From Algisphaera agarilytica (GTDB taxonomy: Bacteria; Planctomycetota; Phycisphaerae; Phycisphaerales; Phycisphaeraceae): DNA of 64,000 bases. Positions 1-64,000 of the stretch are shown here, piece after piece; positions within the stretch are counted from its first letter, which is position 1, and the number at the start of each line of letters is the position of its first letter. The notes beneath the pieces were generated by a model. It saw nothing but the letters and a program-made list of their open reading frames with translations. It did no database searches and was not told the DNA's origin. Made by a program: the position numbers and the translations under genes. The stretch is taken from contig NZ_JACHGY010000001.1 in NCBI RefSeq assembly GCF_014207595.1, positions 2,858,836 through 2,922,835 on the forward strand. Reading direction: 5' to 3'.

Positions 1-390
1 GAGAAGGAAGCCGGCGTACGGGCGCACCTGAACTTCGGTCACACCTTCGCCCACGCCATCGAAGCGACCTCGCAATACGGCACGAAGTACAAGCACGGCG
101 AGGCGGTCTCACTGGGTATGGTCGCGGCGACCGCCTTCGCGGTGAACCGTAAGCTCTGCCCAGCCAGTCTGTTGGATCGGGTGATCGCGGGTTGCGAAGC
201 GGTGGGGCTGCCCACGTCGTCGGATTACCTTGCCCCGGACATCATGCTGCTCAAGACCATGTCGATGGACAAGAAAGTCCGCGGGGGCAAGATCCGCCTG
301 GTCCTGCCGGTGCAGATGGGACAGATCGAGATCATCGGCGACGCCACGGCCGACGAGGTGATCGCGGCGTGGGATGTTGTGCGCAAGTGA
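1..390 (+). CDS. aroB: 3-dehydroquinate synthase, C-terminal part (5' truncated by window edge)
   Basis: The reading frame is open from base 1 and ends at TGA 388-390, so only the last 129 residues are visible. They contain the NFGHTF.HAIE motif and then HGEAV, whose histidines ligand the catalytic metal of dehydroquinate synthases, followed by the helical C-terminal domain with a KKVRGGKIRLVLP stretch typical of the family. The enzyme converts DAHP to 3-dehydroquinate, the second step of the shikimate pathway, in the cytoplasm. The missing N-terminal NAD-binding domain lies outside the window. No other aro gene is visible downstream. Confidence 0.93.
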   Translation, partial: EKEAGVRAHLNFGHTFAHAIEATSQYGTKYKHGEAVSLGMVAATAFAVNRKLCPASLLDRVIAGCEAVGLPTSSDYLAPDIMLLKTMSMDKKVRGGKIRLVLPVQMGQIEIIGDATADEVIAAWDVVRK

Positions 391-451
391 AAATGCCGTT
401 GGCTTCAGGTAAACCCTGATATTTTTTGCTGGTATCCCTAGGGCGTATCGG

Positions 452-457
452 TATGAT
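452..457 (+). promoter_or_regulatory. Possible -10 box (TATGAT) for the subtilase-like gene
   Basis: TATGAT lies about 100 nt before the preferred start of the downstream gene, in an AT-richer gap after aroB. No convincing -35 hexamer was found at 16-18 nt spacing, so this is a weak call from the hexamer alone. Confidence 0.3.
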
Positions 458-560
458 GCTTTGAACCACAAGGATGATGGTTCGGAGTGTTTCTGAGAAT
501 CATATTTTCACGGGGCTGGGCAGCGGAGAGCTGCCCCCAAACAGTAGCGAGGAGTCAGGG

Positions 561-2387
561 ATGAGATTGGAGCATGGGTTGAAGTCTTCCACTGCGGTGT
601 TGGCGGCGGGTATTGCTTTGAGTTGTTTGGGCGGGCAAGCCCAGGCGGCGGGCCCACTCGAATATTCCGTTGATGAAAGCTACAGCATCCAAGCCCGGGC
701 GCAGACTTCGACTTCAGCGTCGGGTGCGGTGACCTACACGGTGGATGAAAACTACACCGTCCAAGCCAGCAGCAACTTTGTGACGAGCGTGGGCGGCACG
801 TTCTCGGGTTCTGCGGTGAACAACCTGATCGGCGCAAACCGGTTCTATAACGCTGGGTACACCGGCGGGGGCACCATCGCGTCGAACATCGAAGCGGGCC
901 ACGTCTGGGGCACGGGGGCGGGCCACACCTCGCTGACCCACGTCACCCAATACGTCGACGCCGGGCTCGGCGGACAGAACGGCGACTTCGATCGCCACGC
1001 CACCTGGGTCGGGCAAGCCATCGGCGGACGCCCCGCAGGAGACAACGTCGCCAGCGGCATCGCCACGGGCACCGACCTGCGCTCGGGCGCGATCGCGACC
1101 AGCTGGACAGGTTCGCCTTATTCGCTGGGCTTCAGCATCAACGCCACGAGCTTCTACACCCCGTTTGCTTCCGGCGTGACCGGCTTCGGCACCGCGGATG
1201 TGATCAACAGTTCCTGGGGGTTCACCGACCCCGAGGGCGACAGCTTCTTTACCGTGCAGATCGACGGACTGGCCAACGCCAACCCGAATAGCACCATGGT
1301 CTTCTCGGCGGGCAATGCCGGGCCGACCGCCAACACCGTCGGCGGCGCGGGCTCGGGCTACAACTCGATCACCGTCGGTGCCTTGGCCAACGACGGCAGC
1401 GACAACTACGACCAGATGGCGGCGTTCTCCAGCCGAGGCCCGCAGGACTACGACGACCCGTCCCAATCGGTCTCGCCCGGCGTCCGTGCTCCCGTGGATA
1501 TCGCCGCCCCCGGCGACACCCTGACGCTCGCGTTCTACGGCGGCACTACCGGCGGCAACACCGGGGGCACCGCATCCGCAGGGAACAGCCTCTACAGCCC
1601 GTTTGTCGCCGGCACCAGCTTCGCTGCCCCGACCACCGCCGGTGCGATCGCACTGATGCACGACGCGGCCAACGTCGCCACCGGCAGCGCCAGCGGCTCG
1701 GCGCTGCCCAGCGCCGCCCACGACACCCGCGTGATTAAAGCCACCCTGCTCAACGCGGCCGACAAGGTCCGTCAGAACGATGGCTCGGCGTGGGACAACG
1801 GACAGGCCGACGTGGCCGGCGTCGTGACCACCACCCAGTCACTGGACTTCGAGTCCGGCGCAGGCGGCTTGAACATGGACGCCACCTTCGACCAGTACCT
1901 GACCGGTGAAACCGACATCGTCGGGATTTCCGGCGGCACCAGCGCCTTCGGTCACGGTTGGGACTTTGCCTCGGTCACTGGCGGGGCGGGCAACTCCACC
2001 GATATCGTTCTCAGCTCGACGTTCGAAGCCGGCACCGACTTCACCGCGACGCTGACCTGGTTCCGTGATCGATCGTCGATCGACGCGTTCAACGCCTCGG
2101 ATAACGCGTTTGCCGACCTCGACCTGCAGATATGGGACTCCACGTTCACCACGCTCCTGGCCGAGTCCATCAGCGACTTCAACTCGGTCGAGCACCTGCA
2201 CATCGAACTCGATGTCGAAGGTGCCCTCGGGCTGCGGATCGTGCACGACGAGATGCGCTTCGGCGTGCAGAACGATGTCAGCTTCGGCCTCGCCTGGGCG
2301 GGCACGCTGATCCCCGAACCCGGCACCGGCATGTTGATCGGTCTCGTGGCCACGGCCTGCTTCGTCCGCCGCCGCCGCGTTGCCTGA
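561..2387 (+). CDS. Secreted subtilase-like (S8) protein with PEP-CTERM sorting tail
   Basis: About 608 residues. The start at 561 is preferred over an in-frame ATG at 474 because GAGGAG lies just upstream and it opens a clean signal peptide ending near QAQAAG. The catalytic region shows a His in RHATWVG, the oxyanion Asn region (INSSWG, FSAGNAGP) and the nucleophile motif GTSFAAP. Where subtilisins have DTG, this protein reads IEAGHVW, so the usual Asp appears to be Glu. The end is PEP, a hydrophobic helix, then RRRR, the PEP-CTERM signal for exosortase-type sorting. It is probably exported and anchored or released at the surface. Protease activity is likely but not certain because of the Asp change. 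Confidence 0.85.
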   Translation: MRLEHGLKSSTAVLAAGIALSCLGGQAQAAGPLEYSVDESYSIQARAQTSTSASGAVTYTVDENYTVQASSNFVTSVGGTFSGSAVNNLIGANRFYNAGYTGGGTIASNIEAGHVWGTGAGHTSLTHVTQYVDAGLGGQNGDFDRHATWVGQAIGGRPAGDNVASGIATGTDLRSGAIATSWTGSPYSLGFSINATSFYTPFASGVTGFGTADVINSSWGFTDPEGDSFFTVQIDGLANANPNSTMVFSAGNAGPTANTVGGAGSGYNSITVGALANDGSDNYDQMAAFSSRGPQDYDDPSQSVSPGVRAPVDIAAPGDTLTLAFYGGTTGGNTGGTASAGNSLYSPFVAGTSFAAPTTAGAIALMHDAANVATGSASGSALPSAAHDTRVIKATLLNAADKVRQNDGSAWDNGQADVAGVVTTTQSLDFESGAGGLNMDATFDQYLTGETDIVGISGGTSAFGHGWDFASVTGGAGNSTDIVLSSTFEAGTDFTATLTWFRDRSSIDAFNASDNAFADLDLQIWDSTFTTLLAESISDFNSVEHLHIELDVEGALGLRIVHDEMRFGVQNDVSFGLAWAGTLIPEPGTGMLIGLVATACFVRRRRVA

Positions 2388-2410
2388 ACTTTCCGCTTTC
2401 GCTTTTGTTG

Positions 2411-2442
2411 AGCCCACGCACGATCGTGCGTGGGCTTTTTTT
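2411..2442 (+). terminator. Rho-independent terminator
   Basis: A perfect 26-nt palindrome (2411-2436) is followed by six T residues, 24 nt after the subtilase stop codon. It separates that gene from exbD. Confidence 0.9.
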
Positions 2443-2495
2443 GTGGCCTTTTTGCTCAGGCGCTGCGGAATCCTGATGGCCCGCAGCGTGCTCCG

Positions 2496-2501
2496 TACAA
2501 T
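2496..2501 (+). promoter_or_regulatory. -10-like box TACAAT, six nt before the exbD start
   Basis: TACAAT is followed by six bases and then ATG at 2508, so initiation about 7 nt downstream of the box would start the transcript at the start codon. The bases between include GGAG, so a normal ribosome site with another promoter cannot be ruled out. Confidence 0.4.
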
Positions 2502-2507
2502 GGAGCG

Positions 2508-2927
2508 ATGCCCACGCTCCGCCGTCACGACTACAGCCCACGACTCGAAATGATGCCGCTGCTGGATGTGGTGTTCCTGCTGCTGTGTTTCTTCATCTAC
2601 AGCTTCGTCGTGATGATCCGGGCCGACGCGTTGTCGGTCGGCCTGGCCTCGGTCACCGGCGGCGGGCAGCCGTCGGGCCAGGCGATCCAGGTACTCACCA
2701 TCGACGCCGACGGCGGGTTCAACTTCGCCGGGCAGCCGATGGACGATTCGGCCCTCGACACGCTCCTGCGTGACCTCGCGGCCGACCCCGCCGCCCCGAC
2801 GCTGTACGTCAGCCTCGCCCAGGACAGCACCGCCGACCGCGGCCCGATCGTGTGGGACCTGCTGCAACGCGTCGAGCAGGCGGGGCTGGAGAACTTCGCC
2901 ATCGTCGGCCCGCCCGACGCCGAGTAA
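2508..2927 (+). CDS. ExbD/TolR-family biopolymer transport protein
   Basis: 139 residues with one N-terminal transmembrane helix containing PLLDVVFLLL. The membrane Asp is the proton-relay residue conserved in ExbD, TolR and MotB-type proteins. A periplasmic domain with the family's VSLAQDST-type strand follows. ExbD works with ExbB to transmit proton-motive force to TonB-like proteins, and the next gene encodes a TonB-like protein. No ExbB/TolQ gene is adjacent in the window, so the stator partner must be elsewhere or upstream of another cluster. The start at 2508 is preferred over an in-frame upstream codon that would add residues overlapping the terminator. Confidence 0.85.
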   Translation: MPTLRRHDYSPRLEMMPLLDVVFLLLCFFIYSFVVMIRADALSVGLASVTGGGQPSGQAIQVLTIDADGGFNFAGQPMDDSALDTLLRDLAADPAAPTLYVSLAQDSTADRGPIVWDLLQRVEQAGLENFAIVGPPDAE

Positions 2928-2978
2928 CGATCCCCACCTACCGCAAGCCGCTTGCGGCTTAGCGATTCCCGGCCACCC

Positions 2979-5057
2979 ATGCGTCACCCCGACTCCATCC
3001 TGCCGTTGTTGATCGCCCTGGCGATCGCGGTGGTTCTGCACGCAGCACTGCTCCCGGTGGGTGCGACGATGCTCAGCCGATCGAGCACGCTACCGACGCA
3101 GACGGAATTGGAGATCGCGATCACGCAGTCTCCCGAGTCGTTGGTCGTCGGGGAGGACGGGACGGTTTCGCTGGAGATCATTAATCGTGGTGATGCCAAC
3201 GCGTCCAACGCCACGTGGAAGCTCTACTGGTCTGATACGCCTCGGCTTGTTGAGAATGCTCCGTTTCATGCCGAGGCGCGCGATGATCCTTTGCCCCAGA
3301 CCGGTTTCAACGAGATCGCTGCGGGGCAGTCGATGCAAGGAAGTTTCCAGGTGACCGCGTTGGAAGGTCACGATGGGCCGCGATTCATCGTGGCCACGGC
3401 TAAGGCGGACAACGCCGCGGAGGTCACCGCATCCACCTCGATCTGGGTGGAGTCGCAAACGCCCGCCCAGATCAAGATCGACTCCGTGGATGTCGCCGCG
3501 AAGGCCTATGCCGGCGGGACCACGTCCGTTGGCTATACGCTGCGTAACAGCCCATTTGCGGGGTGGGCTAAGGGCGGCTGGATAGACCGCGTGGTGCTCT
3601 CGCCCGACGAGCAGGTTTCGGGTGAAGACCTGGTGCTTCTCAATGTCCCACGGCGTCGTCCATTGGCTCCGGGCCAAAGCAGCGAAGTCGGCCCGTTCGA
3701 TTTACGCATCCCCTTGGGCGTAGCGCCGGGGACTTACCACATCATCGTCGAGAGCGGAGCCCCGAACGCCGAGCCGTTCGTCACGCCCCTCCGCATCGAG
3801 CCGGCGACGCACCCCGACCTGGCCCCGCGCAATATCAAACTTTCTTCGGGCGAGAACCAAATCACCGTGGGCGAGCCAACTGTGCTGCATTTTGATGTGG
3901 TCAACCGCAGCCCGCTCGCCGCGCCCGACCTGCTCTGGGGCGACCGCGTGTACTGGTCGGCGGACGACGAGGTGTCCGACGACGACGTCATGCTCATCAG
4001 CCAACCACGCGGCGCTTACCCCGGCGAGCTGCCCGGCGGCGGGGCCTATCGCAGCGGGCCGCACGAGTTCGTCATCTCGCCGGAGATGGTCTTGTCGCCG
4101 ACGATGTATCTGATCGTGGTCGCCGACGATGAGAACGACATCGCCGAGGGGGACTACGCAGGCAACAACGCACTGGCCATGCCGATCGTGATCAAGCAGG
4201 AAGTCGAAGCGGAGAAGCCCGACGAGCTCAAGCTGGGACGCGACGACGAGCCCGCCCGCGTGACCGTCGCCTGGATCGCCCACGACGATTTCCAGGAACT
4301 GCTGGCCCGCGAGTCGGTGACGCTCCAGCCCATCCTGCAGGACAAGGTCGACCCCACGCCCAACGCCCCGCTCGAACGCGACCCCGAAGACACCGGCAAC
4401 CCGGCCGTGGTCGCCCCGCCGCCCGCGCCGCCGACGCCCAACCCCGCCGACGCCCAGACCCCCGCTTCGCGCCAGACCGCCGACACGTCCGTAGATCCGG
4501 TCGACACCGACAACGCCGGCGAGCTGCCCAACGCGGCCCCCGGTGCCGTCGATCAGACCGGCGATTCAACGCAGGACTCGCCCGGCATCGCACAACCCAA
4601 CCCCACCTCGCCCCAATCGCCCCCGGAAAGCCCGCCGACCGTGGCGTCGCAGGAGCAGGGCGAAAAGCCCACCTCCGCCCCGCGCTCCGACCGCGAGGTC
4701 GATCCCACCACGCTGATCCAAGCCAAGTCCGTCCGCCCCGGGCAGGTGCTCGTCGGCCCCGGCATCGAGATCAAAACCTTCCGCCCCCAGTGGTCGGCCG
4801 CGGCTCGCTTCGCCCTTCCTCGTAACCCCAAAGTCGTCATCACCTTCGACCCCGACGGCACCGTCCTCGAGGCCGCGTTCATCACCTCCACCGGCTTCGA
4901 CAACGTCGACGGACCGTTACTGTCCAGCCTCTACCGATGGAAGGCCACCGGCAAAAGTCTCCAAGAGATCACCAAGCCCTTCCCGATCGAACTCACGATC
5001 CTCCTTGGCGATAGCGATCCGCCGGAGGAAGAGAAGAAGGAAGAGGGCGGATCGTGA
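2979..5057 (+). CDS. TonB-like protein with internal CARDB domains
   Basis: About 692 residues. A TonB-like N-terminal membrane helix spans roughly residues 6-28. Two to three CARDB-like beta domains follow (about 40-400), with repeats of the type DLAPRNI..TVGEPTVLHFDVVNRS and a YWSADDEVSDDD segment. A proline-rich stretch of about 130 residues comes next, then a C-terminal domain ending near residue 680 that resembles the TonB receptor-contact fold (VVITFDPDGTVLEAAFI). It lies 51 nt downstream of exbD, suggesting one energy-transducing unit. The usual TonB is about 240 residues, so the CARDB insert is unusual. The ATG at 2979 is used instead of an upstream in-frame TTG at 2952. A small hairpin sits at 2941-2957. 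Confidence 0.7.
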   Translation: MRHPDSILPLLIALAIAVVLHAALLPVGATMLSRSSTLPTQTELEIAITQSPESLVVGEDGTVSLEIINRGDANASNATWKLYWSDTPRLVENAPFHAEARDDPLPQTGFNEIAAGQSMQGSFQVTALEGHDGPRFIVATAKADNAAEVTASTSIWVESQTPAQIKIDSVDVAAKAYAGGTTSVGYTLRNSPFAGWAKGGWIDRVVLSPDEQVSGEDLVLLNVPRRRPLAPGQSSEVGPFDLRIPLGVAPGTYHIIVESGAPNAEPFVTPLRIEPATHPDLAPRNIKLSSGENQITVGEPTVLHFDVVNRSPLAAPDLLWGDRVYWSADDEVSDDDVMLISQPRGAYPGELPGGGAYRSGPHEFVISPEMVLSPTMYLIVVADDENDIAEGDYAGNNALAMPIVIKQEVEAEKPDELKLGRDDEPARVTVAWIAHDDFQELLARESVTLQPILQDKVDPTPNAPLERDPEDTGNPAVVAPPPAPPTPNPADAQTPASRQTADTSVDPVDTDNAGELPNAAPGAVDQTGDSTQDSPGIAQPNPTSPQSPPESPPTVASQEQGEKPTSAPRSDREVDPTTLIQAKSVRPGQVLVGPGIEIKTFRPQWSAAARFALPRNPKVVITFDPDGTVLEAAFITSTGFDNVDGPLLSSLYRWKATGKSLQEITKPFPIELTILLGDSDPPEEEKKEEGGS

Positions 5058-5100
5058 CTCGTCCGCGGTAAGAACAGCGTGCGGATTTAAGTGCTATCAA

Positions 5101-5226
5101 CCGCTCCACCCTCGGGAGAGCTGTCGCCGAAGGCGGCTGAGGGGGAACGTGAGTACCCTGCCACAGCGCAATGCTGAGTGCCCCCTCCGTCCCGCTTCGC
5201 GGGCCACCTCCCCCGGCGGGGAGGCG
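5101..5226 (+). repeat. Dispersed repeat family A, copy 1
   Basis: A GC-rich intergenic element with near-identical blocks to 20172-20298, in the same orientation: a CTGTCGCCG-containing block, a GAGGGGGAA block, and a block with CCCGCTTCGCGGG then CCTCCCCCGG. The central 10-12 bases differ between copies. No coding content. Confidence 0.85.
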
Positions 5227-5263
5227 TTAAGGCATCACCCATGGGTGACGGCAAAAGTTTGAA

Positions 5264-5320
5264 TTGATGGCACCTGCCCGAAGGTATCCCCTCCGATACC
5301 CTCGGGCATTGGTGCATCAA
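5264..5320 (-). terminator. Long hairpin at the end of the TPR operon
   Basis: A nested inverted repeat, with inner arms TGCCCGA-GGTATC and GATACC-TCGGGCA around CCCTCC and imperfect outer arms. It overlaps the stop codon of the TPR gene. The minus-strand sequence beyond it has only a short T run, so termination is probable, not certain. Confidence 0.55.
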
Positions 5321-6639
5321 ATGTCTTCTTCGAGAGGGAGGAAGACGCTTTCGGATTCGTCGGTCGATCCAACGCCGACTCGTTCGGCGAGGGTTTGCGC
5401 GGCGGCGTAGTTCGGGTTGATCTTCAACGCTTCCTGGACCCAGTTCCCGGCATCGGCGGACTCGCCACGCGACAGGTCGCACACCGCGCGGTGGTAGTGC
5501 ACATCGGCGCGGTTGGGGAACTTGGCCGCAGTCTTACGCATGACCACCGACGCGTCGGCCAGCAGTCGCTGAAGCGGTGAGTGGGCCTGCGCGGCTTCGG
5601 GGACCACCTGGTCGGGGGCGCCCACCATGTGCGGGTACAGCTTGGCGAGCAGGTTGCGGCGCTGCTCACGCGTGGTCAGCGCCCGCAGTTTGCGGTCGGC
5701 CCGGTTCATCAGGCGCTTGCGTCCGGCGATGTGGGCACAGGTCACCAGACCCGCCCACGCCTCGGCGTCTTCGTCGCATCGCCGGGTGGCGTTGAGGTAA
5801 GCCCGGGCGGATTCTCCCCACCGCCCCGCGTTCAGGTGCAGCCGGCCGGTGCGGCGCCACGCCTCGGCGGCGTCCGCATCGTTGGGTTCACCCAGTTCGA
5901 TCACGCCGGCCAAGCGGTCCAGCGCCTTGTGGTTCTCGCCCATCGTCTCGGCGACGTCGGCGGCCTCGCGACGCAGGTCCGCACCGGGGGTGCCTTCCGC
6001 GTTGAGGGTGTCCAGCAGTTTGTCGTAATGCATTTCGGCTTCGGCCATCCGGTCGGATTGACGGCACAGGCGGGCGGCCCGGCCGCGGTTGTTCGCATCG
6101 ATCTTGCCCAACGCTTCGAGCGCGGCGACGGGATCGGTCCCGGCCAGCATGTCCGAACGCAGCCGACGGGCGGCGTGGTCCTGCGGCTCGAGTTCGGTCA
6201 CCCGCATCAGCGTCTGAGCGGCGTCGTCCTTGCGGTCGTCTTTGATCTGCATCCCCGCCAGGGCACGCAGGACGCCCGCGTCATCCGGGAAGTCTTTGGC
6301 CAGCGATTCCATCAGCGTGACCGCCAAATCGATCTTGCCCTTGGCGGCCAGCGCGGTCGCCCGGAGCATGGTCACGTCCGGACGGGCGGAATCGGTCGGG
6401 TCGGGATTGGCGGTGGCGGCGTGGTCGCGGTTGTCAAGCGCCGTCAAGGCGAGGCGCGGCTCGTGACGGCGAAGCCTGATGCGGGCTTCGAGCACACGGG
6501 CCTCGGCGTGATCGGGGTCGAGTTCGAGCGCGGCACGCACGTGACGCAGGGCGTCTTCGAGCAGGTTGCCTGCCAACGCGAGCTGGGCGTGGTCCAGTGC
6601 CTGGGCGATGTCTTCGTGATGGGATCGCTGATGTTTCAT
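5317..6639 (-). CDS. TPR-repeat protein (second gene of a two-gene operon)
   Basis: 440 residues with degenerate tetratricopeptide repeats through most of the length (for example ALRHVRAALELDPDHAEARV near the N-terminus and a last repeat ending in NPNYAAAQTLAERVG). No signal peptide or membrane helix is visible, so it is likely cytoplasmic. Its ATG overlaps the stop of the upstream gene by four bases, so the two are translationally coupled and probably interact. TPR proteins usually act as protein-protein scaffolds, and nothing in the neighbourhood shows the partner. Confidence 0.8.
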   Translation of the reverse strand: MKHQRSHHEDIAQALDHAQLALAGNLLEDALRHVRAALELDPDHAEARVLEARIRLRRHEPRLALTALDNRDHAATANPDPTDSARPDVTMLRATALAAKGKIDLAVTLMESLAKDFPDDAGVLRALAGMQIKDDRKDDAAQTLMRVTELEPQDHAARRLRSDMLAGTDPVAALEALGKIDANNRGRAARLCRQSDRMAEAEMHYDKLLDTLNAEGTPGADLRREAADVAETMGENHKALDRLAGVIELGEPNDADAAEAWRRTGRLHLNAGRWGESARAYLNATRRCDEDAEAWAGLVTCAHIAGRKRLMNRADRKLRALTTREQRRNLLAKLYPHMVGAPDQVVPEAAQAHSPLQRLLADASVVMRKTAAKFPNRADVHYHRAVCDLSRGESADAGNWVQEALKINPNYAAAQTLAERVGVGSTDESESVFLPLEEDI

Positions 6640-7466
6640 GCAACCCTCCGATCCGCGTTGCGATCGAGTTCGACGCGTTTCTGGTAGGCGGCCTGGACAT
6701 CCGGGTAGCCCGGGAATTTCAGGGCCACACGCTTGAGCGTTTGCTGGGCGGTCGGGCCGACGGCTTCGTCATCCGGCAGCTTGCCGAGCAACAGCGCCAT
6801 CGAGGCGTTGTATGGGTCCATGCGGAGCGTCTTGTGTGCCCAGCGGCGGGCGTCGTCTTCGTCGCCGATGAGGTAGGCCAATTCGGCCAGGGCCTTGGTC
6901 AGCGTGGACATCAGTTCGTGCCCTTCGAACTCGCGGGTCATCCGGGCGATCGCGGCACGTAGCAGCGAGATCGGGCGGGTCCGCGGGGCGTGCTGCATGG
7001 CGTAGACCAGCGAGGGCACGGCCTCGGGTTGGGCGGTGAGTTCGGACGCGAGGCGTTCGACCGTCGCGTCGGGCACGGCCGGCAGGGCGGTCAGCCCGGG
7101 GACGTCCATCACGGCGATCCACTGCGAGATTTCGTCTTGGTCCCCGTGCAGGTGGTAAAGCCAGGCGGCGAGCCGACGGGCGTCGTCCTGCAGGCCGCAG
7201 CCGATCAGCACCGACACCGCGAGCTTGGCCTGCTCGGCGTTCATGGTGTGGGGTTGGCTGCGTTGGGGATCACCCAGGATTTCACGGGCGGCGGCGAAGT
7301 CGTCACGCCGGGCCAGCAGGGCGGCGAGCAACACGCGGGCTTCGACCGGGGCGTCTTTGCGGCACCAGTCGTGCAACTCGAGCTCGGCTTCGGCGAGTCG
7401 GCCGTTCAGGGCCATGTGCCGGAGGCGTTCGAGCGTGTCGTGTTGTTCGGTGGTGATGGGGTTCAC
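6636..7466 (-). CDS. TPR-like helical repeat protein (first gene of operon)
   Basis: 276 residues, all alpha-helical by eye, with weak TPR-like units such as LLAALLARRDDFAAAREILGD and the C-terminal VALKFPGYPDVQAAYQKRV. The start is GTG at 7466 with AGGAG about 10 nt upstream. No signal peptide. It shares the residue pattern KFP..PDV with the end of the downstream TPR gene's helical region and overlaps it by four bases. Function unknown, probably a scaffold that pairs with the downstream protein. Confidence 0.75.
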   Translation of the reverse strand: MNPITTEQHDTLERLRHMALNGRLAEAELELHDWCRKDAPVEARVLLAALLARRDDFAAAREILGDPQRSQPHTMNAEQAKLAVSVLIGCGLQDDARRLAAWLYHLHGDQDEISQWIAVMDVPGLTALPAVPDATVERLASELTAQPEAVPSLVYAMQHAPRTRPISLLRAAIARMTREFEGHELMSTLTKALAELAYLIGDEDDARRWAHKTLRMDPYNASMALLLGKLPDDEAVGPTAQQTLKRVALKFPGYPDVQAAYQKRVELDRNADRRVA

Positions 7467-7660
7467 GACCCGGACTCCTGGAAGGGTTCATCAGGCGTCG
7501 GCCCACGCGGGCACGATCCAGACCTGAGCTCCCCTCGGACCTATCGACCTTGCGGGTCGTGCGGTTTAGGAAGAGATCGCAAGTTGTGCGTGTTTGTTGC
7601 CGTGTAACGGCTGGGCGAGAGATAGGCGGGAAGCTATCGGACGCTGCGGCGTTCCATACC

Positions 7661-7738
7661 GTTTAGCGGGTGACGCGAAGCGTCCCCGTTCAGCGCATTT
7701 ACAACCCACGCGGGACGCTTCGCGATCGCCCGCTAAAC
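7661..7738 (+). repeat. Dispersed repeat family C, copy 1
   Basis: An inverted repeat with outer arms GTTTAGCGGG and CCCGCTAAAC and inner arms GACGCGAAGCGTCCC and GGGACGCTTCGCG. The same plan occurs at 30775-30856 and, degenerate, at 41385-41455. It fills most of the gap between the TPR operon promoter side and proB. Confidence 0.85.
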
Positions 7739-7749
7739 ACAAAACGGGA

Positions 7750-8889
7750 TCAGGCCCCAAGCAGCACCAGGTGCTCGCGTTGGACCACGGCCTTGTAGGC
7801 GGCTTTGCCGAGGATGCCGGCGATCTGGTTGGACCGCTTGCCCTGGATGAGTCGCAGTTCATCGGCGGAGTAGTTGGTCAGGCCGCGGGCGATCTCTTTG
7901 CCGTGGGGATCACGGAGCATGACGACGTCGCCCCGCTCGAATCGGCCCGTGAGGTCGCGGACGCCGGCGGCGAGCAGGCTCTTACTCTTTTGGCTGATCG
8001 CCTCGGCGGCCCCGGGGTCCAGGGTGATGGCGCCGGCGGGGCGGGCGGTGAGGCCGATCCAGCGCCGGCGACTGTCCAGCGAACGCACCGCCGGGGCGAA
8101 GACGGTGCCGAGGTTGGCTTCGCCCGACAAGACCCGGCGGATGATGTCGGGTTGCTTGCCCGAAGCGATCACCGCGAGCTCGCCCGATTCGGTGACAACG
8201 CGGGCGGCTTCGAGCTTGGTCTGCATCCCGCCGCTGCCCCAGGTGCTCTTGTCCTGGCGGACGTGCTGGAGCTGGTCGAGGACGTTGTCGACGCGGTCGA
8301 TGACTTTGCCGCTGCCGTCGAGCAGGCCGTCCACGGAGGTGAGCAGCAAGAGCACTTGGGCCCGCAGGGCCGAGCACATCAGTGCCGCAAGCAGGTCGTT
8401 GTCGCCGAAGCGGATCTCTTCGACCGCGACGGTGTCGTTTTCGTTGAGCACGGGGATGCACTTCATCTCGTGCAGCTTGGTCACGCAGTTGCGGATATTC
8501 AGGAAGCGCAGGCGGTCGTCGAAGTCGGCCCGGGTGAGCAGGACCTGCCCGACGCCCAGGCCGTGCTTGGCGAGCGCGTCGTGCCAGTACGTCATCAGCG
8601 CCCGCTGGCCGATCGCGGCCACGGCTTGCTGCTCGGCGACGTCGGTCGGCCGTTTGTCCAGGCCCATCTCGACGCAACCGGCACCGATCGCGCCGCTGCT
8701 CACGAGCGTGACCTGCACGCCGGCGTCGGCCAGTTCCGCGATCTGGCGTGCGACGTCGGCGATGAAGTCGAGGTCGACCGCGGGCAGGGCCTTCTTGGCG
8801 GTGCCGCCGGTGATCAGCTGGGTGCCGATCTTGACCACGACCTGCTTGGCGTCGCGGATGACGGATTGTCGTAAATCAGTCGAGGACAT
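7750..8889 (-). CDS. proB: Glutamate 5-kinase with C-terminal PUA domain
   Basis: 379 residues, the usual full length. The N-terminal amino-acid kinase domain shows VVVKIGTQLI, the TLVSSGAIGAG loop and the substrate loop NENDTVAVEEIRFGDND, with LTSVDGLLDG further on. The last ~80 residues (RFERGDVVMLRDPHGKEIARGL) form the PUA domain found in bacterial ProB. It phosphorylates glutamate in the first step of proline synthesis. It lies downstream of waaA on the same strand, 23 bp apart, but proA is not in the window. Upstream, TAAAGT sits nine nt before the ATG. Confidence 0.96.
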   Translation of the reverse strand: MSSTDLRQSVIRDAKQVVVKIGTQLITGGTAKKALPAVDLDFIADVARQIAELADAGVQVTLVSSGAIGAGCVEMGLDKRPTDVAEQQAVAAIGQRALMTYWHDALAKHGLGVGQVLLTRADFDDRLRFLNIRNCVTKLHEMKCIPVLNENDTVAVEEIRFGDNDLLAALMCSALRAQVLLLLTSVDGLLDGSGKVIDRVDNVLDQLQHVRQDKSTWGSGGMQTKLEAARVVTESGELAVIASGKQPDIIRRVLSGEANLGTVFAPAVRSLDSRRRWIGLTARPAGAITLDPGAAEAISQKSKSLLAAGVRDLTGRFERGDVVMLRDPHGKEIARGLTNYSADELRLIQGKRSNQIAGILGKAAYKAVVQREHLVLLGA

Positions 8890-8902
8890 AAAGATTCAAC
8901 TT

Positions 8903-8928
8903 TAGCCCCGGGTCAATGACCCGGGGTT
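8903..8928 (-). repeat. Palindrome CCCCGGGT/ACCCGGGG at the waaA-proB junction (family D)
   Basis: A perfect stem of 8-10 bp with a tiny loop (8906-8926) overlaps the end of waaA. It lacks a T run on the minus strand. The same GCCCCGGG...CCCGGGGC theme recurs at 17972-18108, so it is a dispersed palindrome that may act as a weak terminator or mRNA-stabilising hairpin between the two genes. Confidence 0.6.
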
Positions 8929-10193
8929 GTTTGTGATTCGAGTTGCAACAAACCCAACAGCATGTCGGCGTGACGCTTCGTGCTGCCTTGGCGTGACAGG
9001 ATAACCGCGCGGCCCGCGTCGGCGAGTTCGGCGGCCATGGTTTTGTTTTTCAGCAACTCCGCGATCGCGTCCGACGGGCGGTCGCTGACCACGATGCCAC
9101 CGGCGTCGGTCAGGGCTTTCATGGTGTCGGCGAAGTCGGAAAAGTGCGGGCCGATGATCGTGGGCTTGCCCAGCGCAATGGGCTCCATCATGTCCGAGCC
9201 GTAGAGCTCGCCGGTGAAGCTGCGTCCCACGACGCACACGTCCGCGAGGCTGTAGGCCATACGCAGCTCGCCGATGGTGTCGAGCAGGAAGACGCGTTGG
9301 CCGTCGGGGGCGGGCTGCTTGGCGGTGCGTCGCACCGCATCGGGGGCGGCCTTGATCACGTCATCGAACCACTCGGGCTTGCGGGGCGCGATGAGTAGCT
9401 GGGCGTCCGGTGGGCAGGCGTCGAGCAGCAACTGCTCTTCACCCGGCGCGGTCGACCCCGCGACGACCAACGGCTTGCTGCGGTCGATCCCGAGTTCTTC
9501 GGCGAGTTGCTCAGCCCCCGCGACCGTGTCCTCGACCACGGCGGTGTCCCACTTCATCGTGTCGAACACCTGCACCCGGTCTTCGGGTGTACCCAGTGCG
9601 ATAAAACGCTCGGCATAGTCCGCGGTTTGCACCGCGGCGAAAGACACCTTGGCAAACGCGGGACCGATGAGTCGGCGGATCTTGCGATAGCCCTTGAAGC
9701 TGCGGGCGGTTAGCCGGCCGTTGACCACCGCGACCGGTAGATCGCGTTCCGCACAGGCGTCCATAAAGTTCGGCCAGAGCTCCAGCTCGACCAAAGCCAC
9801 CGCGTCGGGCTTCACGGCGTCGAGAAACCGGTTGACCGCGAAGGAAAAGTCGTAGGGGAATCGAAGCACCGCGTGGCGGTCGGCATAGAGCGCGGTGGCG
9901 CGGGCGAAGCCGGTGTTCGTGGACGCGGCGATGACCAGTTCCAGGCCTTCGACCTGTTCAAGCTCGGCCACGAGGTTGCGGACGAGGTTGACCTCGCCGA
10001 CGGACACGCCGTAGATCAGCAGGCGTTTGCGCGTTGACTGTTCGCCGCGGTCGGGTGCTACGCCGCAAGCGGCTTTGCCGAACCGACCGGCCCAGTCGGT
10101 GCGCCACTTACCGGTGCGCAGCAGACTGATCCCCCAGAGGGGTGAGGTGACCAGCGCACCAGCGCCGTAGAGGATGTCGCGTCCGATTCCCAT
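8913..10193 (-). CDS. waaA: 3-deoxy-D-manno-octulosonic acid (Kdo) transferase
   Basis: 426 residues, matching GT30 Kdo transferases. Visible features are an N-terminal hydrophobic segment, the SVGEVN motif with its Glu at the acceptor site, the VELELWPNF motif, the mid-protein VAGSTAPGEEQLLL start of the second Rossmann domain, and the C-terminal GRSFTGELYGSDMMEPIALGKPTIIGPHFSDF sugar-nucleotide site. It transfers Kdo from CMP-Kdo to lipid A precursor at the inner membrane. Its presence, with lptD at 20-23 kb, argues for an LPS outer membrane. A TATACT box lies eight nt upstream of the ATG. Confidence 0.95.
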   Translation of the reverse strand: MGIGRDILYGAGALVTSPLWGISLLRTGKWRTDWAGRFGKAACGVAPDRGEQSTRKRLLIYGVSVGEVNLVRNLVAELEQVEGLELVIAASTNTGFARATALYADRHAVLRFPYDFSFAVNRFLDAVKPDAVALVELELWPNFMDACAERDLPVAVVNGRLTARSFKGYRKIRRLIGPAFAKVSFAAVQTADYAERFIALGTPEDRVQVFDTMKWDTAVVEDTVAGAEQLAEELGIDRSKPLVVAGSTAPGEEQLLLDACPPDAQLLIAPRKPEWFDDVIKAAPDAVRRTAKQPAPDGQRVFLLDTIGELRMAYSLADVCVVGRSFTGELYGSDMMEPIALGKPTIIGPHFSDFADTMKALTDAGGIVVSDRPSDAIAELLKNKTMAAELADAGRAVILSRQGSTKRHADMLLGLLQLESQTTPGH

Positions 10194-10201
10194 GGGCGAC
10201 G

Positions 10202-10207
10202 AGTATA
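10202..10207 (-). promoter_or_regulatory. -10-like box TATACT close to the waaA start
   Basis: On the minus strand TATACT is followed by eight bases and then the ATG of waaA, with no purine-rich ribosome site between. This supports a leaderless or nearly leaderless transcript. Confidence 0.45.
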
Positions 10208-10238
10208 AGTCAGGCCTTGGGTTTCGGCGGAAGGGCGG

Positions 10239-10478
10239 TCAGCCCGCTTTGCGGAGGCTGGACTTGGCCAGGAGGCCGCGCTGCACGCAGCCCAGGAGGT
10301 TTTCGACGCTGCGCAGGGCGGGCTCGAAAGCGGTGCCGTGCGACTCCTGGTGGAGCTCGCGGGCTTCGCGGAGCAGCTTTTCGACGCGGTCGGACATCTG
10401 TTGGCCATCTCGGACCACCGCGCCGCGGAGGTCTTCGAGTTCTTCGGTGAGACGGTCAACTTGTTGCTGGTTCACCAT
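10239..10478 (-). CDS. Small coiled-coil protein, function unknown
   Basis: 79 residues. The first ~45 residues (QQQVDRLTEELEDLRGAVVRDGQQ...VEKLLREARELH) have a heptad pattern typical of a coiled coil, and the tail is basic. A GGAG ribosome site is 11 nt upstream of the ATG. It lies 45 bp upstream of waaA on the same strand, so the two may be co-transcribed. No family recognised. Confidence 0.6.
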   Translation of the reverse strand: MVNQQQVDRLTEELEDLRGAVVRDGQQMSDRVEKLLREARELHQESHGTAFEPALRSVENLLGCVQRGLLAKSSLRKAG

Positions 10479-10681
10479 GGCGGTTCACTCCGTACGGGGC
10501 CGCATCGTTGCGGCGGTGATTCCCGGCGATACGTCCAAAGCAGCCGGGTGCAGGCGGTGACGCGTTGGGGACTATGTCGGCCACCTGCGAGCCATTCGAC
10601 CATCTTTTCGGGCAGAATCCGACGGGGTAAGCACCTTATATGCCCCGAATTCTGCGTAAATCGCTTGTGGTATTTGGTTTA

Positions 10682-11422
10682 TCAGGCCGTAATGTCGAGC
10701 AGGGAGCCCAGGGACGCCTGCTGCATGGCGATGCCCGCCGCCGCGGTGCTGGCCTGAGCCAGGGTCTGGTTTCGCAGCAGTTCCGCGGTCTGCTGGGCGT
10801 AGTCGGTGTCGCGAATCATCGACCGTGTCTGAGCGGTGCTCTGTATGGTCTGCTCGACCACCTGCAGCCGGCTGCTCACGATGTTTTTCTGAAACGCCCC
10901 GATCTCGCCGCGGAGGGTGGCCAAGGCCTGCTGGGTCGGCACCGAGCTGGCGAGGTTGGGCAGCTCGAGTCGGCCGCCGCCGACCTGGAGCGAGTAGGTG
11001 CCGTTGAAGAGCTTGACGCCGTTGAACGCCGCGGAGTTAGTGATGCGGGTGACGGCCTGCTGATTCGCGGCGAACTGGTTCCTGAGTGCTTCGGCCTCAC
11101 CCGGGGCGAGGCCCGCCGTGTTGGAGAGTTGCACCTCGAGCCCGGCGTTGACTACCAACAGATCCGACGCAGCGGAGAGGTAGCCGTCGGCTGTGCTGGC
11201 AATCGTGTCCACCCGACGCAGCGTGTACGCCTCGGCTTCCAGAGCCTCAAGCACCGCGGCGAGGTTTTCCGAGGAAATCAAACCCGACGGGTCGTCCGCC
11301 GCGCGGTTGATGCGCTGCCCGGTTGCGAGCGGCGCGGTGCTGCCCTGGACCCGCTGAAACGCGTTGCCCAGACGCCCGAGCGTGGCCGAGAGGTTGCTGA
11401 TCGAATTGGAGGCTCCCACCAT
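10682..11422 (-). CDS. Minimal flagellin-like protein (D0/D1 only)
   Basis: About 246 residues from the ATG at 11422. The N-terminal flagellin motif (LATGQRINRAADDPSGLISSENL) and the C-terminal motif (SMIRDTDYAQQTAELLRNQTLAQA) are both clear, joined directly without the hypervariable D2/D3 region. Such short proteins still form flagellar or hook-junction filaments in many bacteria. The open frame continues upstream through the terminator of the pilin gene, so the first 31 codons are rejected as coding. The usual MSLRINTN opening is absent, so the start is uncertain. No other flagellar gene is in the window. Confidence 0.85.
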   Translation of the reverse strand: MVGASNSISNLSATLGRLGNAFQRVQGSTAPLATGQRINRAADDPSGLISSENLAAVLEALEAEAYTLRRVDTIASTADGYLSAASDLLVVNAGLEVQLSNTAGLAPGEAEALRNQFAANQQAVTRITNSAAFNGVKLFNGTYSLQVGGGRLELPNLASSVPTQQALATLRGEIGAFQKNIVSSRLQVVEQTIQSTAQTRSMIRDTDYAQQTAELLRNQTLAQASTAAAGIAMQQASLGSLLDITA

Positions 11423-11452
11423 CACGCCGATAATCAACGATTTGGCGGGCGC

Positions 11453-11486
11453 AAAAACCAGCCCGGCCGGATAATCCGGGCCGGGC
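11453..11486 (-). terminator. Rho-independent terminator of the pilin-like gene
   Basis: On the minus strand a strong hairpin (arms GCCCGGCC and GGCCGGGC with an inner GGAT/ATCC stem, 11461-11486) is followed by five T residues at 11453-11457. It lies 77 bp after the pilin stop and just before the flagellin start. Confidence 0.8.
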
Positions 11487-11562
11487 CAGAAGAGGTGGGG
11501 CGTTACAAACGGCAAGGTTTGCCAGGGTTTTCGAGTCCGAACCCCGGAGCGATGCGGGTCGC

Positions 11563-12531
11563 TTAGCGGAGCGAGGCGTTGCCCCGGCCGTTCCAGTAGC
11601 CGTTGTCCGCGGTGCCGTCGCCGTTGTAGTCATCGATGATGTCTCGGCCGAGCGCTTCGCCGTGACCGTCGGCAAACGTGAAGCCTGCGGTGTCACCGGA
11701 GTTGCGGGTTGCCGGGGCGGAGCGGTAGTCGTATTCAAACTCGGGGTCATAGCTCCCCGAGCCCGCGTTTTCATCGTCGCCGCCTTCGTAGTAGGCGTAG
11801 CCCGAGCCGACCCCTTTGCCGTTGCCTTTGGAGCCGTAGTTGATCGAACCGATCGGCGGGTCCAGGGCGTAGACCGCCGCTCCGCCATCCCCGGGATCGT
11901 TTGCCGAGCTTCCGTCCCGCGAACCGGTGGTGTCGCCGAATGCCACGGTTTCCGAGGCCGCGAGTACATCGCGGCTGGCGCGGGCGTGGTAGGTCGGCGT
12001 GGGCCGGGCGTTACCGAGGTATTGGAAGTTGTAGCCGTAGCCGCCGTGGCGGGCTTCTTCACCGGAGGCGGGCGGATTGGCGGAAGCCACGGGCGTGATG
12101 CTGGGCAGTGCCGCAAGGTGAGCGGGGGTGTCGCTGTACTGGTGGAAGAAGGCTTTGGTGAATCCCGAGGCGATCTCCCGGGCGTCGAGGTTGGGGCTGA
12201 GGAAGATGTCGGTGTTGTTCATGTACGGATACAGATAGTCAGCCCAGCGCGGCTTTGTGCCTCCCACCGACGAAGTGCTCGTCGAGGACGAGTGCATGGG
12301 GTAGTAGCCTTTTTGCTCGGTGGTGTAAGCGACGGTCGCGATCCCGATCTGTCGGAGGTTGGACAGGTTGGCGATGGATTTCGCCGAGCTCCGTGCGGCG
12401 CCGAGCGCGGGCAGCAGGATGCCGATCAGCAGGGCGATGATGCTGATGACCACCAGCAACTCGATGAGGGTAAAGCCTTTAGGACTTATGGTCTGGGCGG
12501 GGGAAGCGAAACGTCGGGGGGCGGAAAGCAT
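11563..12531 (-). CDS. Type II/IV pseudopilin-like protein (prepilin N-terminus, H-X9-DG type end)
   Basis: 322 residues. The N-terminus has a basic leader, the prepilin peptidase site G|FTLIELLVVISIIALLIG with Glu at position 5 of the mature protein, and a long hydrophobic helix. This is followed by an ARSSAKSIANLSNLRQIGIA segment and a C-terminal FTFADGHGEALG, the hallmark of the large DUF1559-like families expanded in planctomycetes. It is probably processed and inserted in the inner membrane as a secretion or surface pseudopilin. The ATG at 12531 is chosen because AGGAG lies seven nt upstream. Two palindromic operators lie upstream and a terminator downstream, so it is a monocistronic regulated unit. 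Confidence 0.9.
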   Translation of the reverse strand: MLSAPRRFASPAQTISPKGFTLIELLVVISIIALLIGILLPALGAARSSAKSIANLSNLRQIGIATVAYTTEQKGYYPMHSSSTSTSSVGGTKPRWADYLYPYMNNTDIFLSPNLDAREIASGFTKAFFHQYSDTPAHLAALPSITPVASANPPASGEEARHGGYGYNFQYLGNARPTPTYHARASRDVLAASETVAFGDTTGSRDGSSANDPGDGGAAVYALDPPIGSINYGSKGNGKGVGSGYAYYEGGDDENAGSGSYDPEFEYDYRSAPATRNSGDTAGFTFADGHGEALGRDIIDDYNGDGTADNGYWNGRGNASLR

Positions 12532-12545
12532 GGATACTCCTGTTT

Positions 12546-12597
12546 TGAGAATAAATCTCACTCTCTAATGAGCGGATGATACTGAGATGAAATCTCA
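12546..12597 (-). promoter_or_regulatory. Paired 15-bp palindromic operator TGAGA-N5-TCTCA
   Basis: Two palindromes lie in the 5' region of the pilin-like gene: TGAGAATAAATCTCA at 12546-12560 and TGAGATGAAATCTCA at 12583-12597. They share 13 of 15 positions and start 37 bp apart. The proximal copy is 15 bp before the start codon. A repressor dimer site pair is the simplest reading. Confidence 0.55.
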
Positions 12598-12772
12598 ATG
12601 CAAGTCCCCCGGCCACAATTTCCTGAGTAGCGGCCCTGTTGGTCGTGGCGGAGTAGTAAACGGCGACAGAGGATGTGATTTCCGGCAGGAATCTGATCCG
12701 AACCAGGTGCAGATCCAGAGGTTTCATGTGCTTAAGCACAAAAATTACCGACGCGATTTGGGGCCTTGCCGG

Positions 12773-12778
12773 TATGAT
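12773..12778 (+). promoter_or_regulatory. -10 box TATGAT seven nt before bioD start
   Basis: TATGAT is followed by seven bases and ATG at 12786. No Shine-Dalgarno-like sequence lies between, so the transcript is probably leaderless. This spacing is the main reason for choosing the 12786 start. Confidence 0.5.
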
Positions 12779-12785
12779 GCTCGCG

Positions 12786-13640
12786 ATGTTGCAGTGCCCA
12801 TCTCTGAGTAAGCCCGGATTGTTTGTGACCGGTACCGACACGGAAGTGGGAAAAACGGTGGTGACCTGTGCGATCGCCGCCGTCCTCCGGGAACAACACC
12901 GAAGGATCAAGCTGGGGGTCCTCAAGCCCCTGGCCTCGGGCTGTCGCCGTGACCGCGAGGGCCTGGTGAACGAGGACGCCGAGGCGTTGGCCCATTTCGC
13001 CGATTGCCGGCTGCCGTTGGACGTGATCAACCCGATACGCTTCCGCACGCCGGTCGCCCCTGCCGCCGCGGCGGAGTTGGAACAGCAAGAGGTGGATTGG
13101 TCGGCCCTGTCGCGCAGCCTCACCCGCCTCGATGAAGCCAGCGAAGCGGTCATCGTCGAAGGCGTCGGCGGATTGATGGTCCCCCTGGACCCACGCAACC
13201 CGCGTTACATGGTCGGCCAACTCGCGATGGACATCGGCTACCCGGTGATCGTGGTGTGCCGCCCCAACCTCGGCACGCTCAACCACACGGTGATGACCGT
13301 TGAACTCCTGCGGCAGGCGGGCTGCCGGGTGAGCGGGCTGGTCATCAACGGGCTGGACCGCGACCCGGTCGTGGCTTCGGCCGACCCGTCGATCGAAACG
13401 AACCGAGACTGGCTCGAACGGCTCACCGGCGTGAAGGTCTTGGCGACCCTGCCCAAGGGGCGCGGCGTCAACCCGGCCCGGGGCAAGCTCGATCCCTCGG
13501 TGGTCATGGCCGCCGCTCAGGTGAACTGGATGGACCTGATGAGGGTGCCCGAGGCTTCCGCGACGAACGCGTTCAGCGGGAGCAGCGAGCGACGGGCGGG
13601 CGTGGGCTTCGGCCGGCGGTCGCGCGACGGGGCGGTGTGA
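12786..13640 (+). CDS. bioD: Dethiobiotin synthetase
   Basis: About 284 residues. The P-loop GTDTEVGKT near residue 15, the KPLASGC segment, VEGVGGLMVPL and the NHTVMTVELLRQAG helix are family hallmarks. The enzyme closes the ureido ring of dethiobiotin using CO2 and ATP, the penultimate step in biotin synthesis. The C-terminal ~30 residues are a polar, Arg/Ser-rich extension not needed for catalysis. Other biotin genes (bioA, bioB, bioF) are absent here. Its stop codon directly abuts the stop codon of the convergent AsmA-like gene. An alternative start at 12774 would add four residues. Confidence 0.92.
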   Translation: MLQCPSLSKPGLFVTGTDTEVGKTVVTCAIAAVLREQHRRIKLGVLKPLASGCRRDREGLVNEDAEALAHFADCRLPLDVINPIRFRTPVAPAAAAELEQQEVDWSALSRSLTRLDEASEAVIVEGVGGLMVPLDPRNPRYMVGQLAMDIGYPVIVVCRPNLGTLNHTVMTVELLRQAGCRVSGLVINGLDRDPVVASADPSIETNRDWLERLTGVKVLATLPKGRGVNPARGKLDPSVVMAAAQVNWMDLMRVPEASATNAFSGSSERRAGVGFGRRSRDGAV

Positions 13641-16600
13641 TTATTCATCGACGAGGTTGTCGCGGGTGTCGATCGTGGCACCCAGACCGCCAAACAAGTC
13701 TTGCCAGCCGCGTTGCAATCCGCCGAGGCTGGTGACATTGGTCTGCGGAGATTCGAGCGTGCCGGTGACGCGGATCGCCAGCAGTTCGTCTTTGAACAGG
13801 TTCACGAGGTCCGACACGGGACCCAGCCGCGGGGCCGCGGTGTTGCGGGACACCATCACCAGGTTCAGGTCGGTCTCGGGCAGTTTCATCGTCCCCGCCC
13901 CGGCGATGGTCAGGCTTGGCCCCGCCAGGGACAGTTCATCGAAGCGCACCGTATGGCCCTCGACCAGATAGCGGGCGCTGGCCGATTCGAGCGGCGCCCC
14001 CGAAGGCAGCGTGAGGTTGCTCGCCCGAAGCAGGGCGGTGCTCAGCGGCTTGTCGATGAGCCGGGCATCGGTGATGAGCAGTGCCCCGCGTCCGCGGCGG
14101 GCGGTCGCGTCCGACAGCGGAGCTTCGATGGTGAGGCTGGCGGAGAGCAGGCCCGTCGACAGGTCGCGGTCCATCGCTGAAAACGGCACGGGCGATAAGT
14201 CCCGATCCGGCGGGGTGTCGTTGGCGGCAGCGCTCTTGGCGGACAACACCGTGGGCGAGTCGGGGTGGGTGGGGTCGGCGATCGCCGGCTTGAGGAACGG
14301 TTCGACTTCGACATCGCTGAGGGTCAGGTCGAAGCGGTAGCTGCCCTCCTTGTCGAGCGGGATGCTGCCCGCCCCAACCAGAATGCCGCCGTACACGCCC
14401 CCGAGCATCGGGTCGAAGCGCAGGTGTCCGGTGTCCTGCGGCGTGTTGGCCAGGTTCACCGTCAGCGGTGCGATGCGTCGCTCCGAGGCGCGGAGTTCGT
14501 CGGCGTACAGATCGAAAGCCATCAACGGCTTGGACTGGCCGGGGAACTGTCGGATGCGGGCGTCGAGCTTGCCCTGGAGGTGGGTCAGGGGCACGCCCAG
14601 CTGGAGGTTGGTGTCGATCAGGTCGATGCGGGCGTCGAGTTCGAGCGAGGTCTGGCCGGGCTGCGGGGCGGGGCGGTGGAGGAGCCGGGCATCGGAGAGG
14701 CGGTAGTCGCCGGTGACCTCGAGGCCGTTGAGCACGTCCACCGCGGCGGCGGGCAGGAACTTGCGTGTGTAGGGGCAGTGGGTGTCGGCGGTCGCGGCGA
14801 GGGTTAAAGCCGTGGGCGTGATGCCGTCGAGCCCGATGAGCCCGTTGAACTCGGTGGTGCCGGTGCTGAACTCGGCGCTGAGTTGATCGACGTCGATGGT
14901 GCCGGGCCGGACCGTGAGCGTGCCAGCCATGTCGGAGAACTCGAGCCGATCACCCTTGAAATCCATGCCAAAACGGTCGGGCTCGACGGTCAGGACGTAG
15001 GTCTTGTCCGTCTCGGCATCCGGGGAGACGTGATCGAGTTTCTCCCAGCGGAGCTCGGCGCCCACGCTCCCCGCGGGGTTGTGGTTTTCCTGAAGCGTGA
15101 CCAGTTTTTCCCGGATCGGCTCGTCGGGGGGCAACAGGTCCAGCAACGCGGGTTCGACGCGCAGGTTGCTGCCGACGATGTCGAGGCGGAAGTCGTCTTC
15201 GTCTCGGCCCCAGTCGAAGTGACCTGTGATCCCGAGGCGGGCATCGCCGCGTTGGCCGGTGAGGTTGTTGAGCGTCAGGCCGTAGTTGCCCAGCTCGAAC
15301 TTACCCGCCACGGCCGAGAGCCGGTAGTCCCCGTCGAACGGGCGGAGCGTGCCGTTGACCACATCCGCAAACACGCGCCACTGTGTATCGCCCTCGGGGT
15401 CGGGGCGGGTGACGGTGGAGCGGCCGGTAAGTCGGCCCTCGGGGAACAGGTCGATCACGGTCTGCCGTTGCTCGGTCCGGATCGAGTGCAGCAGCAGCTT
15501 GTCGATCGGGAGGTCGGCGTCGCTGATCACCAGGTCCGGGATCATCGGGGCGTTCTTGGATTCCTGGCCGATCTTGCCGTTGAGCGTGCCGACGCCGCCG
15601 GTCGGGCTTTCCATGACCAGCTCGTTGAGCGTGATGCCGCCGGGGCCGACGACGATCGTGCCGGACTTGCCGGTCAGTGGGTAGGGCCAGTGGCGGAACA
15701 AGGCGCTCACGCCCCTGGCGTCGATCGAGACCGTGGTGGTGTACTTCGAGTCGGGGCCAAACGCCCGGTCCACCAGCACGTCCACATCGACCGGACCGCC
15801 CATGTCGAAGACCGGCGGCAGCTCCGGGTCCACCTCGATCGCGGCGATATCGACCGGCTCGGTGTCGCCCGCTTCGTCGTCCTTCGGCGAGGGCCGGATG
15901 ACTTGCTCCTCGACCAACGCGGCGTACATCTCGGGGTCGAAGAACATCTCCACGCCCTTGCGGCGTTTCTCGCTGAACGCGTTCTTGATCGCGTCGTCGA
16001 ACGGGACCCCGCGTGCCTCCACCGCGATGCGCACCGCCGCGCCGTCGGCGGGGGGGCTGATCTCGCCGTTGATCGTGACCGTGCCGCCGTTGGGCCCGTC
16101 GCCGCTGAGGTTGTCGATGCGGACGGTGTCGCGGTCGAACGTGATCACGCCACGCATGTTGTGGATGGGGAAGGGGAACTTGTGATACATCCCCCGGGCC
16201 TGGAGCAGCTTGATGACGCCGCTGACCTCGACGGACTCGCCGGGCTTGCGTTCGAATTTGGTGGACGCCTGGAACTTCCCGCTGGGGCGGAGGCGTTCGA
16301 AGATCCTCACGCCGACCATGGGCAGCGACGCGAGGAACTTGGGGTCTTCGTCCAGCGTGAACGGGTCGGTCGAGACCGCGATCATGCCTTTCGATTCGGG
16401 GTCGAAGCCCCAGGTGCCCGAGGCGTAGTAGCGGATGCCTTCGATGTTGCCGGTGAAGTCTTCCACGCGGACCGAATCGCGGCGGACGATGAATCGGCCG
16501 CTGACCTCGGTCATGCGCGGGTTGTACGGCATGCCCTGCTCGGGCGGCGACGGGGCGCGGCCGAGTTCTTCGTAGGGCGGGGTGATCGCGACGTTGTCGA

Positions 16601-17525
16601 GTTCGAGGATCGCTTCGTCGAGCTGGAGCCGGCCCTGCTCGTTGGCGTCCATGTGGATCGAGAGGCTGGGCAGCTTGCCGGTCGGTTGCAGCTGGTCCCA
16701 GAGCGTGCGAAAACCCGCGGGGACGAGCTGGCGGTGGGACGCGTCGATGCGGAAGCCATCGAGGTTCAGGTTCAAAGACGGGGTGTCGGTGTTGAGGCTG
16801 CCGGTGAGCTTGGCGTCGACGCGGGCTTCGTTGTCGTACTGCAATAGCTCGAAGTCGAACAGGCTGTCCTGGTTGGGGTTCTCGCGGAGCTCGCCTTTGA
16901 GGCGGATCGCTTCGATGGTTTTGAACTCGCCCGCCTGGACCTGGGCGAAGCGGACGCGGGCGGCGTTGAGGTTGATCGCGGGGGGGAGGGTGAGGTTGAA
17001 GCCGTCGGGGCCGTCGTCGTCATCATCGCCCAGCTGGAACATCTCGAGGTTGAGCTCGCCGGTGTCGAGGTCTTCGATGATGTGGAGCTGGGGGCGGTCG
17101 ATCTGGATGTCCTCGACCCGCAGCTCGCCACGCCAGAGGCGGGAGAAGTTGAGCTGGACAGCCAAGCGTTCGGTCTCGAAGAGCTTGGCGAACTCGTCAC
17201 GCTCCTTGGGCAGGTTCGGGACGTCCACCCAGAGGTGTTCGAGGGTGAGCAGCCCGCCCCAGGAGAGGTTGGCCTTAGCCATGCTCACGTCGCCGCCGAG
17301 CTCCTCGCTCAGGAGTTTTTCCATGAGCGGGCGGAGGTTGTTCGGCCGGGTGTAGTGGACCGCCAGAACCACGGGGATGAGCGCCAGCAGGAGCGAAGCC
17401 AGGATGATGCGGAGCGCCCACCGCCTGCGCCAGCCCGGCCGGGGGCGACGCTTGGCGGGCGCAGCGTCCTTGGGAGCCTCGGGCTCGGGTGTTTTCTCGG
17501 ACTGGGGGGGTGGGGCGTCGCTCAT
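13641..17525 (-). CDS. Giant AsmA-like / DUF3971-type envelope protein
   Basis: 1294 residues. A Pro/Lys-rich cytoplasmic N-terminus precedes one transmembrane helix at about residues 36-57, and the rest is predicted periplasmic. The AsmA-type N-terminal repeat is visible (LRPLMEKLLSEELGGDVSMAKANLSWGGLLTLEHLWV), and the C-terminal ~250 residues match AsmA-like domains (LSTALLRASNLTLPSG.. LAGPSLTIAGAGTMKLPETDLNLVMV). AsmA/TamB/YhdP-like proteins form long beta-groove bridges that carry phospholipid across the periplasm. With waaA, lptD and the SurA-like chaperone nearby this points to outer-membrane biogenesis. No further assignment to YhdP or TamB is possible by eye. Confidence 0.8.
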   Translation of the reverse strand: MSDAPPPQSEKTPEPEAPKDAAPAKRRPRPGWRRRWALRIILASLLLALIPVVLAVHYTRPNNLRPLMEKLLSEELGGDVSMAKANLSWGGLLTLEHLWVDVPNLPKERDEFAKLFETERLAVQLNFSRLWRGELRVEDIQIDRPQLHIIEDLDTGELNLEMFQLGDDDDDGPDGFNLTLPPAINLNAARVRFAQVQAGEFKTIEAIRLKGELRENPNQDSLFDFELLQYDNEARVDAKLTGSLNTDTPSLNLNLDGFRIDASHRQLVPAGFRTLWDQLQPTGKLPSLSIHMDANEQGRLQLDEAILELDNVAITPPYEELGRAPSPPEQGMPYNPRMTEVSGRFIVRRDSVRVEDFTGNIEGIRYYASGTWGFDPESKGMIAVSTDPFTLDEDPKFLASLPMVGVRIFERLRPSGKFQASTKFERKPGESVEVSGVIKLLQARGMYHKFPFPIHNMRGVITFDRDTVRIDNLSGDGPNGGTVTINGEISPPADGAAVRIAVEARGVPFDDAIKNAFSEKRRKGVEMFFDPEMYAALVEEQVIRPSPKDDEAGDTEPVDIAAIEVDPELPPVFDMGGPVDVDVLVDRAFGPDSKYTTTVSIDARGVSALFRHWPYPLTGKSGTIVVGPGGITLNELVMESPTGGVGTLNGKIGQESKNAPMIPDLVISDADLPIDKLLLHSIRTEQRQTVIDLFPEGRLTGRSTVTRPDPEGDTQWRVFADVVNGTLRPFDGDYRLSAVAGKFELGNYGLTLNNLTGQRGDARLGITGHFDWGRDEDDFRLDIVGSNLRVEPALLDLLPPDEPIREKLVTLQENHNPAGSVGAELRWEKLDHVSPDAETDKTYVLTVEPDRFGMDFKGDRLEFSDMAGTLTVRPGTIDVDQLSAEFSTGTTEFNGLIGLDGITPTALTLAATADTHCPYTRKFLPAAAVDVLNGLEVTGDYRLSDARLLHRPAPQPGQTSLELDARIDLIDTNLQLGVPLTHLQGKLDARIRQFPGQSKPLMAFDLYADELRASERRIAPLTVNLANTPQDTGHLRFDPMLGGVYGGILVGAGSIPLDKEGSYRFDLTLSDVEVEPFLKPAIADPTHPDSPTVLSAKSAAANDTPPDRDLSPVPFSAMDRDLSTGLLSASLTIEAPLSDATARRGRGALLITDARLIDKPLSTALLRASNLTLPSGAPLESASARYLVEGHTVRFDELSLAGPSLTIAGAGTMKLPETDLNLVMVSRNTAAPRLGPVSDLVNLFKDELLAIRVTGTLESPQTNVTSLGGLQRGWQDLFGGLGATIDTRDNLVDE

Positions 17526-17608
17526 CCGTGGGGTACGGGGTGTTCTCGCCTTTGATATCGGTTATCTTCCGCCGCCAAACCCTCAGGATAACCTCACGGA
17601 GCCCCGGA

Positions 17609-17962
17609 ATGTCAGAATTCAAAGAAACCATCACGTTCGACGATTTCGTCAAGCTCGACCTGCGTGTCGCCACCATCCTGGAGGCCGAGGCCCACCCCAA
17701 CGCCGACCGGCTGCTGAAGCTGCAGATCGACCTGGGCAGCGAACAACGCCAGATCTGCGCCGGGGTCAAGGCTTACTACGACCCGGCCGAGCTGGTGGGT
17801 CGCCAGATTATCGTGGTGGCCAACCTCGCCCCCCGCAAGATCCGCGGCGAGGAATCCAACGGCATGCTGATGGCCGCGTCCGCGATGGACGGCGAAGAAG
17901 TCACGGATGTGGTCCTGCTGGCCCCGGGCAAACCCGTGCCGGCCGGCTCGTCGGTGGGCTGA
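17609..17962 (+). CDS. Stand-alone tRNA-binding domain protein (MetG C-terminal/CsaA-like)
   Basis: 117 residues forming a single OB-fold tRNA-binding domain: FDDFVKLDLRVATILEAEAHPNADRLLKLQIDLG, then ICAGVKAYYDPAELVGRQIIVVANLAPRKIRGEESNGMLMAA. This matches the dimerising C-terminal domain of methionyl-tRNA synthetase or a free Trbp111/CsaA-like protein. A catalytic synthetase is not adjacent. The start at 17609 follows GGAGCCCCGG; the upstream in-frame extension overlaps the promoter of the divergent AsmA-like gene and is rejected. Whether it works with MetRS in trans or as a tRNA-structure-binding chaperone cannot be told. Confidence 0.88.
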   Translation: MSEFKETITFDDFVKLDLRVATILEAEAHPNADRLLKLQIDLGSEQRQICAGVKAYYDPAELVGRQIIVVANLAPRKIRGEESNGMLMAASAMDGEEVTDVVLLAPGKPVPAGSSVG

Positions 17963-17971
17963 TCGCCCTGG

Positions 17972-18108
17972 TTAGCCCCGGGCTCTGCCCGGGGTCGGTG
18001 TTTAACCCTCACCCCCGCCACGTGTGTAAACCACGGCACGTGTGTAAACCCCGCCCCGCATAACCCGCCCCCGCATAAACCCCGCCCCCGGGCATAGCCC
18101 GGGGCTAA
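17972..18108 (+). repeat. Family D palindromes around an AACCCCGCCCC-rich core
   Basis: TAGCCCCGGGCTCTGCCCGGGG at one end and CCCGGGCATAGCCCGGGGCTA at the other flank several direct CGTGTGTAAACC and CCCGCATAA(A)CC units. It fills the gap between two convergent genes and may serve as a bidirectional terminator. Confidence 0.7.
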
Positions 18109-18116
18109 TGGGGGAA

Positions 18117-20078
18117 TCAGTTTTCGTAGGCTTCGAGGTCGAACCCGACCCGCTTGGCCATCGCCTCGGCCGACAGCGGGTTGGGGGTGTCGGCGCTGTC
18201 CAGCGAGGCGTCCACCGCGATGGTCGCGCCGGTGTTGACCGCTTCCTCGTAGCCCGCGCGGGTCAGCGGGGCGAATTCGTCCAGCACGTACACCGCCAGC
18301 GACGGGCCGATCTCGGCGTTGGGCACCGGGGTCACCGCCACACGCTGCTCGGCCGGCAGGTCGGCGATCGGCGTCTCCGACTCGTCCGCCGCCACCGCCA
18401 AGGCAAACGCCGCATCCACAAAGTCACGGCTCACGCCCACGCCCGGCACTTCAGGCGCCGCACCTTCGGTGCCCGCGACCTTCTGGAACGGTGCCAGGTC
18501 CTGCACCGTCGTCTCGGCCGCAGCAGCCACGGCGTCGAGTCCCTCAGCAACCGCTAGGGTCTGCCACGACTCGGCCTCGGCGACCAGCCGCTCGTATGCC
18601 GCGATCAGCTTCGCATCCGCGATCACGCGTTCCTGAACCTCTTCGAGGGTTTCCGGGGCGTGGGCGAGCTCGGCGTCTTCGATGCGGAACAGGTACATGT
18701 CGCCGTTGAAGCCACGCAGCGCCTTGCTGGCGATGCCGACCTGCGTCCGCATGCTGCGGAGCACCTGCGTCGGGTCTTCGACCAGCTTGCGGGTCGCACT
18801 GACGTATTGGTCAAACCGCACGCCCTGGCCGCCTTCGCCGATGATCGTCTGGCCGATGCCCGGCAGCGTGGCCAGGTCGGTGAGGGCGATCCATTCGTTG
18901 GCGTTGCCCTGCGCTTGCAGCTTGACGCCTTGCTCCGCTTCGACGGCCGAGATGATCTCTTCCCAGGCCAAAGGCGTGAAGTCTTCGCTCAGCTCGAGAT
19001 AGCCCTCGACCCGCGACTGCCCACGCTGGTTTTCCGCAAGCAGACTCTGGACCGTGGCCAGCACCTTGGTGGCGAACTGCTCGGCCCGGCGGTCGGTGAG
19101 TTCGACAGTCAACGCCGCCACCGCTTCGGGGGTCGGGTTGTCGGGGATGTTGCCCTCTTCATCCGCAAACCGGGCGGGGAAGGCTTTGTACGCGTCCAGC
19201 ACGTCCAGGTACTCGATGTTCACCTGGTCCCGCACTTCACGCATCGGGATCTGCAGGTAGGTGAGCTTCACGCGGTCGGGGTACATGTAGCCAAAGGGGA
19301 ACGGCTCGCCGGTGCCTTCGAGGTTGTTCTTGTAGGCCTCAAACACTTCGGTGAGTTGGTCCTGTTCGGGTTGCGGGGCGGCTTCGAGGTCGGGGAGGAT
19401 CAGCACGACCCGGCCGGTGACGTTGGCGAAGTTGTTCTGCGCGAACTGGGCCAGACGTGGGGCGCTGAGGCGGCGGGTGCCGTTGGCCTCGGCGATCGCG
19501 AACTGGATGTACTGGCTGCGGAACTGGGGCGGCATGTTTCCGAACTGTTGCAGCTGCTGCATGCTCTGGAAGATGATCTCGAGTCGGTTAACCGCCAACG
19601 AAGGCGAGCCGCCGCGCGGGTCGCGGTAGGAGGTGCCCAGCACGGTCTGGCGGTACTGCTCGGCGACCAACCAGTGGCGGACGATCTCGCGGATGGTCGC
19701 CACGGTGGTCTTGCGGGTGCTGGCCAGTTCCTGCACGGTCTCGGTGTCGAGGCCGACCGATTGCATGGCCAGATCGACTTCGCGGTTGCTGGCGTACAGG
19801 CCCATCTCCTCGGCGTCGGCCTGGATCATGAGCCAGGCGATCGCGTCGTCGGTGATCATCCCGTTGCCAAAAGGTAGCTGCTGGAGCAGGTCTATCTCGC
19901 GGGCGGCGAACTCGGCCTGACCGCGGGTGACCTTCTCGCCGTGCATCGTGCCGATCTTCTCTTTGGCGGGGTTCGGGCCGAACATCTCCACCGCCTGGGG
20001 GATGAGGAAGGCGACCATGAGCACGCAGCCCCCCACGACGAGGATGATCTTGTTGTATTGGCGGAAGAATTTAAACAC
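18117..20078 (-). CDS. SurA/PpiD-like membrane-anchored periplasmic chaperone
   Basis: 653 residues starting at GTG 20078 with GGAG eight nt upstream. One N-terminal transmembrane helix (IILVVGGCVLMVAFLIP) is followed by a large predicted periplasmic region. A SurA_N/PpiD-type segment covers about residues 40-170 (IGTMHGEKVTRGQAEFAAREIDLL..). A clear parvulin PPIase signature is not visible, so it may be a chaperone without isomerase activity. The C-terminus again has SurA-like helices. By analogy it helps fold outer-membrane proteins leaving the Sec machinery. lptD, a classic SurA client, lies immediately upstream on the same strand, about 250 bp away across a repeat. Confidence 0.72.
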   Translation of the reverse strand: MFKFFRQYNKIILVVGGCVLMVAFLIPQAVEMFGPNPAKEKIGTMHGEKVTRGQAEFAAREIDLLQQLPFGNGMITDDAIAWLMIQADAEEMGLYASNREVDLAMQSVGLDTETVQELASTRKTTVATIREIVRHWLVAEQYRQTVLGTSYRDPRGGSPSLAVNRLEIIFQSMQQLQQFGNMPPQFRSQYIQFAIAEANGTRRLSAPRLAQFAQNNFANVTGRVVLILPDLEAAPQPEQDQLTEVFEAYKNNLEGTGEPFPFGYMYPDRVKLTYLQIPMREVRDQVNIEYLDVLDAYKAFPARFADEEGNIPDNPTPEAVAALTVELTDRRAEQFATKVLATVQSLLAENQRGQSRVEGYLELSEDFTPLAWEEIISAVEAEQGVKLQAQGNANEWIALTDLATLPGIGQTIIGEGGQGVRFDQYVSATRKLVEDPTQVLRSMRTQVGIASKALRGFNGDMYLFRIEDAELAHAPETLEEVQERVIADAKLIAAYERLVAEAESWQTLAVAEGLDAVAAAAETTVQDLAPFQKVAGTEGAAPEVPGVGVSRDFVDAAFALAVAADESETPIADLPAEQRVAVTPVPNAEIGPSLAVYVLDEFAPLTRAGYEEAVNTGATIAVDASLDSADTPNPLSAEAMAKRVGFDLEAYEN

Positions 20079-20171
20079 GGGGCAAGCTCCACAGAGGGGG
20101 CGGGGGATCAGTCAAATCGCGATTTTCGAGTCGGGCAGTATACCGCAGTGAAGACGGGGGGAGTGCAAACC

Positions 20172-20298
20172 CCGCTCCCCCCTCGGGGGAGCTGTCGCCG
20201 CAGGCGACTGAGGGGGAATGTGAGCCCTCTGCCACAGGGTTTCGGGGAGTGCCCCCTCCGACCCGCTTCGCGGGCCACCTCCCCCGGCGGGGGAGGGG
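20172..20298 (+). repeat. Dispersed repeat family A, copy 2
   Basis: Same blocks and orientation as 5101-5226, with a different central segment of about 12 bases. It lies between lptD and the SurA/PpiD-like gene. Confidence 0.85.
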
Positions 20299-20325
20299 TA
20301 AAGGCAAGCAAGCTCACAGCTTCAA

Positions 20326-23300
20326 TCAGAATCCGAAGACGGAGGACCGCTCGTCGCGGCCGTCGGGGATCAGGGTGAAGCCGATGGTCTGCTCGTCGTC
20401 GATCTCGTCGAAGCCGACCTTGATCCGCAGGGTCCAGCGGGGCAGCTGGCGGTCGACGACCAGGTCGATCTGGCGGGAATCGTTCTCGGAGAAGTCCAGG
20501 GTCTGCTGGAAGCCCAGGCGGTACTTGGTCGTCAGGTGGTAGCCGAAGCCCCAGGTCAGCAGTTCGTTGTCCAGCACGTCGATCTCTTCGTAGGACACGA
20601 ACGAGTTCAGCCGGGGGGTGTGATCGAGGCTTCCGCCGACGCGCCACTGGGCGACGCGGTCCGACTCGAAGCTGTGGGTCAGCTGGCCCGCCACGCCGAG
20701 GGTGTCGGTGACCATCCACAGCAGCTCGGTGTAGAAGTGGTCGCCGCCGACGCTGTACTCGGGGCGGTAGTCGTAGAACCGGGCGATGTCGGTCTCAACA
20801 TCCGAGTCGTCGCTGCGGAAGACCAGGTCGGTCTGCAGCGTGATCCAGTCGACCGTGCGTTCCCGGCCCGGGCCGCCGCGGCGGGTCTGCCAGGTGTTGA
20901 TCATGCCCAGCTTCACGCCCGCTCCCTCGGCCAGGCTCTCGACGTCGTCGTCGTACTCGGGCAGGTTGTTCGGGTCGATGGTGCTGCCGTTGAGAAACAC
21001 CGTGGCGCCGGGCTCGACGACGTGGCGGATGCCGTCGACATCCAGCAGGCTCGACTGGGCGCTGCCGTCTGCTTTAGAGAACTGCGTGCCCAATCGCAGG
21101 CCGGCCTCGCCCCAGAGCCGGACCTGATCGCCGTCGGTGTTGCCGAAGTCGACGAAGTCCTCGTCGTAAGCGGTGAGCCGGCCGACGACGTACGGCGTGA
21201 TGTCGAGCGGGCCGGAAGCCATCGGCAGCGACAATTCCTGCCGGCTATCAAATCGCCGGACACTCTGATCCGGGAAGCCCGCCGCGTCGAGGCGGTCGCT
21301 GAAACTCTGGTTGGCGGTGATGCCGAAGAACCGCAGGGACTGGGCGTCGGTGAACCCGCGGTCGCCGGGGGTGTCGTCTTCGCCGACGATGCGGAGCTGG
21401 GAGAACGAGGTCTGGCTGTGCCAGGTGACCTGGTTGCCCAGCAGGCTGCCGCCGATGACGCGGTGGCTGAGTTCGGGGTAGCGTTCGACGTAGTAGCCCT
21501 GGGATTGCAGCTCGTCGAGCTGTTCGACAAAACCCGAGAGGTTGGTGGTCGCCAGGAAGTCGAGTGCTTGGTCTTCTTCCTGCCACTTCAGGTGGGCCGA
21601 GGTTTCGTAGAGCTTCCCGGCCGCGGCCTCGCTGGGGTAGAACGCTTCGAGGAACGTCGGGTCGGAGACGAACGCGCCCTCGAGGGTGAGCTCGAAGTTG
21701 CCCGGCAGGTATTCGCGGTGACGCACGTTGGCGACGCCGCGGATCTCGTCTTCCTGGTTGATCTCACGTCCGCCGATCTCGTCTTCACCCGAGTCGTCCA
21801 CGAGCAGGTAGCCGCGGAACTCGCCGAGGTTGTTGCGCGAGTCGTACCGACCCGACGTGCCGATGCCCGGGCCGTGCTCGCCGAGGTAGTCGAGGTTGAA
21901 CTCGGCGTCGACGTTTTCGGGCCGGGTCTTGCCGAGCATGGCAAAGAGGTCCCAGGTCGTCTCGATCTCGACGCCCGAGTTGGACGAGTAGCGGGCGTTG
22001 AGGCTGCGAAGCGGCGAGTCTTCGCCGTAGGCCGACAGCTCGGGCCAGTAGAAAACGGGGGTTTCGCCGACATTGAGCGTGGTGCCGCGGGCGGTGAAGA
22101 ACGAGCCGGTCTCGCCGTCGGGGCGGCGGACCTGCTGGAAGCTCAGCTCTCCCGCACCGATGGAGAAGTGGGGCGTGGCGAACTCGCTGGTGGTCAGCCG
22201 GGCGTCGCGGGCCAGGAAGTCGGTCGCCGAGGTCTGGCGGACGCTGTCGGCCCGGACATACAGCGGGACCTGCCGGCGGGCGTCGAACGCATAGAACACC
22301 GCGTCGAGCAGCGTCGCGCGGTTGCGGGCCAGGTCGTAGAACATCCGCGGCGAGCGGACGGTGTACGTGCCATCGCTGACGATGGCGTTGTCTTCGAGAT
22401 ACACGCCACGCAAGGCACCGGCGTCGAGTTGGCCCACCCCCGCGTCGAACGGGTCGGCCTCGTCGTCGTTGGCCACGAACAACACCACCCGCTCGGACCG
22501 GAGCGTGACGACCCGGCCGTCGCGGAAGTCTTCAAAGACCAGCTGGACATCACCGACCAGCGACACGGCGGTTTCTTCGTCGCCGATCTGGGCCGACCAC
22601 GAATCCATGGCGTAGGCCACGACGCCGCGGGCGGGCAGGATGCTCTGATCCGGCTTGAGGTCCTCGGTGTCTTCGGGGACCTGCGGCAAGTCGGCGACGG
22701 CTTCGCCGGGGACCGCGTCGTAGAGGCGGCGCTGTTCTTCTTCGATCTGGGCCCGGCGGCGCTGCTTGCGGATCGCCGTCGCGGCCGACAGCCCCTCGGC
22801 CTCGGGGACCAGCAGGCCCGGCCGCTGCAGGGCTCGTCGGTGGTCGGCCAGCCGCTGCATCGCCTGATGGATGACCGCTGAATGCTCCGCGGGGGCGCGG
22901 TCGACCTGCTCGAAGCTGCCGGGTTCATCGAGGCGGACCTTGCCGAGGGTAGACGCGGTGACAAGCAGGCCGGGCTGGCGTGATTCATCGGCCAGCGGGT
23001 TGCGGCCGTCCCGCGGTTGCAGGCCCGCCCGGGTGGAGCCGATGCCGTAGACCGGCTGGGCGTCTTGGAACCAGGCGGCGATGTGGCGGACCGTCCCGGC
23101 GTCGATGGATTGGTTCTCGATGCGGACAACGATGGTCGAGCCGTTGAAGCCGTACGCCCCGACGCTGAGCGAGGCGTCGCCGCGCAGCAGCATCATGCGG
23201 GCGTTGCCGTCTTGCCAGGTGGTGACTTCGAGCGCGGTCATGCGGGCCTCGAAATCCACCAGCGGGTCGGCGAACAAAGATTCGAGCGCCGCGGGGGGCA

Positions 23301-23427
23301 GGTCCACCTCGGCGGCCTGGGCGTCGGCCGACGCATGCACCCCGATGAGCCCGGGCGCCGCCAACGACAGACACGCCCCGAGTCCCGACGCGATCAGTCG
23401 GCGATGGCGGGGGTGGCGTTGGGTCAT
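20326..23427 (-). CDS. lptD: LPS-assembly protein LptD/OstA-like outer-membrane protein
   Basis: About 1033 residues from the ATG at 23427, which has AGGA upstream and opens a signal peptide ending near ASADAQA. An OstA-like beta-jellyroll region (for example DNAIVSDGTYTVRSPRMFYDLARNRATLLDAVFYAF) covers roughly residues 300-420. A long beta-barrel region follows, and the last residue is Phe, the usual Bam recognition signal. It would insert LPS in the outer leaflet of the outer membrane. Longer than E. coli LptD (784 residues), the extra length lying in the N-terminal ~250 residues. The open frame continues upstream inside the methyltransferase gene, but that part is a shadow. Assignment is by domain pattern, with no LptE seen. 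Confidence 0.82.
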   Translation of the reverse strand: MTQRHPRHRRLIASGLGACLSLAAPGLIGVHASADAQAAEVDLPPAALESLFADPLVDFEARMTALEVTTWQDGNARMMLLRGDASLSVGAYGFNGSTIVVRIENQSIDAGTVRHIAAWFQDAQPVYGIGSTRAGLQPRDGRNPLADESRQPGLLVTASTLGKVRLDEPGSFEQVDRAPAEHSAVIHQAMQRLADHRRALQRPGLLVPEAEGLSAATAIRKQRRRAQIEEEQRRLYDAVPGEAVADLPQVPEDTEDLKPDQSILPARGVVAYAMDSWSAQIGDEETAVSLVGDVQLVFEDFRDGRVVTLRSERVVLFVANDDEADPFDAGVGQLDAGALRGVYLEDNAIVSDGTYTVRSPRMFYDLARNRATLLDAVFYAFDARRQVPLYVRADSVRQTSATDFLARDARLTTSEFATPHFSIGAGELSFQQVRRPDGETGSFFTARGTTLNVGETPVFYWPELSAYGEDSPLRSLNARYSSNSGVEIETTWDLFAMLGKTRPENVDAEFNLDYLGEHGPGIGTSGRYDSRNNLGEFRGYLLVDDSGEDEIGGREINQEDEIRGVANVRHREYLPGNFELTLEGAFVSDPTFLEAFYPSEAAAGKLYETSAHLKWQEEDQALDFLATTNLSGFVEQLDELQSQGYYVERYPELSHRVIGGSLLGNQVTWHSQTSFSQLRIVGEDDTPGDRGFTDAQSLRFFGITANQSFSDRLDAAGFPDQSVRRFDSRQELSLPMASGPLDITPYVVGRLTAYDEDFVDFGNTDGDQVRLWGEAGLRLGTQFSKADGSAQSSLLDVDGIRHVVEPGATVFLNGSTIDPNNLPEYDDDVESLAEGAGVKLGMINTWQTRRGGPGRERTVDWITLQTDLVFRSDDSDVETDIARFYDYRPEYSVGGDHFYTELLWMVTDTLGVAGQLTHSFESDRVAQWRVGGSLDHTPRLNSFVSYEEIDVLDNELLTWGFGYHLTTKYRLGFQQTLDFSENDSRQIDLVVDRQLPRWTLRIKVGFDEIDDEQTIGFTLIPDGRDERSSVFGF

Positions 23428-23462
23428 CCGTGACGTCCTGTGAGTGAGGCGGGGCGGTGGGG

Positions 23463-24134
23463 TTAGGCGGCGGGCGAGAGCGAACGCATCCGTGGGGTGA
23501 GCACGACGATCTGCCAGAAGTCGACGGTGCTCATCTTGAAGTGGTACAGCACGCGGAGGCCGACGCCTTCGAGGCATTCCTCGAGACGTAGGTCCGACCG
23601 CCAGCCGATCTTCACGAAGATCGGGTTGGTGATGCGTTCGAACCAGCTCACGACAGGTTTGTACGAGCGGAAGTGGTTGAGCACGATGATCCGGCCGTCG
23701 GGCTTCACCAAGCGTTTGGCCTCGTGCAGCAGTTTGTTGGGCTCGCTCACCACGCTGATCGTGTGGCTGATGACCACGTGGTCGAAGCTGTGGTCGGCAA
23801 AGGGTGTTTCCAGGGCGTTGCCCAGCAGGAGCTGGACGTGGTCCAGGCCCTGCTCGTCGACCTTCTGCTGCGCCTTGGCGAGCATGCCCGGCGAGAGGTC
23901 CATGCCCACGACCTGCATGTCCCGGGGGTAGTGCCCGAGGGTCATGCCGGTGCCTACGCCCAGGTCCAGCACACGGTCGCCCGGCTGGTGGCGGAGTTGC
24001 TTGAGGGCACGGTGTTGTCGTTTGTGGACCAGGGCCCCAAACGTGTGGTCGTAGAACTTGGCCCACAGGTCGTAGAGCTTGCTCGTCTCGGGCTCGCTCA
24101 TCGAGGCGTTGGTTTGGGGATGGGAATCACTCAT
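23463..24134 (-). CDS. Class I SAM-dependent methyltransferase, PmtA/UbiE-like
   Basis: About 223 residues from ATG 24134; a second ATG at 24101 is possible. Sequence shows YDLWAKFYDHTFG, then motif I VLDLGVGTGMTL, the acidic-loop GMDLSPGMLAKA, and the post-motif region HVVISHTISVVSEPNKLLHEAKRLVKPDGRIIVLNHF. The YDLW.KFYD start and GVGTG.TL.HYP pattern most resemble phosphatidylethanolamine N-methyltransferase (PmtA), which would make phosphatidylcholine or methylated PE. A quinone methyltransferase is the main alternative. It is 35 bp upstream of lptD on the same strand and could be co-transcribed with it, fitting a membrane-lipid role. Confidence 0.8.
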   Translation of the reverse strand: MSDSHPQTNASMSEPETSKLYDLWAKFYDHTFGALVHKRQHRALKQLRHQPGDRVLDLGVGTGMTLGHYPRDMQVVGMDLSPGMLAKAQQKVDEQGLDHVQLLLGNALETPFADHSFDHVVISHTISVVSEPNKLLHEAKRLVKPDGRIIVLNHFRSYKPVVSWFERITNPIFVKIGWRSDLRLEECLEGVGLRVLYHFKMSTVDFWQIVVLTPRMRSLSPAA

Positions 24135-24192
24135 TGAAGCGATCAGAATAACATGCCCCGGGCCCGCTCGCCGGGGCGTTGGGAGCAACTTT

Positions 24193-24260
24193 GTAGGTCA
24201 GGTCTTCGACCTGACGCGAGGCGATTGAAAACCCGGGGTCAGGCCGAAGACCTGACCTAC
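24193..24260 (+). repeat. Dispersed paired-hairpin repeat family B, copy 1
   Basis: GTAGGTCAGGTCTTCGACCTGACGCG and a matching inverted arm ending CTGACCTAC enclose a short variable spacer. Each arm also folds on itself (GTCAGGT/ACCTGAC with a CTTCG loop). It sits between the divergent starts of the methyltransferase and thiS. Confidence 0.9.
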
Positions 24261-24274
24261 CCAGCGGGGACAGC

Positions 24275-24280
24275 TACACT
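24275..24280 (+). promoter_or_regulatory. -10-like box TACACT nine nt before thiS start
   Basis: TACACT, nine bases, then ATG 24290. The intervening bases include GGGCAGG, so a ribosome site is also possible. No TPP-riboswitch-length leader can fit between the repeat and the start codon. Confidence 0.4.
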
Positions 24281-24289
24281 GTGGGCAGG

Positions 24290-24487
24290 ATGAAACTAAC
24301 CATCAACGGACAACCCCAGGACGTCGCGGCCGACCGCGTGGACACGCTGCTGGAGGCTTTGGGCATGGCCGGCCAGGCCGTGGCGGTCGAGCTGAACAAG
24401 GACGTCGTGCCCAAACGGGACCACGCGACGACCCCGCTCAAAGACGGCGACGTGCTGGAGCTGGTCACCCTCGTGGGTGGGGGTTGA
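24290..24487 (+). CDS. thiS: Sulfur carrier protein ThiS
   Basis: 65 residues with the beta-grasp pattern MKLTINGQPQ...TLLEALGM...VAVELNKDVVP..DHATTPLKDGDVLELVTLVGGG. The C-terminal Gly residues are the site of adenylation and thiocarboxylation; here three glycines end the chain where two are usual. It delivers sulfur for the thiazole of thiamin to ThiG, encoded 42 bp downstream. The in-frame GTG at 24281 would add three residues; ATG 24290 is preferred. Confidence 0.93.
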   Translation: MKLTINGQPQDVAADRVDTLLEALGMAGQAVAVELNKDVVPKRDHATTPLKDGDVLELVTLVGGG

Positions 24488-24492
24488 ACGCT

Positions 24493-24518
24493 TAAGATTT
24501 TTGATTTTAGATTTGAGA
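24493..24518 (+). repeat. Weak copy of the AT-rich GATTTT repeat (family F-like)
   Basis: TAAGATTTTTGATTTTAGATTTGA resembles the GGATTTTGGATTTTGGATTTC units at 42656-42682 and 45031-45063. It fills the thiS-thiG gap without breaking the operon. Low confidence that it is the same family. Confidence 0.4.
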
Positions 24519-24529
24519 AAGACTTGGAC

Positions 24530-25381
24530 ATGAGTTCCACCACGACTGCTCCCGTCACCGAAGACCAGCCGCTGATCGTCGGCGGCAAGACGCTGGCCTC
24601 GCGTCTGATTGTGGGCACGGGCAAATACAAAGACTACGAGCAGATGCAGCACGCCCTGGACGCCTCGGGGGCGTCGGTCGTGACCGTCGCGGTCCGCCGT
24701 GAACGGCTGGTCGATGCCGAGGGGCGCTCGATGCTCGAGTTCCTCGATACCGATCGCTACACCATCCTGCCCAACACCGCGGGCTGCTTCACCGCCGAGG
24801 ACGCGGTGCGTGTCGCAAAGCTCGGCCGGGAGATCCTCGACCAGCTCGACAACCCCGGCAAGGACTGGGTCAAGCTCGAAGTGCTCAACGACAAGAAGAC
24901 CCTGCTGCCCGACCCCGTCGGCACACTCGAAGCGACCAAAGAATTGGTCGCCGATGGATTCAAAGTGTTGTGCTACACGAGTGACGACCCCGTGATGGCG
25001 GCCAAGCTCAAGGAAGCCGGGGCGGCGAGCGTGATGCCCGCCGGCTCGCCCATCGGCAGCGGCCAGGGCGTGCTCAACCCCAACGCGATCACGATCATCC
25101 TCGAGACCCTCAAAGACGGCGACCCCGACTACCCCGTCATCCTCGACGCCGGCGTCGGCACGGCGAGCGATGTCACGGTGGCTATGGAACTCGGCGCCGA
25201 CGGCGTCCTGCTCAACACCGGCATCGCCCACGCCAGCGACCCGATCACCATGGCCAGCGCCATGCGCCACGCCCTCGAAGCCGGCCGCCTGTCCTACAAA
25301 GCCGGCCGCATCCCCAAGAAGCTCTACGCCACCGCCAGTTCGCCGTGGGACGGCGTGATCAGCTACATCCCCGGGGAGTAA
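24530..25381 (+). CDS. thiG: Thiazole synthase
   Basis: 283 residues, slightly longer than usual because of a ~15-residue polar N-terminus. The (beta/alpha)8 barrel shows [14 protein letters not shown], the active-site Lys in [16 protein letters not shown], the hallmark [12 protein letters not shown], and [13 protein letters not shown]. It builds the thiazole phosphate moiety of thiamin from deoxyxylulose phosphate, dehydroglycine and ThiS thiocarboxylate. It forms an operon with thiS; thiH or thiO for dehydroglycine supply is not in the window. Confidence 0.96.
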
Positions 25382-25452
25382 ACCCGGGCCCGCGTTTCTG
25401 CCGAGTTTCGTAAGTTCCGTCGTTCTGTTTTTACCTCTAGACCGAGTCCAAT

Positions 25453-27468
25453 ATGACCAATCGCCTTTCGCTGTTTGCGTGCGCTGTTTTTGTGCTTTCA
25501 CTGTCGGCGTCGGCTTTGGAGCTTCCCGCGATCTTCTCGGATCACATGGTGCTGCAACGCGGCATATCGGTGCCGGTGTGGGGCACGGCCGAGCCGGTGC
25601 AGGAGGTGACGGTGAAGTTGGCGGGGATGGAGGTCCAAGCGATCGCGGATGAAAAGGGCGATTGGCGAGTCGATCTGCCGGCGATGGTGGCGAGCTTCAA
25701 GCCTGTGGTCCTGACCGTCGAAGCCGGGGGTTCGTCCGGCGAGGCGAAGAAACGTTTTGAGGACATCCTGGTCGGCGAGGTTTGGCACTGCTCGGGGCAA
25801 TCCAACATGGGCTGGGTGGTCTCCAACTCCGCCAACGCGAAGGAAGAAATCGCCGCGGCGGACCACCCCGAGATCCGCTTGTTCCGGGTGCCCGAGCGGG
25901 CCTTGCCCGAGCCGGACGAGATGGGCGAGGGGCAATGGAAGCTGTGCTCGCCCGACACCATCGGGCCGTTCTCGGCGGTGGCGTATTACTTCGGGCGCAA
26001 GCTGCAGCAAGACCTGGACGTGCCGGTCGGTCTGGTGTTGACGTCGTGGGGCGGCACACCAGCCGAGGCCTTCGCGTCCCGCGCGTCGCTCGAAGCCCAA
26101 CCGCAACTGCAAGACTATGTGCAGCGTTACGACAAGGACCTGGATGTCTTGGCCGAGAAACGCGCCGGTTCCCCCGGTTGGGAGGAGTTGCCCACCAACC
26201 ACCAGGACCCGGGTCCCGACGACACAGAGCGATTGGCTGCTCCGGACTTGGATGACCGCGATTGGGCTCAGCAGAGCATGCCTTCCGGCTACAGCCAGAA
26301 CATCTTCCGTCGCAGCGACGGCGTCTTCTGGGTTCGTCGCAAGGTCACCATCCCCGAATCGTGGATAGGACAGTCGTTGGAGCTTCGGCTCGCTCGGATC
26401 CGTCAGACCGACATCGCTTTCGTCAACGGCCACGAGGTCGGGCGCACCGCGGGCGAGAATCCGCATTACGTGCAGCGCAACTACACCGTGCCCGCCGAGC
26501 AGGTGGACACCACCGAGCTGACCATCGCCGTGCGCATCTTCGACCCCGGCGGATTGGGCGGGGTCTTCGGCTCGCCGGCCGCGATGTACATCCAGCCCAA
26601 GGGCAACGCCGAAGAACGTATTTCCCTGGCCGGACCGTGGCGTTTGCTGAATCACGTGGCGATGTCGCCCGACGCGATCCGCAGCGGCTTCGAGTTGTCC
26701 TGGGGGCCCAACCATCGGCCCGCGCATCTGTTCAACGCCATGATCCACCCCGTGGCCCCGTTCGCGCACCGCGGCGTGATCTGGTACCAGGGCGAATCCA
26801 ACCTCGGGCGACACGAATCCTACGACACGCTGATGAAAAAGGTGATCGAGGATTGGCGCACGCTCTGGGACCAACCCGGCGAGGCACGCGAGACGCCGTT
26901 CCTGGCGGTGCAGTTGGCCAACTACACCTCGCCACCGGCCCAGCCCGGCGAGAGTAGCTGGGCGTCGCTGCGGGATATGCAACACACAACCGCCAAGACC
27001 CACCCTAACACGTATCTCGCCACCGCGATCGACATCGGCGACGCGGCCGACATCCACCCGCGCAACAAGCAAGAGGTGGGGCGGCGGCTGGCGTTGATCG
27101 CCGAACGTCGTGTCTATGGCGACGAGTCCGTGGTGGATCAGGGCCCGACGTTCACCGTCGCCGAGGCGGCCGGCGAAAGCTCGCCACGCACGATGCGCAT
27201 CCATTTCGACCACGCCGAAGGCTTGGCCACCTCCAACGGTGAGACGCCACGCGGCTTTGCGGTCCAAGTCGAGGCGGACGGGAAATGGGTCTGGGCAGAA
27301 TCTGCCGAGATCGAGGGCCACAGCGTCTTGGTTCACGCCCCCGAAGGCATCGAGGCCCCGTTCGCCGTCCGCTACGGCTGGGCCAACAACCCGACCGACG
27401 GGCCTCGCGGGATCAACCTCGTCAACGCCGCGGGCCTGCCTGCTTTCCCATTCCAGGCGCTTCAGTAA
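25453..27468 (+). CDS. Sialate O-acetylesterase-like secreted esterase, long form
   Basis: 671 residues with a signal peptide ending near SASALE. After a beta domain starting LPAIFSDHMVLQR, the SASA/SGNH fold shows the nucleophile Ser in CSGQSNM (about residue 117), the block SWGGTPAEAF, GVIWYQGESN, and the Asp-His pair in DIHPRNK. An insert of about 170 residues (roughly 230-415) resembles a galactose-binding-like beta-sandwich (FWVRRKVTIPESWIGQSLELRL). Family members remove acetyl groups from sialic acids or acetylated xylan and other polysaccharides; the true substrate cannot be told. A shorter paralogue follows in tandem. Confidence 0.88.
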   Translation: MTNRLSLFACAVFVLSLSASALELPAIFSDHMVLQRGISVPVWGTAEPVQEVTVKLAGMEVQAIADEKGDWRVDLPAMVASFKPVVLTVEAGGSSGEAKKRFEDILVGEVWHCSGQSNMGWVVSNSANAKEEIAAADHPEIRLFRVPERALPEPDEMGEGQWKLCSPDTIGPFSAVAYYFGRKLQQDLDVPVGLVLTSWGGTPAEAFASRASLEAQPQLQDYVQRYDKDLDVLAEKRAGSPGWEELPTNHQDPGPDDTERLAAPDLDDRDWAQQSMPSGYSQNIFRRSDGVFWVRRKVTIPESWIGQSLELRLARIRQTDIAFVNGHEVGRTAGENPHYVQRNYTVPAEQVDTTELTIAVRIFDPGGLGGVFGSPAAMYIQPKGNAEERISLAGPWRLLNHVAMSPDAIRSGFELSWGPNHRPAHLFNAMIHPVAPFAHRGVIWYQGESNLGRHESYDTLMKKVIEDWRTLWDQPGEARETPFLAVQLANYTSPPAQPGESSWASLRDMQHTTAKTHPNTYLATAIDIGDAADIHPRNKQEVGRRLALIAERRVYGDESVVDQGPTFTVAEAAGESSPRTMRIHFDHAEGLATSNGETPRGFAVQVEADGKWVWAESAEIEGHSVLVHAPEGIEAPFAVRYGWANNPTDGPRGINLVNAAGLPAFPFQALQ

Positions 27469-27560
27469 GTAGATTACGAAAGCGGATTGAATCACTGGGA
27501 AATGTCTAGCTTTGGAACTTGGACGATCATTGGTTCGTTATTCAAGAAATCGGGTCCAAC

Positions 27561-29069
27561 ATGATGAATCGCTTACCCCTGTTTGTGTGTACTTTTTTTG
27601 TGTTCTCCGTGCCTGCGTTGGCTTTGGAGCTTCCCGCGATCTTCTCGGATCACATGGTGCTGCAACGCAACATGCCGGTGCCGGTATGGGGTACGTCCGA
27701 GCCCGGGCAGAGCATTACCGTGACCTTCGGCGAAGTCGAGGCCGCCACAGTCGCTGGTGAGAATGGTGTTTGGCGAGTCGATCTACCGGCGATGGAGGCA
27801 AACGCGGATCCGGTGGTGCTTTCCGTGGTGGCTGGCGATGGCAAGGACGAAGTGTCGAAGCGCTTTAAGAATGTCCTGGTGGGCGAGGTCTGGCACTGCT
27901 CGGGGCAATCGAACATGCGTTGGAAGGTGATGAACGCCGCTGGCGCCGAGGCCGAGATCGCCGCGGCGGACTACCCGCTCATCCGCCACTTCAGTAATCC
28001 GATGGTTTCGAAAGCCGAGCCGCAGTTCAGCACCGGTGGACAATGGCAGGTGGCCTCGCCGGAAACGATCGGCGGCTTTTCTGCGGTGGGTTTCTACTTC
28101 GGCCGGGCGTTATTCGAATCGCAGGGTGTGCCGATTGGGCTCTACCAGACGGCCTGGGGCGGTGCGAGTGCCGAGGCCTATACGTCACGGCAGAGCCTGG
28201 AGTCGAGCCCGGTGACCGCGGGGGTGGTTCTGGAGTACGACGAGAAACTTGCGGCCGCCAGCCACGACAAGCCCGTCAAGAAACAACACATCCCCGCGGC
28301 ACTCTGGAACGGCATGATCCACCCGGTGGCGCCGTTCGCGCATCGCGGCGTGATCTGGTACCAGGGCGAGAACAACGCCAACCGCGGGGTTCCGCTGGAG
28401 TACCGCACGCTGCTGCCGATGATGATCGAAGACTGGCGTGAGCTGTGGTCTCAGCCGGGGGAAGCACGCGACTTCCCTTTTTTGATTGTGCAGTTAGCCA
28501 GCTTTCGTAAGCATCCCGCCCAGCCCCCGGCCTACGACGATTGGGCGGAGCTGCGCGATAGCCAGGCGGCGGTGGCGGCGGCCACCAAGAACACCTGGGC
28601 AACCACCGCGATTGACCTGGGTGATGCCAACGACATTCATCCTCGAAACAAACAAGATGTCGGTCGTCGCTTTGCGCGTCTCGCCGAGCGATACGTCTAC
28701 GGAAACAAGTCGGTCGTGCCGGTGGGGCCGCAAATGTATGCCATCGGTTATGACTCGACTGAACCCGGGGTTGCGACGGTTCGCTGGAATTTTGCTGAAG
28801 GGTTGACGACGACCGACGATCAGCCCCCGCGTGGCTTTGCGATCCGCAGAAATCCCGAGTCAAACTGGGTCTGGGCTAACGCCGAGATCGAGCCGCGCAA
28901 ACGAGATACCGTGCGATTGACTCATCCTGAAGGATTCGATGGACCGTTCGAAATCCGTTATGCGTTCAGTGTGAATCCCGCAGACGGCCCGCAGGGCATC
29001 AACCTCGTGAACGCTGAGGGCCTTCCCGCGATGCCGTTCCGCACTGACCCGGTGCCGACGCTCGACTGA
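27561..29069 (+). CDS. Sialate O-acetylesterase-like secreted esterase, short paralogue
   Basis: 502 residues with signal peptide (FFVFSVPALA). It repeats the upstream gene closely, including ELPAIFSDHMVLQR, CSGQSNM, MIHPVAPFAHRGVIWYQGE and DIHPRNKQDVGRR, so the Ser and Asp-His residues are kept. The inserted beta-sandwich of the long form is absent, with IPAALWNGMIHP joined directly. The 92-bp gap and shared start context (TCCAA.ATG...AATCGC) point to tandem duplication followed by domain loss or gain. The ATG at 27561 aligns with the start of the first copy. Substrate unknown, probably an acetylated polysaccharide. Confidence 0.88.
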   Translation: MMNRLPLFVCTFFVFSVPALALELPAIFSDHMVLQRNMPVPVWGTSEPGQSITVTFGEVEAATVAGENGVWRVDLPAMEANADPVVLSVVAGDGKDEVSKRFKNVLVGEVWHCSGQSNMRWKVMNAAGAEAEIAAADYPLIRHFSNPMVSKAEPQFSTGGQWQVASPETIGGFSAVGFYFGRALFESQGVPIGLYQTAWGGASAEAYTSRQSLESSPVTAGVVLEYDEKLAAASHDKPVKKQHIPAALWNGMIHPVAPFAHRGVIWYQGENNANRGVPLEYRTLLPMMIEDWRELWSQPGEARDFPFLIVQLASFRKHPAQPPAYDDWAELRDSQAAVAAATKNTWATTAIDLGDANDIHPRNKQDVGRRFARLAERYVYGNKSVVPVGPQMYAIGYDSTEPGVATVRWNFAEGLTTTDDQPPRGFAIRRNPESNWVWANAEIEPRKRDTVRLTHPEGFDGPFEIRYAFSVNPADGPQGINLVNAEGLPAMPFRTDPVPTLD

Positions 29070-29278
29070 GCGTGGAACACATGTGGCTTGCCTTGTTATC
29101 CGCGTTTCCAGAAAACGGGCGACTACAATGTGAACACCGCTCTGTCCGCGTCCGATAGCGTGAAAAACGCCATTTTCTATGCTTTGGGGCCCGGGCATCG
29201 ATATAGTGAGGGATGCGCGTTGTTTTTTCGTATGACGCGGGATGTCGGTTCGCACCAGCCCAGGAGCCGGGTGATTTG

Positions 29279-30745
29279 ATGAGTGGATACGAAACAGCTT
29301 GCCGCCTGCTGAACCCGAGATTGGGGTTCGCGGTGGTGTTGGTCGCGGCGCTGGCCCTAGTCGGCTGCACCAGCAAGCTCCTGGTCACCTCGTCGCCCAG
29401 CGGCGCGACCGTCACGGTGACCGACCCCGGCGGGCGTCTGTTGGCGTCCGGCCCCTCGCCACTCTTGGCCGAGCTGGAGTTTTCCGAGAAGAACAACAAG
29501 ACCTACACCGTGGAGGTCATGCCCACGACCCTGCAGGCCGAGCGTTATCTGCCGGGCCAGCAGACGATCGACACCGCGGGGTACAACGCGCTCGAAGAAG
29601 GGGCCGACAAATCCCGCACGCTGTCGTTCACGCTGGAAGAGAAGCCTTACGTGCCCGTGCCGGTGGTCGAGGTGCTGCTCACGCCCAAGGGCAAGTGGGT
29701 CGGCGTGCTGAGCAAGACGCGGTCGTTCAAGGACATCACCGAGGCCGGCGGGGCGGTGCCCACGCTGATCGTGGACTTCGGCGAGAACCGCGGCATCCAG
29801 GGCCTGGCCATCTCGCCCGAAGGTGACCGCTTGGTCTACTCCGAAGCGGTCTACGCCAGCCCGCTGAGTGCCCTCGACGCCGAGAGCCTGAGCCTCGAAG
29901 ACCAGCGCGTCTACACCCTCAAGGGCGCGAACCTGCGGGCGATCAATATCGTCGGCGGCGGGGTCCAGCACATCACCACCGAAGACTTCCAGGACATGTT
30001 CCCCAGCTTCAGCGCCGACGGCGAGCGCATCCTGTTCTCGTCCAACCGACGCGGCGACCTGCTGGGCATCCTCGGCATCAAGGCCAACGGCCGGTCCGGC
30101 ATCTCCGACATCTACGTCAACCACCGCAACGGCATGGTGCTCAAGCCCACCTCCGCGGCCGACGGCACCGTCGCCTTCAGCGTGGTCAACCTCGACCCGG
30201 TCCGCCAAATCGTGACCGATCAGCAAGTCTGGACGCACTACGGCCCCAACGAGTTCCCCACCCAGATCACCCGCGGCGAGTCGCCCGCGATCTCGCCCGA
30301 GGGCCAGCACATCGCCTTCATCAACCCCGACGACGGCAACCTCTGGGTGATCGACCCCGACGGCAGCAACGGGATCCAGCTCACCAGCGGCGCCAACGCG
30401 ATCATGAAACGCTACCGCCAGTCGCTCTCCAACACCGAGCGGATGCTGTTCGATGCGAACCGCACCGCGGACCTGGAATTGATCAAGCCGTTCAGCAATC
30501 CTTCGTGGTCGCCCGACGGCCGGTACATCCTGTACACCTCGATGGAAGGCACCGACCCCACCGGCCGCCCGAACGAAGACATCTGGATGATGCGGGCCGA
30601 CGGCACCGACAAGCAGCAGCTCACGACCAACGGCAGCTCCGACCGCTTCCCCCTGATGTCGCCCGACGGCAAGGAGATCTACTTCCTGTCGAACCGCGGC
30701 GAGAGCTGGTCCATCTGGCGGATCCCGTTCGGGATTCAGGAATAA
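29279..30745 (+). CDS. PEGA-PD40 lipoprotein (TolB-like beta-propeller)
   Basis: About 488 residues. A lipobox ALVGC follows an N-terminal hydrophobic stretch, so it is a probable lipoprotein. Residues ~35-60 (LLVTSSPSGATVTVTDPGG) resemble a PEGA domain. The rest has PD40/WD40-like blades with repeated motifs: ISPEGDRLVYS, FSADGERILFSSNRRGD, ISPEGQHIAFINPDDGNLWVID, WSPDGRYILYTS and MSPDGKEIYFLSNRGESWSIW. It resembles TolB-type beta-propellers that bind partners in the periplasm. AGGAG lies 12 nt before ATG 29279; TTG 29276 is an alternative. No Pal or TolQRA genes are nearby, so a Tol role is unproven. Confidence 0.8.
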   Translation: MSGYETACRLLNPRLGFAVVLVAALALVGCTSKLLVTSSPSGATVTVTDPGGRLLASGPSPLLAELEFSEKNNKTYTVEVMPTTLQAERYLPGQQTIDTAGYNALEEGADKSRTLSFTLEEKPYVPVPVVEVLLTPKGKWVGVLSKTRSFKDITEAGGAVPTLIVDFGENRGIQGLAISPEGDRLVYSEAVYASPLSALDAESLSLEDQRVYTLKGANLRAINIVGGGVQHITTEDFQDMFPSFSADGERILFSSNRRGDLLGILGIKANGRSGISDIYVNHRNGMVLKPTSAADGTVAFSVVNLDPVRQIVTDQQVWTHYGPNEFPTQITRGESPAISPEGQHIAFINPDDGNLWVIDPDGSNGIQLTSGANAIMKRYRQSLSNTERMLFDANRTADLELIKPFSNPSWSPDGRYILYTSMEGTDPTGRPNEDIWMMRADGTDKQQLTTNGSSDRFPLMSPDGKEIYFLSNRGESWSIWRIPFGIQE

Positions 30746-30774
30746 AATTCTTACGGGCAACCGATTTAATCTCG

Positions 30775-30856
30775 TGTTTAGCGGGTGACGCGTAGCGTCC
30801 CGCGTTCCGTGTTTTCCTGTGACCGCACGCGGGGCACTTTGTGCCGCCCGCTAAAC
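30775..30856 (+). repeat. Dispersed repeat family C, copy 2
   Basis: GTTTAGCGGGTGACGCG at one end and GCCCGCTAAAC at the other, with GCGTCCCGC and GCGGGGCA inner arms and a variable centre. It follows the PD40 lipoprotein stop codon. Confidence 0.85.
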
Positions 30857-30970
30857 CATCAAAAAGATTTTTTCGAATGCTCGCGCAGCGTCGCCGCTCG
30901 TGTGGGGTATCGCTGTTGAACCCGGCCATCCGGCGGGCCACTCCCAGCAAACCCACCACGCGAGCACGAC

Positions 30971-31741
30971 ATGAACCTCCGCCTTTCCCAACGATTTTCA
31001 CGCCCCCTCACCCGTACCGCGGCGCTCGCCGGCCTGGCCCTGGCCTGCGGGGTTTCATCCGCTAACGCCGCGGTGACCTCGATCTACTCTGACCCGCTGG
31101 ACTACGAAATCCGAGAGCTCATCGATCCCTTCGCCCCGCCCGAGCCCATCCGAACCCAGGGCTGGGGCGACGCGGACGTCAGCGTCTGGAACGACGGCAG
31201 CACGACCTACAAAACCATCCTCCAATTCGACCTCGCATCGCTGGCGGGCAAAGGCGATACCGTGACCAACGCAGAGCTCCGCATGGTCCGCGACGTGGGG
31301 TGGTACCCCGGCGTGTCGGTCCGAGTGATGGGCAAGACCAACAACCTCTCGGCCGCGCTCGACCCGTCTGCGGTGCCCAACACCGACCCGACCACCACCG
31401 GCGAATACAACGCCGGCGACTACACGCTCATCACCGACACCTTCGCCACCACGACCATGGGTTTCGACCCCGTCGACACCAGGTTCCTGCAGGACGTCAC
31501 CGCGTTCGTCGCCGCACGCCACGCCGAGTACCTGCTGGACCCGACCAAATCCGTCGTGCTGCTCCGCCTCGAACACATCGGCATGACCGGCACCGACACA
31601 CGTTTCTACTCGGGTAACAACGGCCCCAGCCTTGCGCCCCGGATCAACGTGGAAACCGTCCCCGAGCCGGGCAGCCTGCTCTTGATGGCCGGCGGTGCCT
31701 TGCTCATCGCGACCCGCCGCCGCACCCAGCAGCCAGCCTGA
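30971..31741 (+). CDS. DNRLRE-domain secreted protein with PEP-CTERM tail
   Basis: 256 residues with a signal peptide ending at SSANAA. The body matches the DNRLRE pattern: YSDPLDYEIRE, then WNDGSTTYKTILQFDLASLAGKGDTVTNAELRM, and a later TRFLQDVTAFVAARHAEYLLD strand-helix unit. It ends VPEPGSLLLMAGGALLIATRRRTQ, a PEP-CTERM sorting signal. DNRLRE domains occur in surface and carbohydrate-associated proteins of planctomycetes and bacteroidetes. Likely exported and cell-surface attached; binding partner unknown. It faces a second PEP-CTERM gene across a shared hairpin. Confidence 0.85.
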   Translation: MNLRLSQRFSRPLTRTAALAGLALACGVSSANAAVTSIYSDPLDYEIRELIDPFAPPEPIRTQGWGDADVSVWNDGSTTYKTILQFDLASLAGKGDTVTNAELRMVRDVGWYPGVSVRVMGKTNNLSAALDPSAVPNTDPTTTGEYNAGDYTLITDTFATTTMGFDPVDTRFLQDVTAFVAARHAEYLLDPTKSVVLLRLEHIGMTGTDTRFYSGNNGPSLAPRINVETVPEPGSLLLMAGGALLIATRRRTQQPA

Positions 31742-31771
31742 GTCACGCATCCCCCCAACGGCGCATGGGAG

Positions 31772-31835
31772 AAAGAACCCAACGCCCCGGCACGAGCGAG
31801 GTCATCGCTCGTGTCGGCTTATGCGTTGGTTCTTT
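31772..31835 (+). terminator. Nested hairpin between convergent PEP-CTERM genes
   Basis: An inner perfect stem CACGAGCGA/TCGCTCGTG sits inside outer arms AAAGAACCCAACGC and GCGTTGGTTCTTT. The A-tract and T-tract at the two ends could terminate transcription from both sides. Strand is given arbitrarily. Confidence 0.65.
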
Positions 31836-31855
31836 GGAGGTATCGGGAAAGGGGA

Positions 31856-32893
31856 TCAAGCAGACCGTTGACGCCGCCAAGCGAGCCCGGTCAATCCGAG
31901 CAGCAACGCGGCGCTGCCGGGCTCGGGGATCAGGCGGACGGTGTCGAGTTCGTAGACGTTCTGGGGCTGGTTGTTCGAGTCGTAGGGCGTTCCCGCTTCG
32001 GTGAAGCTGTACTTGTCGTTCCACAGGTAGTTCGCGTTGTCTTTCAGGCCTCGGTCGGATTCGAACTCGAGGTACTGCAGGTTGGCGGGGTCGACCGCGG
32101 CGTTGGCGAACTGCTGGTTGAAGACCTGGTAGGCGAAGGCGATCTCGATCACGGGCATGACGCTCTCGTCGATGGTTTCGCCGTCCTCGGGGCCGATGAT
32201 TCGGGAGAACAGGACTTTGGTGTCGGTGTCGCCCGAAAGCCCGCCGTCGCTCTCGATGCGGGTGGCTTCGTAGCCGGTCATGGAGCCGGGGTTTTCGTTG
32301 ACGGTGGTGATGCCGCCGGGCCCGCCGATGTCGCCGTCCGCGTCGAAGTAGCCCTCGGCCGACTTGCTGTCGAAGGTGTTGCCCCAGAGTTCCTTGGAGT
32401 CGCCGGCGATCCGCAGCAGCAAGCCGTCGGCGCCGTCGGGGTCGTCGTCGCTGAGGCGGATACCGTAGAACGTGCCCGATCCGAAGCTGTCGCCGTCGAC
32501 GCCGCCGTCGTCGGTTTTGCGTACGCCGGTGTTGAGCGTGATCTGGAAGTACATGTAGTTGTCGTCGTAGCCGTACTTACCCTCTTTGATGTCGAGGTAG
32601 CCGAAGTACTCGTTGGCGGCGGCGACGGTTCCCACGCCGGGCTTGGTGCGGTCTTCGTAGGTCTGGGCGGTGGGGCGTTCGTAAAAATCTTCGAAGTAGT
32701 TGTCGGCCCCCGGGTCAACATCCCAACGCTGCAGGCCATCGGCGGTGAACTCGTTGTCCCCGGTGATCGCGTCACCGACGGTCAGCGAATAAGTCGGCAT
32801 GATCCCCGCTGCCCCCGCATCCAGAGCAAAGACACCCGCCGCGATCGATGCGGTGGCGGCAGCAAAAAAACGACCCTTTGATGAATTGAACAT
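31856..32893 (-). CDS. PEP-CTERM secreted protein of unknown function
   Basis: 345 residues with a signal peptide ending near DAGAAG. The body is acidic and rich in Asp, Gly and Tyr (for example YGYDDNYMYFQITLNTGVRK, GYFDADGDIGGPGG), probably a beta-sandwich with possible calcium-binding loops. It ends RLIPEPGSAALLLGLTGLAWRRQR, the PEP-CTERM motif, helix and Arg cluster. GGAGGGG lies just upstream of the ATG. No enzymatic motif is recognised. It is likely a surface protein sorted by the same exosortase pathway as its neighbours. Confidence 0.8.
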   Translation of the reverse strand: MFNSSKGRFFAAATASIAAGVFALDAGAAGIMPTYSLTVGDAITGDNEFTADGLQRWDVDPGADNYFEDFYERPTAQTYEDRTKPGVGTVAAANEYFGYLDIKEGKYGYDDNYMYFQITLNTGVRKTDDGGVDGDSFGSGTFYGIRLSDDDPDGADGLLLRIAGDSKELWGNTFDSKSAEGYFDADGDIGGPGGITTVNENPGSMTGYEATRIESDGGLSGDTDTKVLFSRIIGPEDGETIDESVMPVIEIAFAYQVFNQQFANAAVDPANLQYLEFESDRGLKDNANYLWNDKYSFTEAGTPYDSNNQPQNVYELDTVRLIPEPGSAALLLGLTGLAWRRQRSA

Positions 32894-33069
32894 GATTCCC
32901 CTCCGGTCTCATGAGGTGGCCTGGCATCGGTGCAGCAACCTTGACTCATGCACCCGTGAACCCCAAGTTTACTACAACCTCGGGTTTCCAGAGTAGGGGA
33001 ATACCCTCCATGTGGGTGGGTAAATCGCCCGGTTTTGCGGTTTTTGGGGGGATGGGGGATTCGGGGGGA

Positions 33070-33744
33070 TTAGTTGGCCCCGAAGTAGCGCTCGAACACA
33101 TCTCCGGGCGTGATCTGTTTGATCTGTTCCTGCGTGGCTTCGATGGGGTCGAAGTCGTTCACGGCCGGGGCGGGCAGCAGCTCGACTTCGGTGTCGTCCT
33201 CGACTTTGGCCAGCGCGAGTGAGCCGTCGCCCGAGACGGTGACGATCCATCGGCCGTCGGAGAGCTGGCGGTAGATCGCCTGGCCGTGCTTGATCGTGGG
33301 GTCGTTCCAGTCGAGGTCCAAGAGGGCCGAGTCGATCACGCCCGCTTCGTCGGGGACCGACTTGGAATCAAACACCCGGCGGATCAGCAGTCGGCTGTCC
33401 TTCACGACGTAGTCCACGTAGATCGGGTGCTGCGGGTCGGCCGCGACGGGATGCACCTCCGGCTCGCGGTCATCCGCGGTGCGCACCACCACACACACCT
33501 GCCCGTCCTCGACGAGCAGTTCGGTCACTGCGGTGCGGGTCACGGCCTGGTTGTACTGGTCGATCAACTCGTTGTGCTGGTCGTTGAGCTCGACGAGCCG
33601 GTCGTGATACACATCAGCGGCCACGCCGTTGCGCAGGACCTGGTAGCCCAGCACCCCCGCCCCCGCGAGCAGGGCCACGCTCAGCACCGTGGTGAGGCGG
33701 TGGAACAGGCTGGAGATCGATGGCTTGGGTGTGGGGGTAGACAT
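33070..33744 (-). CDS. Membrane-anchored coiled-coil protein, function unknown
   Basis: 224 residues from ATG 33744. A short Pro/Ser cytoplasmic end is followed by one transmembrane helix (LTTVLSVALLAGAGVLGYQVL), a heptad stretch (YHDRLVELNDQHNELIDQYNQAV) and a compact beta-rich domain with many Asp and Val (LLVEDGQVCVVVRTADDREPEVHP). It is divergent from the lytic transglycosylase gene, with 76 bp between starts, and may share a control region. The open frame extends upstream across that gene, but this part is a shadow. No family recognised. Confidence 0.65.
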   Translation of the reverse strand: MSTPTPKPSISSLFHRLTTVLSVALLAGAGVLGYQVLRNGVAADVYHDRLVELNDQHNELIDQYNQAVTRTAVTELLVEDGQVCVVVRTADDREPEVHPVAADPQHPIYVDYVVKDSRLLIRRVFDSKSVPDEAGVIDSALLDLDWNDPTIKHGQAIYRQLSDGRWIVTVSGDGSLALAKVEDDTEVELLPAPAVNDFDPIEATQEQIKQITPGDVFERYFGAN

Positions 33745-33808
33745 CAGAATGGTTATATCGGCGGGAGCCGGGGATCGGCTGCACCCCAACGGCCCGCGGT
33801 GGGGGGCG

Positions 33809-33814
33809 TATGAT
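33809..33814 (+). promoter_or_regulatory. -10 box TATGAT six nt before the transglycosylase start
   Basis: TATGAT, six bases (GCGGGG), ATG 33821. A weaker minus-strand box, TATAAC at 33757-33752, lies seven nt before the divergent gene's ATG at 33744. Both suggest leaderless transcripts. Confidence 0.45.
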
Positions 33815-33820
33815 GCGGGG

Positions 33821-34408
33821 ATGAGTGGGCACTCCAAGCAAGGACGCTGGAAACGGGAGCTACGACGCGCAGCCGGGGATCGGCGGGTGTGGATCGCGGT
33901 GTTGTCGGGGCTGCTAGTGCTGATCTGGGCCGGGCCGGACGCGGCGCGGTGGGTGTGGCACGCGGGGGATGACGAACGGATCGAGCAGCACATGCCGTTG
34001 ATCGAGAAACACGCCGCAGACGCGGGGTTGGATGTCGATCTGGTGACCGCGGTGGTGATGGCCGAGAGCAGCGGGCGGGCCGACGCCGAGTCCAACCGCG
34101 GGGCGCTGGGTCTGATGCAGATCACCCCCATCACCGAAAAGGACGTGCTCCAACGCAACCCCAGCTACAAACGTGGCAACCTGTTCGACCCCGACTACAA
34201 CCTGAAAGTCGGCACGACCTATCTCGGTTATCTGCTGAATCGCTTTGATGGGAACGAGATGTTGGCGCTGACCGCGTACCACATGGGGCCGACGCGGGTG
34301 CGGCGGATCCAGAACGAGAACCCGGGGATCACGCCTGAGCAGATTGTTGAGGAACACGCCGGGCCGCAGACGCGGGCTTATGTGCGACGGGTGCTGGGCG
34401 AGCGGTGA
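33821..34408 (+). CDS. Membrane-anchored SLT-type lytic transglycosylase
   Basis: 195 residues. One N-terminal transmembrane helix (WIAVLSGLLVLIWAGPDAA) is followed by the SLT domain: catalytic Glu82 in VVMAESSGR, the SNRGALGLMQI motif, then NPSYKRGNLFDPDYNLKVGTTYLGYLLNRF and LALTAYHMGPTRV. It cleaves peptidoglycan glycan strands to 1,6-anhydro products at the outer face of the inner membrane. Short for the family (MltC/Slt are larger), so it carries the catalytic domain only. Its presence implies a peptidoglycan wall, consistent with modern views of planctomycetes. Confidence 0.92.
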   Translation: MSGHSKQGRWKRELRRAAGDRRVWIAVLSGLLVLIWAGPDAARWVWHAGDDERIEQHMPLIEKHAADAGLDVDLVTAVVMAESSGRADAESNRGALGLMQITPITEKDVLQRNPSYKRGNLFDPDYNLKVGTTYLGYLLNRFDGNEMLALTAYHMGPTRVRRIQNENPGITPEQIVEEHAGPQTRAYVRRVLGER

Positions 34409-34454
34409 GAGTCGGCTTGCCGCGGTGTTGTCTGCACCGGTTGTAAAGTCATAA

Positions 34455-34563
34455 CTCCCCTCCCTTGAGGGAGGGGCCGGGGGAGGGTGCTGAGGCTAAC
34501 GGATTGCCGTGGTTTGGAGGGAGGTTCATCACCCGCCCCTAACCCCTCCCTCAAGGGAGGGGG
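34455..34563 (+). repeat. Family E inverted repeat (CTCCCTTGAGGGAG ends)
   Basis: CTCCCCTCCCTTGAGGGAGGGG at one end and CCCCTCCCTCAAGGGAGGGGG at the other, each self-complementary, flank about 65 bp of unique sequence. It lies between the transglycosylase and the convergent HEAT lipoprotein. One copy in this window. Confidence 0.7.
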
Positions 34564-34596
34564 ATCAAACCGGATGCCGCTTTGGTTTTGCGTCAC

Positions 34597-35433
34597 TTAA
34601 CCCGCGTCGGCGGTTTCGTCGGTGGGCGGTTCGTACCCGATCGGGTACTGCGGCTGGGCGACGGGCTTGAGCCAGAACAAGAGGATGTTCGACACGATGC
34701 CGCGGCGGGGCGGGTAGGGGGTGTAGGTGTAGGGGCCGGGCTCTTGGAAGAGGGTGGCGCTGTTGGCGTCGGCGAAGTCGCGCCAATCGCGGGGGTCGTC
34801 GCCGGCGTCGTGTTGGGCCATGAGGGTGAGCGATTCCTGGGCGGCGCGGGAGACGCCATAGTCGCGGTCGTCGAGCACGGTGGTCAACGCATCGAACACG
34901 TCGCGGCGCGGGTACTGGCCCAGCGCGGTGGCGCAGGCCATGCGGACATCGGGGTCTTCGTCTTTGGTGGCGGCGCCGATGAGCGGGGCGATCGCCTGGG
35001 GGTTGTGCAGACGTTGGAGCGAGACCGCGGCCTGCCAACGCAGGAAGGTTGCGTCTCGCGTGAGCAGGGGGGTGAGTCGGCCGGTGTCTTCGGGTTGGCC
35101 GTGGTTGCCCAGCGCGGCGGCGGCCACCGCGGCGACGGTCGCGTCGAGGGTCGGATCAGCCAGGGTCGCGCGGTAGAGGTCGAGGTACACCGGCTCGGCC
35201 GCGGCGGACGAGGTGGCGATCGCGATCAGGGCTTCGCGGCGGGCGTCTGGGTCGGCCAGAGGGTCGGTGGCGATCTGGACCGTGATCTGCGCATCGGTGA
35301 GTTGATTATTTTGCGCGGCGATCTGCTCGGATTCTTCTTTGACCTTTTTGTTGCCGCTGCAGCCGGGCAGGGCAAAAAGTGCCAGCGCCAGGGCAAGGAC
35401 GAAGGTGGTCAAGGATCGGGGCCGCGTTTGCAT
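34597..35433 (-). CDS. HEAT-repeat lipoprotein
   Basis: 278 residues with signal peptide and lipobox LFALPGC. About five HEAT-like helical pairs follow, for example DATFLRWQAAVSLQRLHNPQAIAPLIGAATKDEDPDVRMACATALGQ, a pattern of two helices per ~30 residues. The tail (FQEPGPYTYTPYPPRRG) is Pro/Tyr-rich and ends acidic. Lipid anchored at the membrane, it is probably a scaffold. Divergent from the UbiA-like gene with 26 bp between start codons. Confidence 0.8.
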   Translation of the reverse strand: MQTRPRSLTTFVLALALALFALPGCSGNKKVKEESEQIAAQNNQLTDAQITVQIATDPLADPDARREALIAIATSSAAAEPVYLDLYRATLADPTLDATVAAVAAAALGNHGQPEDTGRLTPLLTRDATFLRWQAAVSLQRLHNPQAIAPLIGAATKDEDPDVRMACATALGQYPRRDVFDALTTVLDDRDYGVSRAAQESLTLMAQHDAGDDPRDWRDFADANSATLFQEPGPYTYTPYPPRRGIVSNILLFWLKPVAQPQYPIGYEPPTDETADAG

Positions 35434-35459
35434 AGCGGTGAGTGTATCGTGAGGGGGTC

Positions 35460-36497
35460 ATGCTGCCCAACGCCGTCCGACATCTGCTGAACGCGGCCCA
35501 ACTGCTGGGGATGACACGGCTGGGGCTGGTGCTCTCGACGGTGAGCGGGGCGTGGCTGATGACGTACCTGGCGTTCGCCATCGAGCCCGAGGCGCACCGC
35601 AACGCGGAGCTGATCCGATTGGGGTTGGGGTGGGCGCTTTTGGCGGCGGGCGGGACGGCGCTGGGGCTGAGCGTGTGTGCGGTGGCGCTGAACGATGTGT
35701 TGGATCGGCGTCAGGACCGGGCGCTGGCGTTGGATGCGGCGGGCGACGACAAGCCGGTGGCCGAGGGGCGGGTGAGTGTCCGGGCGGCGACGGCGGTAGC
35801 GATCGGGGCGCTCTTGGTGGCGGTGTTCTCGGCGGGGGCGTTGGGGCAGACGAGCTTCCGGCTGGCGGTGTTGTTGGGGGCGGGCGTGCTGTTTTACAAC
35901 TTCGCGGGGCGTTTCGTCCCGGCGGTGGGGATCGTGACGATCGGATTGCTGCACGGGTTGATGATGGCGGTGCCGAACCCGGAGACGGGGTTTGCCTGGC
36001 CCGTCTGGTTGACCCTGAGCCACGTCATGGCGTGCGGGCTCGTGCGACATCACCTGGAGAACAAGCGTCCCCGGCTCAAGCCGCGCGACATCTGGGCGGT
36101 GTTGCTCGGGTGGGGGTTCTGGTCCCTGATGATTCTGCTGTTGATCGGAACCCGCCGGGAGACGGGGCAGGCGGCGGTGGGGGGGCTGGTTTGGATCGGC
36201 CCGGTGTTGGCGACCTTGGGTTTTCCGTTGGTGGCGATGTGGGTGACCCGGGCGGGTTCGGCAGTGGCGAAACCCGGGCTGATCCCGATACTGGGGGTCG
36301 GTTCGCCCCGACGGTTCAGGCGGCTGAGTGTGGGCTGGCTGATGGTCTACGACGCGGCCTGGCTTTGGTCTTTAGGCTTGTGGTGGCAAGGGCTTACGGT
36401 TGTGGGGTTGCTGGCTTTGGTGGTGCTGGCGGCGTGGTTGGCGCACGACAAGCATGCCCACCCTGACCGTATTATCGACGAACTCACATCTCTCTAA
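35460..36497 (+). CDS. UbiA-family prenyltransferase-like membrane protein
   Basis: 345 residues with seven to nine predicted transmembrane helices. The first UbiA motif NDVLDRRQD (N-D-x-x-D-x-x-x-D) is clear at about residue 80, followed by KPVAEGRVS, the usual substrate-loop region. The second Asp-rich motif is not obvious. UbiA enzymes attach prenyl chains to aromatic acceptors (quinones, haem, chlorophyll). The acceptor cannot be judged and no quinone or haem gene adjoins it. GAGGGGG precedes the ATG; a GTG at 35442 would overlap the promoter of the divergent gene. Confidence 0.75.
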   Translation: MLPNAVRHLLNAAQLLGMTRLGLVLSTVSGAWLMTYLAFAIEPEAHRNAELIRLGLGWALLAAGGTALGLSVCAVALNDVLDRRQDRALALDAAGDDKPVAEGRVSVRAATAVAIGALLVAVFSAGALGQTSFRLAVLLGAGVLFYNFAGRFVPAVGIVTIGLLHGLMMAVPNPETGFAWPVWLTLSHVMACGLVRHHLENKRPRLKPRDIWAVLLGWGFWSLMILLLIGTRRETGQAAVGGLVWIGPVLATLGFPLVAMWVTRAGSAVAKPGLIPILGVGSPRRFRRLSVGWLMVYDAAWLWSLGLWWQGLTVVGLLALVVLAAWLAHDKHAHPDRIIDELTSL

Positions 36498-36598
36498 CCG
36501 TTCGTTAACAATGCCAACTTACTTTCCGCACATCCAACGGGTCGCACGATGCGTCCCACCCTTCACTCCCCTGTAAAGACGCTTTGGAGAGACCTGCT

Positions 36599-37582
36599 AT
36601 GAAACTGACCTCGACCCTGACCGCCCTTGGTGCCGCTGCTGGCATCGCTCTGAGCTCCCCCGCGACCGCCGAAATCACCGGCTCGGTCGAAGTGGCGGGC
36701 TCGTCCACCGTGTACCCCATCTCGACCTTCGTCGGCGAGCAATTCACTGAGACCTACCCCCAGGTCAGCGTAAACATCCAGAAGATCGGCTCGGGCGGCG
36801 GCTTCAAGCAGTTCGTCGCCGGTAACACCGACGCCTCGAACGCTTCGCGACTGATCAAGGCCAAGGAAATCAAGGCCGCTGCCGAAAACAACATCGAATT
36901 CATCGAGATGCTCGTTGCCTACGACGGCCTGTCGATCGTGATCAACAAGTCCAACACCTGGGCTTCCGAGCTCACCGTCGATCACCTCAAGACCATCTTC
37001 GACGCCAACTCGACCGCCAAGACCTGGGCCGACGTCGACCCCAGCTTCCCCAACACCGAACTGAAGCTCTACATTCCCGCTGAAACCTCGGGTACCTTCT
37101 CCTACTTCCAGGAAAAGGTCGTCGGTAAGGAAGGCGAACTCCGCGGTACCTCCGTCGGTGAAAACGACAACCTGACCGTCTCGGGTGTGGCCGACAACGT
37201 CGGTGCCATCGGCTTCCTGGGCTACGCCTACTACGCCGAGAACAAGGACAAGGTCAACGCCGTCGCCATCCAAAACAAGGCTGGCGAATTCGTCGCACCC
37301 AGCTCCGAAGCGATCGAGTCGGGCAACTACAACCCCTTCAGCCGCCCGCTGTTCATCTACTGGAACGTGGAAAGCCTGAAGAAGCCCGAAGTGGCTGCCC
37401 TGGCTGAGTTTACCATCGACGTGGCCCCCACCGCCGCGGAAGCAGTCGGCTACGTCCGCCTCCCCGAATGGGTCTACGACTCGATGTTCGATCGTCTCGA
37501 AGACAAGGTCACCGGCTCGATCTTCTACGATGCCGAACTGAACCCCAAGAAGGGTACCCTCAAGGACCTGCTGGGCGAGTAA
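36599..37582 (+). CDS. pstS: Phosphate ABC transporter, substrate-binding protein
   Basis: 327 residues with a signal peptide ending at SPATAE. The PstS-type phosphate cradle shows VAGSSTVYPI near the mature N-terminus, then GSGGGFKQFVAGNTDASNASRLIK, the segment PAETSGTFSYFQE and a C-terminal GYVRLPEW. Captures inorganic phosphate in the periplasm for PstCAB encoded next. GGAGAG is the ribosome site. A hairpin after the stop probably lets this gene be expressed above the permease genes. Codon usage is more polished (NNC-rich) than the neighbours, which fits high expression. Confidence 0.95.
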   Translation: MKLTSTLTALGAAAGIALSSPATAEITGSVEVAGSSTVYPISTFVGEQFTETYPQVSVNIQKIGSGGGFKQFVAGNTDASNASRLIKAKEIKAAAENNIEFIEMLVAYDGLSIVINKSNTWASELTVDHLKTIFDANSTAKTWADVDPSFPNTELKLYIPAETSGTFSYFQEKVVGKEGELRGTSVGENDNLTVSGVADNVGAIGFLGYAYYAENKDKVNAVAIQNKAGEFVAPSSEAIESGNYNPFSRPLFIYWNVESLKKPEVAALAEFTIDVAPTAAEAVGYVRLPEWVYDSMFDRLEDKVTGSIFYDAELNPKKGTLKDLLGE

Positions 37583-37628
37583 ACTGTCCGGCACGCTCGG
37601 GCTTCCAGGCCCTTGATTGAAACCAAAA

Positions 37629-37656
37629 CGGGGCGGTGCTTAACGGTGCCGCCCCG
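37629..37656 (+). terminator. Hairpin between pstS and pstC
   Basis: Perfect 8-bp GC-rich arms CGGGGCGG and CCGCCCCG around a 12-base loop, followed by CATTTAAAA, not a strong T run. Probably a partial terminator or 3'-end stabiliser that sets the PstS to PstCAB ratio. Confidence 0.6.
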
Positions 37657-37753
37657 CATTTAAAACTGGATCGTTCCGCCGCTGCCGCCGCCCGATACCG
37701 GCGTACGGCCCCGGCAACTGACCCGCCACAACACCCAACCCTCGGCCCCCCCC

Positions 37754-38812
37754 ATGACCGCAAGTATCACCACCGGAGACGGGCTGAAGGCGATCGCCAC
37801 CAGCAAGACCCCCGGCCGGCCGCGTTCGACCGTTCTCCGGGATATCAAAGAGCGCTTCATTGTCAGCCTTCTGGTCCTCTGCGGCGCGATCACGATCAGC
37901 ATCACCGTGCTGATCGTCTTCATCCTCGCCCAGCAGGCCGCAGGCTTCTTCGGCGGCGGCATCCAGGACGTCCAGGGCCGTGAAGCCAACGTCACCATCT
38001 CCGAGTTCCTCACCGGCCTCGAGTGGAACCCGCTCCAGGGTAGCGACAAAGAGTTCGGCATCTGGCCGCTGATCACCGGCACCTTCCAGGTCACCATCGT
38101 GGCGATGTGCATCGCCATCCCCGTCGGGCTGATGGTCGCGATCTGGCTGAGTGAGTTCGCCTCTCCCAAAGTCCGCTCGGTGATCAAGCCCCTGATCGAA
38201 ATCATCGCGGGCGTCCCGACGGTGGTGTTCGGCTACTTCGCCCTGACCTTTGTCACGCCGCTGCTGCAGCTCGACTTCGCGGGCATCGCCGGCAACCCCG
38301 ACCCCAACAAAGCCAATCCGCTGAACATCCAGATCTTCAACGTGCTGGCCGCGGGCCTGACCGTGGGCATTATGTGTATCCCGATCGTGACTTCGCTCTC
38401 CGAAGACGCCCTGCGGGCCGTGCCCCGGGCCCTGCGTGAGGGCTCGTACGGCCTGGGCGCTTCACGCTTCGAAACCTCGGTCAAGGTCGTGTTCCCCGCG
38501 GCGTTGTCCGGCATCGTCGCGGCCTGCCTCCTGGCGTTCGCCCGGGCGGTGGGCGAGACCATGATCGTCGCCATCGCCGCCGGCCTGAACCCGCCGGACC
38601 TCGCAGCGGGCCTGGGCAAGATCTTCGCCGTCAACGAACCGACCCAGACCATGACCGGTTACATGGTGTCGGTGTTCTTCGGCGACCTGGCCACCGGCAC
38701 GGTTGAGTACCAATCGGTCTACGCCGTGGGCATGACCCTGTTCCTGATCACACTCATCATCACGATCGTGGGTGCTTACATCCGCAAACGATTCCGTCAG
38801 CAATACGAGTAG
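37754..38812 (+). CDS. pstC: Phosphate ABC transporter permease
   Basis: 352 residues, six predicted transmembrane helices. The family blocks LSEFASPKVRSVIKPLIEIIAGVPTVVFGYFAL, NVLAAGLTVGIMCIPIVTSLSEDALRAVPRALREGSYGLGASRFET (the EAA-type loop that contacts PstB) and FARAVGETMIVAIAAG are present. A polar N-terminal tail of ~30 residues precedes the first helix. With PstA it forms the inner-membrane channel for phosphate. It is followed after 6 bp by pstA. Confidence 0.95.
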   Translation: MTASITTGDGLKAIATSKTPGRPRSTVLRDIKERFIVSLLVLCGAITISITVLIVFILAQQAAGFFGGGIQDVQGREANVTISEFLTGLEWNPLQGSDKEFGIWPLITGTFQVTIVAMCIAIPVGLMVAIWLSEFASPKVRSVIKPLIEIIAGVPTVVFGYFALTFVTPLLQLDFAGIAGNPDPNKANPLNIQIFNVLAAGLTVGIMCIPIVTSLSEDALRAVPRALREGSYGLGASRFETSVKVVFPAALSGIVAACLLAFARAVGETMIVAIAAGLNPPDLAAGLGKIFAVNEPTQTMTGYMVSVFFGDLATGTVEYQSVYAVGMTLFLITLIITIVGAYIRKRFRQQYE

Positions 38813-38818
38813 TCCACG

Positions 38819-40282
38819 ATGCCTGAGTACCAATCCTCCAGCCGCAAAGCGCGGCAAATCAAAAACACGCTCTTCCAAGTGGTCGCTATGACCGCGGCGG
38901 GGATCGCGTTGATCGTGCTAGCCACGCTGCTTATCTCGATCTGTGCCCGCGGCTTCCCCCGGCTGAGCCCCGAGTTCATCACCAACCCGATGTCCAGCAA
39001 CTCGGCCAAGACCGGTATCGGCCCGGCGCTCATGGGCTCGATCTCGATCTTGGCGATCTGCGCCCTCAGCGCCATCCCGCTGGGCGTGGCCTCGGCGATC
39101 CTGCTCGAAGAGTACCGCCCCAAGGCCAAGCTCCCCAAGATGCTCCACGGCTTTGTTCAGAGCAACATCACCAACCTCGCCGGTGTCCCGTCGATCGTCT
39201 ACGGCATCCTGGGCTTCTCGGTCTTCGTGATCATGTTCAGCAGTGAGAACCTTAACGAGCCCTGGCTCGACATCGGCCAGGAGTTCTACCTCGAATACCC
39301 CGGGGCCGGCGGACAGAGCTTCTACGTCGAGTCGTCTGAAGGCGCCGAGCTGACCCCCGCGACGTTGACTATGGATGCGGTGATTTACGGCTCGCTCCGC
39401 GAAGCCCGGGCCGGTGGCCCGCCCGCAGAGGTGAAGGTGGTCGAAGCCGGCGACCTCGAAGGCATCCGCAGCGAGGCCGACGGCCGTCTCCGCAAGATCA
39501 ACCGCTCGATGAAGCGTGCCCTGCGTGCCGCGACGGTCGATGGGGCGTTCCAGGTCGATGAGACCAGCGCCGGCGAGATCGCCGCAGCGATGCTGACCCC
39601 GCTGAAGGACGACCTCAAGGCCGACTACGAAGTCATGAAAGAAACTGCGGCCACCCAGCTCCTGGCGATGAACGGCCAGGACGCGGTGCAGCAGATCCAG
39701 TCCCGCCGGGTGTTGTACGACAAGCTGCTGGAAAAAGAATTCGACGCCGCGGGCCTGCGGGGTCTGATCATCGAGGGCACCGAGCCGCTGCCCAAAGACG
39801 TCAAGAAGTGGTACTACATGCAGATCCCGTTCGGCAAGGGCATGCTCGCCGGCGGCCTGACGCTGATGCTGGTCATCCTCCCGGTGATCATCGTCTCCTC
39901 GCAGGAAGCGATCCGTGCGGTCTCCCAAGAAATGCGTTCGGGTGTGCTGGCCCTGGGCGGCACGAAGTGGCAGGCGATTGAGAAGGTGGTGCTGCCCTCG
40001 GCGATCCCGGGCATCTGTACCGGGGCGATCCTCGCCCTGTCCCGCGCCATCGGCGAAGCGGCCCCGATCCTGCTCATCGGCTACGTCGGCCTGCAGGCCG
40101 GCCCCGACCACCTGATGGCGGCCTTCGCGGCCCTGCCCCTGGAAATCTACAACTGGACGTCGGAGCCCGACAAGTCGTTCCGCGACGCGGCCGCGGCGGG
40201 CATTATCGTGCTGCTCGCGGTGCTGTTCACCTTCAACGCCGTCGCGGTGTTTATCCGCCAGAAGTTCCAACAAGCCAACTGA
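38819..40282 (+). CDS. pstA: Phosphate ABC transporter permease with large periplasmic insertion
   Basis: 487 residues against ~280-300 usual. Helices 1-3 (about residues 15-44, 65-97, 117-142) carry the family blocks SAIPLGVASAILLEEYRP and NLAGVPSIVYGILGF. Residues ~145-335 are an insertion rich in charged residues and helices (for example KINRSMKRALRAATVDG, LKADYEVMKETAATQLLAM). After it the canonical MQIPFGKGMLAGGLTLMLVILPVIIVSSQEAIRAV resumes, with the EAA-type loop SGVLALGGTKWQAIEKVVLPSAIPG and ALSRAIGEAAPIL. By PstA topology the insert faces the periplasm, where PstS docks. Confidence 0.95.
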   Translation: MPEYQSSSRKARQIKNTLFQVVAMTAAGIALIVLATLLISICARGFPRLSPEFITNPMSSNSAKTGIGPALMGSISILAICALSAIPLGVASAILLEEYRPKAKLPKMLHGFVQSNITNLAGVPSIVYGILGFSVFVIMFSSENLNEPWLDIGQEFYLEYPGAGGQSFYVESSEGAELTPATLTMDAVIYGSLREARAGGPPAEVKVVEAGDLEGIRSEADGRLRKINRSMKRALRAATVDGAFQVDETSAGEIAAAMLTPLKDDLKADYEVMKETAATQLLAMNGQDAVQQIQSRRVLYDKLLEKEFDAAGLRGLIIEGTEPLPKDVKKWYYMQIPFGKGMLAGGLTLMLVILPVIIVSSQEAIRAVSQEMRSGVLALGGTKWQAIEKVVLPSAIPGICTGAILALSRAIGEAAPILLIGYVGLQAGPDHLMAAFAALPLEIYNWTSEPDKSFRDAAAAGIIVLLAVLFTFNAVAVFIRQKFQQAN

Positions 40283-40428
40283 TCGCTCGTTGCGATCGTC
40301 CCGCTCGCCCCGGTTGGTGGCGGGCTGGGCAAACGGGGAAGCCTGGAAGGCGATTTCCAGGAGTCCAATAAGGGCCCAAGTGTTAGAAATGCATCACTCC
40401 CGCTGAACCGGCGAAGGGGTACATTAAG

Positions 40429-41292
40429 ATGACTCGTATGACTGACTCTGTTCAACCCCAGTCCGATCTGGCCGCTCCGCCACCGCCGACCGCGGCCCTG
40501 CGTGAAGCCGATGCCACCGCGCCCGCCGATTCCGCATCGGAAGCGCTGGTTCAGATCAAGAACTTCAACTGCTGGTACGGCGACTTCCACGCGGTGCACA
40601 ACATCGACATGGACATCGCCAAGAACCGCGTCACCGCGTTCATCGGCCCGTCGGGCTGCGGCAAGTCCACGTTCCTGCGTTGGATCAACCGGATGAACGA
40701 CCTGATCGCCGGCGCTCGGGCCGAGGGCACCATCGACCTGCACGGCGAGAACCTGCTGGCCAAGGGCACCGACGTCGTGACCCTCCGCCGCAAGATCGGC
40801 ATGGTCTTCCAGAAGCCCAACCCGTTCCCCAAATCGATCTACGACAACATCGCCTTCGGCCCGCGGCTCCACCTGAAGCTCAGCAAGTCCGAGACCGACG
40901 ATCTGGTCGAGAGCTCGCTCAAGGGCGCAGCGCTGTGGAACGAAGTCAAAGACCGTCTGAAGCAGTCGGCTCTGGGTTTGTCGGGTGGTCAGCAGCAGCG
41001 TCTGTGCATCGCCCGGGCGATCGCCGCCCAACCCGAGATCCTGCTGATGGACGAGCCCTGCTCGGCTCTGGACCCCAAGTCCACCGTCGCGATCGAAGAC
41101 CTGATGGACGAGCTCAAGAAGCACTACACCATCGCCATCGTGACGCACAACATGCAGCAGGCCGCCCGCGCCAGCGACTTCACCGCGTTCATGTTCGAGG
41201 GCAACCTCATCGAGTTCGGCGACACCCGCAAGGTGTTCACCAACCCCGAAAACGAACGCACCGAAAACTACATCACCGGCCGCTTCGGTTGA
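40429..41292 (+). CDS. pstB: Phosphate ABC transporter ATPase
   Basis: 287 residues. Walker [11 protein letters not shown]-loop [19 protein letters not shown], signature [16 protein letters not shown], Walker [14 protein letters not shown] and switch His in [10 protein letters not shown] are all intact. An extra Pro/Ala-rich N-terminus of about 40 residues precedes the ATPase fold. The start at 40429 has AAGGGG nine nt upstream; ATG 40438 is an alternative. A 146-bp gap separates it from pstA. It powers phosphate import. No phoU, which often follows pstB, is found downstream before the terminator. Confidence 0.96.
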
Positions 41293-41330
41293 TGCCGTAG
41301 AACAATCGTTTTCATTAGAAACAAACTCGA

Positions 41331-41368
41331 CCCGCAGGCGATACAAGTCGTCTGCGGGTTTTTCTTTT
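41331..41368 (+). terminator. Rho-independent terminator of the pst operon
   Basis: A 10-bp stem (CCCGCAGGCG with CGTCTGCGGG, one G-U pair) is followed by TTTTTCTTTT. It lies 38 bp after the pstB stop. Confidence 0.88.
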
Positions 41369-41384
41369 GCGATGCAACGATACG

Positions 41385-41455
41385 TTCAGCGGGTGACGCG
41401 GAGCGTCCCGCGAGTGACGGCTGGTGCTGTGTGTTTCGCGGCGCATCAAGCGCGG
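41385..41455 (+). repeat. Dispersed repeat family C, degenerate copy 3
   Basis: GTTCAGCGGGTGACGCGGAGCGTCCCGCGA matches the left half of copies at 7661 and 30775; the right half keeps only AGCGCGGGAC. A decayed copy just after the pst terminator. Confidence 0.7.
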
Positions 41456-41515
41456 GACTGTTTCGCCAACCACAAAACGGTTAGCGTGCGTGGTCGAAAG
41501 ATGCGGGGGTGGGGC

Positions 41516-41767
41516 TTAGGCGGGGCCGGCGGCGGCGGGGGGGTGTCGCCGAGTCGAGACCTGAACGCGGCCGTTGAGCCGTTCGGCGGCGCGGTACAGC
41601 GCGTGTCGGCCGATGGCGAGACTGGAAAGGCTCACGTCCGGATGGATCGGGAACGTTTCGTTGAGGTATTCGGTGATTTCGGGGTCGTCACATTCCCATT
41701 GGAGTTGGTCGTTAAGCGTGACGGTGTGTCGCTTGGCGGACATCCAGAAAGTCAGTTGGCCGATCAT
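41516..41767 (-). CDS. Small hypothetical protein
   Basis: 83 residues from ATG 41767, or 87 from an in-frame GTG at 41779. Sequence MIGQLTFWMSAKRHTVTLNDQLQWECDDPEITEY... has a balanced, protein-like composition and no signal peptide; the tail is Pro/Ala-rich. No family recognised and no strong ribosome site. It lies alone between the pst terminator and tmk. Confidence 0.45.
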   Translation of the reverse strand: MIGQLTFWMSAKRHTVTLNDQLQWECDDPEITEYLNETFPIHPDVSLSSLAIGRHALYRAAERLNGRVQVSTRRHPPAAAGPA

Positions 41768-41956
41768 GTGGTGGTTCACTTGGTAAGCGGCGGCGAAACT
41801 ACAAATGGAAGCGATTCGAATGAGCGGTTTGGCTGAGTCGCGGCTTCCATGCCGGGCTACCCTCTCGGAAGGTGTTCGTTGCGTGAACGAGCCATTAGTG
41901 TAGCGGGAGCAGATTATTAACCGTGTTAATTTTCATGGGGTATCCAACCCAATCGG

Positions 41957-42640
41957 TCACGGCTTGTTCGGGAATCGGCCCTCCAGGCCCTGGATGAGGT
42001 CGTGGAACACCGCCTCGGGGTTCTGAGCGGCGTTAATCACGAGGTAGCGGTCAGGATCGCCTGCCGCCTGATCCAGGTAGCCCTGGCGGACCCGGCGGTG
42101 GAAGGCGGCGCCCTTGGCCTCCATGCGGTCTTTGTCGGCGTTGAATTCCCGCTCCCGCAGCAGGGGGTTGATCCGGGCGGCGGCGGTCTCTTCGTCCACA
42201 TCGAATACGACCACCAAGTCCGGCCAGTGCTGGCCGAGCGCGACTTGGCCGACCTTCAGGATGTCGGCGATGGGCATGCCGCCGGCGGTGCCCTGGTAGG
42301 CGAGGGTGGAGCTGATGAACCGGTCGGCGAGGACGAGGTGGTCGGCCGCGAGTGCGGGGCTGATCTTCTGGGAGATCAACTGGGCCCGGCTGGCCATGAA
42401 CAGCAGCATCTCGCAGCGGACGTCCACATCTTCCTTGACCTCGGGGTCCAGGAGGACTTTGCGGATCTCTTCGCCGATGTGGGTCCCGCCGGGCTCGCGG
42501 ACTTCGCAGACGTTGACGCCCTGGGCTTCGACCGCCTCCACCAGCCGGCGGAACTGCGTCGATTTCCCGCTGCCGTCCGGCCCGTCGAACACGATGAAGC
42601 GGCCGCGGAGGTTCTGGAGCCAGTCGGAGGGGGAGGGCAT
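41957..42640 (-). CDS. tmk: Thymidylate kinase
   Basis: 227 residues. P-loop DGPDGSGKST, the REPGGTHIGEEIRKVLLD segment, the DRFISSTLAYQG motif (usual DRY has Phe here) and the LID-region arginines (REREFNADKDRME) match bacterial TMPK. It phosphorylates dTMP to dTDP in DNA precursor synthesis. It begins at ATG 42640, seven nt after a TATCCT box, so a leaderless transcript is likely. Single gene; the usual holB neighbour is not present. Confidence 0.96.
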   Translation of the reverse strand: MPSPSDWLQNLRGRFIVFDGPDGSGKSTQFRRLVEAVEAQGVNVCEVREPGGTHIGEEIRKVLLDPEVKEDVDVRCEMLLFMASRAQLISQKISPALAADHLVLADRFISSTLAYQGTAGGMPIADILKVGQVALGQHWPDLVVVFDVDEETAAARINPLLREREFNADKDRMEAKGAAFHRRVRQGYLDQAAGDPDRYLVINAAQNPEAVFHDLIQGLEGRFPNKP

Positions 42641-42647
42641 GGGCGTG

Positions 42648-42653
42648 AGGATA
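42648..42653 (-). promoter_or_regulatory. -10-like box TATCCT seven nt before tmk start
   Basis: Minus-strand TATCCT, then seven bases without a ribosome site, then the tmk ATG. It partly borders the family F repeat at 42656-42682. Confidence 0.4.
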
Positions 42654-42655
42654 TC

Positions 42656-42682
42656 GGATTTTGGATTTGGGATTTCGGATTG
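42656..42682 (+). repeat. AT-rich repeat family F, copy 1
   Basis: Tandem GGATTT(T/C)GG-type units (GGATTTTGGATTTGGGATTT). An inverted copy lies 90 bp away at 42773-42803, and a third copy is inside the ketoacyl synthase gene at 45031-45063. Confidence 0.75.
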
Positions 42683-42772
42683 AGTTTCGGGGCGCTGGTT
42701 TGTTCAACACGACGCTGTGAAAGGCCTTCGCTAAGCCGCAAGCGGCGCGCGTTGGGCGGTGTGAACCGGATG

Positions 42773-42803
42773 TCCGAAATCCGAAATCTCCAATCCGAAA
42801 TCC
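42773..42803 (-). repeat. AT-rich repeat family F, inverted copy 2
   Basis: TCCGAAATCCGAAATCTCCAATCC-type units, the reverse complement of the 42656-42682 unit. The pair brackets a 90-bp GC-rich segment between tmk and a methyltransferase gene. Confidence 0.75.
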
Positions 42804-42810
42804 TTACGGC

Positions 42811-42816
42811 TAATAT
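42811..42816 (+). promoter_or_regulatory. -10 box TAATAT six nt before the methyltransferase start
   Basis: TAATAT, then GCGTTC, then ATG 42823, with no Shine-Dalgarno sequence. The family F repeat ends 7 bp upstream. Confidence 0.5.
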
Positions 42817-42822
42817 GCGTTC

Positions 42823-43443
42823 ATGACCGACGCCTACCTCCAGCCCTATCTCGATGCCCAGAAAGAACACGGCACCGAGTTTGATGTCACCATGTGGGCC
42901 CGCCCCGAGACGCAGCGGCTGCGTTTCGATGTGTTCTGCCAGATGGTGTACATGAGCGGGAAGGTGGTGCTGGACGCGGGGTGCAGCCGGGGGGATTTCG
43001 CGGCGTTTATGCTCGAGCGGGGGGTGGAGTACGGCCGGTTTATCGGACTTGACGGTGTGCCGGAGGTGATTGAGTTTGCGCAGGGCCGTGGGCTGCCCGA
43101 CAGCCATTTTTTGGTAGGGGATTTCGTCAAAAACGCGAAACTCATGGCGACGGATTCGCCTCAGATTGTTACTATTTCTGGATCGCTCAACACGATGGAC
43201 GCGGACACCGCGCTCCGGGTGCTTGAGGGGGCGTGGGCGGGCTGCTCCGAGGCGTTGATTTTCAACTTCCTCTCGGATCGGGCCGGCCCGGACGCCCCGC
43301 CGCAGGAGTACCCCGCCAACCGGCTGCCGACGATGCAGCTGCTGGACTGGGCCTTGCAACAAACCCCCAACGTCCAGCTCCGGCAGGACTACTTCCCCCA
43401 CGGCCACGACGCGACGATTTTGATGCGTCGAAACGCCAGGTAA
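42823..43443 (+). CDS. Class I SAM-dependent methyltransferase, substrate unknown
   Basis: 206 residues. SAM-binding motif I is VVLDAGCSRGDFAAFML (about residue 48), motif II is FIGLDGVPEVIEFAQ, and IVTISGSLNTMDADTALRVLEGAW covers the post-I region. The C-terminal part (LIFNFLSDRAGPDAPPQEYPANRLPTMQLLDWAL) ends with DATILMRR, a beta strand typical of this fold. Similar proteins act on small molecules or lipids; the substrate cannot be told from sequence. The start fits the TAATAT box directly upstream. Confidence 0.8.
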   Translation: MTDAYLQPYLDAQKEHGTEFDVTMWARPETQRLRFDVFCQMVYMSGKVVLDAGCSRGDFAAFMLERGVEYGRFIGLDGVPEVIEFAQGRGLPDSHFLVGDFVKNAKLMATDSPQIVTISGSLNTMDADTALRVLEGAWAGCSEALIFNFLSDRAGPDAPPQEYPANRLPTMQLLDWALQQTPNVQLRQDYFPHGHDATILMRRNAR

Positions 43444-43546
43444 ACGAGGCGGAGAAGGCTTGGGGAGGCGAGAGGGGGCGGCGACGCCACGCAGGCGTTG
43501 CTGCGACAATTTGAAACGAAACCCGATTCAGCGCGGGAGGTGAGAG

Positions 43547-44182
43547 ATGGTTGAGGGCTTAGCCATGCGAAAAGTGATTTTTTGGACCGTGACCTCGGTG
43601 TTGGGCGTGATGCTCCTGGCCACGTCGTTTCTGTGGTACCGCAGCTTCAACGTGTCCGAGCAGGCGGTGATCCGCCTGGGAACGGGCAGCGTGACCGTGG
43701 CGACGACGGACCGCGGCCGGCTGGGCTTCCTGACGCTGGGGCAACAGGGCGACGGCTCGCCGTTCATCTTCGACTGGCGCGTCAACGAGAAGGCACCCAC
43801 GGAACTCGAACTGCTCGATGAACGCTGCACCGACCACGGGCTGGGCTTCGGCATCGACCGTCAGGTGAACATCGCCGGCCAGGAAGCCCCCGCGGTGGCG
43901 GGCGTGATCCCCGCGGACCAGATCCAGTGGGCGGTTCGCCGGGTGGTGGTTCCGTTCTGGGCGATGGTGGCGTTCGCGCTGATCACCGGAATCATCTGGG
44001 TCTCGACCTCGGGCGTCCGCCTGTATCGGATCGAGCGTGGGCTGTGTGCCAAGTGCTCCAACGATATCTCGCAGGCCTCCCACTTCTGCCCCAAATGTGG
44101 CAAGCGCATCCCGAAGCGCACGTGGAGCGGCGAGAGCCGGCCTCGGCGTCGGCTGCAGGGCGCGGCGCAGATGGCGCGGTGA
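43547..44182 (+). CDS. Membrane protein with C-terminal zinc ribbon
   Basis: 211 residues. A perfect GGAGGTGAG precedes ATG 43547. Two transmembrane helices (about residues 9-28 and 128-152) enclose a ~95-residue periplasmic domain of unknown fold. The cytoplasmic end has a two-knuckle zinc ribbon, CAKC and CPKC, in GLCAKCSNDISQASHFCPKCGKRI, then a basic tail. Similar bipartite membrane zinc-ribbon proteins in planctomycetes have no assigned role. A strong terminator follows. Confidence 0.72.
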   Translation: MVEGLAMRKVIFWTVTSVLGVMLLATSFLWYRSFNVSEQAVIRLGTGSVTVATTDRGRLGFLTLGQQGDGSPFIFDWRVNEKAPTELELLDERCTDHGLGFGIDRQVNIAGQEAPAVAGVIPADQIQWAVRRVVVPFWAMVAFALITGIIWVSTSGVRLYRIERGLCAKCSNDISQASHFCPKCGKRIPKRTWSGESRPRRRLQGAAQMAR

Positions 44183-44212
44183 CCTTCAACGCAAAAGCTA
44201 TCTAACCATTGA

Positions 44213-44242
44213 ACCATCCACCGAGCGTGGATGGTTTTTTTT
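44213..44242 (+). terminator. Rho-independent terminator
   Basis: A perfect 9-bp stem ACCATCCAC/GTGGATGGT with a CGAGC loop is followed by seven T residues, 30 bp after the zinc-ribbon gene. A family B repeat begins at the end of its T run. Confidence 0.93.
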
Positions 44243-44310
44243 GTAGGTCAGGTCTTCGACCTGACGCGCCACGGTTTCGAGTGCGGCGTCAGGTCGAAGA
44301 CCTGACCTAC
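44243..44310 (+). repeat. Dispersed paired-hairpin repeat family B, copy 2
   Basis: GTAGGTCAGGTCTTCGACCTGACGCG and its inverted partner ending CTGACCTAC, with a different central spacer from the copy at 24193. Inserted next to a terminator. Confidence 0.9.
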
Positions 44311-44327
44311 AGAAACGACTTGTGGGT

Positions 44328-45593
44328 TCAAGTGTTTCGTTGAATCACCGCCCCGGCGACGTGTCCGCCAAAGCCGGCGGCGAAGATGCCGTGGGCACCC
44401 TTGGGGTCGCTGAGCGTAGGCGTTGAGCTGATCGGCAGAGGCGAATGCGGCATCGGGTTTTGGAGCCAGGGCATCGGCGGGAGCTTGCCGGTGCGGGCAC
44501 ACAGGTAGGCGAGGACGAACGACACCAGGCCCGCGCTGCCGAGGCTGTGGCCCAGTGCGCCCTTGTTGGCGTAGACGGCGCTGGGGCCGACGCCGGAGAC
44601 GTGTTCTTCGTGGAAGTGGTGTTGCCGTTGACGTAGCACATCCGCGAGCACGCGGAGTTCGGTGGGGTCGTGCTCGGCGGTGCCGGGGGCGTGGGGGTGC
44701 AGGACGGCGATGGGGCGGTGGCCGAGCAGTTGCTGGGCGACGACGCCGAGCGCTTCCATGCTCTGACTTGGACGGATGAGGTCGCCCGCCTCGGTGGCGA
44801 TGGCGGTATCGACCAGCTCGATCGCCCCGGCGGGCACGGGCTCACCCGGGCTCAGGCGTTTGAGCAGCACCGCAGCACCGACTTCCGAGAGCACAAAGCC
44901 CTGCCGTGATTCGTCGAGCGGGGCCTGGCGGTAGTCGTCGAGCGTCATCGGGGCGAGGACGCCGAGCCGGCGGTAGCTGTGGACGAAGGCGGGCAGCAGG
45001 GCGGCTTCGGACGTGACGACGAGGGCGGTGTCGGATTTCGGATTTTGGATTTTGGATTTCGGGTGTTGCAGCCAGCACTTCGCCTGGTGCAGGGCGGTGA
45101 GGCTGCTGGCGCAGGCGGCGACGGTGTGCCTGTGGACCTCGACGCCGGTGCGTTGGGTCAGGTGGTGGGTGAGGTAGCCGTGGGGGCCGAGGGTGACGGC
45201 CTCGATGAGGCGGTTGGGCAGTTCCTTGTCGCCCAGGTCGTTGACGCGGCCGTGCAGGTCGGACATCGCGGCGACAGCCCCCTTGCTCGTGCCCAGCCAC
45301 GTCGGCATCCCGGTGAGTGGCCGCTGCGCCTCGGTACACGCCTCCCGCGCAGCCCGCTCGGCGAGTTCGACCGTGGGGTCGGTCGCGGTGTGCCGGGCGA
45401 TGCTGACGCCGCCCAGGGCCTGGGCGAGCGGGAGCGGCTCGGTGTCGAATTCCAGCCGATCGACGCGGTCGGTGATCCGCTGGCCCTTGAGCAGGGCGGC
45501 AAACGTTTCCCACGCGGACTGCCCCAGCGGCGTGATGAGCCCGACGCCGGCGACGACGATGCGGGGGGTGGCAGGGGGCGGTTCGGCGGTCAT
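44328..45593 (-). CDS. Beta-ketoacyl synthase (KAS I/II-like) with an in-frame repeat insertion
   Basis: 421 residues. The thiolase-fold synthase shows RIVVAGVGLITPLGQSAWETFAALLKGQ, the nucleophile Cys161 in AACASSL, a His (301) in HPHAPGTAEHDPTE, and Lys344/His349 in NKGALGHSLGSAGL, so the Cys-His-His set is present. It would condense an acyl chain with malonyl-ACP. Residues ~177-188 (HPKSKIQNPKSD) come from a family F dispersed repeat and fall in a loop after the nucleophile helix. Overall it is more diverged than housekeeping FabF (for example ACASS for TACAS). It is divergent from the E1-lipoyl-FabH fusion gene, and the two may form one pathway. Confidence 0.82.
   Translation of the reverse strand: MTAEPPPATPRIVVAGVGLITPLGQSAWETFAALLKGQRITDRVDRLEFDTEPLPLAQALGGVSIARHTATDPTVELAERAAREACTEAQRPLTGMPTWLGTSKGAVAAMSDLHGRVNDLGDKELPNRLIEAVTLGPHGYLTHHLTQRTGVEVHRHTVAACASSLTALHQAKCWLQHPKSKIQNPKSDTALVVTSEAALLPAFVHSYRRLGVLAPMTLDDYRQAPLDESRQGFVLSEVGAAVLLKRLSPGEPVPAGAIELVDTAIATEAGDLIRPSQSMEALGVVAQQLLGHRPIAVLHPHAPGTAEHDPTELRVLADVLRQRQHHFHEEHVSGVGPSAVYANKGALGHSLGSAGLVSFVLAYLCARTGKLPPMPWLQNPMPHSPLPISSTPTLSDPKGAHGIFAAGFGGHVAGAVIQRNT
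45031..45063 (-). repeat. Family F repeat inside the ketoacyl synthase reading frame
   Basis: Minus-strand units AAATCCAAAATCCAAAATCC encode KSKIQNPKS in frame. The repeat is visibly AT-rich inside a GC-rich gene, and its copies at 42656 and 42773 are intergenic, so it is an insertion that kept the frame. Confidence 0.8.
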
Positions 45594-45812
45594 AACGGGT
45601 GGGGTTCGGGCAGCGGGCGTCGGGGGCGGGGCAAGTCTAGGGGACCGGGTGGCCCGAGGGACGCCCGGGGGCGGGGCGGGGGTGGGATAGGGTAGGGGCC
45701 CGGGGCCGGCCTGAAAAGTGGCCTAGGGGGGTGTGGCCCGGTAAAGTAGGGGTTGAAAACGACGGCTTATGGAATCGTTCCAGCCCGCCGTCTGTCTGAT
45801 GAAAGTGTATGG

Positions 45813-48800
45813 ATGTCCGCATCTGACGAACTGAGCCCCACCAAACGCATGAGTCCCGCCCCTTCGGCGGTTGAGCCATCTGGCGGGGGTGCTTCCGGAG
45901 GCGCTTCCGGGGGTGTTTCGTCCGCCTCGCGTGACGGAGGATCTTCGGTCATGGACGACCAACTGCTGGCCACCTACCGGGCGATGCGCACCGCGCGCAC
46001 GACCAACGCCATCGAGGCCGAGCTCGCCTCGGGCGGCGACTCGTTCTTCCACCTGCCCACGACCGGACACGAGTCGGTCGCCGCGTGGAACGCCTTCCTC
46101 ACCCCCGACGACTGGATCCACACCCACTACCGCGACCAGGCCTTGTGGATCGCCCGCGGCATCCCGCCCAAAGCCGTGTTCGATGCCGCGCTGTGCAACG
46201 CTGACAACTACAGCTCGGGCCGTCAGATGGTCGGCTTCCAGGCCAGCCGCAAACTGAACATGCCCAGCACCGTCGTGCCCGTGGCGAACAACTGCACCCA
46301 GGCCGTGGGCATCGCCGCGCACCTCGAAGAGCAGCGCAAGCTCGGCAAGAACGATTCGAATCCCGTGGTCCTCTGCGGCATGGGCGACGGCACCACCCAG
46401 CAGGGCGAGGTCTATGAAGCCATCGCCGACGCCGTCCGCCGCCACCTGCCCGTGTTGTTCTACATCATGGACAACGGCTACGCGATCTCCACGCCCACCC
46501 ATCAGCAAACCTTCTTCGACCGCCCCGAAGGCCCCGCCGACGAGTTCTACGGCCTGCCCATCCACCGCTTTGATGGCCGCGATGTCATGCCCGAGATGCC
46601 CCGCATGGGCGCCCTCGTCGACCACGTCCGCAACAGCCGCGGCCCCGCCATCGCCATCGTCCGTGTAGATCGTTTGTCGAGTCACACGAATGCCGACGAC
46701 CACCGTGTCTATCGCGCCGCCGAGACCATCGAAGAACTCAAGAACACCTCCGATCCATTGGCGAATTTCCGCCGGTCGATGATCGAGCGCGGATTCGACG
46801 AGGCGAAGCTCGACGCGATCGACGCCGAGCTCGAAAAAGAAATCCGCCACGTCAGCGAGCTGTCCCGCCGCGTGGGCGACCCCGAGACGACCTACACCGT
46901 CAGCCGTGAGCTGCCCGCCAAGCTCCAGCGCGACGCGGATGAATACCGCGGTGAATCTAACGCCAAGAGCAACGGCTCGGACAGCCTCATGATGATCGAG
47001 GCGATGCGCGAAACTCTCCGCCACCGCCTCGACACCGACGACAACGTCGTCCTCCTCGGCGAAGACATCGAAGACCCCAAGGGCGACGTCTTCGGCGTCA
47101 CCCGCGGCTTGTCCACCGCCTTCCCCGGCCGCGTCCAAAACACCGCGCTCACCGAGTCCACCATCATCGGCGGCGCGATCGGCCGAGCCATGGCCGGCGG
47201 ACGCCCCGTCGGCTTCATCCAGTTCGCCGACTTCCTGCCCAACGGCATCAGCCAGATCATCAGCGAGCTCGGCAGCATCTACTGGCGCTCCGGCGGCGAG
47301 TTCGAATGCCCCGTGATCCTCATGGTCACCTGCGGCGCCTACCGCCCCGGCCTCGGCCCGTTCCACGCCAACACCTACGAGTCGATGCTCGCCCACATCC
47401 CCGGCGTCGACGTCGTCATGCCCTCCACCGCCGGCGACGCCGCGGGCCTGCTCAACGCCGCCTTCGAATCCAAGCGTCCCACCATCTTTCTCTACCCGAA
47501 GGTGTGTCTTAACGACCGCGCCCTGGCCACCTCGCCCGACGTCGACAAGCAGCTCGTCCCCCTCGGCAAGGCCCGCCTCGAAACCCAGGGCGACGACCTC
47601 ACCCTCGTCGGCTGGGGCAGCACGATGCCCATCGTCCGCGACGTCGCCGCCGAGATCACCAAGCAAACCTCCCGCACCGTCGACCTGTTCGACCTGCGCA
47701 GCATCGACCCGTGGGACCGCCCGGGCATCGCCGCCTCCGCCGCGAAGACCGGCCGCCTCCTCGTCGTCCACGAAGACAACCTCACCGTCGGCTTCGGCGC
47801 CGAGATCGTCGCCGCTGTCACCGAAGACGTCTCCAACGCCGACCCCGGCATGCGGGCTGCAGCCCGCATGGACCTCAAAGTCAAACGCATCACCCGCCCC
47901 GACACCTACGTCCCGACGAACTACAAGAACCAGCTCGAGATCCTCCCGAGTTTCCGCCGCACCCTCACCGCCGCCTGTGAATTACTCGACCTGACCGTCG
48001 ATTTCGGCACCACCTCCGAAGCCGCAGCATCCGTCGGCGGCGGCGAGATCGAAACCATCGAAGCCCAAGGCTCCGCCCCCACCGATCAGGCCGTCACCGT
48101 CGTCCAATGGCTGTGCAAGCCCGGCGAAGCCGTGACCAACGGCCAGGTCATCGCCGAACTCGAAGCCGACAAAGCCATCTTCGAATACTCCGCCCCCTAC
48201 GACGCCGTCGTCGCCGAGCTCCTCCTGCCCGAAGGCGAACAGGTCGATGTCGGCACCCCGATGCTCAAGCTCGAGAAGCCCACCCTCGCTGCTGATGCGG
48301 ACCTTGACGACCCGCTCTCGGCCCCCGTCGTCAAACGCCCCGCCCGCGAAGACCGCGGCACCCCCACAATCACCGACCCCACCGGCGTGCCGACTTCAGT
48401 CGGCATGGAACCCACCCACAAAACCCCCGGCGTCGCCCCCGTCCGCGTCGGCGGCCGCCAGGTCCGCGTCTACCTCTCGCCCGTCCACTACGCCGAGGGC
48501 ACCGACCGCCTCACCAACGCCGACCTCATCCGCCGCTTCCCCGACTACACCAGCGACGACATCATCAAACGCACCGGCATCGAGTCGCGTCCCTACTGCT
48601 CCCACAAGCAGAACGCCCTCTCGATGGCCATCGACGCCGCCCAGAAAGCGCTCGCCGCCGAGGGCCTTACCGTCCACGACCTCACCGGCATCGTCTGCCA
48701 CACCACCACGCCGCCGCTCAACACCCCGAGCATGGCCTGCATGGTGCTCAACGCCCTCGACCCCACCGGCGACGCCGAGCTCATGGTCTACGACGTCAAC

Positions 48801-49457
48801 GCCGCCTGCTCCGGCTGGCTCTACGCCCTCGACGCCGCCCACAACACCATCCAGCACAACCCCGACTCCGCCGTCCTCGTCGTCACCACCGAGTGCCTCT
48901 CCCGCGTGGTCAACCCCGACGACTTCGGCACCGCCATCCTCTTCGGCGACGCCGCCACCGCCACCGTCGCCCGCGGCGCCGTCGCCCCCGGGAGCGGCCC
49001 CGCCAAGGACGAAGACTTCGACATCCCCGCCGGGTCCATGATGCTCAGCCAACCCGTCCTCGCCGGTAAGGCCGACCCCGCCCACGCCATCACCGTCGGC
49101 TTCGAGGGCCGCGGCCACATCACCATGCAGGGCAAACGCGTCTTCACCGAAGCCGTCCGCGCCATGACCAAGATGACCAACCAGGCCTTCGAACGCTCCG
49201 GCGCCGCCCTCGAAGACCTCGACTGGCTCGTCCCCCACCAGGCCAACGCCCGCATCCTCGAAGCCGCCCGCATCCGCCTGAAGATCCCCAAAGAAAAAAT
49301 CATCAACCTCATCGACGTCCACGGCAACACCAGCTCCTCGTCGATCCCCATCTCCATCGCCAAGTCCACCGAAAAATTCGAACCCGGCAACATCGTCGGC
49401 GTCTGCGCCTTCGGCGGCGGCTTCACTTTCGGCGCCGCGATCCTTGAGATCGTTTGA
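45813..49457 (+). CDS. E1-alpha / E1-beta / lipoyl domain / FabH fusion protein
   Basis: 1214 residues. A flexible Gly/Ser/Ala N-tail of ~45 residues is followed by E1-alpha (~45-380) with TPP motif GMGDGTTQQGEVYEAIADAV...NGYAIS and a BCKDH-type loop (SHTNADDHRVYR). E1-beta (~390-735) has VVLLGEDIEDPKGDVFGVT, the Glu in LTEST and His in GPFHAN. The lipoyl domain (~750-823) has the lipoylation Lys787 in ELEADKAIFE. A Pro-rich linker of ~50 residues leads to FabH (~885-1214) with Cys999 in NAACSGW, His1142 in VPHQANA and Asn1172 in HGNTSSS. No E2 acyltransferase core is present. It would decarboxylate a 2-oxo acid onto the lipoyl arm and condense the acyl primer. ATG 45951, with GGAGG ten nt upstream, is a plausible later start. 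Confidence 0.9.
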   Translation: MSASDELSPTKRMSPAPSAVEPSGGGASGGASGGVSSASRDGGSSVMDDQLLATYRAMRTARTTNAIEAELASGGDSFFHLPTTGHESVAAWNAFLTPDDWIHTHYRDQALWIARGIPPKAVFDAALCNADNYSSGRQMVGFQASRKLNMPSTVVPVANNCTQAVGIAAHLEEQRKLGKNDSNPVVLCGMGDGTTQQGEVYEAIADAVRRHLPVLFYIMDNGYAISTPTHQQTFFDRPEGPADEFYGLPIHRFDGRDVMPEMPRMGALVDHVRNSRGPAIAIVRVDRLSSHTNADDHRVYRAAETIEELKNTSDPLANFRRSMIERGFDEAKLDAIDAELEKEIRHVSELSRRVGDPETTYTVSRELPAKLQRDADEYRGESNAKSNGSDSLMMIEAMRETLRHRLDTDDNVVLLGEDIEDPKGDVFGVTRGLSTAFPGRVQNTALTESTIIGGAIGRAMAGGRPVGFIQFADFLPNGISQIISELGSIYWRSGGEFECPVILMVTCGAYRPGLGPFHANTYESMLAHIPGVDVVMPSTAGDAAGLLNAAFESKRPTIFLYPKVCLNDRALATSPDVDKQLVPLGKARLETQGDDLTLVGWGSTMPIVRDVAAEITKQTSRTVDLFDLRSIDPWDRPGIAASAAKTGRLLVVHEDNLTVGFGAEIVAAVTEDVSNADPGMRAAARMDLKVKRITRPDTYVPTNYKNQLEILPSFRRTLTAACELLDLTVDFGTTSEAAASVGGGEIETIEAQGSAPTDQAVTVVQWLCKPGEAVTNGQVIAELEADKAIFEYSAPYDAVVAELLLPEGEQVDVGTPMLKLEKPTLAADADLDDPLSAPVVKRPAREDRGTPTITDPTGVPTSVGMEPTHKTPGVAPVRVGGRQVRVYLSPVHYAEGTDRLTNADLIRRFPDYTSDDIIKRTGIESRPYCSHKQNALSMAIDAAQKALAAEGLTVHDLTGIVCHTTTPPLNTPSMACMVLNALDPTGDAELMVYDVNAACSGWLYALDAAHNTIQHNPDSAVLVVTTECLSRVVNPDDFGTAILFGDAATATVARGAVAPGSGPAKDEDFDIPAGSMMLSQPVLAGKADPAHAITVGFEGRGHITMQGKRVFTEAVRAMTKMTNQAFERSGAALEDLDWLVPHQANARILEAARIRLKIPKEKIINLIDVHGNTSSSSIPISIAKSTEKFEPGNIVGVCAFGGGFTFGAAILEIV

Positions 49458-49495
49458 CGTGAAACTGCTAAAAATGTCTGCCTTTAAACAAGCAT

Positions 49496-50176
49496 ATGGC
49501 AAGAAATAAATCAAAAACTCGTGAAGTTGCGAAAAAGGCAGAGATAATTGCAACTGATGACGAGATGCATTTCATACTTGCTAGAGCGGCAAGTCATCGT
49601 GAAGAACATTGGGAAGAGTATCTTGAGGCTTGTGCGATAGCCGGTGTTAAACCATTGGCGGTAGATGATGCTAAGTCTGAATTTGATTCGTTTCTTTCCA
49701 GAGTTAGGGGCAGCGTAGACACTGAATTGATTACCTCGAGATTGGAGCCGAGTGATTTATCTCAAGCAATACCTGAAAGAGGTGTCTCAAGAAAATCCGC
49801 GTTGGTTGCTGCGAATGATATAGGAATAGATGAGTTTAAATTATTATGTGAGAAGGCGAGGGGATTAGGACGCGATTTTGTTTTGTTTAACGGCAATTAC
49901 TACCGTTATTTTGAAGCTAGAGGGTGGCGGCTTGCTGATCATTTTGAGTCTTTGGTAATAGAACAGGCTGCACGGGCTGGTGGAATGCCTTGGTTTGATG
50001 GACCGGTGATTAGTACGAATCTTGGTGACATGATTGTTGCTCCTTACATAAAAAAGGACGGCACACGTGTAGTTGGGCACACAAAAAACTCTAGGGGGAA
50101 GGGTAGAGCCCGCACCCGAACGAATGGTGTAAAGCTTACCCGTGAGCAGATAAACTCAATGAAGAAGGTTGAGTGA
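49496..50176 (+). CDS. AT-rich orphan gene, function unknown (likely horizontally acquired)
   Basis: 226 residues, basic, no signal peptide or membrane helix. The N-terminus is Lys-rich (MARNKSKTREVAKKAE) and the C-terminus (GHTKNSRGKGRARTRTNG) is strongly basic, which would suit nucleic-acid binding, though this is only a charge argument. Base use differs sharply from all neighbours: A/T at third positions (for example runs of AAA, GAT, TTA codons) where the rest of the window is GC-rich. It starts 38 bp after the fusion gene stop on the same strand and has no visible ribosome site. No family recognised. Confidence 0.7.
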   Translation: MARNKSKTREVAKKAEIIATDDEMHFILARAASHREEHWEEYLEACAIAGVKPLAVDDAKSEFDSFLSRVRGSVDTELITSRLEPSDLSQAIPERGVSRKSALVAANDIGIDEFKLLCEKARGLGRDFVLFNGNYYRYFEARGWRLADHFESLVIEQAARAGGMPWFDGPVISTNLGDMIVAPYIKKDGTRVVGHTKNSRGKGRARTRTNGVKLTREQINSMKKVE

Positions 50177-50327
50177 TGGGGGGTTCAACTGGGCTCTACC
50201 CCTGAGCAGAAAAGGGGGCGGGTGGTCGGGGCAGCATGCCCCGGAACGAGTGCTCGTGCAATCCGAGCGTATAGAGATTCCGGGGCATCGCGTTGCTCTG
50301 CCCCGGCCACCCACCACGGTCGGTTTT

Positions 50328-50396
50328 GTAGGTCAGGCATGCTTGCCTGACGTGAGGTTTCTGTGGCTCGGTGTCAGGCAGGCATGCCTGACCTAC
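50328..50396 (+). repeat. Paired-hairpin repeat family B, variant B-prime, copy 1
   Basis: GTAGGTCAGGCATGCTTGCCTGACGTG and its inverted partner ending CTGACCTAC. Outer arms equal family B, but the inner stem is CAGGCA/TGCCTG where family B has CAGGT/ACCTG. Confidence 0.9.
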
Positions 50397-50925
50397 AGTG
50401 CTTGGCTTCCGGCCACAACGACTCTGCCCTGCGCACAGCAGGTCGCGCCTGAGCCGCTTCAATCAAAAAAATTTTCGCGGCTTATCCAACGACTCCGCAT
50501 CGGTTTGCAGAATCCGGGGGCACGTTTGTGCGCACGTTCGTGACATGGCCCCCCTTTTTGGAGGAGAGGTTTTTTCGGCACCCCGCGGCGGCGGGACGGT
50601 GATAGGCAAGGACCGTCTCGTGAGATGCGCGGGGAGGGCCGGGCTCGCGTTTTGAAGCGTGGGGGTTTCGGCGTTCGTCGGTGAGTCACCTTGCCGACAA
50701 CAGACACGATGGACCGTGGCGTAATCGCGCGGCCGCCCTCAACACGCGGGTCGAGGACGTTGGCTTGAAGTGAACCGCGCGACACGGGCCGATGCGTGTG
50801 GCGGGGTTGGGCCGAGCGTTCGCTCTTTGGAAATTAGGGGCTTGGGTATTGGGGCTTAGGGGCTTGGGCTGCGAGCCGAACGTTTTTCTGAGGTAGCGAC
50901 GTTGCTTCGCAACGTGGGTCGCCTT

Positions 50926-50996
50926 GTAGGTCAGGTCTTCGACCTGACGCGTGGATCGAGGACTTGTGGGAATGTCAGGTCGAAGACCTGACCTAC
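50926..50996 (+). repeat. Dispersed paired-hairpin repeat family B, copy 3
   Basis: Same arms as the copies at 24193 and 44243 with a different central spacer (GTGGATCGAGGACTTGTGGG). Lies upstream of the MBL-fold hydrolase gene. Confidence 0.9.
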
Positions 50997-51051
50997 GCAT
51001 CACCCGTTGCGAGTTTTGTGTGTGGGTAAAAACGTCGCGCAGCGATTCGGC

Positions 51052-51057
51052 TAAGCT
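51052..51057 (+). promoter_or_regulatory. -10-like box TAAGCT six nt before the MBL hydrolase start
   Basis: TAAGCT, then CGACGT, then ATG 51064, with no ribosome site. Weak match to the consensus. Confidence 0.3.
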
Positions 51058-51063
51058 CGACGT

Positions 51064-51777
51064 ATGCAAGTGGCTTCGGGCATCCATCAATTCCAGACCG
51101 GCGACTTCAATTGGTACGTCGTCGAAGCGCACGGCCGACTGACCGTGGTCGATTGCGGTTGGCCTCGGCACTACCGGGCGTTGCTCGACGGGCTCGAGGC
51201 GATGGGCCGATCGGTGGCGGACGTCGAGGCGATCCTGCTGACCCACGCCCACGCGGACCACACCGGCTTTGCCGAGCGGCTGCGGAAGGAAGCCCAGGCT
51301 CCCGTCTGGGTCCACGAAGACGACCACGGCATGGCGCTCCGCCGGGGGCAGCTGCCGTGGTTCGCGCTGGTCAGCCGATCGTGGCACCCGCACTTGTTCG
51401 GCATGCTGCTGCACGGGGCGCTCAACGGCGTGTTCAACCTCCCCCGCATCACCGAAGCCAAGACCTTTGCCGACGGCCAAACCCTCGACGTCCCCGGTCG
51501 CCCGGTCGTCATCCATACCCCCGGCCACACGCCCGGCCAGGTCTCGTTCCACTTCCCCGATCGAAACACGCTGATCTGCGGAGATACGCTCGTCACCCTC
51601 GAACTGCTCTCCGGCAAAGCCGTCACCCCGCAACTCGCCTACGAAGCACTGAACGCCAACGGCGAAACATCACGTCGATCCCTCGACAAGCTGCGCCACC
51701 TCGGCGAGATCACGCTGCTGCCCGGACACGGCAAGCCGTGGACCGGCCACCTCGCCGAAGCGCTCGCCGAGGTGTAG
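51064..51777 (+). CDS. MBL-fold metallo-hydrolase
   Basis: 237 residues. The zinc-binding HAHADH motif is at residues 61-66, with downstream His in HTPGHTPGQ and Asp in LICGDTLVTLE, and His in LLPGHGKPW, so a dinuclear zinc site is complete. The HTPGHTPG signature is common in glyoxalase II-like and lactonase-type hydrolases. The substrate cannot be assigned; a thioester, lactone or phosphodiester are all possible. It is a single gene with no obvious operon partner. Confidence 0.88.
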   Translation: MQVASGIHQFQTGDFNWYVVEAHGRLTVVDCGWPRHYRALLDGLEAMGRSVADVEAILLTHAHADHTGFAERLRKEAQAPVWVHEDDHGMALRRGQLPWFALVSRSWHPHLFGMLLHGALNGVFNLPRITEAKTFADGQTLDVPGRPVVIHTPGHTPGQVSFHFPDRNTLICGDTLVTLELLSGKAVTPQLAYEALNANGETSRRSLDKLRHLGEITLLPGHGKPWTGHLAEALAEV

Positions 51778-51961
51778 ACGGTTTCGATGGATTGGAACTT
51801 TGTTCCACATGTCGAAACAACGAAGCCATCGAGAGTTCGGTGAGGTGGAACTGTTTCAGTGTTCGGGATTACACATCCTTGTGTTACACTCGGAGGCATC
51901 ATGGGCATTCAAGCCGATGATGGTTCACTTCATTTCTTTTTTCAATTCTGGAGACTCTCCT

Positions 51962-52582
51962 ATGTCGGATGTTGCCGAAACCACCGAGGCCGAAGCGCCT
52001 GCCGAACCCGCTGCACCCGTCGTTGCGGCCAAGCCCGATGGGCCGATGGACCCGGAGCTGCGTTTGCATTATTTCGACACGCTCCGCAATGAGATCCTGC
52101 AGGTCAAGAGTCGACTGACGCGTCTGATCGTCGTCGGGCTCGTGGGGGTGCCGATCCTGACGTACTTCGCGTTGACCGATGAGTCGACGATCCCTCTGAC
52201 GCTGTTTGTTTCGCCGTTGGTGTTGCTGTTGCTGGTCGTTCTGTACTTTTCCGAGCAGGCTTCGATGATGCGTGCGGGCACGTACATCTATGACCGCATC
52301 GAGACCACCGGCGAAGGCTGGGAGCACTGGGTTGATGAGCTGCGGGGCAAGAACACCGAGCCGGGCATGTTCGGGCTGATCGTGGTGCTCAGCGTGGCGT
52401 ACAGCTTGGTGATGGGCAGCATCGCGCTCGAACGGCTGTGGTCGGTCAACCCCGATGAGTTGACGTACTTCACCTATTTCCTGCTGATGTACGCGATCCC
52501 CGGGATCTACGCGCTGACGTTTGTGTGGATGTTTGCGACGCTGTTCGCGTGCTGGCGCCGGGCGTTCCGTACGCACGGTTGA
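51962..52582 (+). CDS. Four-helix membrane protein, function unknown
   Basis: 206 residues from ATG 51962, with GGAG in TTCTGGAGACT upstream. An acidic Pro/Ala-rich cytoplasmic tail of ~40 residues precedes helices near 52-70, 77-96, 142-160 and 170-195. Between helices 2 and 3 is a ~40-residue amphipathic segment (YIYDRIETTGEGWEHWVDELRGKNTEPG). No family recognised. It ends with a strong terminator and stands alone. The upstream in-frame extension (51800) overlaps the promoter and is rejected. Confidence 0.65.
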   Translation: MSDVAETTEAEAPAEPAAPVVAAKPDGPMDPELRLHYFDTLRNEILQVKSRLTRLIVVGLVGVPILTYFALTDESTIPLTLFVSPLVLLLLVVLYFSEQASMMRAGTYIYDRIETTGEGWEHWVDELRGKNTEPGMFGLIVVLSVAYSLVMGSIALERLWSVNPDELTYFTYFLLMYAIPGIYALTFVWMFATLFACWRRAFRTHG

Positions 52583-52614
52583 GCGGCGATATTCAGCTAT
52601 TCCACTCCCCAAAG

Positions 52615-52638
52615 CCCGGCCTTGTGCCGGGTTTTTTC
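52615..52638 (+). terminator. Rho-independent terminator
   Basis: Stem CCCGGC/GCCGGG with loop CTTGT, followed by six T residues. It lies 32 bp after the membrane-protein stop and ends at the stop codon of the convergent mnmC. Confidence 0.88.
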
Positions 52639-54527
52639 TATGGGGCCGACACGTTGGGGTAGGCGGGCGGCTGGCGTCGTTTGGCGGCACGCGTGAGGTA
52701 CCGCGCGGGGTGTACCGCCAGGGCGGCGGGCGATGAGCAGGGCATCGGGGTGCCGTCGAGGGTGTCGGCGATGATCGAGGCGGCAAGGGCCGAGGAGATC
52801 ACGCCGTGCGAACCCAACGCGGTGACGGCGTAGAGCCCGGGCAGCGTCGGCCAGTCCGCATTCGCCGGTGCGGTGTGGGCGGGCAATGATGCGGCGTACT
52901 CCCGGCAACGCAACAGGTGGGGCACGGGGCCGATCATCGGCAGGTAGTCGGGCGTGTTGCAACGCAAACCGACGCGTGCAGTGGGCTTGTCCCAATCCAT
53001 GGCGTTGGCCCAGTCGGGGTCGGTGAGGAGTGCGCGTCGGCGGTTGTCGTTGTGGTCATCTGGGCGGACAGAAAGATCGGTGTCGCCCGGATCGAACGTG
53101 GCTCCGACGCTGTGTATGCCGTTAAGCGCGGGGCAGAGGTACGCCTCGCCCACGTCGGCGTGCTCCCGGGCGGAGCTTTCGGGCGTGGCGGTGACCTCGC
53201 TGGCCTGGCCGCGGATGACTTGCAGCGGCCAGTTAGCGGTGGGCGCGAACCGACGGGTCGCTGCCGCGCAAGCGAGGACCACCGCGTCGGCTTGGATCGT
53301 TTCGTCGGCCGTGGATCGCAAACACCAACCATCCCCGGCACGGCTGAGCTCTTCGACAACAAACGGCCAACGACACGCGCTCTCGGGAAGATCGGCCAGT
53401 ACCAGTTCGGCAAAATCCCAGAACGTTGCAACGCCCGCTTGCGGCATCCAGAGGCCCGGCTCGGGGCTGTCTTGCCAAGCGAATCGGCCGTCGAGGTCGC
53501 CGAAGACTTCCGCGGCTTGCTGCAGAGCCGCGGCGTCTTTCTGCGTGTCGGGTTTGCGCAGCACGCCACATCGGCTGGATTGGCGCGAGGCGAGGACGAA
53601 GGCGGAGCGATAGTAGTCCTGCCGTGCCGAAGGCGCGGCGTCGAGCACGGGGGCACAGATCGCCTGTTGATTGCCCGAAGCGCCCGCCCCCGGACGGCTG
53701 GCATCGAGAAGCACGACCTCGTGCCCGCGGCGATGCAGCTCCTGCGCTACGCTTAACCCCGCCCAGCCCGCACCCACCACCGCGATGCGACGGGAAGGCT
53801 TGGCGCCTTCGTGTTGCGTGTCGTCTGTCACGGGTTTTTGTGCCGCGAGGATGTGGCGTTTGAACGGGTCGCCGGGGAGGCGCTCGACCTCGAAGCCCGC
53901 GTCGGCCAGCGCGCGTCGCACGTGGCCGGCTGCGGTGAAACTTCCCACCGTGCCGCCGGGCTGGGTGCGGGTGATGAGTTGCTGGGCGACCTGCGTGGAC
54001 CACATCGCGGGGTTCTTCTCGGGCGCAAAGCCGTCGAGAAACCACGCGTCCGCCCGGGCCTCCACTCCGGGCAGCATCGCTTCGATGTCACCCAGGTGCA
54101 GCGTCAGGTCGCAGCGGTCGAGGCGGAGTCGGTGAACACCCGCCACTCGCCCCGGCCACTCTTCGAGAAGCTGCCGCACCTCTTGCGACCATTCGACAAA
54201 ACGCGACAGGGCTTGCTCAAGCTGCTCGTGGCTGGGCGGCGCTACGTCGAGCCCGACGTAATGCAGTCGACTGCCCGCCGGGGCGAGCTGTTTGAATTTG
54301 GCCCACGTACCCAGAAAGTTCAGCCCCAGCCCGAACCCCAACTCGCCTACGACGAGCGCTGCCCCCGGATCGAGTTGGCTCAGTTTTTCATCGAAGCGTG
54401 TCGCACGGTGAAACAGGTGATTGGTCTTGCCCGCAGCGTTGTTGGGGTTGAAGTAGATATCGTCGAACGCCTCGCTGTAGGCGTTGCCTTGATCATCGAA
54501 CTTGATTTGGGCGGGTTGGATGGGCAA
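52638..54527 (-). CDS. mnmC: tRNA 5-methylaminomethyl-2-thiouridine biosynthesis bifunctional protein
   Basis: 629 residues. The N-terminal methyltransferase domain shows SEAFDDIYFNP, ELGFGLGLNFL and the LDGFAPEKNPAMWS motif of MnmC2. The C-terminal FAD oxidoreductase domain shows the Rossmann motif IAVVGAGWAGLSVAQELHRRGHEVVLLDA at ~247 and a late GLYAVTALGSHGVISSALAA. Together these convert cmnm5U34 to mnm5U34 in tRNA wobble positions. The start appears to be TTG at 54527; no closer ATG is available. It lies 36 bp downstream of the small membrane protein gene on the same strand. Full-length fusion, as in enterobacteria. Confidence 0.92.
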   Translation of the reverse strand: MPIQPAQIKFDDQGNAYSEAFDDIYFNPNNAAGKTNHLFHRATRFDEKLSQLDPGAALVVGELGFGLGLNFLGTWAKFKQLAPAGSRLHYVGLDVAPPSHEQLEQALSRFVEWSQEVRQLLEEWPGRVAGVHRLRLDRCDLTLHLGDIEAMLPGVEARADAWFLDGFAPEKNPAMWSTQVAQQLITRTQPGGTVGSFTAAGHVRRALADAGFEVERLPGDPFKRHILAAQKPVTDDTQHEGAKPSRRIAVVGAGWAGLSVAQELHRRGHEVVLLDASRPGAGASGNQQAICAPVLDAAPSARQDYYRSAFVLASRQSSRCGVLRKPDTQKDAAALQQAAEVFGDLDGRFAWQDSPEPGLWMPQAGVATFWDFAELVLADLPESACRWPFVVEELSRAGDGWCLRSTADETIQADAVVLACAAATRRFAPTANWPLQVIRGQASEVTATPESSAREHADVGEAYLCPALNGIHSVGATFDPGDTDLSVRPDDHNDNRRRALLTDPDWANAMDWDKPTARVGLRCNTPDYLPMIGPVPHLLRCREYAASLPAHTAPANADWPTLPGLYAVTALGSHGVISSALAASIIADTLDGTPMPCSSPAALAVHPARYLTRAAKRRQPPAYPNVSAP

Positions 54528-54563
54528 CGGTAATCGGGTGGAGGGGTTTGAAGCTTGGCGTAT

Positions 54564-54965
54564 TCACGCATCACCTTGATGCAAGGCGATGCGTTCTTTC
54601 AATCGCTGGGCACAGTTCGCGGCGTACTCGGCGCTGGCCAGTTCGGGGTGCTCTGCGATTGCGGTGTAGACGCGGACGGCTTCTTCCCATCTTTTTTGCT
54701 GTTCCAACGCATACGCGGCTCTAATCAAAGTGCGGTTGTCCTCGGCACTTGCATCGCCCAGGTCCATCCGGCGGAATACGAGTTCACGGAGAATGGGCCA
54801 GTCGCTCGTGGCAAAGTAAATGAGCCAGATCAGGTTGACCACGGGCACAAACATGAGCGCACCCCACCAAGGGGAGTAGCCCGCTTTGCGGAAAATCGTT
54901 GCGAAAACAAGGCCGATGACCGCAGCAAGCAATGCAAGCAGGAAGAATTCAACCATGGCGTTCAT
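54564..54965 (-). CDS. Small two-helix membrane protein with a TPR-like tail
   Basis: 133 residues. Two transmembrane helices (VEFFLLALLAAVIGLVFATIF and WWGALMFVPVVNLIWLIYF) lead to a soluble helical tail (TLIRAAYALEQQKRWEEAVRVYTAIAEHPELASAEYAANC) resembling one TPR unit. It begins four bases after the stop of the repeat-protein gene, so the two are translationally coupled. A second ATG at 54956 is possible. Role unknown, probably linked to its upstream partner. Confidence 0.72.
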   Translation of the reverse strand: MNAMVEFFLLALLAAVIGLVFATIFRKAGYSPWWGALMFVPVVNLIWLIYFATSDWPILRELVFRRMDLGDASAEDNRTLIRAAYALEQQKRWEEAVRVYTAIAEHPELASAEYAANCAQRLKERIALHQGDA

Positions 54966-54969
54966 GATA

Positions 54970-55902
54970 TCAGTTGCGATTTGTTCTTAGCACGCTTCGC
55001 ATCGCTGCGGTGCGGAACTTCTTCATCGAGTTCTGGTAGTACACGCCCAGCAGCGATCCGCCGCCGGTGTCGCGGACGTCGGCGCGGGTCAGGGTCTGCC
55101 AGTCGTCGGCCGAATTGAACCCGCAGTAGCTCTCGCCCAGCCAGTGGAAATAGGCGTTGCGGTTGCGCGGCTTGTTCCAGAACCCGTTGGGCACGCGGAC
55201 GAAGTGCCACTCGTGCCAGTCGTACTCGGGGAAGGTTTCGCGTATGAGTTCGATGGGGGACCAACCCGCCTGGAGCAACGCGCTGCCGTGGTGTTGCTGG
55301 AAGTCCCGCCGGGTGATGTCGCACCAGTCCTCGGGCGTCCGGTACTTGAGTTGTTTGCCCAGCCAATGCATGTAGCGCTGGCGGTTTTCGGGGTCATGCC
55401 AGAAGCGCTGCGGCGCCTCGGCGAAGCGCCACTCCTGCCAGTTCACGCTGGGCTTGAATTCGCGCAGGGCGTGGATGGGTGAGTTGCGGTAGTAGTTGGC
55501 CAGAAGGCCCTCGCCGCCGAAGCGATTGAAATCGCTTTTGGACAGGCGGTACCAATCGGTGTTCTTCTTGAACTTCAGCTGCTTGCCCAGCCAGGTCATG
55601 TACGCCCGGCGGTTTTTTGGGTTCTTCCAATAGCCCTGGGGCACCTTGTTCATGAGCCAGGGCAGCCAGGTGGAATTGGGCGCGTAGTCGCGTAGGGCTT
55701 CGTAGGGCGAGTGGTGGTAGATGGTGGCGAGGAGGCCGCCGCCGTAGTGGTCGAGGAAGTGCTGGCGGTTGAGGCGGTACCAATCGGTGCGCTTGTTGAA
55801 GCGCAGCTTTCGGCGGAGCCACACCATGTAGTTCATGCGGTTGGCGCGTTTGTTCCAGTAGCCGTTCGGAACACGGCCGCGGACCCAGATAGGTGATTGC
55901 AT
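54970..55902 (-). CDS. Protein of four ~75-residue Trp/Tyr-rich tandem repeats
   Basis: 310 residues from ATG 55902. The whole chain is four tandem units starting near residues 11, 87, 163 and 238, each reading roughly VP.GYW....NR..YM.WL...L.....DWY.L....F....G.GLL..YY..SP..ALR...P...W..W. The third and fourth copies have decayed positions (DWC, DWQ). No signal peptide or membrane helix. I recall similar repeats in eukaryotic algae and organelle-targeted plant proteins, but this is memory and not a search. The regular Trp, Arg and Asp spacing would fit an RNA- or DNA-binding repeat array. It is coupled with the next gene. Confidence 0.7.
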   Translation of the reverse strand: MQSPIWVRGRVPNGYWNKRANRMNYMVWLRRKLRFNKRTDWYRLNRQHFLDHYGGGLLATIYHHSPYEALRDYAPNSTWLPWLMNKVPQGYWKNPKNRRAYMTWLGKQLKFKKNTDWYRLSKSDFNRFGGEGLLANYYRNSPIHALREFKPSVNWQEWRFAEAPQRFWHDPENRQRYMHWLGKQLKYRTPEDWCDITRRDFQQHHGSALLQAGWSPIELIRETFPEYDWHEWHFVRVPNGFWNKPRNRNAYFHWLGESYCGFNSADDWQTLTRADVRDTGGGSLLGVYYQNSMKKFRTAAMRSVLRTNRN

Positions 55903-56035
55903 TGCGGAAACCCTAGGCGGAATCACCACGCCCCGGGGCGTGGTCGTATGAGACAGATCGAGACTATAGCGAATTCTCCGGAGGGTGCGGGCTTATGCGG
56001 GATTGTCCGGATTCTCTCAAAACACGCGAGTGGCG

Positions 56036-56104
56036 GTAAGTCAGGCATGCCTGCCTGACGAATGGATTGTGGGACGTTGCGTCAGGCAAGCATGCCTGAC
56101 CTAC
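56036..56104 (+). repeat. Paired-hairpin repeat family B-prime, copy 2
   Basis: GTAAGTCAGGCATGCCTGCCTGACG and its inverted partner ending CTGACCTAC. Same B-prime inner stem as 50328, different spacer. Lies between two minus-strand genes. Confidence 0.88.
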
Positions 56105-56136
56105 GCGGGGCTGTGTAAGTCAGCGTAAGGGGTTGG

Positions 56137-57318
56137 TCAGGCCAAGCGACGGCAGATCAGGCAGGCGAGCTTCTGGTCGAAGCGCAGGACAAATAGGGTG
56201 TAAGGCGTGGAGCCCGTGCCGCGCAGGGCGCGTTGCAGCGGGTCGGGGTCGACGGCCTTGCCGCGGGTCTTGATCTCGACGAGGCCCGCGTCGTGATCGT
56301 CCAGCCAGGCCTTGATCTTCTTGGGGTTCTTGGCGGAGTAGGGGAGCTCGGCCAGCAGCTCGAAGCCCGTCAGCCAGGGGCTGTCCACGGGGTGGTCGGC
56401 GGTCAGCAGGCCCAGACGCGGGTGGATCGCGGGCAGGCCCAGAAGGTGCATCAGCCCGGCACGTTCAACCGCGGAATCGACGGTGAACAGGTAACGCTGT
56501 GCGAAGCCGAACGCGGGTTCGTCGGGTTCGCCGGTGAGCGTGTGGGTTTGGTCGGAGGTGAGCAGAGTCGCGGTGCGGCTGGTGTCGTGGGCCAGACGCC
56601 CAGTCCAGAGCACGGCTTGGACGAGGCGGCCGACCTCGCTGATGAATTCGATCTCGCCCGAGGGCGCGGCGTCGGGCAGGTGCTCGTCCAGTTCCGCCGG
56701 GTTCACGGCGGGGCTGAGCTTTACCGCCGCGTCGGGGTACCGGCCCAGCAGCGCGGCGATGGTGGCGGGGTCGGGTTGATAGTCGGCGAAGCGGAACACC
56801 CGGCCCGCACCGGTGCGACGTGCGGGGTCGAGGTGCAACGCGGTGTCGGCGAGAACTTCCGAATCCAGCAGCGACTCGGCATCGATTACCCGTGAACCAC
56901 CACCCGCGTTTTCCTGGGCCATCCACGCGCGGACCGGGTCGCGGTCGATCGCGGTGACGCCGAGGCCCTCGGCGGTAAAGCCCATCGCATCCCCACCGAT
57001 GCCGCAACACAGATCGATGACGTGCGAGACGCCTGCACCAGCGATGCGTTGGGCTTTATGTCTGGCTGAATGCAGCGAGCTGGCCTGCTCGATCCCCGAG
57101 ACGTCCGCCAGCAGTTGGTCGGCGTGGTCGGGGAACTTGGCGGCGGCTTTCTTGCGGGCCTGAACGAGTTCGAGCGCGATGCCGACTTCGTGGGCTGAGT
57201 AGTGCTTGCGTAGACGGCTGACCGAAGCGACATCGACGGGATCGGTTTCCGCAGCGCGTTGCAACAGCTCGTCCTGATCGGCCACGGCCTGCCAGGTTGC
57301 GAGAGGGTATTCGGTCAC
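56137..57318 (-). CDS. SAM-dependent methyltransferase with THUMP-like C-terminus
   Basis: 393 residues, starting at GTG 57318. An N-terminal helical region (RLRKHYSAHEVGIALELVQARKKAAAKF) precedes the SAM fold with motif I VIDLCCGIGGDAMGFTAEG, motif II VTAIDRDPVRAWMAQENA and an ALHLDPARRTGAGRV loop resembling the catalytic region of RNA methyltransferases. A C-terminal segment (ELLAELPYSAKNPKKIKAWLDDHDAGLVEIKTRG) resembles the THUMP-like domain of these proteins. Substrate is probably RNA; the site is unknown. Confidence 0.78.
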   Translation of the reverse strand: MTEYPLATWQAVADQDELLQRAAETDPVDVASVSRLRKHYSAHEVGIALELVQARKKAAAKFPDHADQLLADVSGIEQASSLHSARHKAQRIAGAGVSHVIDLCCGIGGDAMGFTAEGLGVTAIDRDPVRAWMAQENAGGGSRVIDAESLLDSEVLADTALHLDPARRTGAGRVFRFADYQPDPATIAALLGRYPDAAVKLSPAVNPAELDEHLPDAAPSGEIEFISEVGRLVQAVLWTGRLAHDTSRTATLLTSDQTHTLTGEPDEPAFGFAQRYLFTVDSAVERAGLMHLLGLPAIHPRLGLLTADHPVDSPWLTGFELLAELPYSAKNPKKIKAWLDDHDAGLVEIKTRGKAVDPDPLQRALRGTGSTPYTLFVLRFDQKLACLICRRLA

Positions 57319-57351
57319 GTGAAGGGTGTGATGGTGAACACGGGGGTCGGA

Positions 57352-58326
57352 TCAGATCCGGCTGTAGCGCGAGAGCAGGTCGACGATGCGCGGCTGGTCG
57401 GGGTAGAGCTGCACGCTGCGACGCCAGCACTCTTTCGCACGCTCGGACTGGAAGCGGTTTTCACGCTCGCCTTCGATGTACAGCGTCATGTAACACGCGC
57501 CCGCGCCGTTGAGCGCGGCGATGTCTTCGGTGTCGAACTGCAACGCGTTCTCGTACTGGTCGAGCGCGTCCTCGAAACGACGCATCTTGAACAGGGCGTA
57601 GCCCAAGCGTTCGTGCGCGGTGGACGACGGGCTGGAGAGGATCAGCGAGTTGAGCGTGTTGATCGCGCGGGGGTAGTTGCCCAGTCGGATGTGGGCGTCG
57701 GCCAGGCCCAGCAGCACGGGGTCGGCGAGTTCGCCGAGCTCGTTGGCGGTGCGGTAGGCGTCGATGGCTTTTTCGTACTCGCCCATCAGCGAGTAGGTCG
57801 CGGCGAGGTTGGACCAGGCGGGCTGCGACTCGGGGTTGACCTTGGTGGCGAGGCGGGCGTAAGGCAGGGCCTTCTGCGGTTCGCCGAGCTGGAGGTAGGC
57901 CGAGGCGATGTCGCGGTTGGCCAGGAAGTCCTGCGGGGAGATGGCCAGGGCCTTGAGGTAGGTCTGGACGGCCTGCTCGGCGTCGCCGGTGAGCTGGTTG
58001 GTCAGGCCCAGGTAGTAGTGGGCCTTGAAGTTGTTGGGCTCGATGGCGACGGCGGCCTCGTAGCTGTCCAGGGCCAGGTTGTAGTCGCCGCGTTCACGGA
58101 AGATCTCACCCATACCCATATGGGCCTCGGTCAGCTTGGGGTTGACTTCGAGGGCGAGGGACAGGGCGGCGAGCGAGGAGTCGTCCAGGCCCTGCTCGCG
58201 GAACTCGCGGGCGTCGGCGAGGTGTTTGTCGACCTGCTTCTGTTTGGGGGTAGGGCCGAAGGTGCCGCAGCCGGTGACGAGCAGCGTAAGCGCGAGGAGC
58301 AAGGTTGGCCGAAGGCTGGGTGTCAT
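57352..58326 (-). CDS. TPR lipoprotein
   Basis: About 324 residues with signal peptide and lipobox LVTGC. Eight or so canonical TPR units follow (for example AHYYLGLTNQLTGDAEQAVQTYLKALAISPQD), with the conserved W/A/L/G/Y/A/F/A/P spacing. It resembles PilF/PilW-like and other outer-membrane TPR lipoproteins that assemble secretins. No pilus or secretion genes adjoin, so this role is only an analogy. An in-frame ATG at 58338 is an alternative; TACGAT overlaps it and favours 58326. Confidence 0.85.
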   Translation of the reverse strand: MTPSLRPTLLLALTLLVTGCGTFGPTPKQKQVDKHLADAREFREQGLDDSSLAALSLALEVNPKLTEAHMGMGEIFRERGDYNLALDSYEAAVAIEPNNFKAHYYLGLTNQLTGDAEQAVQTYLKALAISPQDFLANRDIASAYLQLGEPQKALPYARLATKVNPESQPAWSNLAATYSLMGEYEKAIDAYRTANELGELADPVLLGLADAHIRLGNYPRAINTLNSLILSSPSSTAHERLGYALFKMRRFEDALDQYENALQFDTEDIAALNGAGACYMTLYIEGERENRFQSERAKECWRRSVQLYPDQPRIVDLLSRYSRI

Positions 58327-58471
58327 TCCGGGTTCCATCGTATCTGAGTTTCAGGCCCTGTTCTGGCGACACGGTAGGCGACGCCGTGGGTTGGGTCAAC
58401 GGACAGGTCCGGGTTTGTGCCGCCCGGAGCTTACCCCTTATTCTCGGCCTGCCGGGAAGGGGGACGTGACT

Positions 58472-58477
58472 TACAAT
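58472..58477 (+). promoter_or_regulatory. -10-like box TACAAT nine nt before nadE start
   Basis: TACAAT followed by nine bases without a clear ribosome site, then ATG 58487. Confidence 0.45.
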
Positions 58478-58486
58478 CGGTGACTT

Positions 58487-60169
58487 ATGAAGATCGCTCT
58501 AGCACAAATCAATCCGACGGTAGGAGATATCGCCGGTAACGCTCTACTCATCACCCGCGATATCCGTGCGGCACGCGAAAAAGGCGCCGAACTGGTGGTT
58601 TTCCCGGAGCTTGCGATTATCGGGTATCCCCCCAAGGACCTGCTGCTCAAGCCGGCGGTGATCGAGCAGTGCGTGGAGGCGATCGAAGCGTTATCGGCCG
58701 AGTGTGTCGGGATCACCGCGGTGGTCGGCTACCCCTGCCCGTCGGATTCGGCCGAGCAGGGGCGGGCTCTGTACAACGCTGCGGCGGTGTGTGCGGACGG
58801 GAAGATCGTGCATCGCCACATCAAGAGTCTGCTGCCGACTTACGACGTGTTTGATGAGCACCGCTACTTCGAGCCGGGGCCGGAGGTCGACCTCACGGAG
58901 ATCGACGGGGTGAAGCTCGGCATCAGCGTGTGCGAAGACCTGTGGAACGAGCGCGACATGTTCAGCCGTCGGCTGTACCACGACAACCCGATCGACGAGT
59001 TGGCGGCCTTGGGGGCGCAGCTGTTTGTGAACTGCTCGGCCTCGCCGTTCGTGGTGCGCAAGCACGCGTTCCGCAAGAAGCTCATGTCGCACGTCGCCAA
59101 GAAGCACGGCCTGCCGCTGGTGTACTGCAACCAGGTCGGTGGTAACGACGAGTTGGTCTTCGACGGCCGGTCGTGTGTGTTCGACGGCCAAGGGAACCTG
59201 ATCGCGCACGGCAAGGCCTTTGAGGAAGACCTGGTGGTGGTGGACTTGGAGTCGGCGGCTCCCATCGAGCGTCCGCCGCTTCCGGTCTTGGCCGAGGCCT
59301 ACGAAGCGCTCGTCCTCGGGCTGCGGGACTACTGCCGCAAGTGCGGATTCAAGCGGATCGTGCTCGGCTTGTCCGGCGGGATCGACTCGGCGGTGACCGC
59401 GGCGGTTGCGGTCGCGGCGCTGGGCAGCGAGAACGTGCGCGGCGTGGGCATGCCCAGCCGGTACTCGTCGGGCGGCTCGGTGGACGATGCGCGGAAGCTC
59501 GCAGAAAACCTGGGGATCCAGTTCGACGTGATCCCAATCGAGTCGGCCCACACCGCGGTGGAGAGCATGCTCGCCGACGTGTTCGCGGGGCGCGAGCCGG
59601 ACGTGACCGAAGAGAACATCCAGGCGCGTCTGCGTGGCGTCGTGCTCATGGCGATGAGCAACAAGTTCGCCAGTTTGCTTCTGACCACCGGCAACAAGAG
59701 CGAGGTCGCGGTGGGCTACTGTACGCTCTACGGCGACATGAACGGCGGGTTCAGCGTGCTCAGCGACGTGCCCAAGACGATGGTCTTCGAGCTCGCCGAG
59801 TGGATGAACACCGACGCTTGCCCTCTACAACGTGAACTCAATGGCGAGGTCATCCCCGTCAACACGATCACCAAGCCGCCGTCCGCGGAGCTGCGGCCGG
59901 ATCAGAAGGACTCGGACTCGCTGCCGCCGTACGACGTGCTGGACAACATCATCGAGCGATACGTCGAACGCGAGCACTCAGCCAAGCGGATCATCGAAGA
60001 CACGGGGTACGACACCGAGCTGGTCCTGCGGATCGTGCGATTGATCGACCTGAACGAGTACAAACGCAAGCAAGCGGCCCCGGGCCTGAAGATCACCAGC
60101 CGGGCGTTTGGCTTCGGTCGCCGGATGCCGATCGCCCAGCGGTACGACAACCGCAATGGTGTGCTTTAA
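58487..60169 (+). CDS. nadE: NAD+ synthetase, glutamine-dependent
   Basis: 560 residues, typical of the two-domain form. The N-terminal nitrilase-like amidohydrolase has Glu in VVFPELAIIGYPPKDLL, Lys in HIKSLLPTYDVFDE and Cys in LFVNCSASPF. The C-terminal synthetase domain has PP-loop VLGLSGGIDSAVT, LLTTGNKSEVAVGYCTLYGDMNGG and the pre-C-terminal DVLDNIIERYVE. It amidates deamido-NAD using glutamine, the last step of NAD synthesis. All catalytic residues are visible. A single gene. Confidence 0.97.
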   Translation: MKIALAQINPTVGDIAGNALLITRDIRAAREKGAELVVFPELAIIGYPPKDLLLKPAVIEQCVEAIEALSAECVGITAVVGYPCPSDSAEQGRALYNAAAVCADGKIVHRHIKSLLPTYDVFDEHRYFEPGPEVDLTEIDGVKLGISVCEDLWNERDMFSRRLYHDNPIDELAALGAQLFVNCSASPFVVRKHAFRKKLMSHVAKKHGLPLVYCNQVGGNDELVFDGRSCVFDGQGNLIAHGKAFEEDLVVVDLESAAPIERPPLPVLAEAYEALVLGLRDYCRKCGFKRIVLGLSGGIDSAVTAAVAVAALGSENVRGVGMPSRYSSGGSVDDARKLAENLGIQFDVIPIESAHTAVESMLADVFAGREPDVTEENIQARLRGVVLMAMSNKFASLLLTTGNKSEVAVGYCTLYGDMNGGFSVLSDVPKTMVFELAEWMNTDACPLQRELNGEVIPVNTITKPPSAELRPDQKDSDSLPPYDVLDNIIERYVEREHSAKRIIEDTGYDTELVLRIVRLIDLNEYKRKQAAPGLKITSRAFGFGRRMPIAQRYDNRNGVL

Positions 60170-60235
60170 TATTTAAATCATGTAAAATGTCGATGCGTTT
60201 CATGTTTCATGAGCCTCTCCTGAAAGGCGGCTTTC

Positions 60236-61741
60236 GTGCGTCGTGTATTTGATTCGATGGCGTTGTGTGCTTTGTTTTGCGCGGTGTTTTTGGGTTCGGG
60301 CGCGGTGGCCGACCCGGTGAAGCGCCCCAACATCCTCTTCGCGATCGCCGACGACATGTCGCACGCCAGTGCGTACGGCTACGAGTTTGTTTCGACACCC
60401 CACTTCGACGCGATCGCGGCAGAAGGCTTGCTGTTTGAACGCATGTACACCCCCAGCAGCAAGTGTGCCCCGTCGCGGGCGGTGTTGCTGACCGGGCGTA
60501 ACCCCTGGCAGCTCGAGGGCGCGGGTAACCACAAGCCCGTCTGGCCGTTGAAGTTCAAGAGCGTGGTTGAGGCGCTCGAAGACCACGGCTACTTCGCGGG
60601 GTTCACCGGCAAGGGCTGGAACCCGGGCATCCATCCCAAGGGCCGACAACTCACCGGCAAGGCGTATAACAGCCTCGAAGTCGAATCCAAGCTGACCAAG
60701 GCCATCGCGGCGTTTGATTACTCGGCCAACTTCAAGCAGTTCATGGCCGACAAGCCCGAGGGGCAGCCGTTTTTCTTCTGGTACGGCGCGAAGGAGCCCC
60801 ACCGCGGGTACGAATTCAAGTCTGGCCAGCGGCTGGGTAAGACGTTTGGTGATCTGGACTTCATCCCGCCGTTCTGGCCGGAAGAGGACGCGGTCAAACA
60901 CGACATCCTCGATTACGCGATCGAGGTGGAGTATTTCGATCGCCACCTGGGAGAGATCCTCGCGCACCTCGAAGAACTCGGCGAACTCGAGAACACACTG
61001 ATCATCGCCACATCGGACAACGGCATGCCGTTCCCCCGCTACAAGGGCCACCCGCACGAGTTCGCGACACGCATTCCGTTTGTGGTGAAGTGGTCGGGCA
61101 GGATCGAATCTCCTGGGCGACGCTGTGTTGAATTTGCGAGCTTTACAGACTTGGCGCCGACGTTCCTCGAAGCGGCGGGGGTGGCTGAGGATGAAGCGGC
61201 GATGCAACCCATCGAAGGTCGGAGCTTGTCGGACTTCTTCGCCAATGAAGTGGATGGCCGTGAGCACGTCCTCACCGGCCGTGAACGCAACGACATGTGC
61301 CGGCCCCACGGCTGGGGCTACCCGGTCCGGAGCCTCCACCACGGCGACCTGGTGTACATGCACAACTTCGAGCCCGATCGTTGGCCCAGCGGCACACCCG
61401 AATCGCTCTACCGCGATACGGACTGGAGCCCGACCAAGATGAACATTCTTGAGCAACACCACGACACGGCGTTCTACCGATTCAGCTTCGGAAAGCGCCC
61501 GCAGGAAGAGTTGTACGACATCACGGTCGACCCGTTCTGTTTGCACAATCTCGCCAGCGACCCGGCCTATTCGGCGAAGCGTGAGGAGATGAAGCAGGCG
61601 CTGTTTGCCGAGCTGAAAACGCAGGGCGACCCGCGTCTCAACGGTGATCCGGACTTCTTTGATCGCTCCCGGCCCGAACGCATCCCCGATTACGATGAGC
61701 TGGTGGAGAAATACAAACACATCACCAGTGAACTGCCGTGA
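60236..61741 (+). CDS. Secreted sulfatase (formylglycine-dependent)
   Basis: 501 residues. GTG 60236 has AGGCGG upstream and opens a signal peptide ending near GAVA. The sulfatase motif is CAPSR (Cys77, to become formylglycine) in [15 protein letters not shown]. Metal residues are in [11 protein letters not shown] near the start and TSDNGMPFP further on, with KGHPHEF in the later active-site region. It cleaves sulfate esters, probably from algal polysaccharides; target sugar unknown. It is alone, without an obvious polysaccharide-utilisation cluster. ATG 60257 is a less likely start. Confidence 0.92.
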
Positions 61742-61762
61742 GCTGATGTCACTGACAGCGAG

Positions 61763-62542
61763 TTAGGCTTTGGACGACGGCAACGCCGCGCGGACGCCGT
61801 CCCATTCGCGCCAGAGGTCGGTCATCGCCTCGGTGTTGTTGGTTTTCACGTCTTTGTGTTGGGCGCGGAAGATGGCGGCGTAGCGGATGTCGGGGCTGTA
61901 GTTGGGGGCGGCGCCGTGCCAGAGGTTGTGGTGGGTGATGCAGACGTCTCCCGCCTTGCCGGTGATCTGGATCGGGGGTTGGGGCAGGTCGTATTCGAGA
62001 CGCCCGGCCTTGATCGCCTCGGCGCGGTCGGCGGAGCTGAAGTAGTCCGCACACGCCTGGTGCGAGCCGGGCCAGACGGTGAAGTTGCCGCGGAAGGGCT
62101 CGGGCAGGTCGTTGAGCAGCACGACGGCGAGGGCGGTGAAGTTTCGGAGGTAGGTGCCCTTGGGCACGCCGTTGGTGTCGGAGCCGACGCCGTCGAGGTG
62201 GCCGCGGAACTCGCGGGGTTGGTCCTCGGCGATGCGCGGGTAACGCAGAGCGATCTGGACAATCTTGGCGGGCAGGACGTTGCCCGCTCCCATCAACGAT
62301 TCGCACGCCTCGAACACCGGCGACTCATTGAACAGGTCGGTGAGGACGGGCTGCTCTCGCAGGGTGGGGCAGGAGCTGGTCGCGGCGAATTTCCGGAGTT
62401 CGTCGGGGTGTAGGCCGTTGGTGCCGATGTCGTGGTTGATCGCGGCGCGGGCGCGTTCGATCATCGTCGGGGCGATCGCGCCGGGGAGGACGAGGTAGCC
62501 GTCGCGGTGGAAGTCTTGTTTCTGTTGAAGCGTCAGGGGCAT
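61763..62542 (-). CDS. Phytanoyl-CoA dioxygenase (PhyH)-family protein
   Basis: 259 residues. The Fe(II)/2-oxoglutarate fold shows FHRDGYLVLPGAI at the N-terminus, the HxD pair in GHLDGVG, GNFTVWPGSH and the distal His plus Arg in CITHHNLWHGAAPNYSPDIRYAAIFR, so the metal and 2-oxoglutarate residues are kept. PhyH-like proteins hydroxylate very varied substrates; no specific one can be suggested. It lies convergent with the sulfatase, with 21 bp between stop codons. Confidence 0.87.
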   Translation of the reverse strand: MPLTLQQKQDFHRDGYLVLPGAIAPTMIERARAAINHDIGTNGLHPDELRKFAATSSCPTLREQPVLTDLFNESPVFEACESLMGAGNVLPAKIVQIALRYPRIAEDQPREFRGHLDGVGSDTNGVPKGTYLRNFTALAVVLLNDLPEPFRGNFTVWPGSHQACADYFSSADRAEAIKAGRLEYDLPQPPIQITGKAGDVCITHHNLWHGAAPNYSPDIRYAAIFRAQHKDVKTNNTEAMTDLWREWDGVRAALPSSKA

Positions 62543-62590
62543 GGGCTGCTCGCGGAAGGGAGAAGACGCGAGCAGTGTAGGCGAAGCGAT

Positions 62591-64000
62591 TCAGTCGGTG
62601 GGCGTTTCCTGGGCCGAGGGGCCGACCAGGTCGCGGAGGGTCTGGTCGCGGGTCGCCTGTTGCTGGGCGTCCTGCAGCTTGGCGACCAGCTCCTTGAACC
62701 GTGAGTTGTTGCTGCGGGTGGCGGTGTCGCGGGCGATGCCGAGCAATTCTGCGACGGGGATCATCTCGGCGGGGCGGGCGAGGATGTACTCGCCGGGGTT
62801 TTCGTCGTCGGCTTCGAGCAGGTGCAGGTGCCCGGAGTGGTGGAGAGACCGGACCATGGCGGAGACCGCGCGGGCGGGGAGGCCGGTGGTGGTGGTGAGC
62901 TGGGTGAGGCCGAGGGTTTGGCCCCGGTCGAAGGCTTTGGCGAAAGCGGTGGCGACCGCGAGGATGGCCGAGCTGTCGACGATGGCGTCGGACTGGTCGT
63001 CGCTGGGGCGTTGGCGGATGAACCGGCTGCCCTTGACGGTCTGGACGATGTAGCTGATCTCCAGGCCGAAGAGGATGACGATCCAGGTGACGTAGAGCCA
63101 GAGCAGGAATAACGGCACGAGGCCGAGCGAGCCGTAGAGCCTCGAATAACCCACCGCGCGCTGCACGTAGAAGCGGAACCCCAGCTTGCTGAGCTCCCAC
63201 ATGATCGCGGCGACCAGCGCGCCGATGAGCGCCGCGCGGAGCTGGACCTTGGCGGCGGGCAGGAGTTTGTAGATCAGGATGAGCAGCAACCAGGTGGCGG
63301 CGAGCGAGAAAGACGGGGTGAGCAGCTTGAGGAGCCAAGCGCCGCCGGTGACCGTCTGAGCGGTGGCGATCAGTTGGTTGGTGACGTAGAAGCTCAGGGC
63401 CAAGAGGACCGGGCCGAGCGTGATGACGGCCCAGTAGATCGTGACCCGCAGGTGCCAGGGCCGGCCCTGCGGGGCGTGGTACACCCGGTTGAAGCAGTTT
63501 TCGAGCGAGACCACCAGGCTGATCGCGGCCCAGATCAGCAGGGCCAGGCCGACGAGGCCGATGCTGGTGAAGTCGACCGACGCGACCTGGTTCTGCAGGT
63601 TGGTCAGCAGCTGGTCGACGCGGGCCTGGGTTTCCTCGGCGGTGGGCGCGGCGTTGGTGGTCTGGGCGTTGGCGGGCGTGTCGGCCCCATCGGTGCTTGG
63701 GTCGTAAGGCGAAGGGAGGGTGTCGCCCTCGGGGGTCACGACCGGCGGGCCGGGGGCGATGTCCATGTCCTCGGCGGTGTCGTCGATCTCTTCGATCTGG
63801 ATGTCAGACAGCCCGAGGTAGTCGTAGATGGTGTCGCGGAGGTTGCCGCCGACCGACTCGAACCCGCCGAAGGCGTTGAAGACCAACAGCGACAACACGA
63901 ACACGGGGATGAGGCTGAAGATCGTGCGGTAGGTCAGGGCGGCGGCCATTTGCGAGGCGCGGTCTTCGCGGAGCTCGTGGGCGCCGTAGCGGGCGATGCC
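62591..64000 (-). CDS. YihY/BrkB-family membrane protein (5' end cut by window edge)
   Basis: At least 469 residues; the frame is open to base 64000, so codons before the MAAALTYRTIFSLIPV motif lie outside the window and that ATG at 63949 is not the true start. Six helices with the family blocks AALTYRTIFSLIP, NRVYHAPQGRPWHLRV, and YSRLYGSLGLVPLFLLWLYVTWIVILFGLEISY are clear. Between helices 1 and 2 is an unusual Pro/Asp/Thr-rich loop of ~90 residues, and the C-terminus has a ~130-residue soluble winged-helix-like domain. Role unclear (formerly called ribonuclease BN, which is disputed). Confidence 0.87.
   Translation of the reverse strand, partial: GIARYGAHELREDRASQMAAALTYRTIFSLIPVFVLSLLVFNAFGGFESVGGNLRDTIYDYLGLSDIQIEEIDDTAEDMDIAPGPPVVTPEGDTLPSPYDPSTDGADTPANAQTTNAAPTAEETQARVDQLLTNLQNQVASVDFTSIGLVGLALLIWAAISLVVSLENCFNRVYHAPQGRPWHLRVTIYWAVITLGPVLLALSFYVTNQLIATAQTVTGGAWLLKLLTPSFSLAATWLLLILIYKLLPAAKVQLRAALIGALVAAIMWELSKLGFRFYVQRAVGYSRLYGSLGLVPLFLLWLYVTWIVILFGLEISYIVQTVKGSRFIRQRPSDDQSDAIVDSSAILAVATAFAKAFDRGQTLGLTQLTTTTGLPARAVSAMVRSLHHSGHLHLLEADDENPGEYILARPAEMIPVAELLGIARDTATRSNNSRFKELVAKLQDAQQQATRDQTLRDLVGPSAQETPTD

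Follow-up and report, generated by a model that had tools for sequence, protein, structure and literature searches.

An E1-lipoyl-FabH fusion protein without an E2 core: a candidate chain-initiating enzyme in Planctomycetota and other bacterial phyla

Results

Domain organization of the fusion protein

The window analysed here is a 64,000-nucleotide stretch of the Algisphaera agarilytica contig NZ_JACHGY010000001.1 (GCF_014207595.1), forward-strand positions 2,858,836-2,922,835, and all coordinates below are in window numbering. As the initial annotation had proposed, a single open frame without an internal stop joins E1-alpha, E1-beta, lipoyl and FabH domains, each recognized by Pfam, into one polypeptide, which we call P0001. 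The features of the locus are:

45813..49457, plus strand: E1-alpha/E1-beta/lipoyl/FabH fusion gene (P0001), 1214 residues (open frame, Pfam, alignment of 85 fusions)
45975..46862, plus strand: E1-alpha domain, TPP-binding, residues 55-350 (Pfam E1_dh, 2.2e-35)
46986..47936, plus strand: E1-beta, Transket_pyr 392-563 and Transketolase_C 585-708 (Pfam, alignment)
48093..48272, plus strand: lipoyl domain, residues 761-820 (Pfam Biotin_lipoyl, 1.5e-14)
48171..48173, plus strand: codon of lipoyl Lys787 in the motif EADKA (Lys in 85/85)
48288..48455, plus strand: Pro-rich lipoyl-FabH linker, about residues 826-881 (composition)
48501..49451, plus strand: FabH (KAS III) domain, residues 897-1213 (NCBIfam NF006829, Pfam, Foldseek)
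48558..48560, plus strand: codon of Asp916, at the E. coli FabH Trp32 position, CoA adenine stacking (alignment)
48807..48809, plus strand: codon of FabH active-site Cys999 (85/85)
48924..48926, plus strand: codon of Phe1038, at the E. coli FabH Arg151 position, CoA adenine stacking (alignment)
49236..49238, plus strand: codon of FabH His1142 (85/85)
49326..49328, plus strand: codon of FabH Asn1172 (84/85, the remaining row being truncated)
44328..45593, minus strand: divergent FabF-like ketosynthase, a possible partner only (Pfam, alignment)

The FabH part matches Pfam ACP_syn_III at residues 993-1054 and ACP_syn_III_C at residues 1127-1213 (2.5e-26). Its NCBIfam scores are 255.3 bits against NF006829 (beta-ketoacyl-ACP synthase 3), slightly above the cut-off of 249, and 225.5 bits against TIGR00747 (fabH), below the cut-off of 292.1. 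It has a thiolase fold, with a Foldseek target TM of about 0.9 to E. coli FabH. No Pfam match to a 2-oxoacid_dh domain (E2 core, PF00198), an E3-binding domain or a PP-binding (ACP) domain was found in P0001, in agreement with the earlier reading that an E2 acyltransferase core is absent.

An AlphaFold2 model of residues 45-1214 has a mean pLDDT of 88.6 and a pTM of 0.70. The pLDDT falls below 50 at residues 384-387, 419-425, 735-743 and 858-881, the last two stretches lying within the linkers that flank the lipoyl domain and the very last comprising the final 24 residues of the lipoyl-FabH linker. Both linkers had been described as Pro-rich; this holds for the lipoyl-FabH linker (12.5% Pro across 85 proteins, 9 of 60 residues in P0001) but not for the E1-lipoyl linker (4.8% across the 85).

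Conserved catalytic residues and loss of CoA-adenine contacts

Residue conservation was counted in an alignment of 85 fusion proteins. His518 and Glu448 of the E1-beta part, which we take to be the catalytic His and Glu of E1, are kept in all 85, and by these residues and its domains P0001 is classed from its sequence as an E1 alpha/beta-type 2-oxoacid dehydrogenase. The intact lipoyl lysine noted initially is present as Lys787 and is conserved in every fusion, giving the domain a modifiable lysine that is predicted to be lipoylated. The complete Cys-His-Asn set of FabH noted in the same reading is likewise present and conserved, and with its thiolase fold the FabH part is classed as KAS III. 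Judged by its domains, P0001 is not a 2-oxoacid dehydrogenase complex in the sense of one with an E2 core and a peripheral-subunit-binding domain.

In E. coli FabH, Thr28, Trp32 and Arg151 are described as holding the CoA adenine (PMC4606726). None of the 85 fused FabHs retains any of Thr28, Trp32 or Arg/Lys151. For comparison, 21 stand-alone FabHs were taken from genomes that also carry a fusion; every one of them retains at least one of these residues and 18 retain all three, in a set that is biased to canonical high-scoring FabHs and leaves out other KAS III paralogues. B. subtilis FabHA (8vd9) retains the CoA-adenine Trp in the alignment, whereas the FabH part of P0001 has no adenine contacts. 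Contacts to pantetheine or ACP are largely present in the fused FabHs (Arg36 in 75/85, Asn247 in 85/85, Arg249 in 85/85). Lys214, which presumably belongs to the ACP-docking surface of FabH, is kept in only 14 of the 85 as against 19 of the 21 stand-alone proteins. An acyl donor carried on ACP would likewise be consistent with a lost adenine pocket. Among the literature matches listed, we found no mention of the M. tuberculosis FabH mutant W42A,R161A (2aj9).

Distribution and ancestry

A genome scan gave 338 relatives, of which the best 80 were kept, and all 80 of these encode the identical domain order in one frame. Because the best 80 of 338 share this single-frame order, an assembly join or frameshift, named at the outset as a possible undoing of the fusion, is ruled out, and 11 of the 51 genomes of the window's family say the same. 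Twelve of those 51 genomes, spanning 6 of 33 genera, match at E<=1e-100. Eleven of the matches run from E1 through FabH, although two of these lose one terminus where the contig stops, and in the remaining one (G001) a contig end cuts inside E1. At the same threshold (E<=1e-100), 57 of 384 genomes of the class Verrucomicrobiae match, and 14 of these matches extend to the end of FabH.

Carriers among the best 80 of 338 belong mainly to Planctomycetota, Verrucomicrobiota, Spirochaetota, Kiritimatiellota and Lentisphaerota, which rules out an oddity confined to planctomycetes. The search for the same domain order that had been suggested with a planctomycete tree in mind thus shows the fusion recurring in several phyla: Planctomycetota do carry it, but the protein family is much wider than that frame. 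One MAG record labelled Akkermansia muciniphila (L103), a doubtful label, also carries it.

In two quick E1 trees the fusions form one clade (support 100), whose sister is a group of E1-lipoyl-E2 proteins (support 96 and 95). These proteins, found in a Planctomycetota group (f73, the sister group itself) and in Verrucomicrobiae, resemble P0001 in carrying E1-alpha/beta and lipoyl domains in one chain but end in a C-terminal 2-oxoacid_dh acyltransferase, where P0001 ends in FabH; Pfam analysis of one places its E2 core at FabH's place. E1 and FabH distances correlate across the fusions (r 0.83, with 0 of 999 permutations as high). The best reading of these sequence relationships is that FabH took over the place of E2.

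Discussion

A proposed reaction

Fatty acid initiation is taught as the condensation of acyl-CoA with malonyl-ACP. We consider it probable that P0001 is a self-contained chain-initiating enzyme in which the acyl group is handed directly from the lipoyl arm to FabH and then condensed with malonyl-ACP, no free acyl-CoA being formed. The TPP-dependent E1 would decarboxylate a 2-oxoacid, probably branched-chain, and reductively acylate the lipoyl arm, which would swing to FabH and pass the acyl group from S-acyl-dihydrolipoyl to the FabH cysteine. FabH would condense it with malonyl-ACP to give 3-oxoacyl-ACP and CO2, and free E3 (Lpd) would reoxidise the arm. The net reaction would be 2-oxoacid + malonyl-ACP + NAD+ -> 3-oxoacyl-ACP + 2 CO2 + NADH, without free acyl-CoA. 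Going by the usual quaternary structures, alpha2beta2 for E1 and a dimer for FabH, two chains would be enough to build one of each.

The CoA bypass suggested in the initial annotation gains from the adenine contacts lost in 85/85 fusions, from the sister proteins with an E2 core and from the window genome, where the only two E2s found are one PDH-like enzyme and SucB, and the sole other alpha-beta E1 found is PDH-like; the hand-off itself, like the malonyl-ACP acceptor, the substrate and a role in branched-chain lipid synthesis, is still what we infer. Several points count against it. The lipoyl-lysine arm, at about 14 A, is shorter than the pantetheine arm for which the FabH tunnel is built; Lys214 is lost in most fused sequences; and an E2 core is encoded in 50 of the 53 fusion genomes searched, so that an E2 could act in trans. 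Among the same 53, Lpd over the cut-off is missing in three and LipA over the cut-off in eight; of these eight, five have LipA hits that are split or partial, two have weak hits and one has no hit.

With somewhat less assurance, we think it likelier than not that these E2-less 2-oxoacid dehydrogenase-ketosynthases are a new enzyme class, in which the lipoyl arm delivers acyl groups directly to a KAS III cysteine and branched-chain or other primers thereby reach fatty acid or polyketide synthesis with no acyl-CoA stage. The class would have spread through PVC bacteria and Spirochaetota after FabH had replaced E2 in a single ancient event. If this is true, it would be a second initiation route, leading from a 2-oxoacid to the first 3-oxoacyl-ACP with no free acyl-CoA and with primer supply coupled to NADH. 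Such a route could account for the iso and anteiso primers of bacteria in which little is known of lipid genetics, and for engineering it would offer a starter module encoded by a single gene.

Substrate and alternative readings

The E1-alpha part has 1um9_A as its best PDB sequence match, followed by human BCKDH alpha, and scores higher with the Thermus and human branched-chain E1s than with PDH alphas. P. putida BCKDH alpha scores below the PDH alphas, the second-best E1-beta match is 1ik6, a chain named pyruvate dehydrogenase, and the NCBIfam E1 matches of P0001 are PDH-named and all below cut-off. The E1 similarity thus leans to BCKDH, yet is mixed. At the FabH gate position Phe87, 83 of the 85 fusions carry Thr or Ser, and Thr at this position is reported to accompany longer acyl groups (PMC3734052). 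Because of the E1 similarity together with the Thr/Ser gate, a branched-chain 2-oxoacid is the likely substrate. Opitutae relatives, strains in which the fusion is not established, are reported to contain iso-C14:0, iso-C15:0 and anteiso-C15:0 (PMC10288369, PMC5303756). The predominance of C14:0 and C18:1 described for Cerasicoccaceae (PMC10288369) counts against our explanation.

It is possible, if doubtful, that the enzyme delivers some other acyl group, aromatic or acetyl, from a 2-oxoacid into a special lipid or polyketide, which would be compatible with direct hand-off. Every fusion genome searched (53/53) has at least two PF08541 (KAS III) matches, so the fusion is not the only KAS III of its carriers, which rules it out as their sole FabH, and it may therefore serve a separate pathway. 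The PDH-like E1 names point the same way, as does a 2-oxoacid:ferredoxin-oxidoreductase-like gene upstream of the fusion in four related genomes; a search for the DUF6537/POR-like gene that lies beside the fusion in related genomes, run without a positive control, gave no match in the window's genome. Against other acyl groups stand the E1-alpha scores and the iso and anteiso acids of the Opitutae relatives.

We rate as improbable that a separate E2 in trans makes acyl-CoA for a tethered FabH to use as usual. The E2 cores of most of the carriers searched would permit this, and FabH ordinarily takes acyl-CoA, as in the B. subtilis pathway (PMC6461809). However, the CoA-adenine contacts are gone from every fused FabH, P0001 has neither an E3-binding domain nor an E2 core, and the search of the window genome gave no E2 besides the PDH-like one and SucB.

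Just as unlikely is a role of FabH in loading ACP from the lipoyl arm, with condensation left to a FabF-type ketosynthase such as that at 44328-45593: this enzyme keeps its catalytic Cys and two His positions in the alignment, adjoins the fusion or lies at most two genes away in 9 of 12 matching family genomes, and would recall the lipoyl-E2-ACP-KS order of Streptomyces xanthii, but it occurs in 41 of 51 family genomes against 12 for the fusion, hence also without it, it is no conserved neighbour outside the window's family, and the condensing Cys-His-Asn set of FabH is complete.

No neighbour conserved across phyla, the FabF-like ketosynthase included, was found around the fusion, and the neighbourhood was dropped as a guide to the pathway. 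Among the loci of the best 80 of 338 relatives, the neighbour clusters included a PEP-utilising/GAF protein (11), aconitase (10) and short-chain dehydrogenases, named by reading (6).

Comparison with known systems

Among the papers listed in the literature searched, which covered neither preprints nor subscription papers, we found no prior description of such a fusion, judging by titles and the opening lines of abstracts. A close counterpart is the branched-chain 2-oxoacid dehydrogenase complex of B. subtilis (bkd) with FabH, described as going through the steps proposed for P0001, with E1, a lipoyl arm and FabH condensation with malonyl-ACP (PMC6461809); there, however, the E1 subunits, E2 and FabH are separate and the complex yields acyl-CoA, whereas P0001 is one chain without E2. 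For the Photorhabdus Bkd system, BkdABC, the reported product is likewise a 3-oxoacyl thioester, 5-methyl-3-oxohexanoyl (PMC4578411). By its description this system is made up of three proteins, of which BkdB contains an ACP domain; P0001 has none.

The fusion may also be relevant to the branched lipids that Verrucomicrobiota make. One of these is a15:0-i15:0 PE, an immunomodulatory lipid of Akkermansia muciniphila; a genome-based proposal for its synthesis includes BCKDH and FabH steps (PMC9328018).

On the S. xanthii plasmid NZ_CP061282.1, a fused E1-alpha/beta lies beside a megasynthase that starts lipoyl-E2-ACP-KS. It resembles P0001 in the fused E1-alpha/beta and in having its lipoyl arm attached to a synthase, but it has an E2 core, which would probably pass the acyl group to the tethered ACP, and in P0001 FabH stands in the place of that E2.

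Domain organization and model of the fusion protein

The gene at 45813-49457 on the forward strand of the window is a single open frame of 1214 residues, in which Pfam places the following domains:

Residues 55-350, E1_dh
Residues 392-563, Transket_pyr
Residues 585-708, Transketolase_C
Residues 761-820, Biotin_lipoyl
Residues 993-1054 and 1127-1213, the two halves of an ACP synthase III

The open frame and this domain order confirm the initial annotation, which had placed E1-alpha, E1-beta, a lipoyl domain and FabH in one 1214-residue polypeptide. Its claim that an E2 acyltransferase core is absent also held, as Pfam detected neither that core nor an E3-binding domain in the fusion protein. 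The C-terminal part is named beta-ketoacyl-ACP synthase 3 by NCBIfam, barely above the cut-off (255.3 vs 249 bits), and falls below the stricter TIGR00747 fabH cut-off (225.5 vs 292.1). An AlphaFold2 model of residues 45-1214, made with 44 family sequences, has a mean pLDDT of 88.6; confidence is low in two short E1 stretches and in both linkers that flank the lipoyl domain. In Foldseek searches, E. coli and other FabHs matched the FabH part at a target TM of about 0.9, and the Thermus branched-chain E1 matched the E1-beta part.

Our first guess at the substrate, judged from sequence, is branched-chain 2-oxoacids. Thermus E1 and human BCKDH alpha score highest against the E1-alpha part, above PDH alphas, and P. 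putida BCKDH alpha scores below them; for E1-beta, Thermus E1 ranks first, 1ik6 (chain named pyruvate dehydrogenase) second and human BCKDH third. The NCBIfam E1 names for the fusion are PDH ones, below cut-off, and a non-branched acid is a rival that concerns the substrate only.

Distribution and integrity

In the window's family, Phycisphaeraceae, 12 of 51 genomes (6 of 33 genera) match the fusion at E<=1e-100; E1 through FabH is seen in 11 of them, and one is cut within E1 by a contig end. At 1e-150, six of 397 genomes of the class match, all from this family. Across the phylum 17 of 392 genomes match at 1e-100, five with the full fusion and 12 with a best match that stops at or before query residue 842. 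For the class Verrucomicrobiae the figure at 1e-100 is 57 of 384, and 14 of these matches extend to the FabH end.

A wider scan, with a seven-member family alignment as query, matched at least 592 stretches. At least 338 of these encode relatives, and we analysed the 80 best. The domain order of the fusion is found in all 80, which come from seven phyla by record name (Planctomycetota 26, Verrucomicrobiota 18, Spirochaetota 16, Kiritimatiellota 14, Lentisphaerota 3, Pseudomonadota 2, Myxococcota 1), 78 of them labelled as MAGs in their titles and some taxon names doubtful. The two others, Cerasicoccus arenae KCTC 12870 and Pontiellaceae bacterium B1224, have the identical Pfam order. Every one of the 80 loci is an uninterrupted single frame of 1083-1501 residues, by a gene caller that may choose too early a start, and contig ends truncate a few of them. 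The fusion is neither an artefact nor rare.

A frameshift or assembly join as its source is ruled out by the one frame in 80/80 best loci and 11/12 matching family genomes. One genome (G789, locus L071) has two KAS III matches in fusion-length frames of 1166 and 1176 residues, on contigs C78 and C223, perhaps because it carries two paralogous fusions or because the bin is mixed.

Conservation of the active sites

We aligned 85 fusions: that of the window, four others of its family and the best 80 relatives. Lipoyl Lys787, FabH Cys999 and His1142, and E1 His518 and Glu448 are each present in 85/85, and FabH Asn1172 in 84, the remaining row being truncated. Because only one pair exceeds 95% identity, this conservation suggests that all the active sites are under joint selection. 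Pairwise distances of the E1 and FabH parts correlate (r 0.83, a value reached in 0/999 permutations), which fits inheritance of the two as one unit.

The CoA pocket of the fused FabH

In E. coli FabH, as described in the available text of PMC4606726, the CoA adenine forms a bond to Thr28 and stacks against Trp32 on one side and Arg151 on the other; the pantetheine arm is held by Arg36 and two Asn. We compared the 85 fusions with 21 stand-alone FabHs, one from the window's genome and 20 from other fusion-carrying genomes, the latter chosen among better-scoring matches, so that the set leans to canonical FabHs. Thr28 is found in 18/21 stand-alone vs 0/85 fused FabHs, Trp32 in 21/21 vs 0/85, and Arg or Lys at 151 in 20/21 vs 0/85; every stand-alone FabH has at least one of the three and 18/21 have all, whereas no fused FabH has any. 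Neither group shows any variation at Asn247 or Arg249, and Arg36 is kept in 75/85 fused and 19/21 stand-alone FabHs. The simplest reading of lost adenine contacts beside mostly kept arm contacts is that the fused FabH would no longer hold CoA but would still accept the phosphopantetheine arm of malonyl-ACP. Against this reading counts Lys214, which is part of the ACP-docking surface and is present in 14/85 fused vs 19/21 stand-alone FabHs.

B. subtilis FabHA uses branched acyl groups. Since it retains the Trp at the adenine position (8vd9, by alignment), branched-acyl use does not itself explain the loss of adenine contacts. At the gate position Phe87, 83/85 fused FabHs have Thr or Ser and 13/21 stand-alone ones Phe; according to the available text of PMC3734052, Thr here accompanies longer acyl groups.

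Proposed mechanism and alternatives

On our best reading the fusion is a one-chain initiator, for which we infer both hand-off and product: the E1 part would load the lipoyl arm, the arm would load FabH, FabH would condense the acyl group with malonyl-ACP, and free E3 would reset the arm. One rival is an E2 acting in trans, with ordinary acyl-CoA use by FabH. E2s occur in 50/53 fusion genomes searched, and the window's genome has two, SucB and a PDH-like one slightly below cut-off; the adenine contacts for CoA are absent from all 85 fused FabHs. In a further rival FabH would be an acyltransferase that loads ACP with the acyl group of the lipoyl arm, and a FabF-type ketosynthase would carry out the condensation.

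Also encoded in the window's genome are a standard FabH, which passes the NCBIfam cut-off and lies beside genes reading as FabD, FabG, ACP and FabF (L028), and one other alpha-beta E1, PDH-like, with its alpha subunit slightly below cut-off. At least two KAS III matches were found in 53/53 fusion genomes searched, Lpd over cut-off in 50/53 and LipA in 45/53; the eight others have split or partial LipA matches (five, including the window's genome), weak ones (two) or none (one). Genomes without E2, Lpd or LipA may be incomplete MAGs or may truly lack them.

Origin and relation to known systems

In a tree of FabH sequences, those of 34 fusions group together (one clade, support 100), separate from the 21 stand-alone FabHs and E. 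coli FabH. The E1 halves also form one clade (support 100), whose sister is four planctomycete single-chain E1-alpha/E1-beta/lipoyl/E2-core proteins (support 96 in one and 95 in the other of two quick trees, built without bootstraps), the E2 core being assigned by Pfam in one and by sequence reading in three. FabH likely replaced an E2 core behind a shared lipoyl arm, or the reverse. Single-chain E1-alpha/beta-lipoyl-E2 genes were seen at L054-L058 in the planctomycete group f73 (Pfam on one). Further E1-lipoyl-E2 fusions in Verrucomicrobiae (L191-L206; 7/7 tested by Pfam) lie elsewhere in the E1 tree.

The available text of PMC6461809 describes the equivalent B. subtilis steps as split up and passing through acyl-CoA, whereas the fusion has the parts in one chain. 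For Photorhabdus BkdABC, that of PMC4578411 reports a 3-oxoacyl thioester product and an ACP domain in BkdB. On a Streptomyces xanthii plasmid (L034, 14878-32013), a fused E1-alpha/beta lies beside an NRPS-PKS starting lipoyl-E2-ACP-KS, likely an acyl-loading device. None of these systems was found to have FabH where an E2 is missing, BkdABC being judged from its published description. No description of an E1/lipoyl/FabH fusion protein was found among the titles and opening lines of abstracts listed by open-literature searches; within that scope we class it as a previously undescribed variant of 2-oxoacid dehydrogenases, and there is a fair chance that its chemistry is new in kind.

Genomic neighbourhood

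The fusion gene is mostly solitary, with no neighbour cluster in more than 11/80 loci. A divergent FabF-like ketosynthase that keeps the Cys and His positions (44328-45593, reverse strand, in the window) adjoins it or lies within two genes in 9/12 matching family genomes; it occurs in 41/51 family genomes, including some without the fusion, and is at most a possible partner. In genome G014 (L024, 1629-4409) two other FabF-like ketosynthase genes adjoin the fusion, one with Glu at the active-site Cys position.

Upstream of the fusion, four genomes of one related genus carry a gene that encodes about 1190 residues (L021 4550-8122, L059 13059-16685, L062 2884-6489, L063 5603-9166). It resembles one-chain 2-oxoacid:ferredoxin oxidoreductases, with DUF6537 in 3/3 tested and a POR domain below cut-off in one; the window's genome gave no match to it. 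Directly downstream of the window's fusion, an open frame without Pfam match (49496-50176) lies in a lower-GC stretch (0.523 at 49-50 kb) and may be recently acquired. Palindromic repeats around TGTAGGTCAGG at 44238-44315 and 50327-50397, with half sites at 24192 and 50925 (six exact 11-mers vs 0.01 expected), are a dispersed REP-like element.
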